Shown here: piece by piece, positions 1 to 58,291 of the stretch | Numbering within the stretch: position 1 is the stretch's first letter | Layout of the letters: each line of letters starts with the position of its first letter | DNA from: Prevotella sp. | Lineage (GTDB): Bacteria; Bacteroidota; Bacteroidia; Bacteroidales; Bacteroidaceae | DNA: 58,291 bases | NCBI GenBank assembly: GCA_017458005.1 | Contig: JAFTGH010000065.1 | Location: 1-58,291, forward strand | Direction: 5' to 3' | Translations under genes and position numbers: made by a program | The notes under the pieces: generated by a model | The model's input: only the letters and a program-made list of their open reading frames with translations | Databases searched by the model: none | What the model was told of the DNA's origin: nothing

Positions 1-283
1 ATATATTATATATATATATATTTAAATTTAATAGTCAACTTTTTCAGTATGAATAACAACTAACTGTAATCTGTAATGTAATGCGGAAATCATTATGATA
101 TAACCTCAATCCTTTTGACATTGATAAACCATTCTGCCATTTATGCACAAAATAGTGTTAGAAGCCTTTTGCGAAAGGCTATTTACATTCATCTTTCCAT
201 AAAGCGAACGCAATTCTCTCCTGTCGCCCTCAAAGACGACACTCATAAATGCTGGATTCGACATTTTTTCGGCAAAGGTCAGA

Positions 284-345
284 GATCCTACTGAAACGAC
301 CAAATGAATTTGATCTATTTTGATCTTTTTCGTTAAGATTTGATC
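284..345. promoter_or_regulatory. Cluster of four GATC sites upstream of the R-M cassette
   Basis: GATC occurs at 284, 312, 322 and 342. The last three sit in near-identical TTTGATC contexts and are 10 and 20 bases apart, so they lie on one face of the helix. GATC is the recognition sequence of DpnII-type systems, which the genes immediately downstream resemble. Inference: methylation of these sites by the cassette's own methylases could tune transcription of the cassette. No regulator binding is shown by the sequence. Confidence 0.5.
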
Positions 346-389
346 TATTCGCTCAATCATCGTTGCTTTTTAGTACTTTTGCATGAAGT

Positions 390-563
390 ATGACGAAGTA
401 TAGAATTGAAATAACAGAGATGCTGAGTCGAATCGTTGAATTGGATGCAATTGACGAAGAAGATGCTATCGAAAAGGTAAGAAAAATGTATCAAAATTGT
501 GATATCATTCTTGATGCTTCTGATTACATAGGAACAAATATCTGCATAAAAGATGAGAAATAG
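390..563 (+). CDS. DpnD/PcfM-like small protein
   Basis: A 57-residue acidic protein beginning MTKYRIEITEMLSRIVELDA and containing the pattern DEEDAIEKVRKMYQN, which resembles the DpnD/PcfM family. DpnD was first seen beside the pneumococcal DpnII cassette, and here too the gene lies just upstream of DpnII-type genes. Its biochemical role is not known. The start is the only ATG giving an open frame; a nearby ATG at 383 stops after a few codons. A TACTTTTG box at 374-381 lies just ahead, but no good upstream box accompanies it. The family call rests on recall of the motif and the neighbourhood. Confidence 0.6.
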   Translation: MTKYRIEITEMLSRIVELDAIDEEDAIEKVRKMYQNCDIILDASDYIGTNICIKDEK

Positions 564-576
564 AATCTGAAGCGCA

Positions 577-605
577 TTGTTTTTCGAAAATATTCGTTAC
601 CTTTG
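577..605 (+). promoter_or_regulatory. Bacteroidota-type promoter for the R-M operon
   Basis: TTG at 577-579 is followed after 18 bases by TACCTTTG at 598-605, close to the Bacteroidota pattern TTTG-N19/20-TAnnTTTG. It would start a transcript near 612 and leave an untranslated leader of about 250 bases before the methylase gene. Confidence 0.6.
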
Positions 606-673
606 CGCTGGCATTCATACTCATCTGAATGCATAACATCGTGGGGAATTAGATAGCAGTATCTAAATTCGAA

Positions 674-797
674 GAGACCTCAGACATAAAAGTCCACCAA
701 ACATTTATACAGAGGGTCTCGGGGAATGCGGATACGCCTATTCTGTATAGGCGTACCCCTTCCTTTCTTCTCTCTGTATAGGCTTCTGTGGTGGACT
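674..797 (+). promoter_or_regulatory. Long structured leader with nested inverted repeats
   Basis: The outer arms 691-699 and 789-797 are perfect 9-base complements. Inside them 706-714 pairs perfectly with 772-780, GGGG at 721-724 pairs with CCCC at 756-759, and a perfect 9-bp hairpin (733-741 with 747-755, loop of 5) sits at the centre. GAGACC at 674-679 can instead pair with GGTCTC at 715-720, which would compete with the long-range fold. This could be a leader RNA with two folds or a small palindromic mobile repeat; the sequence alone does not decide. Confidence 0.6.
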
Positions 798-865
798 GCC
801 TTTGTCTGGGGAAGGAATGCGAAGGAGGTGCGCTTTCTTTTTTGCCCATGCAAAAAAGAGAAACG

Positions 866-1762
866 ATGAGTACAGAGGCAAAGCCTTTCTTAAAATGGGC
901 AGGTGGTAAAGGACAGTTGTTAAGTCAACTGGCTACTTATCTGCCACAACGGATTTATAACGAACCATTTACTTATATCGAACCATTTGTTGGCGGCGGT
1001 GCAATGCTTTTTTATATGTTGCAAAACTTTAGTAACATCAGAAAGGCTATCATCAATGATGTCAACGATGATTTGGTTCTGACTTATAGAACCATCAAAG
1101 ACGATGTGGAAGCATTAATAACTGTTCTTGCTAGAATAGAAAAAGATTATCTGTCAACAGAAGGACAAGAGGTTCGAAGTGCCATATTTTACGAAATCAG
1201 GGATCGCTTTAATCGACATGAGGGAAATAAGATTGAAAGAGCAGCACAATTGATTTTCTTAAACAAGACATGCTTTAATGGCTTGTATCGTGTTAACAGA
1301 AAAGGATTATTCAATGTACCTTTTGGGAAATACGCTAATCCGACTATTTGTAATGTTCCATTGCTAAGGGCAGACAGCCAATTGCTACAAAATACCAATA
1401 TAGAAATCTGCCAAGGTGAATACTCGCAGACCATCCAATATGTTGATGGTTTGACATTCGTGTATCTTGACCCTCCGTATCGCCCATTGGATGCGACATC
1501 AAGTTTCACGGCTTATGCAAAAGGAGACTTCAACGATGACGACCAACAGAATCTTGCTGCATTTTGTCATCAACTCAATGCTTCTGGATGCTATTGGATG
1601 GAGAGCAATGCCGATTGTTCTGCCAAGAATCCAAATGACACTTTCTTTGAAGAACTCTATAAAGATTATCAAATAGAAAGAGTCTATGCCTCTCGTGCTA
1701 TTAATGCGAATGCAAGTAAACGTGGTAAACTAACAGAATTATTAATCAAGAACTATGAATAA
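866..1762 (+). CDS. dpnM: Dam-type adenine-N6 DNA methyltransferase of a DpnII-like system
   Basis: A 298-residue alpha-class (D12) methyltransferase expected to methylate adenine in GATC and protect host DNA from the endonuclease encoded next. The AdoMet-binding motif FLKWAGGKGQLL lies at the N terminus and the catalytic DPPY motif sits near residue 200, the order of Dam and DpnM. ATG 866 places the FLKWAGG motif about eight residues in, as is usual; an in-frame ATG at 848 is the main alternative. The gene overlaps the endonuclease gene by 8 bases, indicating translational coupling. GATC specificity is inferred from the three-gene set. Confidence 0.88.
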   Translation: MSTEAKPFLKWAGGKGQLLSQLATYLPQRIYNEPFTYIEPFVGGGAMLFYMLQNFSNIRKAIINDVNDDLVLTYRTIKDDVEALITVLARIEKDYLSTEGQEVRSAIFYEIRDRFNRHEGNKIERAAQLIFLNKTCFNGLYRVNRKGLFNVPFGKYANPTICNVPLLRADSQLLQNTNIEICQGEYSQTIQYVDGLTFVYLDPPYRPLDATSSFTAYAKGDFNDDDQQNLAAFCHQLNASGCYWMESNADCSAKNPNDTFFEELYKDYQIERVYASRAINANASKRGKLTELLIKNYE

Positions 1763-2573
1763 AGATTTTAACCTTTTCATGTCTCAATTACAAGAGACAA
1801 ATCAGACCCTAGACTTCTTCTGCGATTTTGATAAGATATCAGCAAATGTCGCTGAGGTAGAAATGAGTTTAAACACTCTCAATTATTTAATTGGCAAAGA
1901 GAATTTAACTCAAGGTGTTAATGAGATTTGGCAAAGAGATTCTAAAGTTTTTGAAGTTCTTGGAATTCTCATTGCTGTTAGAGACGAAGGGAAAAAGCCC
2001 GTTGTAGATAGTAAAGGTAATGTTGTGTTGCTAAAAAGTTATTTTAAGTCTGCAAACAAAGTCGTAGAATTTCTACAAGAAACTGGATTAGCAGATATTT
2101 TCTTTTCTCGTCGCATCAAAAACCTTGTAGATTATGTCTTTGGCATTGAGACTGGACTTGACACAAATGCTCGCAAGAACCGAAGTGGTCATATCATGGA
2201 AAATGCTGTCGCAAAGATTTTCCAAGAGAATAACATAAAATTCCGTCAGGAAGTTTATTCCTCTGAGTTTCCTGCCCTGTCTGTTCTAGGTACAGACGAA
2301 AAGCGTTTTGATTTTTATATTGAGACTGCTACAAAGAAATATCTCATAGAGGTTAATTTCTATAGTGGTGGCGGTTCCAAACTCAATGAGGTTGCTCGTG
2401 CTTATACCGAGTTAGCACCTAAAATAAATTCTTTAAAGGGCTTTGAATTTGTTTGGATTACGGATGGTATTGGCTGGAAATCCGCTCGCAACAAATTAGA
2501 AGAAGCCTATAACACTATTCCAAGCGTATACAATCTGACTAACATATCTTCATTCATTGATTGCATCAAATGA
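1755..2573 (+). CDS. dpnB: DpnII-family type II restriction endonuclease
   Basis: A 272-residue protein resembling the DpnII/MboI family of GATC endonucleases, near the usual length of about 290. The segment GLDTNARKNRSGHIMENAV and the later core RFDFYIETATKKYLIEVNFY fit the family; the latter carries a PD-(D/E)xK-like D...ExN arrangement. It is expected to cut unmethylated GATC DNA. It overlaps both neighbouring methylase genes, so dosage of cutter and protectors is coupled. The order methylase-endonuclease-methylase differs from the pneumococcal M-A-B order as I recall it. Confidence 0.85.
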   Translation: MNKDFNLFMSQLQETNQTLDFFCDFDKISANVAEVEMSLNTLNYLIGKENLTQGVNEIWQRDSKVFEVLGILIAVRDEGKKPVVDSKGNVVLLKSYFKSANKVVEFLQETGLADIFFSRRIKNLVDYVFGIETGLDTNARKNRSGHIMENAVAKIFQENNIKFRQEVYSSEFPALSVLGTDEKRFDFYIETATKKYLIEVNFYSGGGSKLNEVARAYTELAPKINSLKGFEFVWITDGIGWKSARNKLEEAYNTIPSVYNLTNISSFIDCIK

Positions 2574-3451
2574 TAACACCTTATTACAAATCTCTTTCAC
2601 ACGACTTTAATCTTGTCTGTGGTGATACTTTTGAACTATTGCCACAATTCGACTTCCAATTCGACATGATATTTGCCGACCCACCCTATTTTCTATCTAG
2701 TGGAGGGATAAGTGTACAGAGTGGAAAAATCGTTTGTGTCGATAAGGGAGATTGGGACAAAAGCATGTCACCAGATAATATCAATGCCTTCAATTTGAAA
2801 TGGCTATCGTTGTGTCGTGACAAATTAAAGAATAACGGTACGATTTGGATATCAGGAACATATCACAACATCTTTTCTGTTGCCAATTGTCTGACGCAGT
2901 TAGGGTATAAAATTCTCAATGTGATAACATGGGCGAAGACGAATCCACCCCCCAATATCTCTTGTCGATATTTCACCTATTCCACAGAGTTCATCATCTG
3001 GGCTCGTAAATCGCGAAAGGTGGCTCATTATTACAATTATGAGTTGATGAAGCATATCAATGACGACAAACAGATGACAGATGTTTGGCGATTACCTGCT
3101 ATTGCTCCATGGGAAAAACGTTGTGGGAAGCATCCTACTCAGAAACCGCTTAGTTTACTAAGCCGTATCATATTGGCATCGACTCAGCCCGACGCATGGA
3201 TTCTTGATCCATTTGCAGGATCCTCAACTACTGGTATTGCTGCCAATTTACTTGGACGCAGATTCTTAGGAATAGAACGTGAAGAAGAGTTCGCTGCAAT
3301 TAGCAAGGCTCGCCGGTTAGAGATTGACAAACTCGAAACCTATGCGGAATATCGCCATAAGATAGCCGACATCATCAAAGCAGAGGATACCCAAACCAAT
3401 TGCTTCGCTCAAGAACCCTTGCCTATCGAACCTCTTCCGCTTTTGGAGTAA
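2570..3451 (+). CDS. dpnA: DpnA-type DNA adenine methyltransferase
   Basis: A 293-residue beta-class N4/N6 methyltransferase. The catalytic DPPY motif comes first (FADPPYFLSSGG, about residue 35) and the AdoMet motif DPFAGSSTTGIAANLLG comes near the C terminus. In DpnII systems this second enzyme methylates single-stranded as well as duplex GATC, protecting incoming DNA; that role here is inferred. ATG 2570 overlaps the TGA of the endonuclease gene in an ATGA junction. An in-frame TTG at 2561 is less likely. Part of its C-terminal coding sequence is repeated in degenerate form at 4475-4518. Confidence 0.85.
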   Translation: MITPYYKSLSHDFNLVCGDTFELLPQFDFQFDMIFADPPYFLSSGGISVQSGKIVCVDKGDWDKSMSPDNINAFNLKWLSLCRDKLKNNGTIWISGTYHNIFSVANCLTQLGYKILNVITWAKTNPPPNISCRYFTYSTEFIIWARKSRKVAHYYNYELMKHINDDKQMTDVWRLPAIAPWEKRCGKHPTQKPLSLLSRIILASTQPDAWILDPFAGSSTTGIAANLLGRRFLGIEREEEFAAISKARRLEIDKLETYAEYRHKIADIIKAEDTQTNCFAQEPLPIEPLPLLE

Positions 3452-3742
3452 TGCAATCCGATAATTAAATATTTCGACAAAGCAGGTTCTAAAAAAGAAA
3501 AATTTCTGTTGACACCACCAGGTTGTTTGACAGCAATCCTTGTCCTAATTCTGTTTCTTTACAGTTAAGTTTAATAGTAAGCGTTACAGACTGTTCTCTG
3601 TTCGCACCTAAAACTCTGACCTTGATGCCCTGAGTAGTAAACCTATAAGGTTTACGTTGCTTTCGATAAAGGTTTAGGGGGGAAAACCATATCTTTTAAG
3701 GGGGTATAACCTCTATCGAAAGCAGTGTAAAGGATTAAGAGT
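3452..3742. other. Intergenic stretch with two inverted repeats
   Basis: No gene is seen. GTAAACC at 3637-3643 pairs with GGTTTAC at 3649-3655, and 3659-3674 pairs imperfectly with 3708-3723 around a G-rich loop. The larger repeat lies at the convergent ends of the R-M operon and the leftward gene and may act as a two-way terminator, though neither side has a long T run. Confidence 0.4.
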
Positions 3743-4243
3743 TTATTCCTGCGGTTTATTAGTCAACACACTGATTGTTTCGTCAAATTCTGCAAGAATC
3801 TCAGAGAGTCGTGGGTTAGATTTCTGTACGATAAGTGCCGCAAAATTTTTTGTCTTTCCCTCCTGTACTTCTGCGGTCTGCATTACATAGGCATCACGTC
3901 CAGAATAGGTATTGAACCAACGGATAAACAGTCGGCTACGGAACGACTGACGACCATCGCCCGTCTCGCAAATGTAGAGCAGGATGTCGGGGTTGGCAGC
4001 GAAGAAGGCTTCAACAAGCAAAAGAATAGTCTCACGTAGTTTCTGGTCAAGCGGAGAGGGTTGGTTTGTCTGGTTATTGATGGTGAACTGGTATGCTCCC
4101 ACAGGCCAGATGGAGTAGTCATCCATGAAACCAACAACAAAGATTTGCCCTCTGTTGGTTTCTATAATATAGTCACGCCCGTTTTCAGTCCACACCTTGT
4201 AGGGTGCAAGACGACAGATGCGAGTCAGATCGAGTGGTTTCAT
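3743..4243 (-). CDS. Hypothetical protein, DUF6169-like
   Basis: A 166-residue soluble protein with no signal peptide or membrane segment. The pattern of an N-terminal YxF-type strand region, the central ICETGDGRQSFRSRLFIRWF and a C-terminal helix looks like the uncharacterised DUF6169 group of Bacteroidota, but this is recall of pattern only. It follows a 48-residue protein gene by three bases, so the two form a pair read away from the housekeeping side. The pair lies between the methylase gene and a decayed copy of that gene's tail, suggesting cassette insertion. Function unknown. Confidence 0.6.
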   Translation of the reverse strand: MKPLDLTRICRLAPYKVWTENGRDYIIETNRGQIFVVGFMDDYSIWPVGAYQFTINNQTNQPSPLDQKLRETILLLVEAFFAANPDILLYICETGDGRQSFRSRLFIRWFNTYSGRDAYVMQTAEVQEGKTKNFAALIVQKSNPRLSEILAEFDETISVLTNKPQE

Positions 4244-4246
4244 CGT

Positions 4247-4393
4247 CTAAATACTCAGTTGGAGTCGCTCCTCGCGTATCTTCTTGATTTCTTCTTCTGC
4301 ATGTTTCTGCCATTCGTGTTTCCTACGTATGGACTCACGAAATGCGGCGATAATCTCGTCGCGTGTACGATTCTTAAATGCTGTTGAAACCAT
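4247..4393 (-). CDS. Small basic/helical protein paired with the DUF6169-like gene
   Basis: A 48-residue ORF beginning MVSTAFKNRTRDEIIAAFRE and continuing in a charged helix rich in E, K and R. It ends three bases before the 166-residue protein and has a good promoter in front, so it is likely a real small gene. A small charged protein followed by a larger soluble one recalls toxin-antitoxin layouts, but no family is recognised. Confidence 0.55.
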   Translation of the reverse strand: MVSTAFKNRTRDEIIAAFRESIRRKHEWQKHAEEEIKKIREERLQLSI

Positions 4394-4423
4394 ATTTGCT
4401 TGTGTTTACAATTTTATTGGGTA

Positions 4424-4455
4424 CAAAGATAAAAACTTTAATTGAAAAATCAAAA
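4424..4455 (-). promoter_or_regulatory. Promoter for the 48-aa/DUF6169-like pair
   Basis: On the minus strand TTTTG (4451-4455) is followed after 19 bases by TATCTTTG (4424-4431), a near-perfect Bacteroidota promoter about 30 bases ahead of the small gene. Confidence 0.7.
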
Positions 4456-4465
4456 TATTATTCTT

Positions 4466-4573
4466 AAAAATCGTTGCCGCAAGATAGCCGAAATCGTCAA
4501 AGCAAAGGATACCCATACGAAAAAACGGGGACGGTTCTCGCTCTGGCAAGCGACTTTGTCGATGACTGAATGA
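4466..4573 (+). pseudogene. Vestigial tail of a DpnA-like methyltransferase gene
   Basis: Bases 4475-4518 match 37 of 44 bases of the dpnA C-terminal region at 3353-3396 in the same reading frame: RKIAEIVKAKDTHT here against HKIADIIKAEDTQT there. The frame continues to a stop at 4571-4573 with a different end. No start or catalytic region is present. It looks like the remains of an older methylase copy left on the far side of an inserted two-gene cassette. Confidence 0.55.
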
Positions 4574-4575
4574 TC

Positions 4576-4614
4576 CACAAAAATCCGCACAGTCAACGAA
4601 GATTGTGCGGATTG
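4576..4614 (-). terminator. Rho-independent terminator of the TonB-domain gene
   Basis: Minus-strand stem AATCCGCACA / TGTGCGGATT (4604-4613 with 4582-4591) is followed by a short T run. It lies just past the stop of the leftward gene that ends at 4635. Confidence 0.8.
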
Positions 4615-4634
4615 GTGTGTGGGGTATTTGCCTT

Positions 4635-5573
4635 CTACTGTAATCTAAATGTGACAGGAACTGTATATTTGACCCTGACAACAGAACCATTAAGTTTTCC
4701 TGGAGTCCACTTAGGCATTTGTTTAATCAGTCGAACAGCCTCCCTGTCTATATTCGGGTCAACCGTTTTCTCAACCTTTACATTAGATATACTTCCGTCT
4801 GTTTCTACGATGAAGGAACAAATAACTCTTCCCTGTACTCCATTTTCTTCACAAACTGGAGGATATACTATGTTTTGGGAAAGATATTGAAACAAGCCAT
4901 CCATGCCACCAGGGAATGAAGGCATGACATCTACAACATCATATACTTTTTGGTCGGATGTACTGGAGGTGGCTTTTGTGGTAGCCGCCGTTTGAGCATC
5001 TTTCAATGCCACACCCTGTTCTTGTAACCCTTGGCGGTCAAAGCCAAACGTCATTTCATCGGCAATCTTCAGTTCCAGTTTCCTGGATGTCACCGAAGCC
5101 ACCTCAAACTCTTCAAACACGTCACATATAATCGACATCTCCTTGAGATCGTTGCCGCTTTCTTTCTTGACCTTAGCCTCCATCATGACCAGCATCAACT
5201 TCTTGCTGTCGGGGTCAGCCATCATCCCTTTCAGATTAGGGTCGGATATCACAATGTCATCGACCTTGAATGCAGCCTTCTCTTTGTTGAATGTTGCATG
5301 ATATTTATTGCCAGTCTTTATGAAAGAGCCTGGGATGGTGTATGACATCGTAACAGAACTCCCCGCCATATCTGTCGACTTTATAATCAACTTCATACTC
5401 ATGTTGCCGCCACTGAACACCAACAGCATGTCGATGTCTGTGCCGTCTGCGGTCTGTATAAACTTGTCCTTAAACTCCTTGTTGGCTTTCCACGAGCCGT
5501 TGACGCTCTGTGCCATAGCGTTGCCAATGCCCGACATCAGCAGTACCGCAAATATGAATAACAGTTTTTTCAT
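4635..5573 (-). CDS. Secreted protein with C-terminal TonB domain
   Basis: A 312-residue protein with a signal peptide (MKKLLFIFAVLLMSGIGNAM, cut near AQS). A novel central region of about 190 residues is followed by a TonB C-terminal domain: PSFPGGMDGLFQYLSQNIVY, then EENGVQGRVICSFIVETDGS and a closing WTPGKLNGS...VPVTFRLQ. Usual TonB energy transducers have an N-terminal membrane anchor and a proline-rich span; here there is a cleavable signal and no such span. It is therefore more likely a periplasmic or outer-membrane-facing protein with a TonB-like fold than a true transducer. A TAACTTTG box lies at 5609-5616 on its strand. Confidence 0.75.
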   Translation of the reverse strand: MKKLLFIFAVLLMSGIGNAMAQSVNGSWKANKEFKDKFIQTADGTDIDMLLVFSGGNMSMKLIIKSTDMAGSSVTMSYTIPGSFIKTGNKYHATFNKEKAAFKVDDIVISDPNLKGMMADPDSKKLMLVMMEAKVKKESGNDLKEMSIICDVFEEFEVASVTSRKLELKIADEMTFGFDRQGLQEQGVALKDAQTAATTKATSSTSDQKVYDVVDVMPSFPGGMDGLFQYLSQNIVYPPVCEENGVQGRVICSFIVETDGSISNVKVEKTVDPNIDREAVRLIKQMPKWTPGKLNGSVVRVKYTVPVTFRLQ

Positions 5574-5706
5574 GTCTCAATATTTATAATTATTATTAGT
5601 TATTTCTGCAAAGTTACGAAAAAATCTGATAACTTCGTTTTTCTTTGCTAAAAATGTCGTACCTTTGAAAAAACGGGGGACAGAATAATCCATGTAGAGT
5701 ATCGTC

Positions 5707-5747
5707 AGAGCAAGGCACCCTCCCAACTTAGGAGGGTGCCTTGCTCT
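5707..5747. terminator. Perfect 17-bp hairpin between two leftward genes
   Basis: 5707-5723 and 5731-5747 are exact complements with a 7-base loop, far stronger than chance. It sits 40 bases past the stop of the lipoprotein gene (5787) and probably ends that transcript. Neither side has a good T run. A TACCTTTG box at 5660-5667 on the plus strand also points at it, so a short rightward RNA ending in this hairpin is possible. Confidence 0.6.
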
Positions 5748-5786
5748 GTTATGATTCAGTGATTGTGCAGATCTCTATCATTAATG

Positions 5787-6377
5787 CTACTTCTTGTTCT
5801 TTTCCACGTATCCTCTCATATATTCCCATGAGCCGACATGGTCATCGGGACCACTGAGGAAAGAGTGAACCTTCCACGCATTATCCTCCAGATAGAGGGT
5901 CCATCCCGCCGTACAGGTGGCAGCGCCATTGACTTCCGCCAAATCGAAATAGACCTCCGCCATATCCTCTGTCAACAACTCCGGACGAATATTCGACACT
6001 TTGATAGGAGCCTCCAACCCTAAATCCCAGGGCTGGTATTCGATGAAGCAGAGTTTTTCGAACGGTTTTCCCTCCTCCGCTTTCTCCACTTGCTGGTACA
6101 TATCCAGGTAGTCTTTCGAGCAATAGAGGCTGTCGAGGACGAAGAGGTTGACATCCTGTTGACGGTATAACTCGTTTACCTTCTGATATATCTCGTTTAC
6201 TCTCGCAGCAACGGCTTCTGTAGTCCACTGGTCGACGGCAGGTTCCTCGGCAACAGGCTTTTCTGTTACCACACTGTCAGTAGCGAGGGAGTCTGTTTGA
6301 GCCTCGCCACTCTTTGTCTTGTTACCACAGGCTGTCAGCATCAGTCCTGCCACTAGTAATAAAAAAAGTTTCTTCAT
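5787..6377 (-). CDS. Putative lipoprotein, function unknown
   Basis: A 196-residue protein with a lipoprotein signal: MKKLFLLLVAGLMLTACGNK, lipobox LTAC, acylated Cys at residue 17. A linker rich in T, E and P (about 20-48) leads to a compact domain of about 140 residues with VNEIYQKVNELY, LYCSKDYLDMY and a C-terminal AWKVHSFL strand. This layout resembles DUF3828-like secreted domains, but the match is only suggestive. It should sit at the inner or outer membrane facing the periplasm. It diverges from the AlkZ-related gene. Confidence 0.65.
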   Translation of the reverse strand: MKKLFLLLVAGLMLTACGNKTKSGEAQTDSLATDSVVTEKPVAEEPAVDQWTTEAVAARVNEIYQKVNELYRQQDVNLFVLDSLYCSKDYLDMYQQVEKAEEGKPFEKLCFIEYQPWDLGLEAPIKVSNIRPELLTEDMAEVYFDLAEVNGAATCTAGWTLYLEDNAWKVHSFLSGPDDHVGSWEYMRGYVEKNKK

Positions 6378-6442
6378 ATTGCTTCTCTATTTTTTAATTT
6401 GCGATGCAAATATACATAAAAAATTGATAATACTCAATTTTC

Positions 6443-6474
6443 TTTTGTATTTTCCTCACTTATTCGTACCTTTG
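6443..6474 (+). promoter_or_regulatory. Promoter of the AlkZ-related gene, nearly leaderless
   Basis: TTTTG at 6443-6447, 19 bases, TACCTTTG at 6467-6474. The start codon at 6478 begins four bases after the box, so the mRNA is probably leaderless or starts only a few bases upstream or downstream of the annotated ATG. Confidence 0.7.
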
Positions 6475-6477
6475 CAA

Positions 6478-7149
6478 ATGATGAGCAGACAAGATATCTA
6501 TTCGGCAGCCGGACTGATGGCATATATTCAGGAGGTGGGATTCCTACCTCTGCTGAATAGTGGTATTGAGGGTTTTTCTGCCGAGGAGGTCGTGTCTGAC
6601 GACTGTCGATATGTGGTGTTTCCCGACGGTGGGTGGGACTGGCCGCTATGGAAATGGAAGGGTCCCATTGTGACGGAGGGCAACTGCGTCTATGGCAAGT
6701 TCTTTGACAAGAAAGCGGGGTTTATCAGTTGTGAGTGGTGGGCTGACTTCTACAACTATCGCCGCAGCAAGCACCCCGTCCCTGCCGAGGGCTCGATAGA
6801 GGAGGCTATCCTGTTGACTCTACAGGAGAACGGGAGCCTCATCACTCGTGAGTTACGTGCCGCTTGTGGTTTCGACGGTCCGAAGATGCGCAGTAAGTTC
6901 GACGGTTACGTCACCCGTCTCCAGATGGGGTGCTATATCGTGACAGAGGATTTCGTCTACCCCACAGACAAGCATGGCAGGGAATATGGCTGGGGATGGT
7001 CGTTGCTGACCACTCCTGAGGCGCTCTATGGTCAATCTGCCTGTCGCACGACAGTCACTCCCGAGGAGTCGTTCCGTCGTATGGCAGCCCATTGCCGCAA
7101 ACTGTTACCCCATGCCACAGACAAGCAGATCCAAAAACTTCTAGGATAA
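6478..7149 (+). CDS. AlkZ-related winged-helix protein
   Basis: A 223-residue cytoplasmic protein. The opening GLMAYIQEVGFLPLLNSGIE and the segment DWPLWKWKGPI...YGKFF...GFISCEWWADFYNYRR resemble the AlkZ-related (YcaQ-like HTH_42) proteins of Bacteroidota, which are shorter than true AlkZ DNA glycosylases of about 350-400 residues. A role in DNA repair is therefore only suggested. ATG 6478 or 6481 are both possible; the promoter position excludes the longer upstream frame. A TlpA-like gene follows after 24 bases, probably co-transcribed. Confidence 0.55.
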   Translation: MMSRQDIYSAAGLMAYIQEVGFLPLLNSGIEGFSAEEVVSDDCRYVVFPDGGWDWPLWKWKGPIVTEGNCVYGKFFDKKAGFISCEWWADFYNYRRSKHPVPAEGSIEEAILLTLQENGSLITRELRAACGFDGPKMRSKFDGYVTRLQMGCYIVTEDFVYPTDKHGREYGWGWSLLTTPEALYGQSACRTTVTPEESFRRMAAHCRKLLPHATDKQIQKLLG

Positions 7150-7173
7150 AAATAACTAAACGAGAAAGATAAT

Positions 7174-8013
7174 ATGAAAAAACTGATTACACTAGCACTG
7201 ATGGCTGTCACGATGACGGCACAGGCTCAAACAAATGTGGACCCTTACAGACCACTGATGGACGCTTACGACCAGCAGGCTGACAATATTCTGAAGGAAT
7301 ACAGGGCGCTGCACGACAAAGACCCCAAGGGAGAACTCCCAGAGAGTAAGGCAAAGGCGAGAATCCTCTCCGACCGTCTCGACTCGATTGGTGAGGAACA
7401 GTTTAAACTCATCAAGGAGATCATCCGTGACAACCGTGACAACCAACTGCCTGCGAGATATATCAAGGACGCCATGTACCAGTTCAGTTACGAGGAACTG
7501 AAAGACGCCCTTGACCCCAAGGCTGCCTACTATAACAACCCCGATTTGGACATTCCCAAGAGACTTCTTGCAGGCTATGAGAAACGTCGTCCAGGCATCC
7601 AGTTCCATGAGTTGACGATGAAGGACGCTGCAGACCAGGATGTGACGCTGAGTCAGTGGGTAGGCAAAGGCAACTACGTGCTCGTCGACTTCTGGGCTTC
7701 CTGGTGTGGACCTTGCCGCCAGGAGATGCCCAATGTGGTGGCATGCTATGAGAAATACCACAGCAAAGGATTTGATGTCGTAGGTGTCTCCTTCGACCAG
7801 AAGAAGGACGCATGGGTGAATGCCATCCAACAGATGGGTATGAACTGGCATCAGATGAGCGACCTGAAGGGTTGGAAGTGTGCCGCCGCCGAGGTTTATG
7901 GCATCAGCAGTATTCCCTCCAACGTATTGGTTGACCCAGAAGGCAAGATTATCGCCATGGATCTCCGAGCCGCTAAACTCGCCAATCAGTTGAAGGAAAT
8001 CTACGGAGAGTAG
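7174..8013 (+). CDS. Secreted TlpA/ResA-like thioredoxin
   Basis: A 279-residue protein with a signal peptide (MKKLITLALMAVTMTAQAQ). An N-terminal helical domain of about 120 residues, as in many Bacteroidota proteins of this class, precedes a thioredoxin fold from about residue 143. The redox motif is FWASWCGPCRQEMP and the cis-proline region is GISSIPSNVLVDPEGKI. It acts in the periplasm, reducing or shuffling disulphides; the substrate is not evident. Its transcript probably ends in the hairpin inside the convergent asnB gene. Confidence 0.85.
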   Translation: MKKLITLALMAVTMTAQAQTNVDPYRPLMDAYDQQADNILKEYRALHDKDPKGELPESKAKARILSDRLDSIGEEQFKLIKEIIRDNRDNQLPARYIKDAMYQFSYEELKDALDPKAAYYNNPDLDIPKRLLAGYEKRRPGIQFHELTMKDAADQDVTLSQWVGKGNYVLVDFWASWCGPCRQEMPNVVACYEKYHSKGFDVVGVSFDQKKDAWVNAIQQMGMNWHQMSDLKGWKCAAAEVYGISSIPSNVLVDPEGKIIAMDLRAAKLANQLKEIYGE

Positions 8014-8021
8014 TCCTACTC

Positions 8022-9686
8022 TTAATACGCCTGTTCATGTACCCCAGCGACAGCCCGTCCGCTGGGGTCATTTTTTCCTTTAAACGAAGCGTCCCACTCC
8101 AAGGCTATCGCCGTGGAGCATGCCACACTCGCCTCGCTGGGAACACTACGTGCCGCACTGTCGCTGGGGAAATGCTCCACGAAGATGGAGCGATAGTAGT
8201 ATTCCTCCTTGTTCTTTGGCGGGTTGATGGGGAACCGCTCTGCGGCATGTGCCATCTGCTCATCAGTCACTGCCTTTGCCGTTATCTCTTTCAAGGTGTC
8301 AATCCACGAATACCCTACCCCATCCGAGAACTGCTCTTTCTGTCGCCATACAATCTCATCGGGTAACATATCAGCGAATGCCTCACGGACAATCTTCTTC
8401 TCCATCGTCGTACCAGGACACATCTTCGCTGTCGGGTTGGTACGCATGGCTACATCCAGAAACTCCTTGTCGAGGAAGGGGACACGTCCCTCCACACCCC
8501 ATGCCGACAGGCTCTTGTTGGCACGTAGACAGTCGTAGAGATGGAGTTTGGAGAGTTTACGCACCGTCTCCTCATGGAAAGCCTTTGCATTGGGTGCCTT
8601 ATGGAAATAGAGGTAGCCTCCGAATATCTCGTCAGCGCCCTCACCACTGAGTACCATCTTGATACCCATCGACTTGATGACACGGGCAAGGAGGTACATC
8701 GGGGTAGAGGCACGGACCGTCGTCACGTCATACGTCTCGATGAAATAGATGACATCACGGATGGCATCGAGTCCCTCCTGAATGGTATAGTTGATCTCAT
8801 GGTGCACCGTACCGATATGGTCGGCGACAAGTTTCGCCTTGGCAAGATCGGGAGCGCCCTTCAAGCCTACGGCGAAGGAATGCAGACGAGGCCAGTATGC
8901 CTTGGTCTGGGAATCGTCCTCGATACGCATCTCGGAATATCGCTCAGCAATAGCAGAGATGACACTGCTGTCAAGTCCACCGCTCAGCAACACGCCATAG
9001 GGGACATCAGACATCAACTGACGCTTGACGGCTGCCCGCAACGCCTGACGGATATCCTCCGAACTTGCCCCATTGTCCTTCACGGCATCATACTCCATCC
9101 AGTCACGGTGATAGTATCGCCGCATCTCACCCTCCTTACTCCAATAGTAATGTCCTGGCAGGAAAGGCTCATAACGGTCACACTGTCCTTCTAACGCCTT
9201 CAACTCCGAGGCGACATATACCTTCCCGTCTGAGTCATAACCAATATATAGGGGAATGACACCTATCGGGTCACGGGCTATCAGGAACTCATCCTTCTCC
9301 TCATCATAAAGGGCGAAGGCGAAGATACCACTGAGGTCTTCCAGAAAGTCGATGCCCTTGTCACGATAGAGGGCAAGGATCACCTCACAATCTGAACCTG
9401 TCTGAAACTCATACTTGCCAGCATAACGCTTTCGAATCTCCTGATGGTTATAGATCTCACCATTGACGGCAAGCACCTGTTTCCTATCTGGCGAGAACAG
9501 CGGCTGCCCACCCGACTCCGGGTCGACAATGCTCAGTCGCTCATGGGCAAGAATGGCACTGCCGCCACACCATATTCCACTCCAGTCAGGACCGCGATGA
9601 CGGATCTTCTGACTCATACGCAACGCTTTCTGACGCAACTCCTGCGTCTGCTCCTGCACATTAAATATCGCTACGATTCCACACAT
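8022..9686 (-). CDS. asnB: Asparagine synthetase B, glutamine-hydrolysing
   Basis: A 554-residue enzyme making asparagine from aspartate, ATP and glutamine. It starts MCGIVAIFN, so Cys2 becomes the N-terminal nucleophile of the class II glutaminase domain. The synthetase domain has the pyrophosphatase loop LLSGGLDSSVIS, then VLSGEGADEIFGGYLYF, and it closes with DPSGRAVAGVHEQAY, the usual AsnB ending. The frame is open upstream of the chosen start but the Cys requirement fixes it. It follows the PurF-type gene by 14 bases and is the last gene of the leftward nitrogen run. Confidence 0.95.
   Translation of the reverse strand: MCGIVAIFNVQEQTQELRQKALRMSQKIRHRGPDWSGIWCGGSAILAHERLSIVDPESGGQPLFSPDRKQVLAVNGEIYNHQEIRKRYAGKYEFQTGSDCEVILALYRDKGIDFLEDLSGIFAFALYDEEKDEFLIARDPIGVIPLYIGYDSDGKVYVASELKALEGQCDRYEPFLPGHYYWSKEGEMRRYYHRDWMEYDAVKDNGASSEDIRQALRAAVKRQLMSDVPYGVLLSGGLDSSVISAIAERYSEMRIEDDSQTKAYWPRLHSFAVGLKGAPDLAKAKLVADHIGTVHHEINYTIQEGLDAIRDVIYFIETYDVTTVRASTPMYLLARVIKSMGIKMVLSGEGADEIFGGYLYFHKAPNAKAFHEETVRKLSKLHLYDCLRANKSLSAWGVEGRVPFLDKEFLDVAMRTNPTAKMCPGTTMEKKIVREAFADMLPDEIVWRQKEQFSDGVGYSWIDTLKEITAKAVTDEQMAHAAERFPINPPKNKEEYYYRSIFVEHFPSDSAARSVPSEASVACSTAIALEWDASFKGKNDPSGRAVAGVHEQAY
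8042..8076 (+). terminator. Terminator of the TlpA-like gene, inside the end of asnB
   Basis: CCCCAGCG (8042-8049) pairs with CGCTGGGG (8060-8067), then TCATTTTTT. The hairpin ends the rightward transcript while lying within the coding end of the convergent asnB gene. Confidence 0.75.
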
Positions 9687-9700
9687 AATATACTTCTTTT

Positions 9701-11440
9701 TTATAGTTGTAACTTCAATACTTGCTCCACATAATTCACGAAAGCCTGGTTGACCAGTCTTATTCCACCTGCTGTCGGATAATGACCCGTGAAATACCAG
9801 TCGCCAGGATGATGAGGACAAGCCTCATGCAGTCCCTCAATACTCTGATAGACAAGTTCGACAGGACTACGCATCCCCTCCGGGCGAAGCATCTCCACAA
9901 TCTTACGGTTGATCTCCTCAACGGTGAATGGCTCGTAGATGGCACGAACATGATTCTCACTGGATGGCGAAGACTTGCAGGCACGATAGGTGTCGGCTAT
10001 CAACTGCTGCATGCCACGTTCCTGGATCAAGGCAATGGCTGCACGGAAAGCGCATAGTTCCTCCAGATGCGACATATCGATACCATAATAGTCGGGATAG
10101 CGGATCTGCGGTGAACTGGAAACCATCACGATCTTCTTGGGATGCAGGCGGTCGAGAATCTTGAAGATGCTCTCCCGCAAGGTGGTGCCACGCACGATAG
10201 AGTCGTCGATGATGACGAGGTTATCCACGTAGGGTGTCAGACTGCCATAAGTGACGTCATAGACATGGGCAGCAAGGTCATTACGCTCCGTGCCCTCAGT
10301 GATAAAGGTGCGCAGTTTGATGTCCTTCCACACCACTTTCTCAATACGCACCTCATGGTCCAACCGTCGGAAACCGTCTGTCATCCCATAGAATGCCACT
10401 TCTGCCGTATTGGGGATATAGGAGAAAACGGTATGGGTGATATCGCCGTCGATGGCTTTCAGGATAGGCTGCATCAGTTGCTCCCCCAAGCGTTTGCGCT
10501 CCTGATAGATATCCCTGTCGGAACCACGACTGAAATAGATGCGCTCAAAAGAGCAGGCACTCAACTGCTGCGGGGGAAGGATCTGCTCAATGGCACTCTC
10601 CCCACTCTTACGGACAATCAGCGACTGTCCAGGTCGCAACTCATGGATATCCTCCGCAGCGAGGTCGAAGGTGGTCTGTATCACAGGACGCTCACTGGCA
10701 AGGACGACCACCTCGTCGTCCTGATAGTAGAAGGCGGGACGGATGCCCCAAGGGTCGCGGACGGCAAAGAGTTCGCCACTGCCCGTCAGTCCACACATCA
10801 CATAGCCTCCATCAAAATGGGGCATCGTCTGTCGCAGGACATTACCCATCTGCACATGGTCATCAATATACTGGGTGATGGCAGTACCCTCCAGTCCCTG
10901 CTCTTTGGCAATGGCATAGAGTCGCTCCACCTCACGGTCGAGACGGTGTCCCATCAACTCCAAGGTAATATAGGAGTCGCCATAGATACGGGGCGACTGT
11001 CCCTGACTGGTGAGATAGGCAAACACCTCGTCGATATTCGTCATGTTAAAGTTACCACACAGGCAGAGGTTCTTCGCCCTCCAGTTATTACGACGCAGGA
11101 AGGGATGCACGTAGGTCAGTCCGCTCTTCCCCGTGGTGGAATAGCGGAGGTGTCCCATGTAAAGTTGCCCTGCGAAAGAGTCATCAATACGCTTGAAAAT
11201 CTCCGTGATGGCATCCTTTCCCTCGGCACGCTCACGAAACATATACTCTGTTCCCGCCTGGGCGTTGAGGTTGACACAGGCGATACCAGCACCCTCCTGT
11301 CCTCGGTTATGCTGTTTCTCCATCAGCAGGTAGAGTTTATTGAGTCCCCAATGCCTCGTACCGTATTTCTGCTGATAGTATTCCAACGGTTTCAACAGGC
11401 GTATCAACGCCACGCCGCACTCATGCTTTAACTGTTCCAT
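9701..11440 (-). CDS. PurF-type amidophosphoribosyltransferase-like glutamine amidotransferase
   Basis: A 579-residue protein with a class II glutaminase half (nucleophile probably the Cys of KHECGVALIRL, then KQHNRGQEGAGIA and MGHLRYSTTG) and a phosphoribosyltransferase half with the PRPP loop LVIIDDSIVRGTTLRES. PurF makes phosphoribosylamine, the first purine intermediate. It is longer and more divergent than classic PurF, and Bacteroidota often hold a second paralogue of this form. Its place between asnB and pyrG suggests control by nitrogen supply. It overlaps the pyrG end by about 20 bases. ATG 11443 is an alternative start one codon upstream. Confidence 0.8.
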   Translation of the reverse strand: MEQLKHECGVALIRLLKPLEYYQQKYGTRHWGLNKLYLLMEKQHNRGQEGAGIACVNLNAQAGTEYMFRERAEGKDAITEIFKRIDDSFAGQLYMGHLRYSTTGKSGLTYVHPFLRRNNWRAKNLCLCGNFNMTNIDEVFAYLTSQGQSPRIYGDSYITLELMGHRLDREVERLYAIAKEQGLEGTAITQYIDDHVQMGNVLRQTMPHFDGGYVMCGLTGSGELFAVRDPWGIRPAFYYQDDEVVVLASERPVIQTTFDLAAEDIHELRPGQSLIVRKSGESAIEQILPPQQLSACSFERIYFSRGSDRDIYQERKRLGEQLMQPILKAIDGDITHTVFSYIPNTAEVAFYGMTDGFRRLDHEVRIEKVVWKDIKLRTFITEGTERNDLAAHVYDVTYGSLTPYVDNLVIIDDSIVRGTTLRESIFKILDRLHPKKIVMVSSSPQIRYPDYYGIDMSHLEELCAFRAAIALIQERGMQQLIADTYRACKSSPSSENHVRAIYEPFTVEEINRKIVEMLRPEGMRSPVELVYQSIEGLHEACPHHPGDWYFTGHYPTAGGIRLVNQAFVNYVEQVLKLQL

Positions 11441-13031
11441 CACTACATGCTTTTACAAACGACATGAACAAAGGGTGCGGATGAAGCACGGTAGAGGAAT
11501 ACTCGGGATGGAACTGGGTACCGATGTACCATCGTAAAGTAGGTATCTCGACGATCTCCACCAGATGGGCGGTAGGATTGATGCCCACCAGTCGCATACC
11601 CTTCTGCTCATATTCCTCCGCAAACTGGTTGTTGAACTCATAGCGATGGCGGTGACGCTCCTTGATAAGAGGCTTATCGCCATACGCCTCAGCAGTCTTG
11701 CTACCCGCTATCAGTTCACAGTCGTATGCACCCAATCGCATGGTGCCTCCCATCTGAGTGATGGTCTTCTGCTCCTCCATCAGGTCGATGACAGGATGCG
11801 TTGTCTGGGGATTCATCTCACAACTGTTGGCATCAGCATAGCCCAACACATGACGGGCAAACTCAATGACCATCATCTGCATGCCCAGGCAGATACCAAA
11901 GGTGGGGATGTCGTGGGTACGGGTGTATTCCGCCGCGATGATCTTCCCCTCGATTCCTCGTTGTCCGAAGCCTGGACAAATGATAATGCCTGCCATACCG
12001 GCAAGTTTCTCCGCGACATTCTCACTGGTCACCTCCTCACTATTGATGAAATGGAGCCGTGCTTTCACATCATTATAGATACCTGCGAGATTGAGGCTCT
12101 CACGAATACTCTTATACGCATCCTGCAAGTCGTACTTACCCACCAGTCCGATATGGACCTCACGAGTGGCGGAACACTGTTTCCGTATGAAATCGTGCCA
12201 CGACTTCATGGCAGGAGTCTCGCCTACAGGAATACCAATCTTCCGCATGATAGCGGCATCCAGCCCTTGTCGCTGCATACTCACCGGCACCTCATAGATG
12301 CTTGGCATGTCCTCGCTCTGTACGACACATTCGAGGTCGACATTACAGAAGGAGGCAACCTTCATACGCAGGGCATCGTCAAGGTGACGCTCAGTGCGCA
12401 GGACGAGGATATCGGGCTGGATACCCATGCCCTGCAGTTCCTTGACAGAGTGCTGGGTGGGCTTGGTTTTCAACTCGTCGGCGGCTTTCAGATAAGGTAC
12501 GTAGGTGAGATGCACACAGACGGCATTACGTCCCAGTTGCCAACGCAACTGTCGGATAGCCTCCATGAAAGGGGCACTCTCGATATCACCGATAGTGCCA
12601 CCCACCTCTGTGATGACGAAGTCAAGTCCTTCGTCCAACCCGTCTCGCAACATCCGCCGTTTGATCTCGTCCGTGATATGGGGTACTACCTGGATGGTCT
12701 TCCCCAAGTAGTCACCATGACGCTCACGGTCGATGACCGTCTTATAGATACGTCCTGTGGTAATAGAGTTATTACGGGTGGTCTCTATACCCGTAAACCG
12801 CTCGTAATGTCCTAAGTCGAGATCGGTCTCCATGCCATCGACAGTGACATAACACTCACCATGCTCATAGGGGTTCAGTGTGCCAGGGTCGATGTTGATA
12901 TAAGGGTCAAACTTCTGAATGGTGACCTTATAGCCACGTGCCTGCAGCAGTTTGCCGATACTGGCAGAGATAATTCCCTTGCCGAGTGACGAAACGACAC
13001 CGCCTGTTACGAAGATATACTTTGTTTCCAT
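11421..13031 (-). CDS. pyrG: CTP synthase
   Basis: A 536-residue enzyme converting UTP, ATP and glutamine to CTP. The synthetase domain opens with TGGVVSSLGKGIISASIGKL. The class I glutaminase domain carries the nucleophile in FGICLGMQMM, an oxyanion segment IICPGFGQRGIEGK and the closing QFHPEYSS. Full length for the family. It lies downstream of the porin gene across a hairpin and overlaps the next gene by 20 bases. It is one of four glutamine-using amidotransferases in this locus. Confidence 0.96.
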   Translation of the reverse strand: METKYIFVTGGVVSSLGKGIISASIGKLLQARGYKVTIQKFDPYINIDPGTLNPYEHGECYVTVDGMETDLDLGHYERFTGIETTRNNSITTGRIYKTVIDRERHGDYLGKTIQVVPHITDEIKRRMLRDGLDEGLDFVITEVGGTIGDIESAPFMEAIRQLRWQLGRNAVCVHLTYVPYLKAADELKTKPTQHSVKELQGMGIQPDILVLRTERHLDDALRMKVASFCNVDLECVVQSEDMPSIYEVPVSMQRQGLDAAIMRKIGIPVGETPAMKSWHDFIRKQCSATREVHIGLVGKYDLQDAYKSIRESLNLAGIYNDVKARLHFINSEEVTSENVAEKLAGMAGIIICPGFGQRGIEGKIIAAEYTRTHDIPTFGICLGMQMMVIEFARHVLGYADANSCEMNPQTTHPVIDLMEEQKTITQMGGTMRLGAYDCELIAGSKTAEAYGDKPLIKERHRHRYEFNNQFAEEYEQKGMRLVGINPTAHLVEIVEIPTLRWYIGTQFHPEYSSTVLHPHPLFMSFVKACSDGTVKA

Positions 13032-13063
13032 ATTTTGATTGGTTTGATGTTTGCGAAAAAGGA

Positions 13064-13100
13064 GTCTTTGGACTCACGGCTGAAGCGTGAATCCAAAGAC
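13064..13100 (-). terminator. Hairpin at the end of the porin gene
   Basis: On the minus strand 13086-13100 pairs with 13064-13078 (15 bases, one mismatch), followed by CCTTTTTCG. It overlaps the porin stop codon and stands between the amtB-porin part and pyrG, so it probably reduces or ends transcription before pyrG. Confidence 0.7.
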
Positions 13101-13766
13101 GAAATAGGCTTTCTGTGAACAAGGATTGGCAAGCACTTGTCCAAAGATCGGAACGGAGAACGTATCGGTTATCCTGATGTCCTTCGTCGCCTTCAATGCG
13201 ACATTTGTCACAGCAAAGCCAGTAGTATCATAACTCGTGGTGGCATAGGGAACGACACCGACTGTCGCTGTCCAATCGCAAGTGGCTAACTTAAACGGGG
13301 CGTTCAACTCAAAATAGGAAGAGTAGGCTCGTTTCCCTTTCTTGTTGACACCGTCGTTGCCTGCGAAATTGGTGTACCACGTGGCAGAGAGCAGACCGAA
13401 GTCATAGCCGAGGAAAGCCTCGAAGACATGGCTCGTGCCATGGGCATTGTAATAGAAATAGCGTTCCTCTGGCGTGTTAAACCAATAGTCTGTCACTCCT
13501 AACGTCAGTCCACCTATCGTATAGGACGCCGTGAGGTCGAACTCCTTGGTGTCCTCGGCGTTGATACCCACACTGCCCCATGCCGACAGACTCAATCCTT
13601 TGTAGCCAATGCCCAGTGTAGGCTGGATACTGACATTCCCACAATCCTGTCCACGCCATACATACTGGCTGACGAAATCTGCGCCAATGGTCGTCTCCAC
13701 CTCATCCTGCGCATAGGCGGTGGCACCTGCCACCAATCCTAATGCGAATAAAACAATCTTTCTCAT
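13074..13766 (-). CDS. Outer-membrane porin-like protein, TorF-like
   Basis: A 230-residue protein with a signal peptide (MRKIVLFALGLVAGATAYAQ). The mature part is a run of alternating amphipathic strands with many aromatic residues, starting TIGADFVSQYVWRGQ and ending in an aromatic strand YFVFGFTLQP, typical of outer-membrane barrels. The VSQYVWRG opening resembles the TorF putative porin family. Being next to amtB and glnB, it may let ammonium or small nitrogen compounds cross the outer membrane; that is inference. Confidence 0.7.
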   Translation of the reverse strand: MRKIVLFALGLVAGATAYAQDEVETTIGADFVSQYVWRGQDCGNVSIQPTLGIGYKGLSLSAWGSVGINAEDTKEFDLTASYTIGGLTLGVTDYWFNTPEERYFYYNAHGTSHVFEAFLGYDFGLLSATWYTNFAGNDGVNKKGKRAYSSYFELNAPFKLATCDWTATVGVVPYATTSYDTTGFAVTNVALKATKDIRITDTFSVPIFGQVLANPCSQKAYFVFGFTLQP

Positions 13767-13812
13767 ATTATTTACTTTTTTACCTTTTTACTTTTTTACC
13801 TTTTTACCTTTA
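13767..13812. repeat. Short tandem A/T-rich repeat between amtB and the porin gene
   Basis: On the coding (minus) strand the 43-base spacer is built of repeated units of the form AAAAAGGT / AAAAAAGT directly ahead of the porin start. A shorter run of the same units fills the gltB-gltD spacer at 20245-20277. Confidence 0.7.
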
Positions 13813-15066
13813 ATTGTAGCAACTCTCACCATGCTCATAGATGTCCAGTCCCTCTTCCTCGACACGAGCCTCCACACGCAGACCACTGATGCGCTTGATG
13901 CCATAGAACAGGACGATACCGCAAGCGGCTGCCCAGAGGTCGATGCAGATGATACCAAACAACTCGGCTCCGAAGAAGCCCCAGCCATGACCGTAGAAAG
14001 CACCGTTAGAGACAGAGAGCAGACCCGTCATCAGCGTACCAAGGATACCACAGACACCATGAACGGAACTGGCACCGACAGGGTCGTCGATATGCAATTT
14101 GTGGTCAATGAACTCAATGGCGAAGACCAAGACAATGCCGCACACCAGTCCGATGGCGATGGCTCCCCATGGAGAGACGAGGTCACAACCTGCCGTGATA
14201 CCTACCAATCCGGCAAGTACACCGTTGAGTGTCAAAGAGAGCGATGGCTTGCCGTACTTCCACCATGTGAGGAACATTGTTGCCGTTCCACCTGCTACTG
14301 CCGCAAGATTGGTGGTCAGGAACACATGCGAGATAGCGATGCGGTTGACCTCACCAGTGGCTGCGAGTTGAGAACCAGGGTTGAAGCCAAACCATCCCAA
14401 CCAGAGGATAAACACTCCCAAGGAGGCAAGGGTCAGGTTATGACCTGGAATAGCGTTGCTCTTACCATCCGTCCCATATTTTCCCAGACGAGGACCGAGT
14501 GCCAAGGCACCCACCAACGCCAGTACACCACCTACACTATGGACGATTGCAGAACCTGCGAAATCGTGGAACACATCGCCAAAGGTCGTCATCATAAACG
14601 AGTCGGCAGCATCGTTGCAGAGCCAGCCACCACCCCATGTCCAGTGTCCCTCAATGGGATATATAAACAAGGAGATGGCTGCGGAGTAGATCACATACAT
14701 CGAGAACTTCGTACGCTCTGCCATCGCACCACTGACAATCGTCGCTGACGTAGCACAGAAGACGGTCTCGAAAATCAAGAAGCCCTCAACGGGCAGGTTA
14801 CCCTTATAGAAACTGAGATCGCCCCAGTTAGGAAGACCTATAAATCCTGCTCCATCGGAGCCAAACATAAAGCCGAAACCTACAAAAAAGAACAACAGAG
14901 AGCCGAACATAAAGTCGACAAAGTTCTTAAACAATATATTCGCCGTGTTCTTGGAACGTGTGAAACCTGCCTCACACAAGGCAAATCCCGGCTGCATCCA
15001 GAATACCAACATGGCTGCTAACAACATCCATACGGTATCAAGTGATAATCCTACTTCATTCATCAT
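13810..15066 (-). CDS. amtB: Ammonium transporter
   Basis: A 418-residue inner-membrane channel of the Amt family with about 11 hydrophobic segments. The signature WMLLAAMLVFWMQPGFALCE opens the protein, GALTLG-like segments and the conserved His region FDFAGS-VHSVGG (HDFAGSAIVHSVGG) and SVHGVCGILGTL follow. It imports ammonium when it is scarce. It is 32 bases downstream of glnB, whose product in other bacteria plugs the channel when nitrogen is plentiful. A second ATG three bases later is an equally good start. Confidence 0.95.
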   Translation of the reverse strand: MMNEVGLSLDTVWMLLAAMLVFWMQPGFALCEAGFTRSKNTANILFKNFVDFMFGSLLFFFVGFGFMFGSDGAGFIGLPNWGDLSFYKGNLPVEGFLIFETVFCATSATIVSGAMAERTKFSMYVIYSAAISLFIYPIEGHWTWGGGWLCNDAADSFMMTTFGDVFHDFAGSAIVHSVGGVLALVGALALGPRLGKYGTDGKSNAIPGHNLTLASLGVFILWLGWFGFNPGSQLAATGEVNRIAISHVFLTTNLAAVAGGTATMFLTWWKYGKPSLSLTLNGVLAGLVGITAGCDLVSPWGAIAIGLVCGIVLVFAIEFIDHKLHIDDPVGASSVHGVCGILGTLMTGLLSVSNGAFYGHGWGFFGAELFGIICIDLWAAACGIVLFYGIKRISGLRVEARVEEEGLDIYEHGESCYN

Positions 15067-15098
15067 CGTTGTGTTTATTTTGTGTTTGTGTTGTTATC

Positions 15099-15446
15099 CT
15101 ATTTCTTATCTCTTAATACGGTGTCACCATGTTCTCCAGTACGGATAGACCATGTGTCGATCATGTCGCTGACAAAGATACGACCATCGCCAATCTCTCC
15201 TGTATGAGCCACACGGAGGATGACCTGGACGGTAGGCTCCAGAAACATGTCACGACAGACAATCGTTAATGCGACACGCTCAATCACATCCGTGCTATAC
15301 TGGACACCACGGTAAATACGCTCCTGACGACTCTGCCCGATGCCATGAACATCATGGTACTCGAACCAATCGATGTCCGAACTTAACAAAGCCCGCTTCA
15401 CATCCTCGAACTTCGTCTTGCGGATAATTGCTTCAATCTTTTTCAT
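15099..15446 (-). CDS. glnB: P-II nitrogen regulatory protein
   Basis: A 115-residue P-II signalling protein, normal length. It opens MKKIEAIIRKTKFEDVKRAL, has the T-loop tyrosine in YRGVQYSTDVIERV and the ATP-binding B- and C-loop pattern AHTGEIGDGRIFV. P-II trimers sense 2-oxoglutarate and ATP/ADP and bind AmtB. A full T-loop is present, so uridylylation is possible, but no GlnD is in the window. It is first in the leftward operon, with its promoter in the shared intergenic region. Confidence 0.93.
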   Translation of the reverse strand: MKKIEAIIRKTKFEDVKRALLSSDIDWFEYHDVHGIGQSRQERIYRGVQYSTDVIERVALTIVCRDMFLEPTVQVILRVAHTGEIGDGRIFVSDMIDTWSIRTGEHGDTVLRDKK

Positions 15447-15487
15447 ACCTTAAATACTTTAATTAATAAATAAACAACATGTTGCAA

Positions 15488-15517
15488 GTTACACTTTGTA
15501 CTGTTTCTGGTGCAAAA
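15488..15517 (-). promoter_or_regulatory. Start-site motif, glnB copy
   Basis: On the minus strand TTTGCACCAGAAAC, three bases, then ACAAAGTGTA. It begins inside the -7 box and runs across the expected transcription start, matching the gltB copy almost base for base. Confidence 0.65.
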
Positions 15518-15723
15518 TTAAGACATTTTGATAGAAATTTATACGCTTTTAATTCATTTTGTTTCTAAATTTTTCAAAAGAATGTCAATTTGAAAGAAAT
15601 AAAAGTTTGTTTGTTTCATTTTGAAAGCAAAAAGATGAGAAAAGTTACAAAATGAAAGTTTAACAAATTTTCTTGGTCAAAAATTAAGCAATATCGATTA
15701 TTCAATTGACAATTTGATATAAA

Positions 15724-15752
15724 TTTGCACCCAGAAACGAAACAAAGTATAG
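15724..15752 (+). promoter_or_regulatory. Start-site motif, gltB copy
   Basis: TTTGCACCCAGAAAC, three bases, then ACAAAGTATA. It differs from the glnB copy by one inserted C and a few bases, and lies in the same position relative to the -7 box. Shared placement at both divergent starts suggests common regulation. Confidence 0.65.
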
Positions 15753-15768
15753 TATAAAGAAGGATAAT

Positions 15769-18700
15769 ATGACAAAACGTAAACTTCAAAGCCAAGAAAT
15801 GGGACTATATCAAAGCCAATATGAGCATGACGCTTGTGGAGTGGGTATGATTGTGAATATCCATGGTAACAAGAGCCATGAATTGGTCGATCAAGCACTG
15901 CATGTGCTGGAGAACATGAGACACCGTGGTGCCGAAGTTGGTAAAGACGGTGACGGAGCCGGTATCATGGTACAGATTCCGCATGAGTTTATCCTATTAC
16001 AAGGAATCCCCGTACCTGAAAAGGGAAAATACGGCACTGGTCTGGTATTCCTGCCCAAAGAGGAACAGGCACAGCGTGATATCCTGAGCGTGATGATTGA
16101 GGAGATTGAACGTGAGGGACTCCAACTGATGCATTTGCGTAATGTGCCGACGAACCCGGAATGCCTTGGGAACTCAGCACTAAAGACAGAGCCCGCCATC
16201 AAGCAGATTTTCATCACGGGGGTTAGTGACGACAAAGTAGATAGTTTTGCGCGTACATTATATATTATACGCAAGAAGATTGAGCGTCGTGTTACCCATC
16301 AGGATTTCTACATCTGCTCATTAAGCAACACAAACATTATATATAAAGGCATGTTGTCGTCGATGCAGGTAAGACAGTATTTCCCTGATCTGACGAACCC
16401 CTATTTTACAAGCGGACTGGCGCTGGTGCACTCACGATTTAGCACAAACACATTCCCTACGTGGTCATTAGCCCAGCCTTTCCGCTTGTTAGCGCATAAT
16501 GGAGAGATCAACACCATCCGTGGTAACCGTGGTTGGATGAAGGCTAGGGAGAGCGTCTTAAGCAGTGAGACACTGGGAGATATCAAGCAGATCTCACCTA
16601 TCATCCAGGATGGGATGTCTGACTCTGCCAGTCTTGATAACGTACTGGAGTTCTTTGTCATGTCAGGACTTTCACTACCTCATGCCATGAGCGTGCTGGT
16701 ACCAGAGAGTTTCAATGACAAGAACCCGATATCCGAAGACCTGAAGGCTTTCTACGAGTATCATTCCATTTTGATGGAGCCATGGGACGGTCCTGCCGCC
16801 TTACTTTTCAGCGACGGACGTTTTGCTGGCGGCATGCTTGACCGCAATGGTCTCCGTCCTGCCAGATACACCATTACCAAGAGTGACACCATCATTGTGG
16901 CGAGTGAAGTGGGTGTGATGGACTTTGACCCGACAGAGATTGCGGAGAAGGGACGTTTACAGCCTGGAAAAATCTTGCTGGTTGACACTCAAGAGGGCAA
17001 GATATACTATGACGGGGAGATTAAGCAGCAGTTGGCTGCGGAGCATCCCTACAGACAGTGGTTGAGCACCAACCGTATTCAATTAGAGAAACTGAAGTCT
17101 GGACGACATGTGGAGAATGCCGTCGAGAACCTGTTGCAGAAAGAGATCCTGTTCGGCTATGGCGCCGAGGACATCGATGCCACGATTGTGCCAATGGCTG
17201 TCAACGGTCAGGAGCCGACAGCCTCCATGGGTAATGACACGCCACTTGCCGTACTGTCGGACAAGCCACAGACATTCTTCAACTATTTCCGCCAGCAGTT
17301 TGCCCAGGTGACAAATCCCGCCATCGACTCTATCCGTGAGGAACTGGTCATGTCGCTGACTGAGTATATTGGTCGCGTGGGCACTGGTATCCTGAATCCT
17401 GACGAGACAAACTGTAAGATGGTGCGTCTGCCCCATCCTATCCTGAACAACACCCAACTGGATATACTTTGCAATATCCGCTATAAGGGCTTTAACACCA
17501 TTAAACTACCCATCCTGTTTGATGGCACGAAAGGGGCTGACGGACTGCGTGATGCCCTTGAGTCATTATGCCATCAAGCGGAGAAATCCGTTGACGAAGG
17601 ATATAACTACATCATCCTCTCCGATCGGGAGGTTGACGAGACACATGTGGCGATTCCCAGTCTACTTGCCGTCAGTGCTGTACACCACTATCTAACCAGT
17701 GTCGGCAAACGAGTACAAACAGCACTTATTGTGGAGAGCGGAGAGATACGCGAGACCATGCATGCGGCTTTGCTGTTAGGCTATGGAGCGAGTGCGCTTT
17801 GTCCCTATATGACATTCGCCATTCTCGCCGACCTCGTGAAACAGCACAAGATACAGGAGGACTATGCTACTGCCGAGGCAAACTATATCAAGGCAGTGAA
17901 GAAAGGACTCTTCAAGATTATGGCGAAGATGGGTATCTCTACGATCCGCTCCTATCGTGGCGCTAAGATTTTCGAGAGCATCGGACTGAACGAGAGTCTG
18001 TTGAAGACCTATTTCGGAACAGAAGTCAGCACCATCGGAGGTATTGGACTGGAGAAGATTGCCAAAGACGCCATGGCACTGCATGACGCAGCCTACAACA
18101 AGAACACGACATTCCTACTCAACCAAGGACAGTTCCATTGGCGCAAAGACGGAATCAGACACGCATGGAATCCTGAGACCATAGCGACATTACAACTTGC
18201 CACAAGAACGGGGAACTATGAGAAGTTCAAGGAATTCTCCAAACTCGTCGATGAGAAGGAGTCACCTATATTCATCCGCGACTTCTTAGGACTCAAGATG
18301 AATCCTATCAACATTGACGAGGTTGAGCCAGTGGAGAATATCGTCAAGCACTTTGTGGCAGGTGCCATGTCGTTTGGCGCACTCTCCAAAGAGGCGCATG
18401 AGGCTATCTGTCTTGCCATGAACAAACTGGGAGCACGTTCCAACACAGGTGAGGGAGGAGAAGACTCCGAGCGTTTCCATGCCACTCTTGACGGCATCAG
18501 CCTAAGCAGTAAGACCAAGCAAGTGGCAAGTGGACGTTTCGGTGTGACGACAGAATATCTGGTAAACGCGGAAGAGATACAAATCAAGGTGGCACAAGGC
18601 GCAAAGCCTGGTGAAGGCGGACAACTACCTGGCTTCAAGGTTAACGAGGTCATCGCCAAGACTCGCCACTCCATACCAGGCATTAGTCTGATATCGCCTC

Positions 18701-20244
18701 CACCGCATCATGACATCTATAGCATTGAGGACCTTGCCCAACTGATCTTCGACCTGAAGAATGTCAATCCCAAGGCGGCCATCTCGGTGAAACTCGTCGC
18801 GGAGAGCGGTGTGGGAACTATCGCCGCTGGTGTGGCAAAGGCAAAAGCAGACCTTATCATTATCTCTGGTGCGGAGGGTGGTACCGGTGCAAGTCCTGCC
18901 TCAAGCATGCGTTTCGCAGGTATCTCTCCCGAGATCGGACTGAGCGAGACCCAGCAGACACTCGTCAAAAACGGGCTCCGCTCACAAGTAAGACTGCAAG
19001 TAGACGGACAGATCAAGACTGGTCGTGACATCATCCTGATGGCACTCCTTGGCGCTGAGGAGTTCGGTTTCGGAACAGCAGCACTCATTGTACTAGGATG
19101 TGTGATGATGCGCAAATGCAACCTGAACACTTGCCCGATGGGTGTGGCGACTCAGAATCCCGAGTTACGCAAGCATTTCATAGGGCGTTATGAGTATCTG
19201 GTCAATTATTTTACATTCCTTGCGCAAGAGGTACGAGAATACCTTGCAGAGATGGGATATAAGAGCCTGAACGATATCATAGGACATACGGAACTGATTG
19301 AGACCAAGTCTTCTGTACTTGACTTCTGCAGACTCCTGAAGAAAGAGGAGGGCACATTACACTTTACTGGCGACATCCATCAGCCTAGTGTTCCCCTTGG
19401 CATGCAGGGCACCATCCTTGACGAGCAGATGATCAATGCCTCCACCAAAGCGATAGAAAGTGGCGAGGAGGTGAATCTCGACTACGCCATCAAGAATACC
19501 GACCGTGCCGTTGGTGCCATGCTCTCAGGAACTATCGCCTTGAAACACGGAGAGGCAGGACTGCCTGACAACACTATCAATGTGAAGTTCAAAGGCTCTG
19601 CCGGTCAGTCGTTTGGCGCTTTCCTGACGAAAGGGATCTCCTTCAAACTGGAGGGTGAGACCAATGACTATTTCGCCAAAGGACTCAGTGGTGGACATAT
19701 TGCCATCCTGCCACCTACCCGAAGTAATTTTGCCGCAGAGGATAATATCATCGCAGGAAACACTGGACTTTATGGAGCCACGAGTGGCGAACTATACATC
19801 AACGGAAAGGTCGGTGAGCGTTTCGGTGTCCGTAACTCTGGCGCTATCGCCGTCGTTGAGGGGGCAGGTGACCATTGCTGCGAATACATGACTGGCGGTC
19901 GTGTGGTGGTACTCGGCGACACTGGTCGCAACTTTGCCGCTGGTATGTCGGGAGGTGTTGCCTACGTTTGGGACAAACACCATACCTTCGATTACTTCTG
20001 TAACATGGATATGGTGGAGATTAACCTCGTGGAAGACAGCGTTAGCAGGAAAGAACTGCATGAACTCATCCGCCAGCATTACCTATATACTGGCTCGAAA
20101 CTTGCACGCACCATGCTTGATGACTGGCAGCGTTACGTCGAGGACTTCATCCAAGTAGTACCCATTGAGTATAAGCGTGTATTACAAGAGGAGCAGATGA
20201 ATAAACTCCGTCAGAAGATCGCAGACATGCAACGTGACTATTAA
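15769..20244 (+). CDS. gltB: Glutamate synthase, large subunit
   Basis: A 1,491-residue enzyme that transfers the amide of glutamine to 2-oxoglutarate, giving two glutamates. The class II glutaminase domain has its nucleophile in HDACGVGMIVN (Cys23, exposed after propeptide removal). The central and FMN domains contain GGEDSERF, GEGGQLPG, GAEGGTGASPASSM, and the 3Fe-4S cysteines in CVMMRKCNLNTCPMGVATQ; the C terminus is the GXXGXXXG beta-helix. An in-frame ATG at 15799 would leave a shorter propeptide and is possible. It heads the rightward operon, partner of gltD. Confidence 0.96.
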   Translation: MTKRKLQSQEMGLYQSQYEHDACGVGMIVNIHGNKSHELVDQALHVLENMRHRGAEVGKDGDGAGIMVQIPHEFILLQGIPVPEKGKYGTGLVFLPKEEQAQRDILSVMIEEIEREGLQLMHLRNVPTNPECLGNSALKTEPAIKQIFITGVSDDKVDSFARTLYIIRKKIERRVTHQDFYICSLSNTNIIYKGMLSSMQVRQYFPDLTNPYFTSGLALVHSRFSTNTFPTWSLAQPFRLLAHNGEINTIRGNRGWMKARESVLSSETLGDIKQISPIIQDGMSDSASLDNVLEFFVMSGLSLPHAMSVLVPESFNDKNPISEDLKAFYEYHSILMEPWDGPAALLFSDGRFAGGMLDRNGLRPARYTITKSDTIIVASEVGVMDFDPTEIAEKGRLQPGKILLVDTQEGKIYYDGEIKQQLAAEHPYRQWLSTNRIQLEKLKSGRHVENAVENLLQKEILFGYGAEDIDATIVPMAVNGQEPTASMGNDTPLAVLSDKPQTFFNYFRQQFAQVTNPAIDSIREELVMSLTEYIGRVGTGILNPDETNCKMVRLPHPILNNTQLDILCNIRYKGFNTIKLPILFDGTKGADGLRDALESLCHQAEKSVDEGYNYIILSDREVDETHVAIPSLLAVSAVHHYLTSVGKRVQTALIVESGEIRETMHAALLLGYGASALCPYMTFAILADLVKQHKIQEDYATAEANYIKAVKKGLFKIMAKMGISTIRSYRGAKIFESIGLNESLLKTYFGTEVSTIGGIGLEKIAKDAMALHDAAYNKNTTFLLNQGQFHWRKDGIRHAWNPETIATLQLATRTGNYEKFKEFSKLVDEKESPIFIRDFLGLKMNPINIDEVEPVENIVKHFVAGAMSFGALSKEAHEAICLAMNKLGARSNTGEGGEDSERFHATLDGISLSSKTKQVASGRFGVTTEYLVNAEEIQIKVAQGAKPGEGGQLPGFKVNEVIAKTRHSIPGISLISPPPHHDIYSIEDLAQLIFDLKNVNPKAAISVKLVAESGVGTIAAGVAKAKADLIIISGAEGGTGASPASSMRFAGISPEIGLSETQQTLVKNGLRSQVRLQVDGQIKTGRDIILMALLGAEEFGFGTAALIVLGCVMMRKCNLNTCPMGVATQNPELRKHFIGRYEYLVNYFTFLAQEVREYLAEMGYKSLNDIIGHTELIETKSSVLDFCRLLKKEEGTLHFTGDIHQPSVPLGMQGTILDEQMINASTKAIESGEEVNLDYAIKNTDRAVGAMLSGTIALKHGEAGLPDNTINVKFKGSAGQSFGAFLTKGISFKLEGETNDYFAKGLSGGHIAILPPTRSNFAAEDNIIAGNTGLYGATSGELYINGKVGERFGVRNSGAIAVVEGAGDHCCEYMTGGRVVVLGDTGRNFAAGMSGGVAYVWDKHHTFDYFCNMDMVEINLVEDSVSRKELHELIRQHYLYTGSKLARTMLDDWQRYVEDFIQVVPIEYKRVLQEEQMNKLRQKIADMQRDY

Positions 20245-20277
20245 AGGTAATGAGGTAAAAAAGTAAAAAGGTAAGAA

Positions 20278-21630
20278 ATGGGAAATCCGAAAGCATTTTT
20301 AGAGATACACCGCCAAGAGGCGGGTTATCGTCCGATTCACGATAGAATCCATGATTTTGGCGAGGTGGAACAGACATTGAACACCCGTGAGCGAAGACTA
20401 CAGGCAAGTCGTTGTATGGACTGTGGCGTACCCTTCTGCCACTGGGCATGTCCCTTAGGCAACAAGCCACCAGAGTGGAATGACGCGCTGTATAAAGGTG
20501 ACTGGGAACTTGCCTATCGCCTACTCAATGCCACCAATCCTTTCCCAGAGTTCACAGGGCGCATCTGTCCTGCCCTCTGTGAGAAGGCTTGCGTATTGAA
20601 CCTCATTGAGCATGAACCCACCACGAACCGTGAGGATGAATGTGCAATTACAGAGGCTGCTTTTCGGGAGGGATATATCTCCGTACAGCAACCTGAGCGC
20701 AATGGCAAACGCGTTGCCGTTATTGGAGCCGGTCCCGCAGGACTTGCCGCCGCCAACGCTTTGAACCTTAAGGGGTATCATGTGACGGTCTTTGAGAAGA
20801 ACGAGGCTGCTGGTGGCTTGTTGCGTTATGGTATTCCAAACTTCAAACTCAACAAAGCGATTATCGACCGACGGATACGACTGCTGGAAGAGGAAGGTAT
20901 TGAGTTCCGCTATGGCGAGGCTGTCGACTATGCTGCTGTGTCACAGCAGCAAGCAGAACTGTACGACGCCATCATCATCGCCACTGGCACTCCTACAGCA
21001 CGAGACCTTAACATCCCAGGACGTGACTTGAAGGGAGTACACCTCGCACTCGAACTACTTTCCCAGCAGAACCGCGTCCTTGCTGGTATGGAGTTCACAA
21101 AGGACGAGCGTATCACCGCAAAGGGAAAAGATGTACTCGTCATTGGTGGCGGCGATACGGGCAGCGATTGTATTGGAACAGCACACCGCCAAGGGTGTAA
21201 GAGTGTCACACAGATCGAGATTATGCCTAAACCCGTAGAAGGACCTGTTGACCCGAAGAACCCATGGCCAAACTTCCCTCGGACACTAAAAACGACAAGT
21301 AGTCATGAGGAAGGGTGTGTCCGTCGCTGGAACATCAACACACTGGAGTTTCTTGGAAAAGACGGTAAGTTGACGGGAGTGAAAGTTCAAGAGATTGACT
21401 GGGAGACGAATCCCAATGGCGGTCGCCCCTTGATGGTGGAGAAAGGAGAGCCCGAGATTATCAAGGCTGAACTGGTCTTGCTCGCCATGGGATTCCTTAA
21501 ACCAGAGCACCCGCAATATCCCGAGAACGTCTTCGTATGTGGCGATGCCGCTAATGGTGCCTCATTGGTTGTACGCGCCATGGCAAGTGGTATTCAGACC
21601 GCAGAGAAAGTTAATAAATTCTTGATGTAG
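20278..21630 (+). CDS. gltD: Glutamate synthase, small subunit
   Basis: A 450-residue flavoprotein that passes electrons from NAD(P)H to the large subunit. The N-terminal iron-sulphur cysteines are in CMDCGVPFCHWACPLGN and CPALCEKACVLN. The FAD site is VIGAGPAGLAAANAL, and the NAD(P)H site VIGGGDTGSDCIG lies near residue 290; the C-terminal FAD motif ends VFVCGDAANG. It is 33 bases after gltB, across a spacer of AAAAAGGT-type repeats, and its stop directly abuts the dapF start. Confidence 0.95.
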   Translation: MGNPKAFLEIHRQEAGYRPIHDRIHDFGEVEQTLNTRERRLQASRCMDCGVPFCHWACPLGNKPPEWNDALYKGDWELAYRLLNATNPFPEFTGRICPALCEKACVLNLIEHEPTTNREDECAITEAAFREGYISVQQPERNGKRVAVIGAGPAGLAAANALNLKGYHVTVFEKNEAAGGLLRYGIPNFKLNKAIIDRRIRLLEEEGIEFRYGEAVDYAAVSQQQAELYDAIIIATGTPTARDLNIPGRDLKGVHLALELLSQQNRVLAGMEFTKDERITAKGKDVLVIGGGDTGSDCIGTAHRQGCKSVTQIEIMPKPVEGPVDPKNPWPNFPRTLKTTSSHEEGCVRRWNINTLEFLGKDGKLTGVKVQEIDWETNPNGGRPLMVEKGEPEIIKAELVLLAMGFLKPEHPQYPENVFVCGDAANGASLVVRAMASGIQTAEKVNKFLM

Positions 21631-22440
21631 ATGAGCAAGATAAAATTTACCAAGATGCACGGAGCAGGCAACGACTATATCTATGTCGACACCATGCAAT
21701 ATCCTATTTCCGATCCGTCTGCCCTATCAATCCAATGGAGTGACCGCCATCAGGGGATTGGCTCCGACGGTCTGGTACTGATCGGAGCGTCCACTGTACC
21801 TGAGGCGGATTTCTCCATGAGGATTTTCAATGCCGATGGATCGGAGGCGATGATGTGCGGGAATGCCTCCCGCTGTATTGGCAAATATCTCTACGAGCGA
21901 GGGTTGACAAGCAAAACAAGTATACGTCTGCTAACGCTCTCGGGTATCAAGACACTCCTCCTACATGTCAGCAACGGGATCGTAGATAGTGTCACTGTCG
22001 ATATGCTGGAGCCGACCTTGGAGGACGACAGACTCTATCAACCTACTGTGGGATTGGACGAAGGCACCTTCGTATCGATGGGCAACCCACATTATGTCAT
22101 CTTCACTGACGATGTTGACATCGTGGAGAAGAAAGGCAGGATACTGGAGCACCATCTCGCTTTCCCAGAGCGTTGTAACATAGAGTTTGCCAAGGTCCTC
22201 ACTGACGGAAGTATCCGGACACGTGTCTGGGAACGGGGAAGTGGTATCACCTGTGCATGCGGCACTGGAGCATGTGCCACCGCTGTTGCAGCGGCATTGA
22301 CAGGACGGGCTGGTCGACAATCAGACATCGTGATGGACGGCGGCACACTCCATATCGAGTGGAATGAGCAAGACCGACACGTCTACATGACAGGACCTGC
22401 AGCGTTTGTCTTCGATGGAGAAATAGACACAAACAATTAG
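21631..22440 (+). CDS. dapF: Diaminopimelate epimerase
   Basis: A 269-residue enzyme converting LL- to meso-diaminopimelate for peptidoglycan and lysine. The N-terminal [13 protein letters not shown] motif, the first active-site Cys in [13 protein letters not shown] and the second in [16 protein letters not shown] are present. The start codon immediately follows the gltD stop (TAGATG), so translation is likely coupled. Its place in a glutamate-synthesis operon is notable: the preceding step of the aminotransferase pathway uses glutamate as amino donor. Confidence 0.95.
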
Positions 22441-22463
22441 TAGTAACACAAATACAAAAGATT

Positions 22464-24680
22464 ATGGAAACATTAAGATTTCAAGTAGTCGGCGAGGCTT
22501 TCAAGAAGAAGCCCCTCGACGTAAAGGCACCCACAGAGAGACCCGCAACCTATTTTGGTAAGAAAGTCTTCAATAGGGAGAAAATGTATAAATACCTGCC
22601 TAAGGATGTCTATGAGAAAATGATTGACGTGATGGACAACGGGGCACGACTCGACCGCCAGATTGCCGACTCTGTAGCCGCAGGCATGAAACAGTGGGCT
22701 ACCGAGAACGGTGTCACCCACTATACCCACTGGTTCCAGCCTCTGACAGAAGGAACGGCGGAGAAGCACGACTCGTTCATCGAGCACGACGGCAAGGGTG
22801 GCATGGTAGAGGAGTTTACTGGTAAACTGCTCGTCCAGCAGGAGCCCGACGCCTCTTCCTTCCCCAGTGGTGGTATTCGCTCTACCTTCGAGGCACGCGG
22901 CTATTCCGCATGGGATCCGACCTCGCCCGTGTTCATCATCGACGACACGTTATGTATCCCCACCGTATTCATCTCCTATAGTGGTGAGGCTCTCGACTAT
23001 AAGGCTCCCCTACTCCGTGCACTCCATGCCGTGAATGTGGCTGCCACTGACGTATGCCACTATTTCGACCCTGAGGTCAAGAAGGTCACTTCCAACCTCG
23101 GCTGGGAGCAGGAGTACTTCCTCGTGGACGAAGGACTCTATGCCGCTCGTCCTGACCTGCTGTTGACTGGTCGTACCTTGATGGGACATGACTCGGCAAA
23201 GAACCAGCAAATGGATGACCACTACTTCGGGAGTATCCCTGAGCGTGTGGCCGCCTTCATGAAAGAACTGGAGATTGTCGCCCTCGAACTGGGTATTCCC
23301 TGTAAGACACGTCATAACGAGGTGGCTCCTAACCAGTTTGAGTTGGCTCCTATCTTCGAGGAAACGAATCTTGCCGTCGACCATAACATGCTGCTGATGT
23401 CGGTGATGAAGCGTGTGGCTCGTAAACACGGATTCCGTGTACTGCTCCATGAGAAGCCGTTTGCTGGTATCAATGGCAGTGGTAAGCATAACAACTGGAG
23501 CCTGTCGACGGACAACGGCGTACTGCTCCATGCTCCTGGCAAAACCCCAGAGCAGAACCTGCGCTTTGCCGTTTTCATCGTAGAGACTCTGATGGGTGTC
23601 TATCGACACAATGGACTGCTGAAGGCAAGTATCATGTCAGCGACCAATGCCCATCGCCTTGGCGCTAACGAGGCTCCTCCTGCCATCATCTCCTCTTTCC
23701 TTGGCAAACAACTCTCCGAACTGCTCGACCATATTGAGAAGGCGGACAAGGATGATATCCTCTCGATGGCTGGCAAGCAGGGGATGAAGATGGATATTCC
23801 TGAGATTCCCGAACTGCTCATCGATAATACCGACCGTAACCGCACCTCTCCCTTTGCCTTCACAGGTAACCGTTTCGAGTTCCGTGCGGTAGGCAGTGAG
23901 GCAAACTGCGCTTCTGCTATGATAGCCCTTAACAGCGCTGTCGCTGAAGCCCTTGTGGATTTCAAGAAAAGAGTAGACGCACGTATCCCAGAACTGGAGA
24001 AGAAACTGGCAGGCACGGAACATACCGCCGTATTCCATGCCATCATTGATGTACTCCGTGAGGATATCAAGACCTGTAAACCCATCCGCTTTGACGGCAA
24101 CGGCTATAGTGACGAGTGGGTCCTGGAGGCTGAGAAGCGTGGACTCGATGTCGAGAAGTCATGTCCGAAGATCTTCGAGCGCTACCTTGACCCAGAGTCC
24201 ATCAGCATGTTCGAGGGATTGGGTGTGATGACCAAGAAGGAACTGGAAGCACGTAATGAGGTGAAATGGGAGACCTATACGAAGAAGATACAGATTGAGG
24301 CTCGTGTATTGGGCGACCTCTCCATGAACCATATCATCCCTGTTGCCACTCGCTATCAGAGCCAGTTGCTGAAGAATGTGGAGAACATGGCGGCTATCTT
24401 CCCTGCCGACAAAGCAGTGAGTCTGTCGGCACGTAACCTCAAACTGATTGAGGAGGTGGCTGAGCGTACTTCCTCCATCGAGCGTCAGGTAGAGGAATTG
24501 GTCAATGCGCGTAAACTTGCCAACAAAATTGAGGATGAGCACGAGAAGGCTATCGCCTACCATGACAAGGTAGAACCGAAACTCGACGACATCCGCTACC
24601 AGATCGACAAACTCGAACTGATTGTTGACGATGCCCTATGGCCACTGCCAAAGTACCGTGAACTATTGTTCATCCGATAA
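22464..24680 (+). CDS. glnN: Type III glutamine synthetase (GlnN)
   Basis: A 738-residue enzyme making glutamine from glutamate, ammonia and ATP. Length near 730 and the segments WFQPLTEGTAEKHDSF, KTRHNEVAPNQFELAPIFEE, LLHEKPFAGINGSGKHNNWS and NRTSPFAFTGNRFEFRA identify the GSIII family common in Bacteroidota, not the 470-residue type I. With gltB and gltD upstream it completes a GS-GOGAT cycle in one run. It follows dapF by 23 bases and ends before a clear terminator. Confidence 0.95.
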   Translation: METLRFQVVGEAFKKKPLDVKAPTERPATYFGKKVFNREKMYKYLPKDVYEKMIDVMDNGARLDRQIADSVAAGMKQWATENGVTHYTHWFQPLTEGTAEKHDSFIEHDGKGGMVEEFTGKLLVQQEPDASSFPSGGIRSTFEARGYSAWDPTSPVFIIDDTLCIPTVFISYSGEALDYKAPLLRALHAVNVAATDVCHYFDPEVKKVTSNLGWEQEYFLVDEGLYAARPDLLLTGRTLMGHDSAKNQQMDDHYFGSIPERVAAFMKELEIVALELGIPCKTRHNEVAPNQFELAPIFEETNLAVDHNMLLMSVMKRVARKHGFRVLLHEKPFAGINGSGKHNNWSLSTDNGVLLHAPGKTPEQNLRFAVFIVETLMGVYRHNGLLKASIMSATNAHRLGANEAPPAIISSFLGKQLSELLDHIEKADKDDILSMAGKQGMKMDIPEIPELLIDNTDRNRTSPFAFTGNRFEFRAVGSEANCASAMIALNSAVAEALVDFKKRVDARIPELEKKLAGTEHTAVFHAIIDVLREDIKTCKPIRFDGNGYSDEWVLEAEKRGLDVEKSCPKIFERYLDPESISMFEGLGVMTKKELEARNEVKWETYTKKIQIEARVLGDLSMNHIIPVATRYQSQLLKNVENMAAIFPADKAVSLSARNLKLIEEVAERTSSIERQVEELVNARKLANKIEDEHEKAIAYHDKVEPKLDDIRYQIDKLELIVDDALWPLPKYRELLFIR

Positions 24681-24846
24681 GAAAGACTAAAAGATTCAGG
24701 CAACTACTTCTTTTTTGGTTGTTTGAAGTTTGCGAAAGGCGAGTACAGAGCCATGCTTGCATGAGTTCTGACGAGCCGAAGTCAAACTCGAACGTGAGTT
24801 CAAGTTTGCGAAGGGCACCGACGCTGCGACAGCGTCGGGCCTTATT
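24681..24846 (+). terminator. Intergenic repeats and terminator after glnN
   Basis: CCGACGCTG (24818-24826) pairs with CAGCGTCGG (24830-24838), followed by GCCTTATTTTAT, which should end the gltB-glnN transcript. Upstream of it AGTTTGCGAAAGGC (24727-24740) is echoed by AGTTTGCGAAGGGC (24803-24816), and the stretch between has further imperfect inverted repeats, so a repeat element of about 90 bases may lie here. Confidence 0.65.
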
Positions 24847-25773
24847 TTATACATTACTCAACAACCAGCCAAGGTAGATCAGATAGCCGACGACCAACAC
24901 AGCACCCTCCCAACGCTCTACCGTATACTTGGTACGGGAGAAAAGCCATACCAGGACAACAGATCCGAGCATCATGCAGAGGTCGACCATCGTGATGCCT
25001 TGTATCTGCAATGGACTGATCGTTGCCGTGAGTCCCAATATCAACAGGATATTAAAGACATTGGAGCCGATGACATTACCAATGGCTATTGCCGACTGTC
25101 CTTTACGTGCCGCCACAACGCTCGTGGCAAGTTCTGGCAAAGAGGTACCGCCTGCGACAACAGTCAGTCCGACAACACCCTCATTGACACCTAACGCATA
25201 GGCTACCTCGGACGCTGAATCGACAAAGACATTACTGCCGACAACCAAAAGGGCAAGTCCCAGAATGACATACATGACACTTAACCACGGATTCATGGAC
25301 TTGACTTCCGTTTGCTCAGCCTCACCATTCTTTGCCTGCGATAAGGTATAATACATGAAGGCGGCGAAGCCTGCAAGCAGGACGACACCATCAAAACGAC
25401 CCAGGAACGAGTCGAAGGCGATAAGTATCAGCAACACGGAGGCTGCCACAGAGAAGGGGATATCCTTACGCACCGTACTCTTGCTAATCGTCATGGGGGC
25501 TACCATCGCAGCACAGCCCACGATGAGCATGGCGTTCATCGTATTGGAGCCCACCACATTACCAATCGCCATATCGGGTGTACCCTTCAATGCCGACACT
25601 AGACTGACGAACAGTTCCGGGGCGGAAGTTCCCGCTGCGACAATCGTCAGACCAATGATAATCTCTGGTATGTTCATACGGCGAGCCAAGGCAGAGGCTC
25701 CCTCCGTCAGGCGGTCTGCACCAAAAAGAACCATCGCCACACCTATTATAATTAAAAGGACATCAAATATCAT
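24847..25773 (-). CDS. Calcium/sodium antiporter, CaCA family
   Basis: A 308-residue inner-membrane protein of about 10 segments in two homologous halves. The alpha-repeat signatures are TIVAAGTSAPELFVSLVSAL with GNVVGSNTMN in the first half and TVVAGGTSLPELATSVVAA with GNVIGSNVFN in the second, as in YrbG-type exchangers. It exports Ca2+ or a similar cation in exchange for Na+ or H+. ATG 25773 overlaps the S4 gene by 11 bases; a longer frame starts at 25797. Confidence 0.9.
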   Translation of the reverse strand: MIFDVLLIIIGVAMVLFGADRLTEGASALARRMNIPEIIIGLTIVAAGTSAPELFVSLVSALKGTPDMAIGNVVGSNTMNAMLIVGCAAMVAPMTISKSTVRKDIPFSVAASVLLILIAFDSFLGRFDGVVLLAGFAAFMYYTLSQAKNGEAEQTEVKSMNPWLSVMYVILGLALLVVGSNVFVDSASEVAYALGVNEGVVGLTVVAGGTSLPELATSVVAARKGQSAIAIGNVIGSNVFNILLILGLTATISPLQIQGITMVDLCMMLGSVVLVWLFSRTKYTVERWEGAVLVVGYLIYLGWLLSNV

Positions 25774-26182
25774 CGTCGTCAAAATCAAATTCGCCAAAAC
25801 CCTCTAATGAAGGACCGATAAACTCATCCAGCGCGCGGCGTTCCTTCTTCGTAGGACGTCCCGTACCACGAGCACGATCGACAAAGCCACTGATACGGTT
25901 CATCTCCAACAGTTCATACTGGTCAGCGGGAGTGACATTCTCATAGACCTCAGGAATGAGTTTCGCCCCTACTCGCTGCTCTATCGTCTTCAGAATTTTA
26001 AAGGAATAGGTAACAGGAGGCTTACGGACACTAACGACCTCGCCCACCTTCACCATTCGGGAAGGTTTCACGTTCATGCCGTTCATCGTCACACGACCGT
26101 TCTTGATGGCATCAACGGCAATACTACGTGTCTTGAAGATACGTGCCGCCCACAACCATTTGTCAACTCTTGCTTCCTCCAT
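25763..26182 (-). CDS. S4-domain RNA-binding protein, HslR/Hsp15-like
   Basis: A 139-residue protein whose N-terminal S4 domain ([20 protein letters not shown], then [20 protein letters not shown]) is that of Hsp15, which binds stalled 50S subunits carrying peptidyl-tRNA. The C terminus is basic, then strongly acidic (EFDFDDDDI). It overlaps pth by 20 bases; both act on peptidyl-tRNA, which fits co-expression. Confidence 0.88.
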
Positions 26183-26750
26183 TCTTCCCTAATTTATTAT
26201 ATTGGTTCATGGTGATATCAATACCCGCCAGCACAAAACTCTTGATGATATCACCGCCCAGGTCGATAGCGGGTTGCAACACTTTCAGTTCGTCCTCGCT
26301 ATAGCGACCTAAGACATAATCGATTTGCATGCCCTGGGGATAGTCATTACCAATACCCATCCGCAGACGGGCATAGTTCTGACCGATGAGTTGCTGGATA
26401 TGCCCCAGCCCATTATGTCCTCCATTGGAGCCATTCGCTTTCAGGCGGAACTGTCCCAAGGGAATCGCCACATCGTCACTGATGACCAGCAGACGGCTCT
26501 GGTCGATATTCTCTTTGTTGAGCCAATAGCGCACGGCATTACCGCTCAGGTTCATATACGTAGAGGGTTTGAGGAGAAACACCTTACGACCTTTCAGACT
26601 CGTCTCAGCCACAAAGCCATAGCGCTTGTCCTCAAAAACAATATTGGACGCCTTCGCAAAAGCGTCCAATACCATAAATCCTGTATTGTGGCGGGTCATC
26701 TCGTACTCATCCCCGATATTACCCAAGCCAACAATCAAATACTTGTCCAT
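26163..26750 (-). CDS. pth: Peptidyl-tRNA hydrolase
   Basis: A 195-residue enzyme releasing peptides from prematurely dropped peptidyl-tRNA. The N terminus [23 protein letters not shown] carries the catalytic His region, followed by [12 protein letters not shown] and [15 protein letters not shown], all standard. It sits between rplY and the S4 gene in a leftward run of translation genes. Confidence 0.95.
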
Positions 26751-26761
26751 TCTATGCTATA

Positions 26762-27364
26762 TTACTGAGCAGCCTCTTCTGCTGCAGCAGCCGAGCGAGA
26801 GGCACGTGTAGCCTTCACTGAGCATACGATAACCTCCTTTGAGGTAGCGATCTCCAGACCCTCGAACTGCAGAGAGCCGACCTTGATGCTCTTGCCAAGT
26901 TCCAGAGAAGTAACGTCGATATCGAGTTTCTCAGGAATGTTCTTATAAGGAGCGGTCACATTGATCTTACGGATTTGCAACTGGAGTTTACCACCATCAC
27001 GCACACCCTGAGCATGACCAGTCAGGTTGACAGGAATACCAATTGTGATAGGCTTTGTCTCGTTGATCTCGAAGAAATCCACGTGCAGCACTGCGTCTGT
27101 TGTCGGGTGGAACTGGATCTCCTTGATGACAGCCTTATGAGCCTCGCCATCGATGGTCAGGTTGACAACATATACATGAGGAGTATAGATAGCCTTACGC
27201 AGTTCTGTCATAGGAACTCCGAAAGAGAATGCCTCAGGCAGTCCTTTAGCGTCTTTCTTCTCACCATAAAGATTACAGGGAATCAATCCTTCCTTACGAA
27301 GCAACTTAGAGGCTTTCTTGCCTGTCTCGGTGCGCTTCTGACCACTTACATTAATTTCTTTCAT
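26762..27364 (-). CDS. rplY: 50S ribosomal protein L25 (Ctc form)
   Basis: A 200-residue 5S-rRNA-binding protein. The N-terminal L25 domain begins INVSGQKRTETGKKASKLLR and holds IPCNLYG, and the C-terminal TL5/Ctc domain follows. An alanine- and glutamate-rich tail ends the protein. It heads the rplY-pth-S4-antiporter operon, with pth only 11 bases downstream. Confidence 0.95.
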   Translation of the reverse strand: MKEINVSGQKRTETGKKASKLLRKEGLIPCNLYGEKKDAKGLPEAFSFGVPMTELRKAIYTPHVYVVNLTIDGEAHKAVIKEIQFHPTTDAVLHVDFFEINETKPITIGIPVNLTGHAQGVRDGGKLQLQIRKINVTAPYKNIPEKLDIDVTSLELGKSIKVGSLQFEGLEIATSKEVIVCSVKATRASRSAAAAEEAAQ

Positions 27365-27437
27365 AATAGATGTGTTACTCTAAATTAAGTTATACTTTTT
27401 TGCTTAATTCACCATCACACGATGCGAAAAGCGGGTG

Positions 27438-27469
27438 CAAAGGTACGAAGAAGTGAGTGAAAAACCAAA
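27438..27469 (-). promoter_or_regulatory. Promoter of rplY
   Basis: On the minus strand TTTG (27466-27469) is followed after 20 bases by TACCTTTG (27438-27445), a textbook Bacteroidota promoter, giving a leader of about 65 bases. Confidence 0.75.
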
Positions 27470-27483
27470 TTTTATTTCGTTTT

Positions 27484-27516
27484 TCTTGCTTAATCGGAGA
27501 TTTCTTCGTATTTTTG
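27484..27516 (+). promoter_or_regulatory. Promoter of nusB
   Basis: TCTTG at 27484-27488, 20 bases, TATTTTTG at 27509-27516, about 38 bases before the nusB start. It is back to back with the rplY promoter in the 190-base spacer. Confidence 0.7.
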
Positions 27517-27554
27517 CACTTGATAAGAGTATCAAACATGCTATTCTATAGAAT

Positions 27555-28499
27555 ATGATTAATCGAGAGATCATTAGAATTAAGGTAGTTCAGTTAACCT
27601 ATGCGTACTATCAAAACGGTAACAAGAACATTGAGGCAGCAGAGAAAGAACTTCTCTTCAGTCTCTCTAAGGCGTATGACCTTTACAATTACCTGTTAGC
27701 ACTTATTGTGGGAATTACCAAAGAGTCACGCCGCCATCTGGAGGTGGCTCAGTCAAGGGCAAAACGAGAAGGGACGGAGATGCCCTCCCAGAAGTTTGCC
27801 TACAACCGTTTTGCCTTACAACTGGAAGAGAACAAAATGTTGAACGAGTTCATGGAGACCAAGAAATTGAATTGGGACGATGAACCGGAGTTCCTCAAGA
27901 AGATGTATCTTCAGATTATCGATAGTCAGATATACCAAGACTATATGGCATCTGAGGAGGACGACTACGACAACGACCGTGAGTTATGGCGTAAACTCTA
28001 TCGGACGCTGATTCAGGACAACACCGACCTTGACGCCCTCTTGGAGGAGCAGAGTCTCTATTGGAATGACGACAAAGAGGTGGTGGACACTTTCGTCTTG
28101 AAGACCATCAAGCGTTTCGAGGAGAAGAACCAGTCGAAACAGGAGTTGCTGCCAGAATACAGCAGCGACGAGGACAAGGACTATGCCCGTAAACTATTCC
28201 GTGCCACCATTATGAATGCCGACGAGTACCAGCACTTCATGAGCGAGGCATCACGCAACTGGGACTTCTCACGTCTTGCCTATATGGATATCGTCATCAT
28301 GCAGATAGCCATCGCGGAGATGATGACATTCCCCAGCATCCCTGTTTCTGTTACCATCAACGAGTTTGTGGAGATTGCCAAACTCTACTCCACCCCACGT
28401 AGTGGCAGTTATATCAACGGTATGCTGGATGCCATTGCCCGTCACCTGATAGAGACAGGCAGGTTGCTCAAACATATGGATGAGAAAGGAGAGAACTAA
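27555..28499 (+). CDS. nusB: Transcription antitermination factor NusB, long form
   Basis: A 314-residue protein of the extended NusB type of Bacteroidota, about twice the E. coli length. The N terminus REIIRIKVVQLTYAYYQNGN and the C-terminal NusB core (DIVIMQIAIAEMMTFPSIPV, then EFVEIAKLYSTPRSGSYING) are clear; the middle (about 80-200) is an acidic helical insertion. It acts with NusE in rRNA transcription. It heads the nusB-yajC-ybbR-coaE run. Confidence 0.93.
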   Translation: MINREIIRIKVVQLTYAYYQNGNKNIEAAEKELLFSLSKAYDLYNYLLALIVGITKESRRHLEVAQSRAKREGTEMPSQKFAYNRFALQLEENKMLNEFMETKKLNWDDEPEFLKKMYLQIIDSQIYQDYMASEEDDYDNDRELWRKLYRTLIQDNTDLDALLEEQSLYWNDDKEVVDTFVLKTIKRFEEKNQSKQELLPEYSSDEDKDYARKLFRATIMNADEYQHFMSEASRNWDFSRLAYMDIVIMQIAIAEMMTFPSIPVSVTINEFVEIAKLYSTPRSGSYINGMLDAIARHLIETGRLLKHMDEKGEN

Positions 28500-28510
28500 G
28501 TCTCGCAACA

Positions 28511-28585
28511 TCGTAATATCGAGCATCGTTATATCGTAATATCGAGCATCGTTATATCGAAATATCGAATATCGAAATATCGAAA
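28511..28585. repeat. Tandem repeat between nusB and yajC
   Basis: A 23-base unit occurs twice without mismatch (28511-28533 and 28534-28556), followed by shorter variants built on ATATCGAA up to about 28585. It fills almost the whole spacer. No function is evident. Confidence 0.85.
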
Positions 28586-28601
28586 CAACAAAAAATAAAT
28601 T

Positions 28602-28925
28602 ATGACACAAATGATTCTCGCTGCACAAGCCGCCCAGGGCGGTGGCAGCATGACCAGTTTTATTATTATGATGGTGGCAATCTTTGCCATCATGTATTTC
28701 TTCATGATCAAGCCTCAGCAGAAGCGTCAGAAGGAGATTCAGAATTTCCAGAACACGCTGACAGAAGGTACTGCTGTGGTTACTGGCGGTGGCATCTACG
28801 GCACCGTGAAGAAGATCGACCTTGCCAACAACATCATCGAGGTGAAGATCGCCGACGGCGTGGTAGTCCGTGTTGACAAAGGCTCTGTCTTCAAAGACAT
28901 GGCAAGCACACCTGTGCAGAAATAA
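28602..28925 (+). CDS. yajC: Preprotein translocase accessory subunit YajC
   Basis: A 107-residue single-pass membrane protein. A hydrophobic segment at about 22-42 is followed at once by the hallmark FFMIKPQQKRQKEIQNF, then a small domain with GTAVVTGGGIYGTVKKID. It associates with SecDF in protein export. Normal length and context. Confidence 0.93.
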   Translation: MTQMILAAQAAQGGGSMTSFIIMMVAIFAIMYFFMIKPQQKRQKEIQNFQNTLTEGTAVVTGGGIYGTVKKIDLANNIIEVKIADGVVVRVDKGSVFKDMASTPVQK

Positions 28926-28952
28926 TCAGGTTAGGAGAAGGGAGAGAGAAAG

Positions 28953-29933
28953 GTGGGGACACGACGTATCTCGCAATATATCAAGCATTTCTTGTTCAAC
29001 AGAACGAGCAAGGAACTCTTGGTATTTCTTTTCTTCCTCATCCTTTCGGGCATCTTCTGGCTTATACTGACGCTCAACGAGACCTATGAGCGGGAAATCA
29101 AGGTGACAGCCCAGATTATCAGTATTCCCAAGAATGTAGTGCTCACCTCGAATAGTATTGACACACTTCGTGTGACCGTCCGCGACAAAGGGTGGATTCT
29201 GATGAGATATCTCTACGAGAAGAATCGCAATGTCAATATCATCTTCAAGAACTATGACAAAGGAAATGGTTTTGGCAGCGTTTCCGCCTCTGACATCAAG
29301 CGAATGGTCTCCCTGCAGTTAGAGACATCGACCACTATCAACGCCATCAAGCCCGACAGGGTGGAGTTCTTCTACAACAATGGAGAGCGCAAGCGTGTTC
29401 CTGTCAGATGGGCAGGTCGTGTCATCCCCGAGCAACTCTACTTCATCTCCCATGTGCAGTATTGGCCTGACAGCGTGGATGTCTACACTTCCAGAGAGAA
29501 GTTAGACAGTATCCGTGCCGTCTATACAGAGCCTTTGAACTACGTCGGTTTCCGCGACACCTTGATCGTAGGCTGTAAGATAGCCCATCTGAAAGATGTC
29601 AAGGTAGTGCCTGAGCAGGTTCGTGTCGGGTTCTATACCGACCTGCTGACAGAGGAGAGTCTTGACGGCATTCCCATCAAGGCTATTAACATGCCGCCAG
29701 GAAAAGTGCTTCGTACCTTCCCTCCAAAAGTTAAGGTACATTTCGTGACAGGAGTCAGCCAGTTCCGCTCGTTACGTCCGGAAGACTTCACCGTGATAGT
29801 CGATTATAAGGAGATCATGCAGAATCCCTCTGAGAAATGCAATATCTACCTGAAACTAATACCCCACGGTATCAGTCGTGCCACATTGGACGTCAAGCAA
29901 GTTGACTATCTGATAGAAGAGGAAGAGGAATGA
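28953..29933 (+). CDS. YbbR-domain (CdaR-like) membrane-anchored protein
   Basis: A 326-residue protein with one membrane segment near the N terminus (LVFLFFLILSGIFWLILTL) and an exported region made of YbbR-type repeats, for example REIKVTAQIISIPKNVVL and VRVGFYTDLLTEESLDGIPI. In Firmicutes such proteins regulate the diadenylate cyclase; no cyclase gene is in the window, so the role is open. The start is GTG 28953. It overlaps coaE by 4 bases. Confidence 0.75.
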   Translation: MGTRRISQYIKHFLFNRTSKELLVFLFFLILSGIFWLILTLNETYEREIKVTAQIISIPKNVVLTSNSIDTLRVTVRDKGWILMRYLYEKNRNVNIIFKNYDKGNGFGSVSASDIKRMVSLQLETSTTINAIKPDRVEFFYNNGERKRVPVRWAGRVIPEQLYFISHVQYWPDSVDVYTSREKLDSIRAVYTEPLNYVGFRDTLIVGCKIAHLKDVKVVPEQVRVGFYTDLLTEESLDGIPIKAINMPPGKVLRTFPPKVKVHFVTGVSQFRSLRPEDFTVIVDYKEIMQNPSEKCNIYLKLIPHGISRATLDVKQVDYLIEEEEE

Positions 29934-30499
29934 AGATCGGGATTACGGGGGGAATCGGCTCTGGCAAGAGTTATGTCTGTAAACGACTGACTCGCTATGG
30001 CATCAAGGTGTACGATTGTGATGCCGCCGCCAAACGACTCATCCGCACCTCTCCTGTGATACGCCAGCAACTCACTGAGTTAATCGGTCCTGACACCTAT
30101 GTCCATGGAGTGCTCAACAAGGCTGCCGTGGCACAGTTCCTGCTTCAAAGCGAGGAGCACGCCAAGGCGATAGATGCTATCGTCCACCCCGCAGTCTTCC
30201 GTGATTTCGAGGAGAGCGGTATGCAGTGGATGGAGAGCGCCATCATGTATGAGTCTGGCATCTATCAGTTAGTCGATAAGGTCATCGTGGTGACAGCCCC
30301 TTTGGAGGTACGCATCCAACGAGTGATGCAGCGCGACCATATCACCCGTGAGAAGGTGCTCCAGTGGATGCAACGCCAATGGGCACAGGAAGAGGTCGTC
30401 AGCCGTGCTGACTACGAGATTGTCAATGACGGAGAAACCGACATCGACGAGCAACTCGCCCACCTCCCCATCTGCCCAATAAACCCATTAAGCCCATAA
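29930..30499 (+). CDS. coaE: Dephospho-CoA kinase
   Basis: A 189-residue kinase doing the last step of coenzyme A synthesis. The P-loop GITGGIGSGKSYVC is at the N terminus, followed by VYDCDAAAKRLI and IVHPAVFRDFEE. The final codons run into a short CCCATAAA-type repeat tract (about 30474-30510), so the last few residues (CPINPLSP) are repeat-encoded and may be an accidental extension. Confidence 0.93.
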   Translation: MKIGITGGIGSGKSYVCKRLTRYGIKVYDCDAAAKRLIRTSPVIRQQLTELIGPDTYVHGVLNKAAVAQFLLQSEEHAKAIDAIVHPAVFRDFEESGMQWMESAIMYESGIYQLVDKVIVVTAPLEVRIQRVMQRDHITREKVLQWMQRQWAQEEVVSRADYEIVNDGETDIDEQLAHLPICPINPLSP

Positions 30500-30521
30500 A
30501 ACCCATAAAAAGAATAAAGAT

Positions 30522-30965
30522 ATGAAACAAACCATTTTAGCCATCTCGGGCAAACCGGGACTCTACAAACTCGTGTCACGTGCCAAGAACAGTCTCGTCG
30601 TGGAGACACTCGACGGAACAGGTAAACGCATTCCTGCTTTCGGCACCGACCGCATCACCTCTCTTGCCGACATCGCCATGTTCACAGAGACTGAGGATGT
30701 GCCACTGATGAAGGTGCTCGCCTCCCTGCGCGACCTGGAGAAGGGAAAGGTTTCCAGCCTCAACTACAAGAAAGCATCTCCCAAAGAGTTGCATGACTAT
30801 TTCACCAAGGTGCTCCCCGAGTGGGATCAGGAGCGTGTCCACAACAGCGATATCAAGAAACTCCTCCAGTGGTACGATATCCTCGTGAATGCAGGAATCA
30901 CAGACTTCGAAGAGGAACTGGCGCCCACCGAGGGTGACAATATCGACGACAGAAAAGAAGAATAA
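30522..30965 (+). CDS. DUF5606 protein
   Basis: A 147-residue protein beginning MKQTILAISGKPGLYKLVSR, the DUF5606 pattern of Bacteroidota, with an SH3-like N-terminal part (LVVETLDGTGKRIPAF) and a helical second half (SPKELHDYFTKVLPEWDQER). The acidic tail is variable. Function unknown; it often lies near coaE in this phylum as far as I recall. A strong terminator follows. Confidence 0.85.
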   Translation: MKQTILAISGKPGLYKLVSRAKNSLVVETLDGTGKRIPAFGTDRITSLADIAMFTETEDVPLMKVLASLRDLEKGKVSSLNYKKASPKELHDYFTKVLPEWDQERVHNSDIKKLLQWYDILVNAGITDFEEELAPTEGDNIDDRKEE

Positions 30966-30973
30966 ACATCAGA

Positions 30974-31010
30974 AAAAGGCGCTCCGTTTAAAGCGCCTTT
31001 TCTGTTTTAT
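30974..31010. terminator. Bidirectional terminator
   Basis: AAAAGGCGCT (30974-30983) pairs with AGCGCCTTTT (30992-31001), with A and T tracts on both sides. It lies between the convergent DUF5606 gene and the outer-membrane barrel gene and should stop both. Confidence 0.85.
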
Positions 31011-31011
31011 C

Positions 31012-33990
31012 TTAGAATCTCGGACCGCCGAAGCCTCCGCCACCGGGACGACCTCCACCTGGTCCTCCGCCAGGACCACCGAAGCCGCCTCCACGACGAC
31101 TACCGCCTTCCCGTGGTCCACCCTCTGGTCCTCTCGGTCCACCATTCTTTCCACCAAAGACGTTCAGACGGTAGACGACATGGAGCATCGCATAATTAGT
31201 GATGGCATTATACTCGGTGTCACTTCTACGCATGGCATCCACCGTGCGACTGAAAGTAGACTGTTGGTGTAGGATGTCATACAACTGGAGCGACAGTGTC
31301 AGGGCATTACCACGGAGGAACGACTGTGACACCTGGGCGTTCCATATCAACTCATTGGTATTCATCGACGCATCGTTATAGCCACGCCGACTATTCATAT
31401 TCATACTGGTAGAGAGTTGGGTGCCCCATGGGGCTGTCAGCAGCAGACTTCCTCCGTAGGAGAATGTCCACGTGTCAAGATTGTTATTCGACTGCAACTC
31501 ACTGCGGGCATGCATATACTCCAACGAGCCGTTGAGTTCAAACTCCAACCAGTCGTTACGATAACTTGCGGCAAGACGCTCATTGACCGTTGTACTGCGT
31601 GTCGTCGATTTCTGCGAATTGGCATTCCGGTCCACACTCACATAGCCCACACTATTGGCGTAGCGCAAAGTCGTGAACGTGTTGACATTGAAGAAACCTG
31701 CAGAGTCGATAGCGGTATTAAACATAAACATACCGAAAGTGTTCCAGTTACCATTGATGTTCTCTGGTCTGGTGGTACGTCCTCCCGACTTCTCGTCGTA
31801 GGTCACCATGTTCGAGATGGAGTTATTGGTGGTCGAGAAGTTCAGGTGAGCCATAATACTCCGCTGATGGTTCTGGATATAGTTATTATAGAACAGGCGG
31901 AAGTTCTGGGTGAACGAGGGCTTCAGTCCTGGATTACCCTTCCGGATGTTCAGGGGGTCGCTGTCGTCGGTGATATCCAACAGGTCGCTCATCGAGGGCT
32001 GACTACTGTTGGCACGATAGGTGAAACGCAACTGGCTTACCTTAGATATCTTCCAGCGGAAGTCTGCTGTCGGGGCAAAATTCGTCACAGTACGAACCGT
32101 GTCGGTATGCACGCCCTGATAGTCTTGGGTGAAGTGAGAGCGTTGCGGCATCAACTGCAAACCGACATTCAGGTTATATGCCTTGCGAACAACACGCAGC
32201 ATGACCTCTGCCGTATGGTTGTAGTTACGGTATTCGGAGAAACGACTTAACTTGTCGTCCCTGTAGTCCTCCAAGGGGACACCTGGTCCCAGCAAGGCGA
32301 GGTACTCGTCCCAGCCACGATAGAGCGGAGTCACCCCAAAGAAATCGGCAGCCACATCATAGAAGTCATACGTGGCACGGTCGCTCTTGGTATAACTGTA
32401 CTGATACTGATAACTGAACTGGAGATAGGTCTGGCGGAAGATGGGCTCACTATAGGTGGCACGGATGCCATAGTTCCAGTTCCTGGTGGGAGTCACGGCA
32501 TAGCGGTTAGCCTGATAGGTAGAGTCGCCCCCTTGCTGATTCAGCAACTGGAAATACTCCACCAGACTATTGGAGAACGACTTGCTCGTGCCCTCGCCCA
32601 CATTGCCGGAGAAACGCAGGGTGATATTCCTTCCGTTATTACTCAGTCGGCGGTTGAGTTGCAACCAGCCTCCCGCGCTCTTCGAGTCACTATAGGAGAT
32701 GGAGTTGTTCAGGTTCCTGTTCTTGACAATGCCATGGTCTTTCAATATCTGCAACGCCTCATCGTCAAGGGGATTGCCTACATATTGATAAGGATCCTCA
32801 TCGAAAGTCAGCGACAGTCCCTCACTCAGTCCGTCGCTGGAGTTATAGTTGAACTGCGGACGCAGCATGATGTTCGTCATGGAGTCAGGAGTCCATTCCA
32901 GACGGAAACGGGCATCCCAACTATTGCCACGGGTGAGGTTGCTGCTCAGGCTATTGCCAAACGACGAGGTCGTACCACTCATAAAGTCCTCGGTAGAGCG
33001 ACGTACGACAGCATCCCCGTCCCGATGGTTCCATCGGATACTGGCATCAAACTTCAAGAGGTCTGTCTTCTCGTAGTTAAGGTTGAAACCAGCCATCTTC
33101 GTCGCTGTCAGACCTTGTCTGCCACCTCCGAAGCGACCGCCTCCCCCACCGGGGAATCCCATATCGTTCACGTTATTGGCACTCAGGGGGACGAAGATCT
33201 TCAGGTCAGAACTTTGCATACCAGCAAACACACGTCCACTATAACGGTTTCGGGTACCCGCCGCCAAGTCGGCATTCAGCATGAAGCCTTTGTTCATACC
33301 CCGCTTGATGCCAAAGTCAAGCACCGTCTCCTCCTCACCATCGTCAATACCACTGACACGGGCGAGATCACTCTTCTGGTCGTAAGCCTTCACACGCTCC
33401 ACGATAGAGGTGGGCAGGTTCTTCATCGCCGTCTTGGTGTCACCCGTCATAAACTCCTTACCGTCAATGAGGATTTTCTTCACCTCTTTTCCGTTGATGG
33501 TCACCTTACCATCGTCATCCACCTGTGCGCCAGGCAACTTACGCACCAGTTCCTCAATGACAGAGCCCTCTGGGGTGCGGTAGGCTGAGGCGTTATACAC
33601 GAAGGTGTCCTCCTTCAGGGTCACCTTTGCCGCCTGTCCTGTGACGGTAGCACCTTTCAGCATGATAGCGTCTGGACTCAGGTTGACAGTCCCGAGAGGC
33701 ACGTCTTTGTCGGCAGTCACCTTCACCGTCTTGGTGTATGGTTTGAAACCCACACAGGTAATCTGTATGATATAGTTACCTGCGGCAGGTGCCTTGACAC
33801 GGAATTTTCCATCCAGATCGGTCAGCGCCCCTGTCACCATCGTGCTATCGGTCTTCAACAGCCTAACGGTCGTTTGTGCTACTGGTTCCTGAGAATCACT
33901 CTCAAGGACCTTTCCCGTGATGTTTCTTTGAGCCATCGCCTGTATCCCCGATACAGCCATGAGCATGAACAGCAAGAATTTCTTCATCAT
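31012..33990 (-). CDS. TonB-dependent-receptor-like outer-membrane beta-barrel protein
   Basis: A 992-residue outer-membrane protein. A signal peptide (MMKKFLLFMLMAVSGIQAMA) is followed by a carboxypeptidase-regulatory-like domain (about 25-105, ITGKVLESDSQEPVAQTTV), a plug-like region (about 115-230, EGSVIEELVRKLPGAQVDDD) and a large barrel with frequent aromatic strand ends. No TonB box or partner SusD gene is seen, so substrate is unknown. The last 45 residues are a glycine- and arginine-rich tail ending GGFGGPRF, and a second G/F/R-rich stretch (GFPGGGGGRFGGGRQG) lies near residue 280. Confidence 0.85.
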   Translation of the reverse strand: MMKKFLLFMLMAVSGIQAMAQRNITGKVLESDSQEPVAQTTVRLLKTDSTMVTGALTDLDGKFRVKAPAAGNYIIQITCVGFKPYTKTVKVTADKDVPLGTVNLSPDAIMLKGATVTGQAAKVTLKEDTFVYNASAYRTPEGSVIEELVRKLPGAQVDDDGKVTINGKEVKKILIDGKEFMTGDTKTAMKNLPTSIVERVKAYDQKSDLARVSGIDDGEEETVLDFGIKRGMNKGFMLNADLAAGTRNRYSGRVFAGMQSSDLKIFVPLSANNVNDMGFPGGGGGRFGGGRQGLTATKMAGFNLNYEKTDLLKFDASIRWNHRDGDAVVRRSTEDFMSGTTSSFGNSLSSNLTRGNSWDARFRLEWTPDSMTNIMLRPQFNYNSSDGLSEGLSLTFDEDPYQYVGNPLDDEALQILKDHGIVKNRNLNNSISYSDSKSAGGWLQLNRRLSNNGRNITLRFSGNVGEGTSKSFSNSLVEYFQLLNQQGGDSTYQANRYAVTPTRNWNYGIRATYSEPIFRQTYLQFSYQYQYSYTKSDRATYDFYDVAADFFGVTPLYRGWDEYLALLGPGVPLEDYRDDKLSRFSEYRNYNHTAEVMLRVVRKAYNLNVGLQLMPQRSHFTQDYQGVHTDTVRTVTNFAPTADFRWKISKVSQLRFTYRANSSQPSMSDLLDITDDSDPLNIRKGNPGLKPSFTQNFRLFYNNYIQNHQRSIMAHLNFSTTNNSISNMVTYDEKSGGRTTRPENINGNWNTFGMFMFNTAIDSAGFFNVNTFTTLRYANSVGYVSVDRNANSQKSTTRSTTVNERLAASYRNDWLEFELNGSLEYMHARSELQSNNNLDTWTFSYGGSLLLTAPWGTQLSTSMNMNSRRGYNDASMNTNELIWNAQVSQSFLRGNALTLSLQLYDILHQQSTFSRTVDAMRRSDTEYNAITNYAMLHVVYRLNVFGGKNGGPRGPEGGPREGGSRRGGGFGGPGGGPGGGRPGGGGFGGPRF

Positions 33991-34088
33991 ATTTCACTAA
34001 TAATGCTTTTAGGACGCGCAAAAGTTGAGAAAGTTTAAGCCATCGGTCAAAAAAAATGTCTTTTCTACAATTATTTGTCATTTTATAC

Positions 34089-34117
34089 TTGATTTTACAT
34101 TTTTTATAGTAATTTTG
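34089..34117 (+). promoter_or_regulatory. Promoter of aroB
   Basis: TTG at 34089-34091, 18 bases, TAATTTTG at 34110-34117; the start codon follows within 10 bases, implying a very short leader. Confidence 0.6.
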
Positions 34118-34126
34118 CAGCCACAA

Positions 34127-35179
34127 ATGGAACAACAGAAGGTCATCATCTCAGAGAATCTGCAACAGACACTCCATGCCGCCGTGGGAGAATGCGCCCA
34201 CGACCACCTGTTGGTACTCGTCGACGAGACGACGGAGCGTTGCTGTCTACCTGTGATCAGAGACTATGAGTGCATGAGTGAGGCACAGGTCATCACGATA
34301 GGAGCCACCGACACCCATAAGACCCTCGACACCCTCGCCCATGTCTGGAGCGAGATGCAGCGACTGGGAGCCACCCGCCATTCCCTCATGATAAACCTGG
34401 GAGGTGGTATGGTGACAGACTTAGGCGGTTTTGCTGCCTCAACATTCAAGCGCGGTATACCTTATATTAATATACCCACTACCCTGCTCTCCATGGTGGA
34501 TGCCAGTGTGGGAGGCAAGACGGGCATCAACTTTGGCGGCTTGAAGAATGAGATTGGAGTCTTTAACAATGCCCGTTGTGTAATCCTCGATACCACCTTC
34601 CTGCGTACCCTCGACCAAGAGAACATCCTCTCTGGCTATGCCGAGATGCTCAAGCACGGACTCATCGACAGTGAGAGCCATTGGGCTGAACTGCTGAATT
34701 TCGATGTGGAGTCTCTTGACAATCTCGGGGCTCTGGCAAAGATGCTTGCCAGAAGTGTCGCCGTCAAACAACGCATCGTCACAGAGGATCCGACAGAAAA
34801 GGGCATCCGCAAGGCACTGAACCTCGGACATACGGCAGGACATGCTTTCGAGTCGTTAGCATTGGAGCGCAAGCCTATCCTGCATGGCTATGCCGTTGCC
34901 TACGGACTGGCGGTCGAGTTATATCTCTGTTGTGTCAAGACAGGATTCCCGCAGGACAAGATGCGCCAGACGGTCAACTTCATCAAGGAGCACTATGGAC
35001 GCATGACGATCACCTGCGACGACTATCCCCATCTGCTGGAGTTGATGCACCATGACAAGAAGAATGTGGGCAGCGACATCAACTTCACCTTGCTGGGCGG
35101 TATTGGAGACATCCGCATCAACCAGACAGCATCAGAAGAAGAGATCAAGGAGGCGTTAGACTTCTACCGTGAGGTCTGA
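34127..35179 (+). CDS. aroB: 3-dehydroquinate synthase
   Basis: A 350-residue NAD-dependent enzyme of the shikimate pathway. The motifs LGGGMVTDLGGFAASTFKRG, IPTTLLSMVDASVGGKTGIN, GYAEMLKHGLI and LNLGHTAGHAFE carry the NAD- and metal-binding residues. ATG 34127 was chosen because the promoter lies at 34089-34117, inside the longer open frame. Length is normal. Confidence 0.94.
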   Translation: MEQQKVIISENLQQTLHAAVGECAHDHLLVLVDETTERCCLPVIRDYECMSEAQVITIGATDTHKTLDTLAHVWSEMQRLGATRHSLMINLGGGMVTDLGGFAASTFKRGIPYINIPTTLLSMVDASVGGKTGINFGGLKNEIGVFNNARCVILDTTFLRTLDQENILSGYAEMLKHGLIDSESHWAELLNFDVESLDNLGALAKMLARSVAVKQRIVTEDPTEKGIRKALNLGHTAGHAFESLALERKPILHGYAVAYGLAVELYLCCVKTGFPQDKMRQTVNFIKEHYGRMTITCDDYPHLLELMHHDKKNVGSDINFTLLGGIGDIRINQTASEEEIKEALDFYREV

Positions 35180-35226
35180 CTCCTGCCACAAGATACTACT
35201 ACCTATTTAGATTGCTAACAACCGAA

Positions 35227-35270
35227 GGTGGGGCACATCCGTGAGGATACGTCCCACTTATATTTTTACA
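35227..35270 (+). terminator. Probable terminator after aroB
   Basis: GTGGG (35228-35232) pairs with CCCAC (35253-35257) around an inner ATCC/GGAT hairpin, followed by TTATATTTTT. Confidence 0.5.
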
Positions 35271-35286
35271 TTTTTAGCGCAAAATG

Positions 35287-35317
35287 TTTGTTTATTCGTT
35301 CTTTTTCCTTATCTTTG
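35287..35317 (+). promoter_or_regulatory. Promoter of the UDP-glucuronate decarboxylase gene
   Basis: TTTG at 35287-35290, 19 bases, TATCTTTG at 35310-35317, about 30 bases before the start codon. Confidence 0.75.
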
Positions 35318-35347
35318 TACCACTAAATATAAAACTACTACCGAACT

Positions 35348-36286
35348 ATGAAAAGAATCTTAGTAACTGGCGGAGCCGGCTTTATCGGCTCTCATCTCTG
35401 TGAGCGTCTGGTCAACGAGGGCAATGACGTCATCTGTATCGACAATTTCTATAGCGGCTCCAAGGAGAATGTGTGGCACCTCATCGGGAAGCCCAACTTC
35501 GAATTGGTGCGCCACGACGTGATCAACCCCTATTGGGCTGAGGTGGATGAGATATACAATCTCGCCTGCCCTGCCTCACCGATCTATTATCAGACAGACC
35601 CTATCCAGACTACTAAGACGAGTTTCTTCGGAGCCTATCACATGCTGGGACTCGCCCGCCGTACCAAGGCTAAGATCCTGCAGTCGTCGACCAGTGAGGT
35701 CTATGGCGACCCTAACGTGCACCCACAGCCAGAGAGTTACTGGGGCAATGTCAACCCTATCGGACTGCGCTCCTGCTACGATGAGGGTAAGCGTGTCGCT
35801 GAGACGCTATTCTTCGACTACTACCGTCTGCACAAAGTGCGCAGCAAGGTTATCCGTATCTTCAACACCTATGGTCCGCGCATGGCAGTAAGCGACGGTC
35901 GTGTTGTCTCCAACTTCGTGGTGCAGGCACTGCGTGGTGAAGACCTCACCATCTATGGTGACGGACAGCAGACCCGTTCTTTCCAGTATGTCAGCGACCT
36001 GATAGAGGGAATGATGCGAATGATGGATACTCCCGACGACTTTGCAGGCCCTGTCAACCTGGGTAACCCTGGTGAGTTCACCATGCTCGAACTCGCTGAG
36101 AAGGTGATCAAGAAGATTGGCGGCAAGAGCAAGATCGTGTACCGTCCGTTGCCCAGCGACGATCCGAAGATGCGTCGCCCTGACATCACCGTCGCCAAAC
36201 GTGAGTTAGGATGGGAGCCAAAAGTAAAACTGGACGAGGGACTCGACCATATCATCGCCTATTTCCGTGAATATCTAAATCGTTAA
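35348..36286 (+). CDS. uxs: UDP-glucuronic acid decarboxylase (UDP-xylose synthase)
   Basis: A 312-residue short-chain dehydrogenase making UDP-xylose from UDP-glucuronate for surface polysaccharides. The NAD motif [14 protein letters not shown] opens the protein, and the active site [10 protein letters not shown]...[13 protein letters not shown] holds the Y-x3-K pair; [10 protein letters not shown] and YVSDLIEGM follow. High similarity in pattern to Uxs; related epimerases are the alternative. Confidence 0.88.
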
Positions 36287-36310
36287 GTGCAGTGGCACTT
36301 AACGATTTTC
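36277..36310. terminator. Strong hairpin after uxs
   Basis: 36277-36290 and 36295-36308 are exact 14-base complements with a 4-base loop, flanked by A and T tracts. It ends uxs and also contains the stop codon of the RhuM remnant on the other strand. Confidence 0.85.
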
Positions 36311-36439
36311 TAAACGCTCAATACGATTATTGACTGCGTAACCACGCAGCAGATATTCTTTTAGCACTTTATTTGCCCATTGGCGGAAATCAGGTTGGTA
36401 CAATACGATTTCACCAGTTTGTCTTTCTTCCTGTGCCAT
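36299..36439 (-). pseudogene. RhuM-family remnant with internal deletion
   Basis: A 46-residue frame joins an N-terminal RhuM-like piece (GEIVLYQPD) to the end of the RhuM core (FRQWANKVLKEYLLRGYAVN). A full RhuM protein is over 300 residues, so most of the gene is missing. It marks the edge between housekeeping DNA and the accessory region. Confidence 0.55.
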
Positions 36440-36546
36440 AATGATAGTCGAATAGTTGATGTTCCTATTCTCGTCTGCGAAGGTATGACAAAATTTCTAA
36501 AAACACCATTTTTCAGCAAAGTAGACTTATTTTTGTTGGATAAGGC

Positions 36547-36577
36547 TTTGTCAATTAAAAGAAATGAAGTATCTTTG
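36547..36577 (+). promoter_or_regulatory. Promoter of the AbiE operon
   Basis: TTTG at 36547-36550, 19 bases, TATCTTTG at 36570-36577. Confidence 0.75.
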
Positions 36578-36578
36578 C

Positions 36579-36607
36579 GGTCGGAAATATTTGCAATCAT
36601 TCCGACC
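36579..36607. promoter_or_regulatory. Inverted-repeat operator at the AbiE start site
   Basis: GGTCGGAA (36579-36586) and TTCCGACC (36600-36607) are perfect inverted repeats lying across the expected transcription start. AbiEi antitoxins of other systems bind inverted repeats in their own promoter, so this is the likely autoregulation site. Confidence 0.65.
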
Positions 36608-36627
36608 ATAATTTATATAAATATTCG

Positions 36628-37227
36628 ATGGAGAATGCAGTAGTACAGCAGATTAGGAAGAAGATTACTCGCAGTAAATTCGGCGAGATATTCTTTGTTT
36701 CTTCTTTCCCTCAATATGATGTTGAGTATGTCACAAAGTTACTCGCCATATTCGAGAAAGAAGGATTAATTACACGTATAGCCAAAGGAGTTTATGTCAA
36801 GGCACGCAAGACACGTTTTGGTATTCTATATCCTTCGGCTTACGAATTGGTCTGTGAGATAGCCAAACGTGATAAGGCAAAGGTTATACCGACAGGTGCC
36901 ACGGCAGCGAATCGTTTAGGGTTTTCGACACAAGTACCCATGAACACCATTTTCCTAACTACAGGGTCTGGTCGAAAACTGAAGTTGGGAAACCGAACAG
37001 TGACCTTAAAACATGGTGCGCCAAAGAATTTCGCTTTCCGTGGACGACTGATGCCAGAATTGGTGCAAGCATTACGCAGCATTGGCGAGAACAATATCAC
37101 TTTGGAGGATGAGGCAAGAATACGACAATTATTCACAGAAAAGCCAGAAACTGATACAATAGAGCACGATTTGTTGTTGGCTCCCCTATGGATGCGACAA
37201 ATTATAAAGAAGGAAATAAGGCAATGA
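36628..37227 (+). CDS. abiEi: AbiEi-type antitoxin (DUF6088)
   Basis: A 199-residue protein with an N-terminal winged helix (VVQQIRKKITRSKFGEIFFV, VTKLLAIFEKEGLITRIAKG) and the AbiEi C-terminal part (PTGATAANRLGFSTQVPMNT, LKHGAPKNFAFRGR). In type IV toxin-antitoxin systems it represses the operon and counters the toxin without binding it. It overlaps the toxin start in an ATGA junction. Confidence 0.85.
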   Translation: MENAVVQQIRKKITRSKFGEIFFVSSFPQYDVEYVTKLLAIFEKEGLITRIAKGVYVKARKTRFGILYPSAYELVCEIAKRDKAKVIPTGATAANRLGFSTQVPMNTIFLTTGSGRKLKLGNRTVTLKHGAPKNFAFRGRLMPELVQALRSIGENNITLEDEARIRQLFTEKPETDTIEHDLLLAPLWMRQIIKKEIRQ

Positions 37228-38264
37228 GCAAATGGATTGATTTCTCGCTTGAAGAGCGAAAGGCTATGATACAAGGTGTGGTTGAAGCGCGACAAATTGA
37301 TGAGGCAGCCGCAGAAAAGGACTGGTGGGTAACAGCGGTATTGTATGCGCTATTTCACACCAGCGTGTCTGAGTACCTGTTGTTCAAAGGTGGAACAAGC
37401 CTTAGTAAAGGCTGGGACATCATCAACCGCTTCAGTGAGGATATTGACTTGGCTTTGAGCCGTGACTACTTCTTGAATGTCAAAAAACTCTCTTGTGCAA
37501 GTTGTACCAGTAATACACAAATCCATAATCTTCGAGAAAAAGGGCAAGACTTTCTGTTTGGTGAGTTTAAAGACGAGTTGACGACAAAACTGGCTGATAT
37601 GGGACTTGAAGTAACTGTTCTCACAGACAATGGCGTAACCGATGAAAAAGGCGAGCCTAGAAAGGTGCCACACGATAAAGACCCATCAGTACTTTATGTT
37701 CAATACCCTTCACTCTACGATAGTCAAGCGGCATATGCTATCCCGACGGTAAAAGTGGAGATTAGTGTATTGTCGATGTCCGAGCCTTACGAAATGAGAA
37801 GAATCTCGTCGCTGATTGAACAAACATATAAGGATGAAAATGCGGACTCCGACATAGTTCAAACAATCCGCACCGTCAGTCCAGCAAGAACTTTCTTGGA
37901 AAAGGCATTTCTTTTGTGCGAAGAGTTCCAGAAGGACGAGCCAAGGACGCACAGAATGACACGTCATTTCTATGACTTGGAGAAACTGATGCAAACCCCA
38001 TACGCAGAAAAGGCTCTCGGTGATGTAAATCTCTATCACGAGATAGTTGAACATAGACGCAAGTTTTATCATGTAGGATATGTGGATTATGACAAGGAAC
38101 TACCAGCCAACATTCAGATTGTACCCAATGATGAACTGATGCCAGCGTATGAGACAGACTATAACGAGATGAAAGAAAGTTTCATTTACGGTCAGTCACT
38201 TACTTTCGCCGATATGATGAAAAGAATAAGAACGCTACAAGAACTCTTTAGGACACATAAATAA
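37224..38264 (+). CDS. abiEii: AbiEii nucleotidyltransferase toxin
   Basis: A 346-residue toxin of the AbiEii/AbiGii family. The nucleotidyltransferase signature FKGGTSLSKGWDIINRFSED (residues 54-73) followed by DIDLAL supplies the GS and DxD catalytic elements. Such toxins modify tRNA ends and stop translation, giving abortive infection. ATG 37224 overlaps the antitoxin stop; the upstream in-frame ATG 37188 is less likely. The later PARTFLEKAFLLCEEFQ region is also typical. Confidence 0.88.
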   Translation: MSKWIDFSLEERKAMIQGVVEARQIDEAAAEKDWWVTAVLYALFHTSVSEYLLFKGGTSLSKGWDIINRFSEDIDLALSRDYFLNVKKLSCASCTSNTQIHNLREKGQDFLFGEFKDELTTKLADMGLEVTVLTDNGVTDEKGEPRKVPHDKDPSVLYVQYPSLYDSQAAYAIPTVKVEISVLSMSEPYEMRRISSLIEQTYKDENADSDIVQTIRTVSPARTFLEKAFLLCEEFQKDEPRTHRMTRHFYDLEKLMQTPYAEKALGDVNLYHEIVEHRRKFYHVGYVDYDKELPANIQIVPNDELMPAYETDYNEMKESFIYGQSLTFADMMKRIRTLQELFRTHK

Positions 38265-38372
38265 TGTAGAGTGTAGCAAATAGATGCCAAAAACAGGTAT
38301 TATATGATTTAGAAATTAGTCCTTTGCAACTTTTACATCATTTAAGATAAGAGTTGAATACCAATCAGTAAA

Positions 38373-38404
38373 TTTGGAGATTAAAGAAATTAATTGTATC
38401 TTTG
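38373..38404 (+). promoter_or_regulatory. Promoter of the leucine-rich-repeat gene
   Basis: TTTG at 38373-38376, 20 bases, TATCTTTG at 38397-38404, about 48 bases before the start codon. Confidence 0.7.
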
Positions 38405-38452
38405 TCGCAAAATAACAAATCAATAGAAACAATCATCCAATAACTAGAGAAT

Positions 38453-39652
38453 ATGAGGAAAATTTCATTACTAATTTTCATGATAATGCTTAGCCTCGGG
38501 GCGGGAGCACAAAGAGTTGAATTTGAGTTCAAAGGATCTGATGGCAAACAACTACGATATGCTATCATTGGTGATTTGTCTAAAGCCACTTCAGCACTAT
38601 TAATTTGGCACAAGAAACGGTATGGCAAGCCTTATGAGTATGAGCATGTGTCTATTCCAGAGAAAGTTACATACAAAGGAAAAGAGTATAAAGTTGGAGG
38701 TATTGATGGTGCGTTCTACAATAGTGAGAAGTTAAAAACTATTGATATTCCTCCTACAATCGGATATATATCAAACGACGCTTTCCAGGGCTGTTACCAA
38801 CTGGAGAAAGTCAATATCTCCGACATTGAAGCGTGGTGTAAAATAAACTTTAGTGCCAATACACCTATCAATCAACTCTGTGCTCATCTTTACCTGAACA
38901 ATGAATTGGTTACCCACATTACTATTCCCAATACAATCGATAAAATTAAGTCGCATACATTTGATTGGTGTAAGTCATTAGAGTCTGTTATTATTCCCTC
39001 GTCTGTAAAGGAAATCGGAAACTACGCTTTTCAACGTTGCCCCAAACTAAAGTCTGTGAAAATAATTGGCAATAATCTTAATTCAATTGGCGAAAATGCG
39101 TTTAGTAGTTGTTCTTCCTTGGTTGAACTGGAACTGCCAAATTCTGTAAAAACAATTGGGGAGTTTGCATTCTCAAGTTGTAAATCTTTATCAAAAATTT
39201 CAATTCCTACGGCAATAACCACAATACCCCAATATGCTTTTTTTCATTCCCAATCCTTAAAAACAATTGTTTTACCTGAATCTGTCACTTCTATTAAGAG
39301 TAAAGCCTTTGAGGGATGCGAAGGGCTAAGGGAAGTCGTAATTAAAAATCCTGCTATACAAATAGAAGATTATGCTTTTGGTTCATGCACTTCTTTAACA
39401 AAGATAAAGGGATTGTCAGAAAGAAGTCGCATATCTGCAAAGGCTTTTATGGTTGATGGATACAATGGTGACTATAATAAGACTCCCTTCTCCATCGAAC
39501 AATACAAGAGGACCTTCTCTTATTTTGCTACTGGTAAGGTGGAAGATGCCATTGCGCAATGGCAGAAGAAGAGTGAGTTTGAGACAGCGGAAGAATGGAA
39601 GCAACGGGTGACCGCCGCCAATCGTGAAAAGGAGGTGAAGAATCAACCATAG
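38453..39652 (+). CDS. Secreted BspA-type leucine-rich-repeat protein
   Basis: A 399-residue protein with a signal peptide ([20 protein letters not shown]). From about residue 75 it is built of 23-residue BspA-type repeats of the form [20 protein letters not shown]. The C-terminal 50 residues ([20 protein letters not shown]...) are a charged helical region seen in related Bacteroidota proteins, where it is often longer. The stop at 39650 lies at the junction with an oppositely oriented repeat-gene fragment, so the tail may be shortened by recombination. Likely surface adhesion or host interaction; not certain. Confidence 0.85.
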
Positions 39653-39744
39653 AACGCACTATCGCCGATGCTCGTCACACTATTCGGAATCGTTACCGAG
39701 GTCAGACCGCTGCAACCTTCGAACGCACTATAGCCAATGGTCGT
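39653..39744 (-). pseudogene. Left part of a split leucine-rich-repeat gene fragment
   Basis: Read on the minus strand it encodes [19 protein letters not shown] and one further repeat ending in SAFYG and a stop. It continues in frame from the fragment at 50354-50480 if the element between is removed. It lacks a start and any other domain. Confidence 0.75.
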
Positions 39745-39772
39745 AAATATCTATCACAAAATTGGTGTAATT
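39741..39772. repeat. Left attachment site
   Basis: TCGT core, then 10 bases, then the half-site CACAAAATTGGTGTAATT (39755-39772). Its complement is found at the right end with 15 of 18 bases matching. With GT as the crossover dinucleotide both half-sites are exactly 10 bases away, as expected for a serine-integrase attP split in two. Confidence 0.75.
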
Positions 39773-39827
39773 AAAAAGATTTTATTACCTTTGCCGACGA
39801 TTAGGACAAACTATAATATAATAAGGT

Positions 39828-41342
39828 ATGGTAAGAGGCAAGGCTATCATTTTGGGGCGCGTATCAACCGAGGGGCAGGACTTAGACCAACAGACTGAGA
39901 AACTTTTGGAGGCTGCCAAGCGTGACGGATATTCTGAACGGCAAATTATTCAAATAGCCGTTAAGGAATCGGGTATCTCCTTGGGTGAATTGGAGCGCAA
40001 GGGAATTAACGAAATGAAGCAGATTATTGAGGCAGGCGAAAACATTTCTTGTGTTTATATCTATGAAGTTACTCGTCTTGCAAGAAGGGGTGATGTGAAC
40101 TTTAACGTAAAACAGTATCTAGTAGATAGAAAGATACAGTTAGTTTGTCTAAAACCAGAATTTAGACTACTCACTTCTGATGGCGCAATAAACCAAATGG
40201 CTAATGTCGCTTTTGGTATGCTAGCGGTTTTTGCAGAACAGGAAATGTATAATACCAAAGACAGAATGATGCGCGGTAAAAGATACGCGAAAGAGCAAGG
40301 GCGTTTTATTGGCGGTAAGGTACGTTATGGATATACACTAGATAAAAGAAAGCATATTATCATCAACGAAAGAGAGGCTACCATTGTAAGAGAGGTGTTC
40401 GATATGATGTGTAGCGGTTTGCACTCTTACAACTCCATCGCAAACGAAATGATAGAGCGCGGGGAATTTATCGGTATCACTACTGCAAGAAAGAAGGTGC
40501 AGAATATTCTAAAAGGTATTGCATATTGTGGCATTGGTGGTGGAGGTGCCAAATACAACTATAACTATCCTCCAATTATTGATACAGAAACATATAAAAA
40601 AGCCCAGGAACAGTTGAGCAAAAACCAGATAAAGCCGAAGCGTGTATATAAGCACATATTTCTAGGAAGGGGTATCATAAAGGACTGCAATGGTTATATT
40701 ATGATAGGGAAGAAAAGGGCTACGGAAGGAAGTAACTATTATGCACACTCTACTCATTCTAATTCAGGGCTTAGTATTGCCTCCAATCCACTTGATGCGT
40801 CTTTATGGTTTATTGCAAAGAGCCAGTATGAAAACGTGCAGGAACTAAACAAAATGGTTGGTGTTGATAGGACAAAAAAAGCTATTGAAGAACTGATACA
40901 GAAAATAGAACAAGCAGAAAAGAATGTCGAAGCGATACAGGAAAGCATAGACAGGGTTGAAGATAGATATATCAGGGGAAGAATTAGTGAAGCCAAAGCA
41001 GACAAAATGGAAGAAGAATTTAGAAGGAAACAGGAACTGGAACGAAAGAACATAGTAAAATTCAACGACCAACTAAGGCAACTGGAAGCCCCCGTAGAAG
41101 AAAGTGAAGGTTTTGGAGATATTGAGGCTATAGAAGATGCAGAACTAAAACACAGGATAGTAAAACTGGTAATTGAGTATGTGCAGATTGTAAGGACTAC
41201 TAGAAATATATACAATATGGAAGTACACTATACACCTTTGTTTTCTGGCACAAAGGGAACAGTGCAAACATTCGTACTAAACACAACGCTGAAGCATCAA
41301 GAATTGAGTTTAGAAGATGGCAGTTGGACTATTCAACTGTAA
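39828..41342 (+). CDS. Large serine recombinase (integrase)
   Basis: A 504-residue site-specific recombinase. The resolvase domain (about 1-150) has the catalytic Ser in ILGRVSTEGQDLDQQ (Ser13) and the helper motif VTRLARRGDVNF. A recombinase domain (about 160-260, GGKVRYGYTLDKRKH, AYCGIGGGGAKYNY) and a long coiled coil (about 350-430) follow. The zinc ribbon usual between them has lost its CxxC pairs. It starts 83 bases inside the left end, the usual place for an integrase, and ends at a terminator. It probably inserts and excises the element. Confidence 0.92.
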   Translation: MVRGKAIILGRVSTEGQDLDQQTEKLLEAAKRDGYSERQIIQIAVKESGISLGELERKGINEMKQIIEAGENISCVYIYEVTRLARRGDVNFNVKQYLVDRKIQLVCLKPEFRLLTSDGAINQMANVAFGMLAVFAEQEMYNTKDRMMRGKRYAKEQGRFIGGKVRYGYTLDKRKHIIINEREATIVREVFDMMCSGLHSYNSIANEMIERGEFIGITTARKKVQNILKGIAYCGIGGGGAKYNYNYPPIIDTETYKKAQEQLSKNQIKPKRVYKHIFLGRGIIKDCNGYIMIGKKRATEGSNYYAHSTHSNSGLSIASNPLDASLWFIAKSQYENVQELNKMVGVDRTKKAIEELIQKIEQAEKNVEAIQESIDRVEDRYIRGRISEAKADKMEEEFRRKQELERKNIVKFNDQLRQLEAPVEESEGFGDIEAIEDAELKHRIVKLVIEYVQIVRTTRNIYNMEVHYTPLFSGTKGTVQTFVLNTTLKHQELSLEDGSWTIQL

Positions 41343-41354
41343 CGAGATTTTAAC

Positions 41355-41390
41355 GAGCGGGAACAGCTTTTAGTGCTATCCCGCTCTTTC
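41355..41390 (+). terminator. Terminator of the integrase gene
   Basis: GAGCGGGA (41355-41362) pairs with TCCCGCTC (41379-41386), followed by TTTC. Confidence 0.8.
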
Positions 41391-41450
41391 TCTATTCTGT
41401 TAAGCCAGACTTCGGACAGTATAAACCTAATGACCTTTAGCAATAAAACT

Positions 41451-41600
41451 ATCGCTTTTCCCTTCCCACCCCACTAGGGAAGGGGAAAGAGATACAATTG
41501 CATTTGGCTTATATTTCGGGGGGATAGTCAAGGTAGAAAAATGGGAGATTTTTCCTATTCCTATATATCTTATACTGTTACCAAAAAAATCTCCCCAAGC
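41451..41600 (-). terminator. Two hairpins after the helicase-like gene
   Basis: CCCTTCCC and GGGAAGGG form a stem near 41455-41488. A second pair, GGGAGATTTTT (41543-41553) and AAAAATCTCCC (41585-41595), ends in a T-rich tail on the minus strand. Together they fill the gap between the convergent integrase and helicase-like genes. Confidence 0.55.
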
Positions 41601-41618
41601 AAAAAAAAGAAGTAGGCA

Positions 41619-43298
41619 TTACTCTATTGTAAGAGTTATGCCCAACTTGCTCAAATTATCCCTTAAAGGTATATAGTGTTTTACCTTTCTTTCGGCTCGC
41701 GGTAGTAACTGGTAAATATCTTCCAATGTCATTTTCAATTCATAGGGTCTGTTTCCCAATATGCTTAAAGAAACATTCTCATTTACCAAGTTCAGTTTTA
41801 TAATATCATCCCGCACATTCTTTCTTATCCTTTGTTCATCCAGTTTCTTAACCCAAGTGTTAGTATCATTCGTAATATCATAAAGGGTGTTCTGATTGAA
41901 ATATCGGTCTAACTGGTTAATGAGTTTTTCGCTAAAGTCAGAACTATACCACACCTTTACTTTCCCACCATTATGCTTTCTAATCGCAGTTCTAGTAATA
42001 AGTTGTACGAAATACCATAGTCGTTGGTCTTGCGCACTTGTCGAAGAAAGGTAGGCTTCATCTATCTGACTTGCTTTGTTATTGAGAATATCCCATTTCC
42101 CACATAACACGATATTCTCAAAATCACGAAATTCATTAGTGGACTTTGTATTAGAAGCACCATAATAGGTTATTTCAAACTTTTCTTCATTCACATACAT
42201 ATTTAACAGACATTCCCTGACTTCATCCCTGAAAGCAGATGTGCCGCTTCCTTCATCCTCCTTTTCCTGTCCTGTATCTTTCCAAACGACTACTAGTGTT
42301 TTCCCTGTAGTCCCTTTTATAATGCTTTCTAAGGAGGTTGCTATATAAGAGGCACAAACACTATCATCCTTGCGTTTCCAGTCCATCTGAAACTTGTTGA
42401 AAACCACCTCGCTGTTATATTTCTGCTTAATATCCAACAGCTTAAAAACTTTCGACTGTCTGAGTAGTATATCCCCCGCACCTTCAAATACAATAACGTG
42501 CGACTTCATTCCTTCCTGTACCAAGTCAGCAGAATAGAAATTTACCAGAATATCCTTAGTGGTATCTTTCAAGTTCATCCATCTATTTATATTCTTCTCC
42601 ATCAAGTCAAACAGCACTTCACGCTTCAAGTTGTTTAGCGCGTGTTCTGTCTTAAAGAAGTCAAATTCCGTTCCTTTTATAAACGTCTCATAGAACAGTT
42701 CCATTTCTCCGCGTTCCTTGCATTTCCATTCCTCATTTTCCCATTTTGCAAAGCACCCTAATACAATACGCGGGATAGTGGCAAAGGGCTTGAAGAAAAG
42801 AGGCGTTTCATCTAGGAAAATATATCTCCGCGTATCATTGCGCTGCATGAGTTTCTTGAAGTCACCATCAAAGGCAGTTACTTTGCTTTTAGGCTTGTAA
42901 AGAACAAAGAAGTTTATCAAGTCTGCAAACAGCCTACAATGAGTTATCAGGATAATAGGTTTCTGCATAAGAGTTTCAGGATGGCTAAAATAGTCGCTCA
43001 AAATATCCTTGTCGATGTCTTGATGTATTTTCAGTATATCCCTATTATCTATCCCCATATTCAAAAGTGCAGTTTCCATTTTATCCAGTTCGTCCTTTGT
43101 ATCTACGCAGTATAAGATACCTTCTTTATAGCGCATAACTATCATCTGTTTTATTACGCTCGTTTTACCCACACCACAACCACAACTTACAATATATCCG
43201 TCTGGTTGGTCTGGTATTGTTATATCACCATTCAGAAAAGAGAGGTCAAAGCCTCCCTTTTCTCCGTGGTCTATCGCTCTAATTTTTCCCTGTGTCAT
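41619..43298 (-). CDS. SF2 helicase-like P-loop protein
   Basis: A 559-residue protein with Walker A SCGCGVGKTSVIKQM (Lys45), a DExx-like box YIFLDETPLFF (Asp163-Glu164) and a motif-VI-like Q-x3-R-x3-R in VQLITRTAIRKHNG. This set fits a superfamily 2 helicase or translocase as found in phages and plasmids; the exact family is not recognised. It is the last gene of a three-gene leftward run and may serve replication of the excised element. Confidence 0.65.
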   Translation of the reverse strand: MTQGKIRAIDHGEKGGFDLSFLNGDITIPDQPDGYIVSCGCGVGKTSVIKQMIVMRYKEGILYCVDTKDELDKMETALLNMGIDNRDILKIHQDIDKDILSDYFSHPETLMQKPIILITHCRLFADLINFFVLYKPKSKVTAFDGDFKKLMQRNDTRRYIFLDETPLFFKPFATIPRIVLGCFAKWENEEWKCKERGEMELFYETFIKGTEFDFFKTEHALNNLKREVLFDLMEKNINRWMNLKDTTKDILVNFYSADLVQEGMKSHVIVFEGAGDILLRQSKVFKLLDIKQKYNSEVVFNKFQMDWKRKDDSVCASYIATSLESIIKGTTGKTLVVVWKDTGQEKEDEGSGTSAFRDEVRECLLNMYVNEEKFEITYYGASNTKSTNEFRDFENIVLCGKWDILNNKASQIDEAYLSSTSAQDQRLWYFVQLITRTAIRKHNGGKVKVWYSSDFSEKLINQLDRYFNQNTLYDITNDTNTWVKKLDEQRIRKNVRDDIIKLNLVNENVSLSILGNRPYELKMTLEDIYQLLPRAERKVKHYIPLRDNLSKLGITLTIE

Positions 43299-43302
43299 AG
43301 TT

Positions 43303-43749
43303 CTAGTATTTTATTTCTATTTCAATGTGAGTTGGCGCATTTCTCATTTTTATACGCTTCATTAGGTTTGCACCATCCTGTATTTCTACAACGTGTTTAT
43401 AGAAAGCACTAAATTCATCAATAGAGGCAAAGAAACAGTTGTAACCTGTAATTGGGAACAGGTGCAGAAAGTCATTTTTCCCTAATGGTGCAGGCTGAAA
43501 GCAGTCAATTCCAAGCCCCATAATAAAGTTCATATCTTCATCTGAAATAATGTTATCCCCGAAATAATTGCCAGTTTCGCGCCAAAGTCTCAAAACCGCT
43601 TCATTATCTTTCCACTCCACTATTTCAAGTCCGATTTTACCCTGAAAATCGTGTTTTAGCACAAAGTTCATCTTGTTTTCTACTTCTTCTCTGTTTTCCT
43701 CAACAGAGGGCATAAATCCGTCTATGTAAATTCTGTTCTTATTATTCAT
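43303..43749 (-). CDS. Hypothetical protein
   Basis: A 148-residue soluble protein with mixed strands and helices (MNFVLKHDFQGKIGLEIVEW, LLWRETGNYFGD-like segments) and no recognised motif, signal peptide or membrane segment. Its start overlaps the preceding gene by four bases and it ends five bases before the helicase-like gene, so the three are translated as a unit. Confidence 0.65.
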   Translation of the reverse strand: MNNKNRIYIDGFMPSVEENREEVENKMNFVLKHDFQGKIGLEIVEWKDNEAVLRLWRETGNYFGDNIISDEDMNFIMGLGIDCFQPAPLGKNDFLHLFPITGYNCFFASIDEFSAFYKHVVEIQDGANLMKRIKMRNAPTHIEIEIKY

Positions 43750-44081
43750 TTGCTTTTCTGTGATTTTATGGTTAAGGTTATTCCGTTCTTTGCTAAAAAC
43801 GATACTAGCGAATAATACGCATCTATACGTTTACGTTCCCGCTCGCATATTTTTAGCATTTCCTGTAATGTCGCTTCAATGGTAAGTCCTTCTACCATCT
43901 TTCCGTATTCGGCTTCCAATGCCTCAATGTCTGCTTTAAACTTATTCGGTATAGTAGTCAGTCCTGTTGCACTTTCTTTTTCGATAACATCTGGTATAGG
44001 TGCAGAAATATCCAGATGCCCCGACCCTTCCGCTTCTGGTAAAGGGTTGGAGAACATAGCTTGTAAGTTTTCCAGTATCAT
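43746..44081 (-). CDS. Hypothetical helical protein
   Basis: A 111-residue protein with a proline-containing N terminus and a long helix (about 45-95, IEALEAEYGKMVEGLTIEAT) likely to form a coiled coil. It ends GITLTIKSQKSK; the helicase-like protein downstream ends in a similar KLGITLTIE, a small shared tail that may be a docking motif or chance. First gene of the leftward run. Confidence 0.6.
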   Translation of the reverse strand: MILENLQAMFSNPLPEAEGSGHLDISAPIPDVIEKESATGLTTIPNKFKADIEALEAEYGKMVEGLTIEATLQEMLKICERERKRIDAYYSLVSFLAKNGITLTIKSQKSK

Positions 44082-44205
44082 AGTCTATATGCGTAGGAGG
44101 TAAAAAAGTGTCTCCTTACACATATAAAGAACTCAGGGTAAAATAAGCGCGTTTTATGCCATTTCAGAGCATATATTATGGTTGTTTTCCCGAAAAGCAA
44201 AAGAA

Positions 44206-44235
44206 AAGTGGATAGTGTCGTTTCACTACCCACTT
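44206..44235 (-). terminator. Terminator of the zinc-ribbon gene
   Basis: 44206-44217 pairs with 44224-44235 with one mismatch. On the minus strand the stem is followed by TTCTTTTGCTTTTC. Confidence 0.75.
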
Positions 44236-44244
44236 CAATAGTTT

Positions 44245-44499
44245 TTATTCTTCAAATTTCTGTTTCCACTTGCAGCCACAATTAGGACACACAAAGTTAT
44301 AATTGATAGTATGACCGTGAACCCATAAGCCCGCAGCCGTTCCTACAATAGCACCAATCGGACCACCTACAGCAAACCCAGCAGCTCCTCCTGCAGCAGC
44401 GGGAGCAAGGTGTTTTCCCCACGCAACATTTCCTTTAGTCCTACGACCACAACTAGGACAAGGCATATATCTATCTTCGGTTTCTTCTTTCTTGCTCAT
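44245..44499 (-). CDS. Zinc-ribbon protein with glycine-rich hydrophobic hairpin
   Basis: An 84-residue protein. CPSCGRRTKGN near the start and CPNCGCKWKQ near the end supply two CxxC pairs for one zinc ribbon. Between them lies a glycine-zipper-like stretch (AAGGAAGFAVGGPIGAIVGT) that could insert into a membrane. It is three bases downstream of the 87-residue gene. Function unknown. Confidence 0.65.
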   Translation of the reverse strand: MSKKEETEDRYMPCPSCGRRTKGNVAWGKHLAPAAAGGAAGFAVGGPIGAIVGTAAGLWVHGHTINYNFVCPNCGCKWKQKFEE

Positions 44500-44502
44500 T
44501 TC

Positions 44503-44766
44503 TTATCCTTTTGATATTAAATCCATTATTTCATCGTGCGAATCGTCACTCTTCCTAAAAAAGCCTAAAGATTCAGCAATTTCTTCGATTTTCTTCTGAT
44601 TTTCATATAGATAGTCAGGATTGCCAGAATTGTTGTGTATTCTAAGAACATCTTTCTCACGTTCCCAACCTTCACCACTTTCAGGATACTTTGTAAAAGC
44701 ACATTTCACCAAAGCCTTACCTAATTGAAGTGCCAGTTGGGTTAATAAGTCTTGTGTCTTAGCCAT
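44503..44766 (-). CDS. Hypothetical protein
   Basis: An 87-residue acidic protein (MAKTQDLLTQLALQLGKALV, then YPESGEGWEREKDVLRIHNN) with no recognised domain. It lies between the secreted protein gene and the zinc-ribbon gene with gaps of 16 and 3 bases, so all three are probably one transcript. Confidence 0.6.
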   Translation of the reverse strand: MAKTQDLLTQLALQLGKALVKCAFTKYPESGEGWEREKDVLRIHNNSGNPDYLYENQKKIEEIAESLGFFRKSDDSHDEIMDLISKG

Positions 44767-44782
44767 ATTGATAACAATTATG

Positions 44783-45802
44783 TTATTGCTGTTTTGCTTT
44801 TATTATATCTCCTACTGTTTGTAATAGTTGCTCTGCTTTCCCTTTCAATTCATCTTTTGTATCACAATAGATAATTTCCCGCGTTTCTATATATTTTGGT
44901 TCTCCCGCTTTTGCCCCCCAAGTACGGAAAATCCAATTTCCATGACTATCATACTTGTAGTTTTCATAGAAATATCCGTCACTCCAGATTTTAAAGTCTT
45001 TATTGCTTGTGTGCGATAAATCCCCTTTATCATTATAGATATATTTGGTTTCGTGCTTATTCCATCTAATGAGGTGAGTTAAGCGACCATTACTATCGTA
45101 TGTATAAGTTCCACTTTCAGGAGATTCTATGCTTCCACCAATATTTATGCGACCATCGTTAGGAGAACTCTTTTTTGTGAGTTTGCCATTTGCAAATGTT
45201 CTTGTACTCTTTTCTCTAGATTCGCCCTGCCAATCATAAATAGCAAATTCATAAGTACCATTCCCCACAGACTTTCCAACTTCCTTACCATCCAGTCTGC
45301 CAGAAGGAATATATATGTCATATTTGATACGAACACCATTTTTGTCAAATGTTGACTCATACCTTCCTGCTTTTCTACATTCCTGACCATAGCCAAGTTC
45401 ACTTTGCATTAGTTTCTCAAAAGTATCATTGTCTATATTCAGTGCCGATGATATATCATCATATTTTTTAAAATCAATACTGGAAGATATACCTAATGAT
45501 GTAACTAATGTATTCTCACCATTAGATTCATAGAAAAGTGCATAAGAATCGACAAACATTGGACGTGCGACCCTTATTTTCCTAAAAATAATGGAATTGC
45601 CGACCTCATTGTAAAAGGTTGAATAGATTTCTTGGACTTGTCCTGTTGTGGGTTCGCCAAAATTCTCTTTGTACTCATACTTACCGTACTTTACAGCAAA
45701 TACATTTCCTTTCAGGTTGTCATCTGAAAGTTTCACGGGGTTTTGTCCTAATGCCCCAACTGTTGCAGTTACAGCAACGATGCTTGCGATAATTCTTTTC
45801 AT
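44783..45802 (-). CDS. Secreted protein with YD-repeat-like region
   Basis: A 339-residue protein with a signal peptide (MKRIIASIVAVTATVGALGQ). The second half has YD-like repeats: TYTYDSNGRLTHLIRWN, TKYIYNDKGDLSHT and YKYDSHGNWIFRTW, the pattern of Rhs/YD proteins and of small Bacteroidota secreted repeat proteins. The first half is unrecognised. It is an unusual cargo for a small integrative element and may act at the cell surface. Confidence 0.7.
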   Translation of the reverse strand: MKRIIASIVAVTATVGALGQNPVKLSDDNLKGNVFAVKYGKYEYKENFGEPTTGQVQEIYSTFYNEVGNSIIFRKIRVARPMFVDSYALFYESNGENTLVTSLGISSSIDFKKYDDISSALNIDNDTFEKLMQSELGYGQECRKAGRYESTFDKNGVRIKYDIYIPSGRLDGKEVGKSVGNGTYEFAIYDWQGESREKSTRTFANGKLTKKSSPNDGRINIGGSIESPESGTYTYDSNGRLTHLIRWNKHETKYIYNDKGDLSHTSNKDFKIWSDGYFYENYKYDSHGNWIFRTWGAKAGEPKYIETREIIYCDTKDELKGKAEQLLQTVGDIIKAKQQ

Positions 45803-45875
45803 ACTATATGCCTTTTTAGTGAATAAAACATACTTTTCTAGGGGTACAAAAAGAGCGTGAACTAAACTATATCCC

Positions 45876-46023
45876 TGTTCTGGAGGCCGTAGGAATTGCC
45901 CTAATATACAAGATACAGAAATAGCCCACGCTATCGCGCGGGCATTCTGCGTATTTATTCTAGTATATTATAGCACCTAGGGCTATCATATAGTTCTAAG
46001 AAATTTCCTACGTTTCCAGAACA
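45876..46023. repeat. Large nested palindrome inside the element
   Basis: TGTTCTGGA (45876-45884) pairs with TCCAGAACA (46015-46023), CGTAGGAA (45888-45895) with TTCCTACG (46005-46012), and TAATATAC (45902-45909) with GTATATTA (45963-45970). A central hairpin GCCCACGC/GCGCGGGC (45924-45943) completes the fold. The 435-base gap between the secreted-protein gene and the invertase gene holds this and no ORF. Candidates are a transfer or replication origin, a folded single-strand site or a structured RNA. Confidence 0.7.
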
Positions 46024-46237
46024 TCAGAACAAATAGCGGAACGCCATTTTTTCCCACAAAAACAGATATTCCCATACAAACGGTTCAATCCAATTTGCAA
46101 AAGTAAATAAAATATTTCAGATTTAAGCGCATTTGGCTATAAAATTGCTTAAATGGCTATTTTTTCCTTCTTTTTAGTGATAGAACTAGAAAAAAGAAGG
46201 AAGGTACACCATTTCTGATATACCTTCTAATGCTTCA

Positions 46238-46894
46238 TTACTGGTTGTTTACAAAGTGGTTTTTCACTCTCTGAACAGTGGAAATAGATGCACTTGTTAA
46301 TTTTGCTGTGTTCCTAATGGAATATCCGCGTTTCAACAGACTAATTACTTCCTTGTATTCCTCTTTCATTTGTTCGTCTGTTTTCACGCTTCCTTTTTTT
46401 CGACCCAATTTTCCGCCATTCCTGATATAGTTTGCGCGTCCTGAGTTAAGGCGGTACTGAATGTTACTACGCTCGATATTACCCATTTCCGCTAAAACAG
46501 TTATCAATATGGAGGCAATCGGGTTTACCTCACCATTAGGCTGCAACGAGTATAGCCCTAAATTCTGAATATACACCGAGACCTTTGCTTGATGCAGAAT
46601 TTCCAGACTTCTCAATACCTGTAAAGTGCTTCTACCTAATCGGCTCAATTCTGACAAAAGCAGAAAATCTACACGTTCCCGCGTACAATATTCCAGGCAT
46701 TTTGTGAGAATTGCACGTTCCTCATTTTTCTTTGCACCTGAAATATGCTCTTCGTAGATTTTCTCGATTTTCATATTTTGTGCAATACTGAATTTTTCCA
46801 AATCCTTAATTTGGCGTGATGTATCCTGCCGGTCGTTCTCCGATGAAACTCTGGCATATATCACGGCTCGCTTTATTCGCTCTTTTGTTTCCAT
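46238..46894 (-). CDS. Serine recombinase of the invertase/resolvase type
   Basis: A 218-residue recombinase with the N-terminal resolvase fold (AVIYARVSSENDRQDTSRQI, catalytic Ser17; LLSELSRLGRSTLQVL; ILITVLAEMGNIERSNIQYR) and a C-terminal helix-turn-helix (GYSIRNTAKLTSASISTVQR). It resembles the Mpi/Hin-type invertases of Bacteroidota. A decayed relative lies outside the element at about 50823-51272. Whether it inverts DNA here or resolves dimers is unknown; no pair of inversion sites was recognised. Confidence 0.9.
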   Translation of the reverse strand: METKERIKRAVIYARVSSENDRQDTSRQIKDLEKFSIAQNMKIEKIYEEHISGAKKNEERAILTKCLEYCTRERVDFLLLSELSRLGRSTLQVLRSLEILHQAKVSVYIQNLGLYSLQPNGEVNPIASILITVLAEMGNIERSNIQYRLNSGRANYIRNGGKLGRKKGSVKTDEQMKEEYKEVISLLKRGYSIRNTAKLTSASISTVQRVKNHFVNNQ

Positions 46895-46926
46895 AAAAGT
46901 CTTTGATTAAATCCATAACGATAATG

Positions 46927-46983
46927 TAGTGTGTTCAGATCGCTTTTGCAGATTTATTTGAACACACTAGTCGTTTGAACACA
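46927..46983. promoter_or_regulatory. Inverted-repeat operator ahead of the invertase gene
   Basis: TAGTGTGTTCA (46927-46937) and TGAACACACTA (46959-46969) are perfect inverted repeats, and a third half-site TTTGAACACA follows at 46974-46983. They overlap a TAAATCTG box on the minus strand, so they probably control the recombinase gene. Confidence 0.6.
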
Positions 46984-46984
46984 T

Positions 46985-47275
46985 TTAGATGTATGGTAGG
47001 CATATTTCATCCCGATTTTGCTCTATGGCTTCTTTGAGTATCTGCGCTGTTCTAACCGCTCCCCTGTTGCGGAGGTCTGTACCTACATTTCCTTCATCTG
47101 CCATAAATAGGACTATCTGGACGATAAGCCTCATTAAGTTTTGTTGCAATGTGCGATGATAGGTCGGTATCGCTGCCGTAAACTTTTTGTTGTCGAAGCA
47201 CATGTCATTTAGTGCATCCTCCAAATTCTTAGCCGCTTTGAACTCACGGCTGTTTTCTAAATTCTGATAGTTCAT
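46985..47275 (-). CDS. Hypothetical protein
   Basis: A 96-residue helical protein (LEDALNDMCFDNKKFTAAIP, LMRLIVQIVLFMADEGNVGT) with no known motif. It lies just upstream of the invertase operator and 20 bases after the next leftward gene, in an element-encoded cluster. Function unknown. Confidence 0.6.
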   Translation of the reverse strand: MNYQNLENSREFKAAKNLEDALNDMCFDNKKFTAAIPTYHRTLQQNLMRLIVQIVLFMADEGNVGTDLRNRGAVRTAQILKEAIEQNRDEICLPYI

Positions 47276-47295
47276 AATTCTGATATTGTTTAGTT

Positions 47296-47493
47296 CTACA
47301 ATAAGTTATTCCCTTCCAGCCAGTCCTTACTGACAAAATAGGCTGCGCTCTCAAACAGTTCGTTTTCTACCAGTAAACTGTTATCATCAAATTCTTCCAG
47401 TTCCATCAATGACTGAGAGAACGGATAGACTACTAGAATATACTCCCCGCTATTTCCGAGACGTACATTTTTCCTAATTTCCTGTATTCCCAT
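47296..47493 (-). CDS. Small hypothetical protein
   Basis: A 65-residue acidic protein (MGIQEIRKNVRLGNSGEYIL onward). The open frame extends upstream to 47565, but that part contains the terminator of the DUF3871 gene, so ATG 47493 is preferred. No family recognised. Confidence 0.5.
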   Translation of the reverse strand: MGIQEIRKNVRLGNSGEYILVVYPFSQSLMELEEFDDNSLLVENELFESAAYFVSKDWLEGNNLL

Positions 47494-47516
47494 TTCTGTA
47501 ATATTTAGAATTTTGC

Positions 47517-47548
47517 AAAAAAAAGGAACCACAAGTGAATGTAGTTCC
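47517..47548 (-). terminator. Terminator of the DUF3871 gene
   Basis: On the minus strand GGAACTAC (47541-47548) pairs with GTGGTTCC (47525-47532), allowing one G-T pair, followed by eight Ts. Confidence 0.8.
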
Positions 47549-47578
47549 TCCAATTGACATAGCACTAGTTCTAGGACA

Positions 47579-48625
47579 TTACCCTAAAAACCAGTCATAC
47601 CCGCTTTCTTCGTGTCTGAGTGCTGACGCTATACCCAGTACAGTTTCAGTCGCATTGGCACTCCTAGAGAGAAAGCTATCAATGTAGCTGCTCTTGGTCG
47701 CCCCCGTAATAAGGTTGTAGAATTTCCACAGACTTATTTCGCCATTGTTTTCTGCTCGGAAATTTTCATCCCGATAGTATTGCTTGGCTACATTGTTTAC
47801 CATAGAATCGGTAATTAGTAGTTGTGGTATTCCACGCTGCATTGCAGGTGGCAAATAGCTGTATAGTCTCATTCTCCCTAAGAGTAGTGCAAACTGCTGT
47901 TCGTTGATACTAAGTTCTCCCAAATCGCGAAGAAGGTACAACTGTTTCGCAGTGTCGTACATATTGAGCAAGGAAAGAGTGCTATAATATATCTCCCTCT
48001 CTCGCTTGGCTCTAATGTCGTCTCTGTAACCATCAGTAAAAATGCACTGGTTACAGCATACTTGGTTGTTGAACGAGACAGCCAAAGAAAATCGTTGACT
48101 TGTAAGTTTCCCGTTCAAGTTGTCCTTTCCGTAGGACTTTACACCTACTACGGACAAGTTTAGCGTGTTGCCGTTCACATCTTGGCTGATGCTTGGAATG
48201 TTTATGCAAAACGCCATTCGTTCAAAGTACATCGTCTTATCGGTTGGTAGAAGTTCTGAGGTCTTTTTGTGTATCGCCTCTGGTATTCTGCCTCTGATAA
48301 TGTGACTAACTCTGATAAGCGGCTCATCTACTGTTTCACCGCTATAGAACTCTCTCACCGCGTCATAAACTGCGCTGATGAAAGACTGGTGACTAATACA
48401 TACCTCGTTGTCTTTGGCGAAAACTGGTATGATACAGTCGCTTGCTAACCGCTCCATTGTTATGGGCTGCGAATTAGCAGTGATAAATGACTTCTGGTAT
48501 TTTTCTTCATCGAGCACTTCTGCATACTCTATACCATCTGCCACTAAATCCGTTACTTGCTGATGCACTGGTACTAATTGAGTTTCAGGCATCAATTCTA
48601 AGGTTGGTGCTAATGTTGTTTCCAT
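47579..48625 (-). CDS. DUF3871 protein
   Basis: A 348-residue protein recognised from the segments ASDCIIPVFAKDNEVCISHQ, IRVSHIIRGRIPEAIHKKTS, YFERMAFCINIPSIS and KFYNLITGATKSSYIDSFLS. DUF3871 is a family common on Bacteroidota plasmids and integrative elements; its function is unknown, though it recalls phage-like DUF932 proteins. ATG 48625 was chosen over 48691 because a small gene ends 11 bases upstream of it. Confidence 0.85.
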   Translation of the reverse strand: METTLAPTLELMPETQLVPVHQQVTDLVADGIEYAEVLDEEKYQKSFITANSQPITMERLASDCIIPVFAKDNEVCISHQSFISAVYDAVREFYSGETVDEPLIRVSHIIRGRIPEAIHKKTSELLPTDKTMYFERMAFCINIPSISQDVNGNTLNLSVVGVKSYGKDNLNGKLTSQRFSLAVSFNNQVCCNQCIFTDGYRDDIRAKREREIYYSTLSLLNMYDTAKQLYLLRDLGELSINEQQFALLLGRMRLYSYLPPAMQRGIPQLLITDSMVNNVAKQYYRDENFRAENNGEISLWKFYNLITGATKSSYIDSFLSRSANATETVLGIASALRHEESGYDWFLG

Positions 48626-48636
48626 CCTTTTCCTGT

Positions 48637-48780
48637 TTATTCGGTTTCTAACTTGGATGTGTCCTCGTTCTTTCTGAACTTCTTGTAACACACTCTTAAC
48701 TTCTTGACGGTCTTTAAAATTGCCGTCGTTCCATCTAGTAGGATAATAATAATTTCTTCTGTTTTCTCCTTGTAAACCAT
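48637..48780 (-). CDS. Small hypothetical protein
   Basis: A 47-residue protein starting MVYKEKTEEIIIILLDGTTA with a basic second half. It begins four bases after the stop of the 35-residue gene and ends just before the DUF3871 start, which suggests a real small gene in one operon. Function unknown. Confidence 0.5.
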   Translation of the reverse strand: MVYKEKTEEIIIILLDGTTAILKTVKKLRVCYKKFRKNEDTSKLETE

Positions 48781-48784
48781 AATC

Positions 48785-48892
48785 CTACTTTTTTCGGGCG
48801 ATTTCCTTGTACTTAGTTACTACCTTTTTAGTAGCTTCAACGATTACACTAATTTCGCCCAGAATTGCAAATAATTTTAATAAATTCTTCAT
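48785..48892 (-). CDS. Very small hypothetical protein
   Basis: A 35-residue amphipathic peptide (MKNLLKLFAILGEISVIVEA, ending KYKEIARKK). It is the first of three closely packed leftward genes. The hydrophobic first half and basic end could fit a membrane-active peptide; this is speculative. Confidence 0.4.
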   Translation of the reverse strand: MKNLLKLFAILGEISVIVEATKKVVTKYKEIARKK

Positions 48893-48979
48893 TGCTCTTT
48901 TTCTTTAAATTGTTCATACTAAATTGTTTATACACATATAAGGCTTTGACTACCAATTCATCAAACCTCCAAAAGAGAA

Positions 48980-49091
48980 GGTAAAATCAAGTTCTTCACC
49001 TGACTTTACCCTCCTAATTGTGAGTATCATTAACTTCTATTCCTGAATAGTCATAACTGGAGTATGACAAGGAATAGAAACAGATACTCAC
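48980..49091. repeat. Two adjacent large hairpins in a gene-free stretch
   Basis: The gap 48893-49422 has no convincing gene. GGTAAAATCA (48980-48989) pairs with TGACTTTACC (49001-49010), nine of ten. Next to it TGAGTATC/GATACTCA (49021-49028 with 49083-49090), TCTATTCCT/AGGAATAGA (49036-49044 with 49070-49078) and GTCATA/TATGAC (49050-49055 with 49063-49068) form one long nested stem. Possible origin or attenuator of the element. Confidence 0.65.
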
Positions 49092-49422
49092 CACAACAGA
49101 GGATATATAACTCATCGCTATACATCATATTGTGTCTAACTAGTTATCTTGATTGTTTTGTCGTTATTTGTATTTCCAGACTGCGACCCTTCACTAGTCA
49201 CGTCTGAGTTTGTTCTTTATATTAAGGAATAGGGAGGTTTTATAAGCCATCTTCCAGTAAATCCAATGTGATTTTCTAGTTTTAACACTAATCTTATATG
49301 CGCTCTCGCTATTTTCCTTAAAACATTTGGTCGTTTCCCTAGAATTGTGTAATTTTGCCGCGCAATAATGATATTGCATCGTTCTTTGACTTGGTGATAC
49401 AAGCTGTAAATTAAACAAGTAT

Positions 49423-49812
49423 ATGCAATTTTCAAATAAAGAGACAGTTAAAAAGCAAGTAGCAGAAACATTGAAGAACAAAAAGAGCTATCAGAATATA
49501 TCAGGTTTGTTTATCGACTGGTTTTGCGATAAAAAAGCAAAATCCGAAAGCGACCTTGCTGAATTTGGTAGGCATAGCGAATCGGAACTGATGAAGTCAA
49601 TAGACTACTGGAAAAGCAAGCACATTTTCACAGAAGAACAGTTTATTGAAAATCTGAAATACTCTAATCTCAGTGCAACAAGTTTAGCTAATATTGTTAA
49701 GGCTGCAAATGAAATTGCTGATGCTAAAACAGAGGATGAAATATCAAAGTTAGAAGCACAACTCGAAGAACTGAAAGCAAGAAAAGCAGACAGGGCTACA
49801 CTGGCTAAATAA
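49423..49812 (+). CDS. Hypothetical coiled-coil protein
   Basis: A 129-residue protein with a basic helical N terminus (NKETVKKQVAETLKNKKSYQ), a middle with WFCDKKAKSE and WKSKHIFTEEQF, and a C-terminal coiled coil (about 95-125, EDEISKLEAQLEELKARKAD). Codon use looks like the rest of the element. It is the only rightward cargo with the 43-residue gene next to it. Function unknown. Confidence 0.6.
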   Translation: MQFSNKETVKKQVAETLKNKKSYQNISGLFIDWFCDKKAKSESDLAEFGRHSESELMKSIDYWKSKHIFTEEQFIENLKYSNLSATSLANIVKAANEIADAKTEDEISKLEAQLEELKARKADRATLAK

Positions 49813-49817
49813 CTTTT

Positions 49818-49949
49818 ATGGCTGCTTCTGTTGAGGGAATAGATAGTAAGGAATTACGCATCAAAGCCCTTGAATTAGCGATAAAACGAAGGGAATTACA
49901 GTTAAAGCAACTTAGGAATGAGTTGCAGACTGTAAAGAATATAATTTAG
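49818..49949 (+). CDS. Small hypothetical helical protein
   Basis: A 43-residue, charged, helical protein (MAASVEGIDSKELRIKALEL, ending RNELQTVKNII) five bases after the 129-residue gene. Small size and short gap suggest a pair. No family recognised. Confidence 0.45.
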   Translation: MAASVEGIDSKELRIKALELAIKRRELQLKQLRNELQTVKNII

Positions 49950-50320
49950 TAAGGGTCGTTTTAAACGGGAGGCATCGACCATAATAAAACCTTCTTAACT
50001 AATAGCGGACTTGAAGAAAGTCCAACCCATATTTAACCTATTGAGAAAAGTGAGCAAACTATGGTCAAAGGAAAGATATGAGTATAAGCATAAAAACAAC
50101 TTTTCCCGCGTTTATTGCTAGTAGAAGAAATAGAAGAATTATACAAGGAAGGTTTGTCAGCGCACGCTCGCCGCCTGATAGGGGGATAGCAGACATTTAC
50201 ACCTGACTTGAAACAGTTAGGAATTATCAGAAACATTATAATACTAACTTAGCTTGTGTTACCATTCAAAGAAACTATAAGAGAGTTGGCGCGTCTGGCT
50301 CTCTTTCTTTATGCTAGAAT
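49950..50320. other. Gene-free right end of the element
   Basis: No convincing ORF or repeat. A short open stretch near 50115-50165 (VEEIEELYKEGLSA) looks like the debris of a helical protein but cannot be assigned. Confidence 0.4.
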
Positions 50321-50323
50321 GTT

Positions 50324-50353
50324 AAATACACCAAAATTGTGTTTTTTGCTCGT
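50324..50353. repeat. Right attachment site
   Basis: Half-site AAATACACCAAAATTGTG (50324-50341), the inverted partner of 39755-39772, then eight bases and the TCGT core (50350-50353). The GT of the core is 10 bases from the half-site, as at the left end. Confidence 0.75.
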
Positions 50354-50480
50354 CACACTATTCGGAATCGTTACCGAGGTCAGAGCACTGCAACCATAGA
50401 ACGCAAGATTGCCAATACTCGTCACATTGTTGGGGATCTCAATTGAGGTCAGACCGCTGCAGATAGAGTATTTGCAAATC
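50354..50480 (-). pseudogene. Right part of the split leucine-rich-repeat gene fragment
   Basis: On the minus strand it reads [18 protein letters not shown], then [20 protein letters not shown] up to the element edge. Its upstream side runs into a stop within 25 codons, so only about two and a half repeats survive. It joins in frame to 39653-39744. Confidence 0.75.
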
Positions 50481-50509
50481 GCTTTATATCAGAGATTTAC
50501 GTACTAAAC

Positions 50510-50765
50510 GGTAGAAAAGTGATTGCATGGATTTTATTGGGAACGAAAAAAGATGAAGATTTAACGTTTTTAACTTATATGCACAGTTTTGGGCAAATAA
50601 ATTGCAAAGTGAGGTTTGCAATTATTTTCAGCACACAAGGATTATTACGAAGAGTTTTTTTTACCCGATAATCAACCAGATGTGCATATAAAGGTAGAAA
50701 AGTGATGATGCATAAAATTTGTTAATGCAAAGGACGTGAGGATTTAACGTTTTTGACACGAAATT
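50510..50765. repeat. Degenerate direct repeat
   Basis: GGTAGAAAAGTGAT (about 50511) and GATTTAACGTTTTT (about 50558) recur in the same order at about 50691 and 50733, so a unit of about 70 bases is repeated 180 bases apart. No ORF spans them. Origin unknown. Confidence 0.55.
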
Positions 50766-50822
50766 AACAAAAGCAAGTGCATGCAGTGATTGCAATTATA
50801 AGAGAAAAATCGCATAGAGTCC

Positions 50823-51272
50823 TTCATGTCTGTGAGCTTATCGAGATTGAGTAGAATGCCTTTGAGCTACTTGAAACAGTGAAAGAGCTTGCCGACTCTT
50901 GCATTAACCTCTACATGCAGAAAGAACATATGACACTACTGGGTGATGATGGTAAAAATTCTATCTTTGCCCCTATCATGCTTGCCTCCCCTTTCTATCT
51001 GTGCCTAGTTGGAACGTGACAATATTTCATTCCCGCCGAACTCAGGTAGAACGCAGTACGTAGAGAAAGTCGGAAAACTCGACAGGCCTACAGGTTCTAA
51101 CAAGTTCAAGGATAAAAAAAGGGCAGAATATAAAGAGGTCATCAACCTTCTGAACAAGGGGTATGCCATCCGTGATGTTGCAAAACTCACAGGGAAAGGA
51201 ATAAGTACTGTGCAGAGAGTGAAGAAAGAGTTTTGTGGCTTGACGCAACAAATAACACCTCGATTTTTGTAA
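50823..51272 (+). pseudogene. Decayed invertase-type serine recombinase
   Basis: Pieces in shifting frames read CEL, AFELLETVKELADSCINLY, MQKEHMTLLGDDGKNSIFAP and then the intact C-terminal helix-turn-helix (EYKEVINLLNKGYAIRDVAK, STVQRVKKEF). In-frame stops and frameshifts break it, and the N-terminal catalytic part is missing. It is a relative, not a copy, of the 218-residue recombinase in the element, and marks an old insertion beside the defence genes. Confidence 0.75.
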
Positions 51273-51395
51273 AGTTTATCTATGGATTGGACTAAAACGC
51301 AAAGTAATTTTGATTATTTCTTCACTTTTTAATGATTTTATACATGTATTTGAAGGAAAAAGTGTAATTTTGCAATAAAATAAAGTGTGTAACTC

Positions 51396-51599
51396 ATGGA
51401 AAGTAAAGACTTGAACCGATTAAAGGTTGTTCTGGCAGAACAAAAGAGAACCGCAAAATGGCTGTCAGAGCAGATTGGGAAAGATCCTGCCACAGTCAGC
51501 AAGTGGTGTACAAATTCTTCTCAACCATCATTGGAAACCTTAAGCAGGATATCAGAGATTCTTAATGTCAAACTGAGTGATCTCGTCCGTAAGGATTAA
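51396..51599 (+). CDS. XRE-family helix-turn-helix regulator
   Basis: A 67-residue protein made of one XRE DNA-binding domain: LKVVLAEQKRTAKWLSEQIG, then DPATVSKWCTNSSQPSLETL and a closing ILNVKLSDLV. A TAATTTTG box lies at 51365-51372. It is 34 bases upstream of the ATPase gene and probably represses the defence pair; small XRE proteins often control such operons. Confidence 0.85.
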   Translation: MESKDLNRLKVVLAEQKRTAKWLSEQIGKDPATVSKWCTNSSQPSLETLSRISEILNVKLSDLVRKD

Positions 51600-51633
51600 G
51601 TTTCAATTATTGTCTAAAAAAAGAACTATAACT

Positions 51634-52383
51634 ATGTATATCAGTGAATTTAATATAGAAGGTCTTTGGGGAACAAAGGCTCTGAAATGGAAAAATATAC
51701 GCCAAGATCTGAATATTATAGTTGGTATAAATGGCGCGGGTAAAACGACTTTGCTTGATGCCATCTACAACTACTATTGCACCAAGGCTAAGCCAAAGCT
51801 TTATACTAAGGCTTCAGGTAATGCGATTGATATTCCAGTAATACAGGTTACTTCCTTTGATGTCCCTGCTGACGCCAAGAAAAAGAACAATAGTCCTTTG
51901 CTTAACCGTCTGCTTTCAGTGGTACTCCAGAATCTTGATCAGATGTCATTCTTCAACTACCGAATGATACCAATCAATTATCCTTCTGAAACGAAGCGCA
52001 TCAATGCTCGTATTGAAATGTTCTTCAAACTGGTCAATAGCTTCTTTAGCGAAACAAAGAAGTCTATCGACATTGACAAAGCAAAGAACACTATCATTTT
52101 CGTGACCAAGAGTGGAGATACTTTGCAGTTATCCGACTTATCAGCTGGCGAAAAACAGTTACTTTACCTTTTACTGACAGTCTTCCTGATGGATGAAAAG
52201 CCATCTGTCCTGTTGCTCGATGAACCAGAACTCTCTCTGCATATTACTTGGCAAGAGAAGCTGTTGGATGCATTGCGAAAGTTAAATCCTGCATGTCAAA
52301 TCATTATGACAACACATTCACCAAGCATCTTTGTAAATGGTTGGCGCGATCATCTCGTTTTCGTTGATAATCTGATAATGTAA
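51634..52383 (+). CDS. Compact AAA/ABC-type ATPase, PARIS AriA-like
   Basis: A 249-residue ATPase with all landmarks: Walker A GINGAGKTTL (Lys37), signature LSDLSAGEKQ (about 167-175), Walker B VLLLDEPELSLH (Asp196, Glu197) and the switch His in MTTHSPSIF (His228). The following gene encodes a DUF4435 protein, and this pairing is that of PARIS (AriA + AriB), which senses phage anti-restriction proteins. Known AriA proteins are longer by my recollection, so this is a compact relative. The start codon is fixed by alignment of the FNIEGLWG strand; GTG or ATG starts upstream are weaker. Confidence 0.7.
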   Translation: MYISEFNIEGLWGTKALKWKNIRQDLNIIVGINGAGKTTLLDAIYNYYCTKAKPKLYTKASGNAIDIPVIQVTSFDVPADAKKKNNSPLLNRLLSVVLQNLDQMSFFNYRMIPINYPSETKRINARIEMFFKLVNSFFSETKKSIDIDKAKNTIIFVTKSGDTLQLSDLSAGEKQLLYLLLTVFLMDEKPSVLLLDEPELSLHITWQEKLLDALRKLNPACQIIMTTHSPSIFVNGWRDHLVFVDNLIM

Positions 52384-52386
52384 GTT

Positions 52387-53277
52387 ATGGCAGTAACAAA
52401 TAGTCAGTTGAATGCTTTTGAAGCAGCGATTGCAAGAAACATCTCCGCTGGAACCATCCTTGCCGGATATGACATCTGCTTTCGTGTGGAGGATGCTGTG
52501 GATATTACCTTTTGGCAGAAGTTGTTGGCTACGAGAATAAAGGAAAAGAAGGTGAAGTTCTTCCCATTCGTTCAGAGTGGATGCAAGCGTATTACTGGCA
52601 AGTCATACATCATGAAGCACCAGGCGCAAGCAAATGAAAACTACATACTTTGTGTCGATAGTGACCTTGACCACATCCTTGGCAAAGAGGGTTTTGATGC
52701 CGAACATTACATCCTGCAGACTTACACATACTCTTGGGAAAACCATCATTGTTGGAGCCAGTCTCTGCAATCGATGTGGATGCAATGGCAAAAGAATGTA
52801 GAGTTTGATTTTGCCACATTCTTGTCTGGATTGAGTGCAGTTGTCTATGATGCTTTTGTGTTGATGCTCACTAAGAAACGCCTGTCTCACAAAGGATTTA
52901 CACTTGATACACTCTGCAACTGTTTAGATAAAGTACAAGGAAATCAAAGGGAGGCATTACTCCATAATGGAGAAGGTGTTTTGGCAGCTATAACAACCAA
53001 TATAAATCTCAAAATGGAGAATGTCGAACCCGAAACTACTGAAGACATTAGACATACTAAGCAGAGAATGGAAGAACTTGGCATCAATCAAGCCAATTGT
53101 TATCTTTATATGCAAGGACATTCCGTCTTCAATCTTGTAAACCGAATCGGCAAGGCTTTACTTGACGAATCATTTGAATATCAGGTTCTCATCCCTTCGT
53201 TCTCCATAGGTAATGACTATCAGGAACTTAATTGTATCAAAAGAGACATTGCACAAGTATTCGTTCAAAGCAATTGA
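52387..53277 (+). CDS. DUF4435 (TOPRIM-like) protein, PARIS AriB-like
   Basis: A 296-residue protein whose first 110 residues match DUF4435: FRVEDAVDITFWQKLL (Glu35), a GKS-type turn (ITGKSYIMKH), CVDSDLDHILG (Asp91, Asp93, Asp95) and the TYTYSWENHHCW strand. The E and D-x-D set is that of a TOPRIM nuclease. In PARIS the AriB protein is released to cut host tRNA on infection. It lies three bases after the ATPase gene. The C-terminal half is helical and unrecognised. Confidence 0.72.
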   Translation: MAVTNSQLNAFEAAIARNISAGTILAGYDICFRVEDAVDITFWQKLLATRIKEKKVKFFPFVQSGCKRITGKSYIMKHQAQANENYILCVDSDLDHILGKEGFDAEHYILQTYTYSWENHHCWSQSLQSMWMQWQKNVEFDFATFLSGLSAVVYDAFVLMLTKKRLSHKGFTLDTLCNCLDKVQGNQREALLHNGEGVLAAITTNINLKMENVEPETTEDIRHTKQRMEELGINQANCYLYMQGHSVFNLVNRIGKALLDESFEYQVLIPSFSIGNDYQELNCIKRDIAQVFVQSN

Positions 53278-53696
53278 CAATGCATTCCCCAAAGGAAAAA
53301 CTTTATGAATCGACAATCTGAAAATACAGAAATAGATGCTATACTCTTTGACGATGGGTACCTTCTCCTATCTGACAATGTCGGTAAACTCCCGATCAAT
53401 CTCTTGATGGATAGAGTTGGGTAATAATCATCGGTGCTATCAAAGGAATGATGCCGTTGGACATTGACAGAAATGGAGTTAGGGTATTAGCAAAAGAAAC
53501 AATGAGGATTGTGTGGATGATAGAGAAAAGTACGACCGCTGGTGGAGTTTGCTAAAGTATGCCCACTCGTTCCCTTGGCAAGAGGGCAACTACAACTTCT
53601 ACAGTACCATGAAAACTTAACGGCAACATTAATTTTCACAGGCAGGCGAACCGTTAATAGATTTATGACACAGTCTAAACAAAAAGAAATGTAAAC
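53278..53696. other. Gap between the two defence operons, with short ORF debris
   Basis: A 39-residue frame (53305-53424, MNRQSENTEIDAILFDDGYL onward) starts well but has no recognised family. After it several short broken frames (WMIEKST..., AHSFPWQEGNYNFYSTMKT) suggest the remains of another gene. No clear promoter for the next operon was found here. Confidence 0.45.
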
Positions 53697-54497
53697 ATGT
53701 CAAATACAAAATACGCACCTTGTCTTGATAGGGCTCAGATGGAGCACCTTGCAAGATTACTCGGCGAAGAAGTGACGGGATCAAAACTCCCATTACTTTT
53801 AGAACAAGTTTATCTGCATGATAGGCCAGAACTATCTACAAAGTGGAAAAGAATATATAACGCATTTATTATATACCAAAATGAGAAGCAATGCTCGAAC
53901 CAGATTATGAAATTCATAAAATTGGTAATCGAGCCTGCTAACTATTTAGGTCGTCTTGATGTATATAAGAATCTTCTTCAAGAAATATCAAAGGTGCTTT
54001 CCTTTGTTGGCTATGAAGTTCATGAAGATGGCAAAATCTATCCGTGCGTAGTCGCCAACACACTCTCTGAAGCAGAAAAGCGTGCAAGGGACTTACTGTC
54101 AAAACTTCAACAAAGGGGTGCTCATGCATCTGTATTATATTATTGCCGTGCGGAGTTACTTGACAATAACTACTTCCATGCTGTGTTTGAAGCTAATAAA
54201 GGACTTTTTCAAAGATTAAGAGACTTGACGGGACTCACTGAAGATGGAAATAAATTGATAGAACAGGTTTTCAGCAGGACGCCTGTTTTGATTATCAATA
54301 ACTTTCAAAGTCAGTCAGAGCAAGACGAACACAAAGGATTTTGTAACTTGCTGAAGGGTATATGCGGAATGTTTAGAAATCCAGAAGCTCATGAGGCAAA
54401 AATTACATGGAATGTAACAGAGCAAGATGCACTGGATATTCTATGCATGATTTCGTATTGCCATCGAAGATTAGACAATGCTCAAAGAATTAGATAG
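53697..54497 (+). CDS. TIGR02391/Ymh-like protein with HEPN-type RNase motif
   Basis: A 266-residue protein. The C-terminal part (about 150-262) matches the TIGR02391 pattern: ELLDNNYFHAVFEANKGLFQ, LIINNFQSQSEQDEHKGFCN and CGMFRNPEAHEAK. The last contains R-N-x3-H (Arg227, His232), the catalytic motif of HEPN ribonucleases. The N-terminal 140 residues are helical and unrecognised. It ends two bases before the reverse-transcriptase gene, so the two are coupled. Such a protein could be a toxin of the defence system; this is inference. Confidence 0.72.
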   Translation: MSNTKYAPCLDRAQMEHLARLLGEEVTGSKLPLLLEQVYLHDRPELSTKWKRIYNAFIIYQNEKQCSNQIMKFIKLVIEPANYLGRLDVYKNLLQEISKVLSFVGYEVHEDGKIYPCVVANTLSEAEKRARDLLSKLQQRGAHASVLYYCRAELLDNNYFHAVFEANKGLFQRLRDLTGLTEDGNKLIEQVFSRTPVLIINNFQSQSEQDEHKGFCNLLKGICGMFRNPEAHEAKITWNVTEQDALDILCMISYCHRRLDNAQRIR

Positions 54498-54499
54498 TA

Positions 54500-57400
54500 A
54501 TGATTACAACAGGACAAATATACCTTGCCTATCGCAAACTGAAGGGGGAATTGTATTATGACAATAATGCTTTGCTCCCCAAAGTTACATTGGCCAAATG
54601 GGAGCAAGAGTTAACACATAACCACGTTTCTTGCGATAAAGAGGAGTTTGAGAATCTTTTCTCAGATAGAGTAAGTCTGCTTTTGGCGTTTTTGAACGAT
54701 AACGAATGGAAATCGAATAATTATTTGAATCAGTTATTGGGCTCTATTGATTATCAAACGATTGTAAAATCGATTTCGTCAGATGAAACAGATTCGGGCA
54801 TTGGGACTTACATAACGAACTATAAGTATAAGAATAAGATACGTGTAGAAAAATGTAACTACATGATCGTATGCTCGGTAGAGGTACAATTGATAGCAAC
54901 GTTGTGGTTATTATATCTTAATCAGTATATTGATAGAAAGAAACTGTATAAGTACAACTATGCTAACAAGCTTCGGACTGATTCAAAAGTTGGTAATCTT
55001 TGGGAACGGGACGAAGAGGCAGGGTATCAATTGTCTATTACTAATGCTTATCAATTTGGCTATAGAAAGTGGCGAGACACTGCCATTATGACCGCGAACA
55101 AACTCCTAGATAAGAAAAACAATGCTGCTATATTAAACTTGGATATACAAAGATACTATTACAGTGTATCTGTTGAATTACAATCCTTACTTCGCTCTTG
55201 TTCTGAAAGGGGGTACATCCAAAGAAACTATGCTGAAGATGAGACGTTACTTCGCTTGACATCTATGCTTCAGGTAATCAATAAATCCTACACGGAAAAA
55301 GTAAAGCCGTGTTTGACAAAAGAGAACATTCGAGTAGCGGATAATCAAAACACATTGTTGCCAGTAGGACTTATGTCGTCCGGTATGATTGGTAATTTGA
55401 TTTTGACAGATTTTGATGAGCAGGTAGAAACTCTTGGATGCGAGTATTACGGACGCTATGTGGATGATATGCTATTTGTATTCAAAGGCAAAGTTGATGA
55501 TAAGCAACAAGATGTAATCAAAGGTTTTCTTCAGGAAAAGTTTGTCGATAATGAGATTCTGGATTGTGATGAGGTTGAAGATCATACGGAATACCATATA
55601 TGTAGCCATCCAGAGCTCGTCATTCAGGGAAGCAAAGTAGTGATGGAAGCCTTCAAGGAAAGTGGTCCAAGGGCTGCATTGAAAATCTTCGAGAAAAAGC
55701 TACGAGAACAAAGCAGCGAGTTCCGTTTCTTGTCAGATGATGGAGCCATTGACCAAGACTTTGAGAACGAAGCCTACGAATTGCAATATACTGATAGCCC
55801 GAATAAAATAAGGAATATTAATGCCTTTAAGGCAAACAGCTATGGTATCTCCAAATACTTGGCAAAGAAGATTAATTTAGCTGCTTTTATATCAGAATCA
55901 AAAGAAGATAAAGATAAAGATCGTCAAACAGCAAATCAAATTGTAGCCCTTGTAAAGGGATCAGTTGCAATTGATATGCATTACTTGTGGGAAAAGGTAA
56001 TCACTTATTTTGTGATAAAGGAAGACGCAAGTCATCTTAATAAACTCTTGAAGCAGCTAAAGACTGCTATCGCATGGCTTCGCATACCAGATGATAAAGA
56101 CCGTGAGGAACGTCTAAAAAATGATATGAAGAAGATGCTTGACGCTGCTATTATTTATGCGTTTGCACCTTTTCCGACTTTCTTGGACAAATTAGAAGAA
56201 AGAATAGTCGACGTTGATCCAAGTGTGGTATCTCAATTTAGAATGGCAAATATGACACGCCATTCTCGATTTGGAACAAGTGCATTAAATTACACAAACC
56301 TCATTATAAATGTTAATAGGAATTTTTATAAGAAAGACAAGATACAATTAGACGCTAATGATGTCAAAGTGAATATCTTTTATTGGCTAAGTCCTCGTTT
56401 TGTGTACTATTATGAGTTGTATATGCCAGTATTACTTTGCTCCTTGAATCCAGATGATGGTGTTTTGAAGTTGAATGAGGTTAATGAAAAAACTTATAGC
56501 TTATATTCGCGGTTGAATTTTGTATGGATGAAGATGTTCGACTTATCTGCGGGTGTCACTCCAAAATTGTTCGAAACGGCAAAGCGTAGTTCTGATAAGG
56601 TCTTAGAAATAGGAGCCTATGAATTCATTAAAAATGGATTGTTGAAAAAGAATGTATATAAGGATTGTGATAAGACAATCGGTATAGTAAATATGAAGGT
56701 TGAATCTACAAATTACGTAAGTAGTTTAAAGTCTAAACCAGTCTTGTCTAAAACGCGCAGTGTAGCCCTTAATCGTATTCTTGATGAATCAGATAGGCAA
56801 AAGTGCGAGGTCTTAGTCCTACCCGAGTTGTCGGTTCCTTTCCAATGGATCGAGCTATTAGCAACTCAGTCACAGCGAAAGAAAATGGCGATAGTTTCAG
56901 GTTTAGAATATGTGATTAATCGTTCAAATGAGGCGTTGAATATAGTAGCCACATTTCTGCCTATTCAGTGGGCAAAATATAAAACCGATTGTATTCCTGT
57001 GTTACGGTTGAAAAATCATTATGCACCAAGTGAGAAACAGATGATTGTTGATAATGGTCTTGAATGTCCAAAAAGTTTATCGCATACAGGCTCATGTTAC
57101 GATTTGTTCCATTGGCGCAATAGCTATTTCTCTGTTTACAACTGTTTCGAACTCGCTAGCATTGAAGATCGTGCTTTAATGAAAGGTAAGGTTGATTTCT
57201 TGATAGCAACCGAGTTCAATCGTGATGTTTTATACTATTCTGATATTGTGGGTTCTCTTGTTCGTGATTTGCATTGCTTTGTAATTCAATGTAACACTTC
57301 TCAATTTGGCGACTCAAGAATTATGCAACCTACAGAATCAATACTCAAAAATATGGTGAGTGTGAAAGGCGGAAAATCAGAAGCTGTCCTTACTGAAATC

Positions 57401-57586
57401 ATAGAAATATCATCACTCCGTAAGCAACAGAGGGAGTCCGTCAAAAAGTATGCGAATCCAAAGCCTCAGAAAAAAGCGAAGGAAGTTGAAAAAACTATAA
57501 AGTTTAAAGACACACCTCCCGGTTTTAATGAGTATGATATTATGACAAGAGAAAATGGATACCATTTGATTGATCCTGCTGACTAA
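54500..57586 (+). CDS. Reverse transcriptase-nitrilase fusion, DRT type 1/UG1-like
   Basis: A 1,028-residue protein of the group of defence-associated reverse transcriptases that carry a nitrilase. RT motif A is AAILNLDIQRYY (Asp215), motif B LLPVGLMSSGMIGN (about 287-299) and motif C GRYVDDMLFVF (Asp322, Asp323). The C-terminal C-N hydrolase domain (about 735-985) has Glu776 in VLPELSVPF, Lys838 in RLKNHYAPSE and Cys882 in VYNCFELASI, so both active sites look intact. A basic tail follows. UG1, UG5 and UG6 all have nitrilase domains; UG1 is favoured by the fused, large form and the membrane neighbour. Anti-phage role is inferred. Confidence 0.85.
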   Translation: MITTGQIYLAYRKLKGELYYDNNALLPKVTLAKWEQELTHNHVSCDKEEFENLFSDRVSLLLAFLNDNEWKSNNYLNQLLGSIDYQTIVKSISSDETDSGIGTYITNYKYKNKIRVEKCNYMIVCSVEVQLIATLWLLYLNQYIDRKKLYKYNYANKLRTDSKVGNLWERDEEAGYQLSITNAYQFGYRKWRDTAIMTANKLLDKKNNAAILNLDIQRYYYSVSVELQSLLRSCSERGYIQRNYAEDETLLRLTSMLQVINKSYTEKVKPCLTKENIRVADNQNTLLPVGLMSSGMIGNLILTDFDEQVETLGCEYYGRYVDDMLFVFKGKVDDKQQDVIKGFLQEKFVDNEILDCDEVEDHTEYHICSHPELVIQGSKVVMEAFKESGPRAALKIFEKKLREQSSEFRFLSDDGAIDQDFENEAYELQYTDSPNKIRNINAFKANSYGISKYLAKKINLAAFISESKEDKDKDRQTANQIVALVKGSVAIDMHYLWEKVITYFVIKEDASHLNKLLKQLKTAIAWLRIPDDKDREERLKNDMKKMLDAAIIYAFAPFPTFLDKLEERIVDVDPSVVSQFRMANMTRHSRFGTSALNYTNLIINVNRNFYKKDKIQLDANDVKVNIFYWLSPRFVYYYELYMPVLLCSLNPDDGVLKLNEVNEKTYSLYSRLNFVWMKMFDLSAGVTPKLFETAKRSSDKVLEIGAYEFIKNGLLKKNVYKDCDKTIGIVNMKVESTNYVSSLKSKPVLSKTRSVALNRILDESDRQKCEVLVLPELSVPFQWIELLATQSQRKKMAIVSGLEYVINRSNEALNIVATFLPIQWAKYKTDCIPVLRLKNHYAPSEKQMIVDNGLECPKSLSHTGSCYDLFHWRNSYFSVYNCFELASIEDRALMKGKVDFLIATEFNRDVLYYSDIVGSLVRDLHCFVIQCNTSQFGDSRIMQPTESILKNMVSVKGGKSEAVLTEIIEISSLRKQQRESVKKYANPKPQKKAKEVEKTIKFKDTPPGFNEYDIMTRENGYHLIDPAD

Positions 57587-57606
57587 TAGTTATAAATGAT
57601 TAAGTT

Positions 57607-58155
57607 ATGAATTACAGATTACAAGACATAATGAAAATGATAATCCCAGGGCTATACTTAATGGCTTTAGTTCTGGGATATAATATTTGGTACTCAGATT
57701 TCGATATTGACACATCAAAGCTGAAAGACTTGTCGGCAATAGTTGTCCTGCTAATCCCTTTCGTGGGTTTTGTCGTGGGATACTTTGTTGAGTGTATCAC
57801 TGCTGGATTAGAGCACGGATGGTATGCACTCGGTTGGAGGCGACCTTCAAAAAATATAATGGATGGTTCCTCAATGTATCCCGTGGCTAATATAGAAATG
57901 ATTAAGATGAAACATCAGATCACAAATGGTAGCATTACAAATGATAAAGCCAATGAAGTTCTACAGGCTGCGAAGCAAAGTATTACGAATAAAGAGGTTG
58001 TAGAGCCATATCGTAATAATGCTTCATTGGCACGAAACATTTTTGGCGCACAGCTCATATTTACGATATTTTATGCAATTGGGCTTGATGCATTTTACAC
58101 AGAAGTTTATTGGCACTTGTCATTATTCGTTTTACTTGCATTCCTTGGGTATTGA
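57607..58155 (+). CDS. Small membrane protein of the DRT operon
   Basis: A 182-residue protein with about four membrane segments: MIIPGLYLMALVLGYNIWY (about 11-29), AIVVLLIPFVGFVVGYFVEC (about 45-65), IFGAQLIFTIFYAIGLDAFY (about 144-163) and WHLSLFVLLAFLGY (about 169-182). A soluble loop of about 75 residues lies between the two pairs. It starts 20 bases after the RT gene. DRT type 1 systems are reported with a small membrane partner, which this could be; it may anchor the enzyme or act as effector. Confidence 0.72.
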   Translation: MNYRLQDIMKMIIPGLYLMALVLGYNIWYSDFDIDTSKLKDLSAIVVLLIPFVGFVVGYFVECITAGLEHGWYALGWRRPSKNIMDGSSMYPVANIEMIKMKHQITNGSITNDKANEVLQAAKQSITNKEVVEPYRNNASLARNIFGAQLIFTIFYAIGLDAFYTEVYWHLSLFVLLAFLGY

Positions 58156-58263
58156 GCCCACTTTAAAAAGTTAGGCGTTAAAAATGTCACAAAATAATCT
58201 CTGATTCATGCCGATTTATGGAATATTTTTTGTACCTTTACATCATCAATCAGAAAGAAAGAC

Positions 58264-58291
58264 GATGTTCAAGAAGACAGACCCGAATCCC
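58264..58291 (+). CDS. Start of a possible insertion-sequence transposase (partial)
   Basis: Only nine codons are in the window: MFKKTDPNP. This opening recalls the start of some Bacteroidota insertion-sequence transposases, and a TACCTTTA box lies at about 58230, but nine residues cannot settle it. The strand and start are supported by that box only. Confidence 0.35.

Follow-up and report, generated by a model that had tools for sequence, protein, structure and literature searches.

Does a HEPN gene that ends two bases before an RT-nitrilase gene work together with it, or do the two only share an address? The question arises from a window of 58,291 nucleotides (contig JAFTGH010000065.1 of a Prevotella sp.), in which the HEPN stop codon ends at 54497 and the RT ATG starts at 54500 on the same strand. 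A sequence-only reading of this DNA had placed a 266-residue protein with an R-N-x3-H motif (Arg227, His232) immediately before the RT-nitrilase, and both the coordinates and the motif, RNPEAH, are confirmed. It went on to propose the HEPN-like protein as a third component of a DRT system; the gene families, motif and gene order behind that proposal stand, and recurrence of the arrangement does not. We consider it quite likely that this is an island of stacked, separately mobile known modules (PARIS, followed by HEPN and by a UG5 RT-nitrilase plus membrane protein), with HEPN and RT independent of each other. The PARIS genes (51634–53277) and the downstream membrane-protein gene (57607–58155), absent from the earlier account, are part of this picture (Table 1).

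Table 1 Features of the HEPN and RT-nitrilase locus, in window coordinates
Feature	Position	Strand	Basis or remark
Small Cro/C1-type HTH gene, 67 aa	51396..51599	+	Before PARIS; Pfam HTH_26/HTH_3
AriA, PARIS ATPase	51634..52383	+	PADLOC AriA 1.6e-97
AriB (DUF4435), PARIS effector	52387..53277	+	PADLOC AriB 9.5e-67; Pfam DUF4435
Spacer	53278..53696	.	+ strand without ORF of 60 aa or more
HEPN gene, 266 aa; PD-Lambda-3_B relative	53697..54497	+	Pfam, NCBIfam, PADLOC, AlphaFold2
RNPEAH codons (Arg227–His232)	54375..54392	+	Alignments
UG5-type RT-nitrilase, 1028 aa	54500..57586	+	PADLOC RT_UG5-nitrilase 1.4e-201, residues 2–1014
YVDD, RT active site (residues 320–323)	55457..55468	+	Alignment
Nitrilase Glu776, Lys838, Cys882 (first to last codon)	56825..57145	+	Alignment
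Membrane-protein gene, 182 aa, two predicted membrane helices	57607..58155	+	Relatives directly 3′ of UG5 RTs
Insertion sequence end; contig stops inside it	58153..58291	.	Terminal repeat from about 58153; copies in genus

The first module is PARIS, both AriA and AriB being present and adjacent (PADLOC). The open reading frame listed for AriA begins with a GTG at 51577, and the match begins at its residue 20, an ATG. A small HTH gene likewise precedes PARIS at one locus (L162) of a congeneric genome. A further genome (G766) carries PARIS at 90% identity but with different genes behind it, which indicates that the modules of the window move separately; the sequence shared with G766 stops at 53310, placing a module boundary in the spacer. 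PARIS is also treated in the accessible text of PMC9122126.

The HEPN protein matches Pfam PF09509 at 133.5 bits (cut-off 25), NCBIfam TIGR02391 at 121.2 bits (cut-off 39.45) and PADLOC PD-Lambda-3_B at 5.4e-70, the last over residues 25–264, nearly its full length. It is composed of an N-terminal helical domain (residues 1–122) and a Ymh HEPN domain (about 140–262). Two alignments, of 14 and of 21 sequences (window included), show R227, N228 and H232 without variation, whereas a second R...H pair at equal spacing (residue 12) varies; RNPEAH is thus a conserved motif and no chance R-x4-H, and from it the protein is predicted to be an RNase. The fold anticipated by the sequence-only reading is borne out by AlphaFold2 (pLDDT 88.1, pTM 0.55), whose model shows a HEPN fold in the C-terminal half; the N-terminal domain shows weak likeness to six-helix death-fold domains. 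The models drew on the window protein together with 20 of 21 non-redundant viral HEPN proteins; L206 was left out. The Ymh family, as presented in part of PMC3710099, is the same Pfam family and has the motif; its members there are solos and fusions, and R-M operons are among the settings of their genes. The main text nowhere uses the word nitrilase, and the paper mentions no RT-nitrilase neighbour such as the one in the window.

The RT belongs with UG5, scoring 670 bits against PADLOC RT_UG5-nitrilase and 88.9 bits against Drt1a, whose best stretch (residues 760–982) is the nitrilase part. These scores rule out a UG1/DRT1 identity for the window RT. The earlier claim of a nitrilase-bearing, anti-phage RT holds in so far as a UG5 RT-nitrilase system is published (accessible text of PMC9122126), and fails in its choice of the UG1 class. 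YVDD and the nitrilase Glu776, Lys838 and Cys882, previously described as intact, are the same in all 77 aligned sequences (the window RT and 76 of 80 relatives, four with split frames being omitted), and N-terminal alignment with relatives backs the RT start codon. A profile of five UG5-type proteins matches the DRT1 structure 9yfd at 7e-26, most strongly in the C-terminal part. DRT1 (UG1) shares the RT-nitrilase architecture, YVDD and catalytic Cys with the window RT, although it is of another RT group; the available portion of PMC13275509 describes the DRT1 priming serine as unconserved in other class 3 DRTs and reports DNA synthesis by purified DRT5S and DRT5L.

One of the anti-phage systems in excerpts of PMC9122126, set in P4-like satellites, consists of a UG5 RT-nitrilase and a transmembrane partner. 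That system shares with the window a UG5-type RT that bears a nitrilase at its C-terminus and is accompanied by a membrane protein; the window differs in its HEPN gene directly before the RT and in its membrane protein, which has two predicted helices, a truncated gene and no matching PADLOC family. Relatives of this membrane protein sit directly 3′ of UG5 RTs at two other loci (L081 and L054), and a membrane-protein partner, reported for one UG5 system and not for all, is present in the window. The window copy is about 19–23 residues shorter at its C-terminal end than those relatives, and an insertion sequence cuts the end of its gene; since the terminal repeat of that element starts at about 58153, the stop codon falls within the repeat. 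The insertion sequence occurs in repeated copies in the genus, and one genome (G732) carries two, both of which contain a transposase-like gene and are bounded on either side by this terminal repeat.

The search for the pair elsewhere, whose failure the sequence-only reading had itself named as a refutation, went against a joint system. A TIGR02391-type HEPN gene was found at 0 of 80 UG5-type loci (the best of 456, from 84,980 genomes), at 0 of 7 UG5 loci in further genomes (one a repeat) and at 0 of 45 viral RT loci, which are mostly RT-only matches, four covering nearly the whole RT-nitrilase. Conversely, a UG5 RT was found at 0 of 62 loci of HEPN relatives, a set redundant in part: only 21 of the 44 viral loci count as distinct at the 92% level with 230 aa or more, L003 is close to L006, L142 and L143 (Bacteroidota-type) contain broken copies and L204–L206 (viral) contain partial matches. 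Sequence of more than 1 kb lies upstream of the RT at 72 of the 80 best loci. For sensitivity, the HEPN profile used scores 64–107 bits on HEPN-only Ymh proteins at six other loci; this is the true control, the profile's other positives being profile-building sequences or the window itself. Three pairs at 90% identity or above exist among 87 RT proteins (76 of the 80, the 7 and 4 viral, with 4 split RTs outside the comparison), one of them joining the sets of 80 and 7.

Relatives of the HEPN gene adjoin PD-Lambda-3_A (L003), Hachiman (L006), Shedu (L148), mazEF (L004), AbiTii (L138), an AbiJ-like gene (L147) and a type VI retron (L268), and others are prophage genes of the lysogeny region. In at least 2 of the 62 loci (L147, L268) the HEPN gene has a different kind of RT nearby. 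For the RTs, neighbours were taken as same-strand genes within 300 bases, present upstream in 48 of 74 loci and downstream in 45 of 74, and 47 of the former (an RT fragment at L104 was left out) and all 45 of the latter were scanned. Some UG5 RTs lie in type I R-M operons, where HsdS is the adjoining upstream gene in 8 of 47 and HsdR the adjoining downstream gene in 6 of 45, and others stand before membrane-protein genes. The neighbour families tabulated are 25 of 42 for Pfam (twice) and 25 of 267 and 25 of 107 for PADLOC, and a HEPN of another family may be among the rest.

What speaks for a link is the junction itself. From the two-base gap, HEPN and RT-nitrilase are probably co-transcribed, and such co-expression from one strand would be needless for unrelated cassettes. 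HEPN could then be a true effector or regulator of the window RT-nitrilase, its RNase activated by RT-made DNA or a nitrilase product, in a lineage-specific class 3 DRT with one gene added. Both active sites are intact, and AbiA, in the accessible part of PMC11077055, offers a precedent, a HEPN domain fused to an RT that makes DNA and contributing to its function; AbiA, however, is a single protein from a different RT group with a HEPN reported to be enzymatically inactive, whereas the window has two genes and an intact motif. The RTs of another kind near HEPN genes at L147 and L268 also count against stacked modules, as would any pairings among the 376 UG5-like places outside the best 80. Weighed against the pair's absence from every RT and HEPN set searched, and against relatives of both genes that stand alone or with other neighbours, a HEPN component of the RT system seems rather unlikely to us. 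We give little credence to its bolder form, a three-arm class 3 DRT in which a death-fold–HEPN RNase is co-transcribed and functionally linked with the UG5 RT-nitrilase and a Csx27-like membrane protein, covalent RT-made DNA gating both nitrilase and RNase. A milder part of that idea is likelier: in the TIGR02391/PD-lambda-3 B family, a death-fold domain may serve to assemble the HEPN RNase.

The HEPN gene might also be the surviving half of a PD-lambda-3-like pair, idle or left over after loss of its A gene. The protein is a full-length relative of PD-lambda-3 B, with 42.5% identity to an E. coli plasmid copy beside PD-Lambda-3_A, and at L003 the A gene is just upstream of B. PD-lambda-3 has an A gene by B, whereas the window HEPN is without an A neighbour: 53278–53696 contains no plus-strand ORF of 60 aa or more, the preceding gene is AriB, and a search of the window's own genome, whose controls were also silent, gave no A match. 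Yet PD-Lambda-3_A is matched in only one (L003) of the five upstream neighbours scanned (L003, L004, L138, L147 and L148), so the A gene is seemingly dispensable, and with the HEPN reading frame and motif intact we hold such a loss to be improbable. PD-lambda-3 is called an abortive-infection system in the available text of PMC13190303; a table in the accessible part of the review PMC10952713 gives PMC9519451 as its source and files it under PD-(D/E)XK nucleases, not HEPN, so the comparison tells little of mechanism. That the HEPN/RT junction is an assembly artefact is scarcely credible: the genome is a 66-contig draft, but the two intact genes meet there without any break in the sequence, the contig end is over 3 kb away, and their G+C is similar (HEPN 38.0%, RT 36.7%).

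With the modules taken as stacked and independent, the N-terminal helical, possibly death-fold, domain of the HEPN protein would govern assembly or sensing, and two HEPN domains would make an RNase active site around Arg227 and His232. RNA would be cut in infected cells, the protein acting as an abortive-infection effector. For the RT module, DRT1 and purified DRT5 (as covered in part of PMC13275509) suggest that template-free, protein-primed DNA would control the nitrilase, which with the membrane protein would harm the infected cell.

The outcome takes force from an appealing lead: close packing of genes in a defence island is poor evidence for a joint system where each gene's relatives keep other company in other genomes. 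UG5 RT-nitrilases have recurrent places of their own, between hsdS and hsdR of type I R-M operons or before membrane-protein genes. The TIGR02391 HEPN emerges as a promiscuous defence gene, carried on plasmids, in prophages and on chromosomes; its conserved N-terminal domain is possibly a death fold, and this possible death-fold–HEPN architecture is the freshest lead from the locus.

The RT-nitrilase matches the PADLOC UG5-nitrilase model at 670 bits (residues 2–1014) and Drt1a (UG1) at 89 bits, the latter most strongly in the nitrilase part; it therefore belongs with the UG5-type, class 3 DRTs rather than with DRT type 1, and the UG1-like class implied by the sequence-only reading is not supported. 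In an alignment with 76 of 80 relatives (four split ones omitted), YVDD, Glu776, Lys838 and Cys882 are identical throughout, and Asp215 is identical in 76 of 77 sequences, falling at a gap in one. The protein is rare among the host's near relatives, with a match at 1e-20 in 1 of 301 genomes of the family, the host's own. Within a 395-genome phylum sample the UG5-nitrilase model is matched at 1e-10 by 57 genomes; just 8, our genome included, contain most of the RT-nitrilase (in two of them the RT and the nitrilase have a frame each, and in one a contig end truncates the gene), the remaining matches being to RT or nitrilase parts. The anti-phage systems of PMC9122126 include a UG5 RT-nitrilase that has a transmembrane partner, and PMC13275509 reports template-free, protein-primed DNA synthesis by DRT1 and purified DRT5, with such DNA controlling the nitrilase in DRT1.

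The window spans the whole of a 58,291-base contig in a draft genome of 66 contigs, and its end is occupied by a defence island whose parts are already known. Separately, a short repeat family lies twice in the contig and in many copies across genomes of the genus, in tandem in places.

Features of the island and of related loci (L-numbers, loci of relatives of window genes)
Feature	Coordinates	Remark
Short repeat family	39669–39744; 50347–50581	
Segment shared with G766	51201–53310	HTH, AriA, AriB
Defence island	from 51396	to window end
Small HTH gene	from 51396	first gene of island
AriA (PARIS)	51634–52383	
AriB (PARIS)	52387–53277	
AriB–HEPN spacer		419 bases, without a + strand open frame of 60 aa
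HEPN gene	53697–54497	
HEPN N-terminal domain	53697–54062	residues 1–122
RT-nitrilase	54500–57586	
Membrane-protein gene	57607–58155	
Insertion sequence	58153–58291	start approximate; contig ends inside
Membrane-protein relatives behind UG5 RTs	L081:11282–11965; L054:4346–5026	
Cap15 gene	L075:6439–7059	
Type VI retron with HEPN gene	L268:6063–8529	

The gap of two bases between HEPN stop and RT start that the sequence-only reading described is borne out by the coordinates, and composition does not separate the two genes, since their G+C differs little (38.0% for HEPN, 36.7% for RT). Among the genomes examined, this tight junction is present here alone. A scan of 84,980 genomes for the UG5 family confirmed 456 places, and the best 80 of these were searched with a HEPN profile built from the window protein and three plasmid relatives. 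No TIGR02391 gene was found (0/80), with more than 1 kb of sequence before the RT in 72 loci and more than 300 bases in 75. The profile is sensitive enough, because it matches the HEPN-only Ymh proteins of six loci not used to build it (L131–L136) at 64–107 bits. None was found in seven further RT-nitrilase genomes of the phylum sample (one of them duplicates a locus already among the 80; L012 has just ~0.6 kb upstream), nor in 45 viral RT loci, four of which carry a nearly whole RT-nitrilase. From the HEPN side, no UG5-like RT occurs in 44 viral loci and no UG5 RT in 16 plasmid, phage and genome loci (all searched with one profile) or in L269, while L268 has a retron RT instead, giving 0/62 over a partly redundant set. 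The claim that the HEPN protein is a third component of the RT system is not supported: a true joint system of HEPN and RT-nitrilase is unlikely, and the two are probably independent modules.

The neighbours of each family are varied. Directly upstream of UG5 RTs, HsdS is the next gene in 8 of 47 scanned; directly downstream, HsdR is found in 6 of 45. Behind other UG5 RTs come membrane proteins, with RTasTM models matched in two of 45 and Drt1b in one of 45 (these last may overlap), and with the window's own type in L054 and L081. Six UG5 RT-nitrilases (L046, L049, L060, L074, L080 and L111) sit inside type I restriction-modification operons, HsdS one or two genes ahead and HsdR directly after; HsdM was confirmed in four of the six, and the fifth candidate scanned, that of L049, gave no match. 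At L075 a Cap15 protein (cyclic-dinucleotide receptor domain plus membrane helices) directly follows the RT-nitrilase.

The HEPN protein matches 120 plasmid records (90 over 80% of the query), nine phage records (seven over 80%) and 13 of 395 phylum genomes, our own included, six of these covering just the HEPN part. Its relatives adjoin PD-Lambda-3_A, Hachiman, Shedu, mazEF, AbiTii or AbiJ-like genes, or lie in prophage lysogeny regions. At L268 a type VI retron, complete by its matches to the SP, HTH and RT models, stands 154 bases ahead of a HEPN gene of the TIGR02391 family in the same orientation, and at L147 the RT found two genes away from a HEPN relative is short and cannot be placed clearly in any class. 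HEPN genes thus occasionally neighbour RTs of other kinds (at least 2 of 62 loci). That the HEPN gene is an idle remnant of a PD-lambda-3-like pair is, in our view, quite unlikely. The modules themselves move separately: the PARIS segment is 90% identical in locus L162 of G766, which belongs to the same genus, where the match stops just past AriB, ahead of HEPN, and different genes follow.

The membrane-protein gene stops at the border of an insertion sequence, whose terminal repeat starts at the stop codon. Other genomes of the genus carry repeated copies of this stretch, and in one (G732) the same terminal repeat twice flanks a transposase-like gene on both sides. The protein lacks the final 19–23 residues of its relatives directly behind UG5 RTs in L081 and L054. 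All three are similar to Csx27, which serves type VI-B CRISPR as its membrane partner: PADLOC matches Csx27 for L054 (1.8e-6) and not for the window or L081 proteins, and comparing profiles against an aligned set of Csx27 plus two weaker relatives gives E 1.6e-8 (probability 95.5%). The Csx27 copy of L207 adjoins Cas13b; members of the broader family also lie away from CRISPR (L208, L211), so the membrane-protein family is a wide one.

HEPN and RT would share a transcript; a HEPN dimer may cleave RNA in infected cells, while DNA would control the activity of the nitrilase, whose partner would be the membrane protein. The structure model of the HEPN protein shows a HEPN-like fold, and that of its N-terminal domain, which is common to the PD-lambda-3 B family, is confident and resembles death-fold domains, but at low Z.
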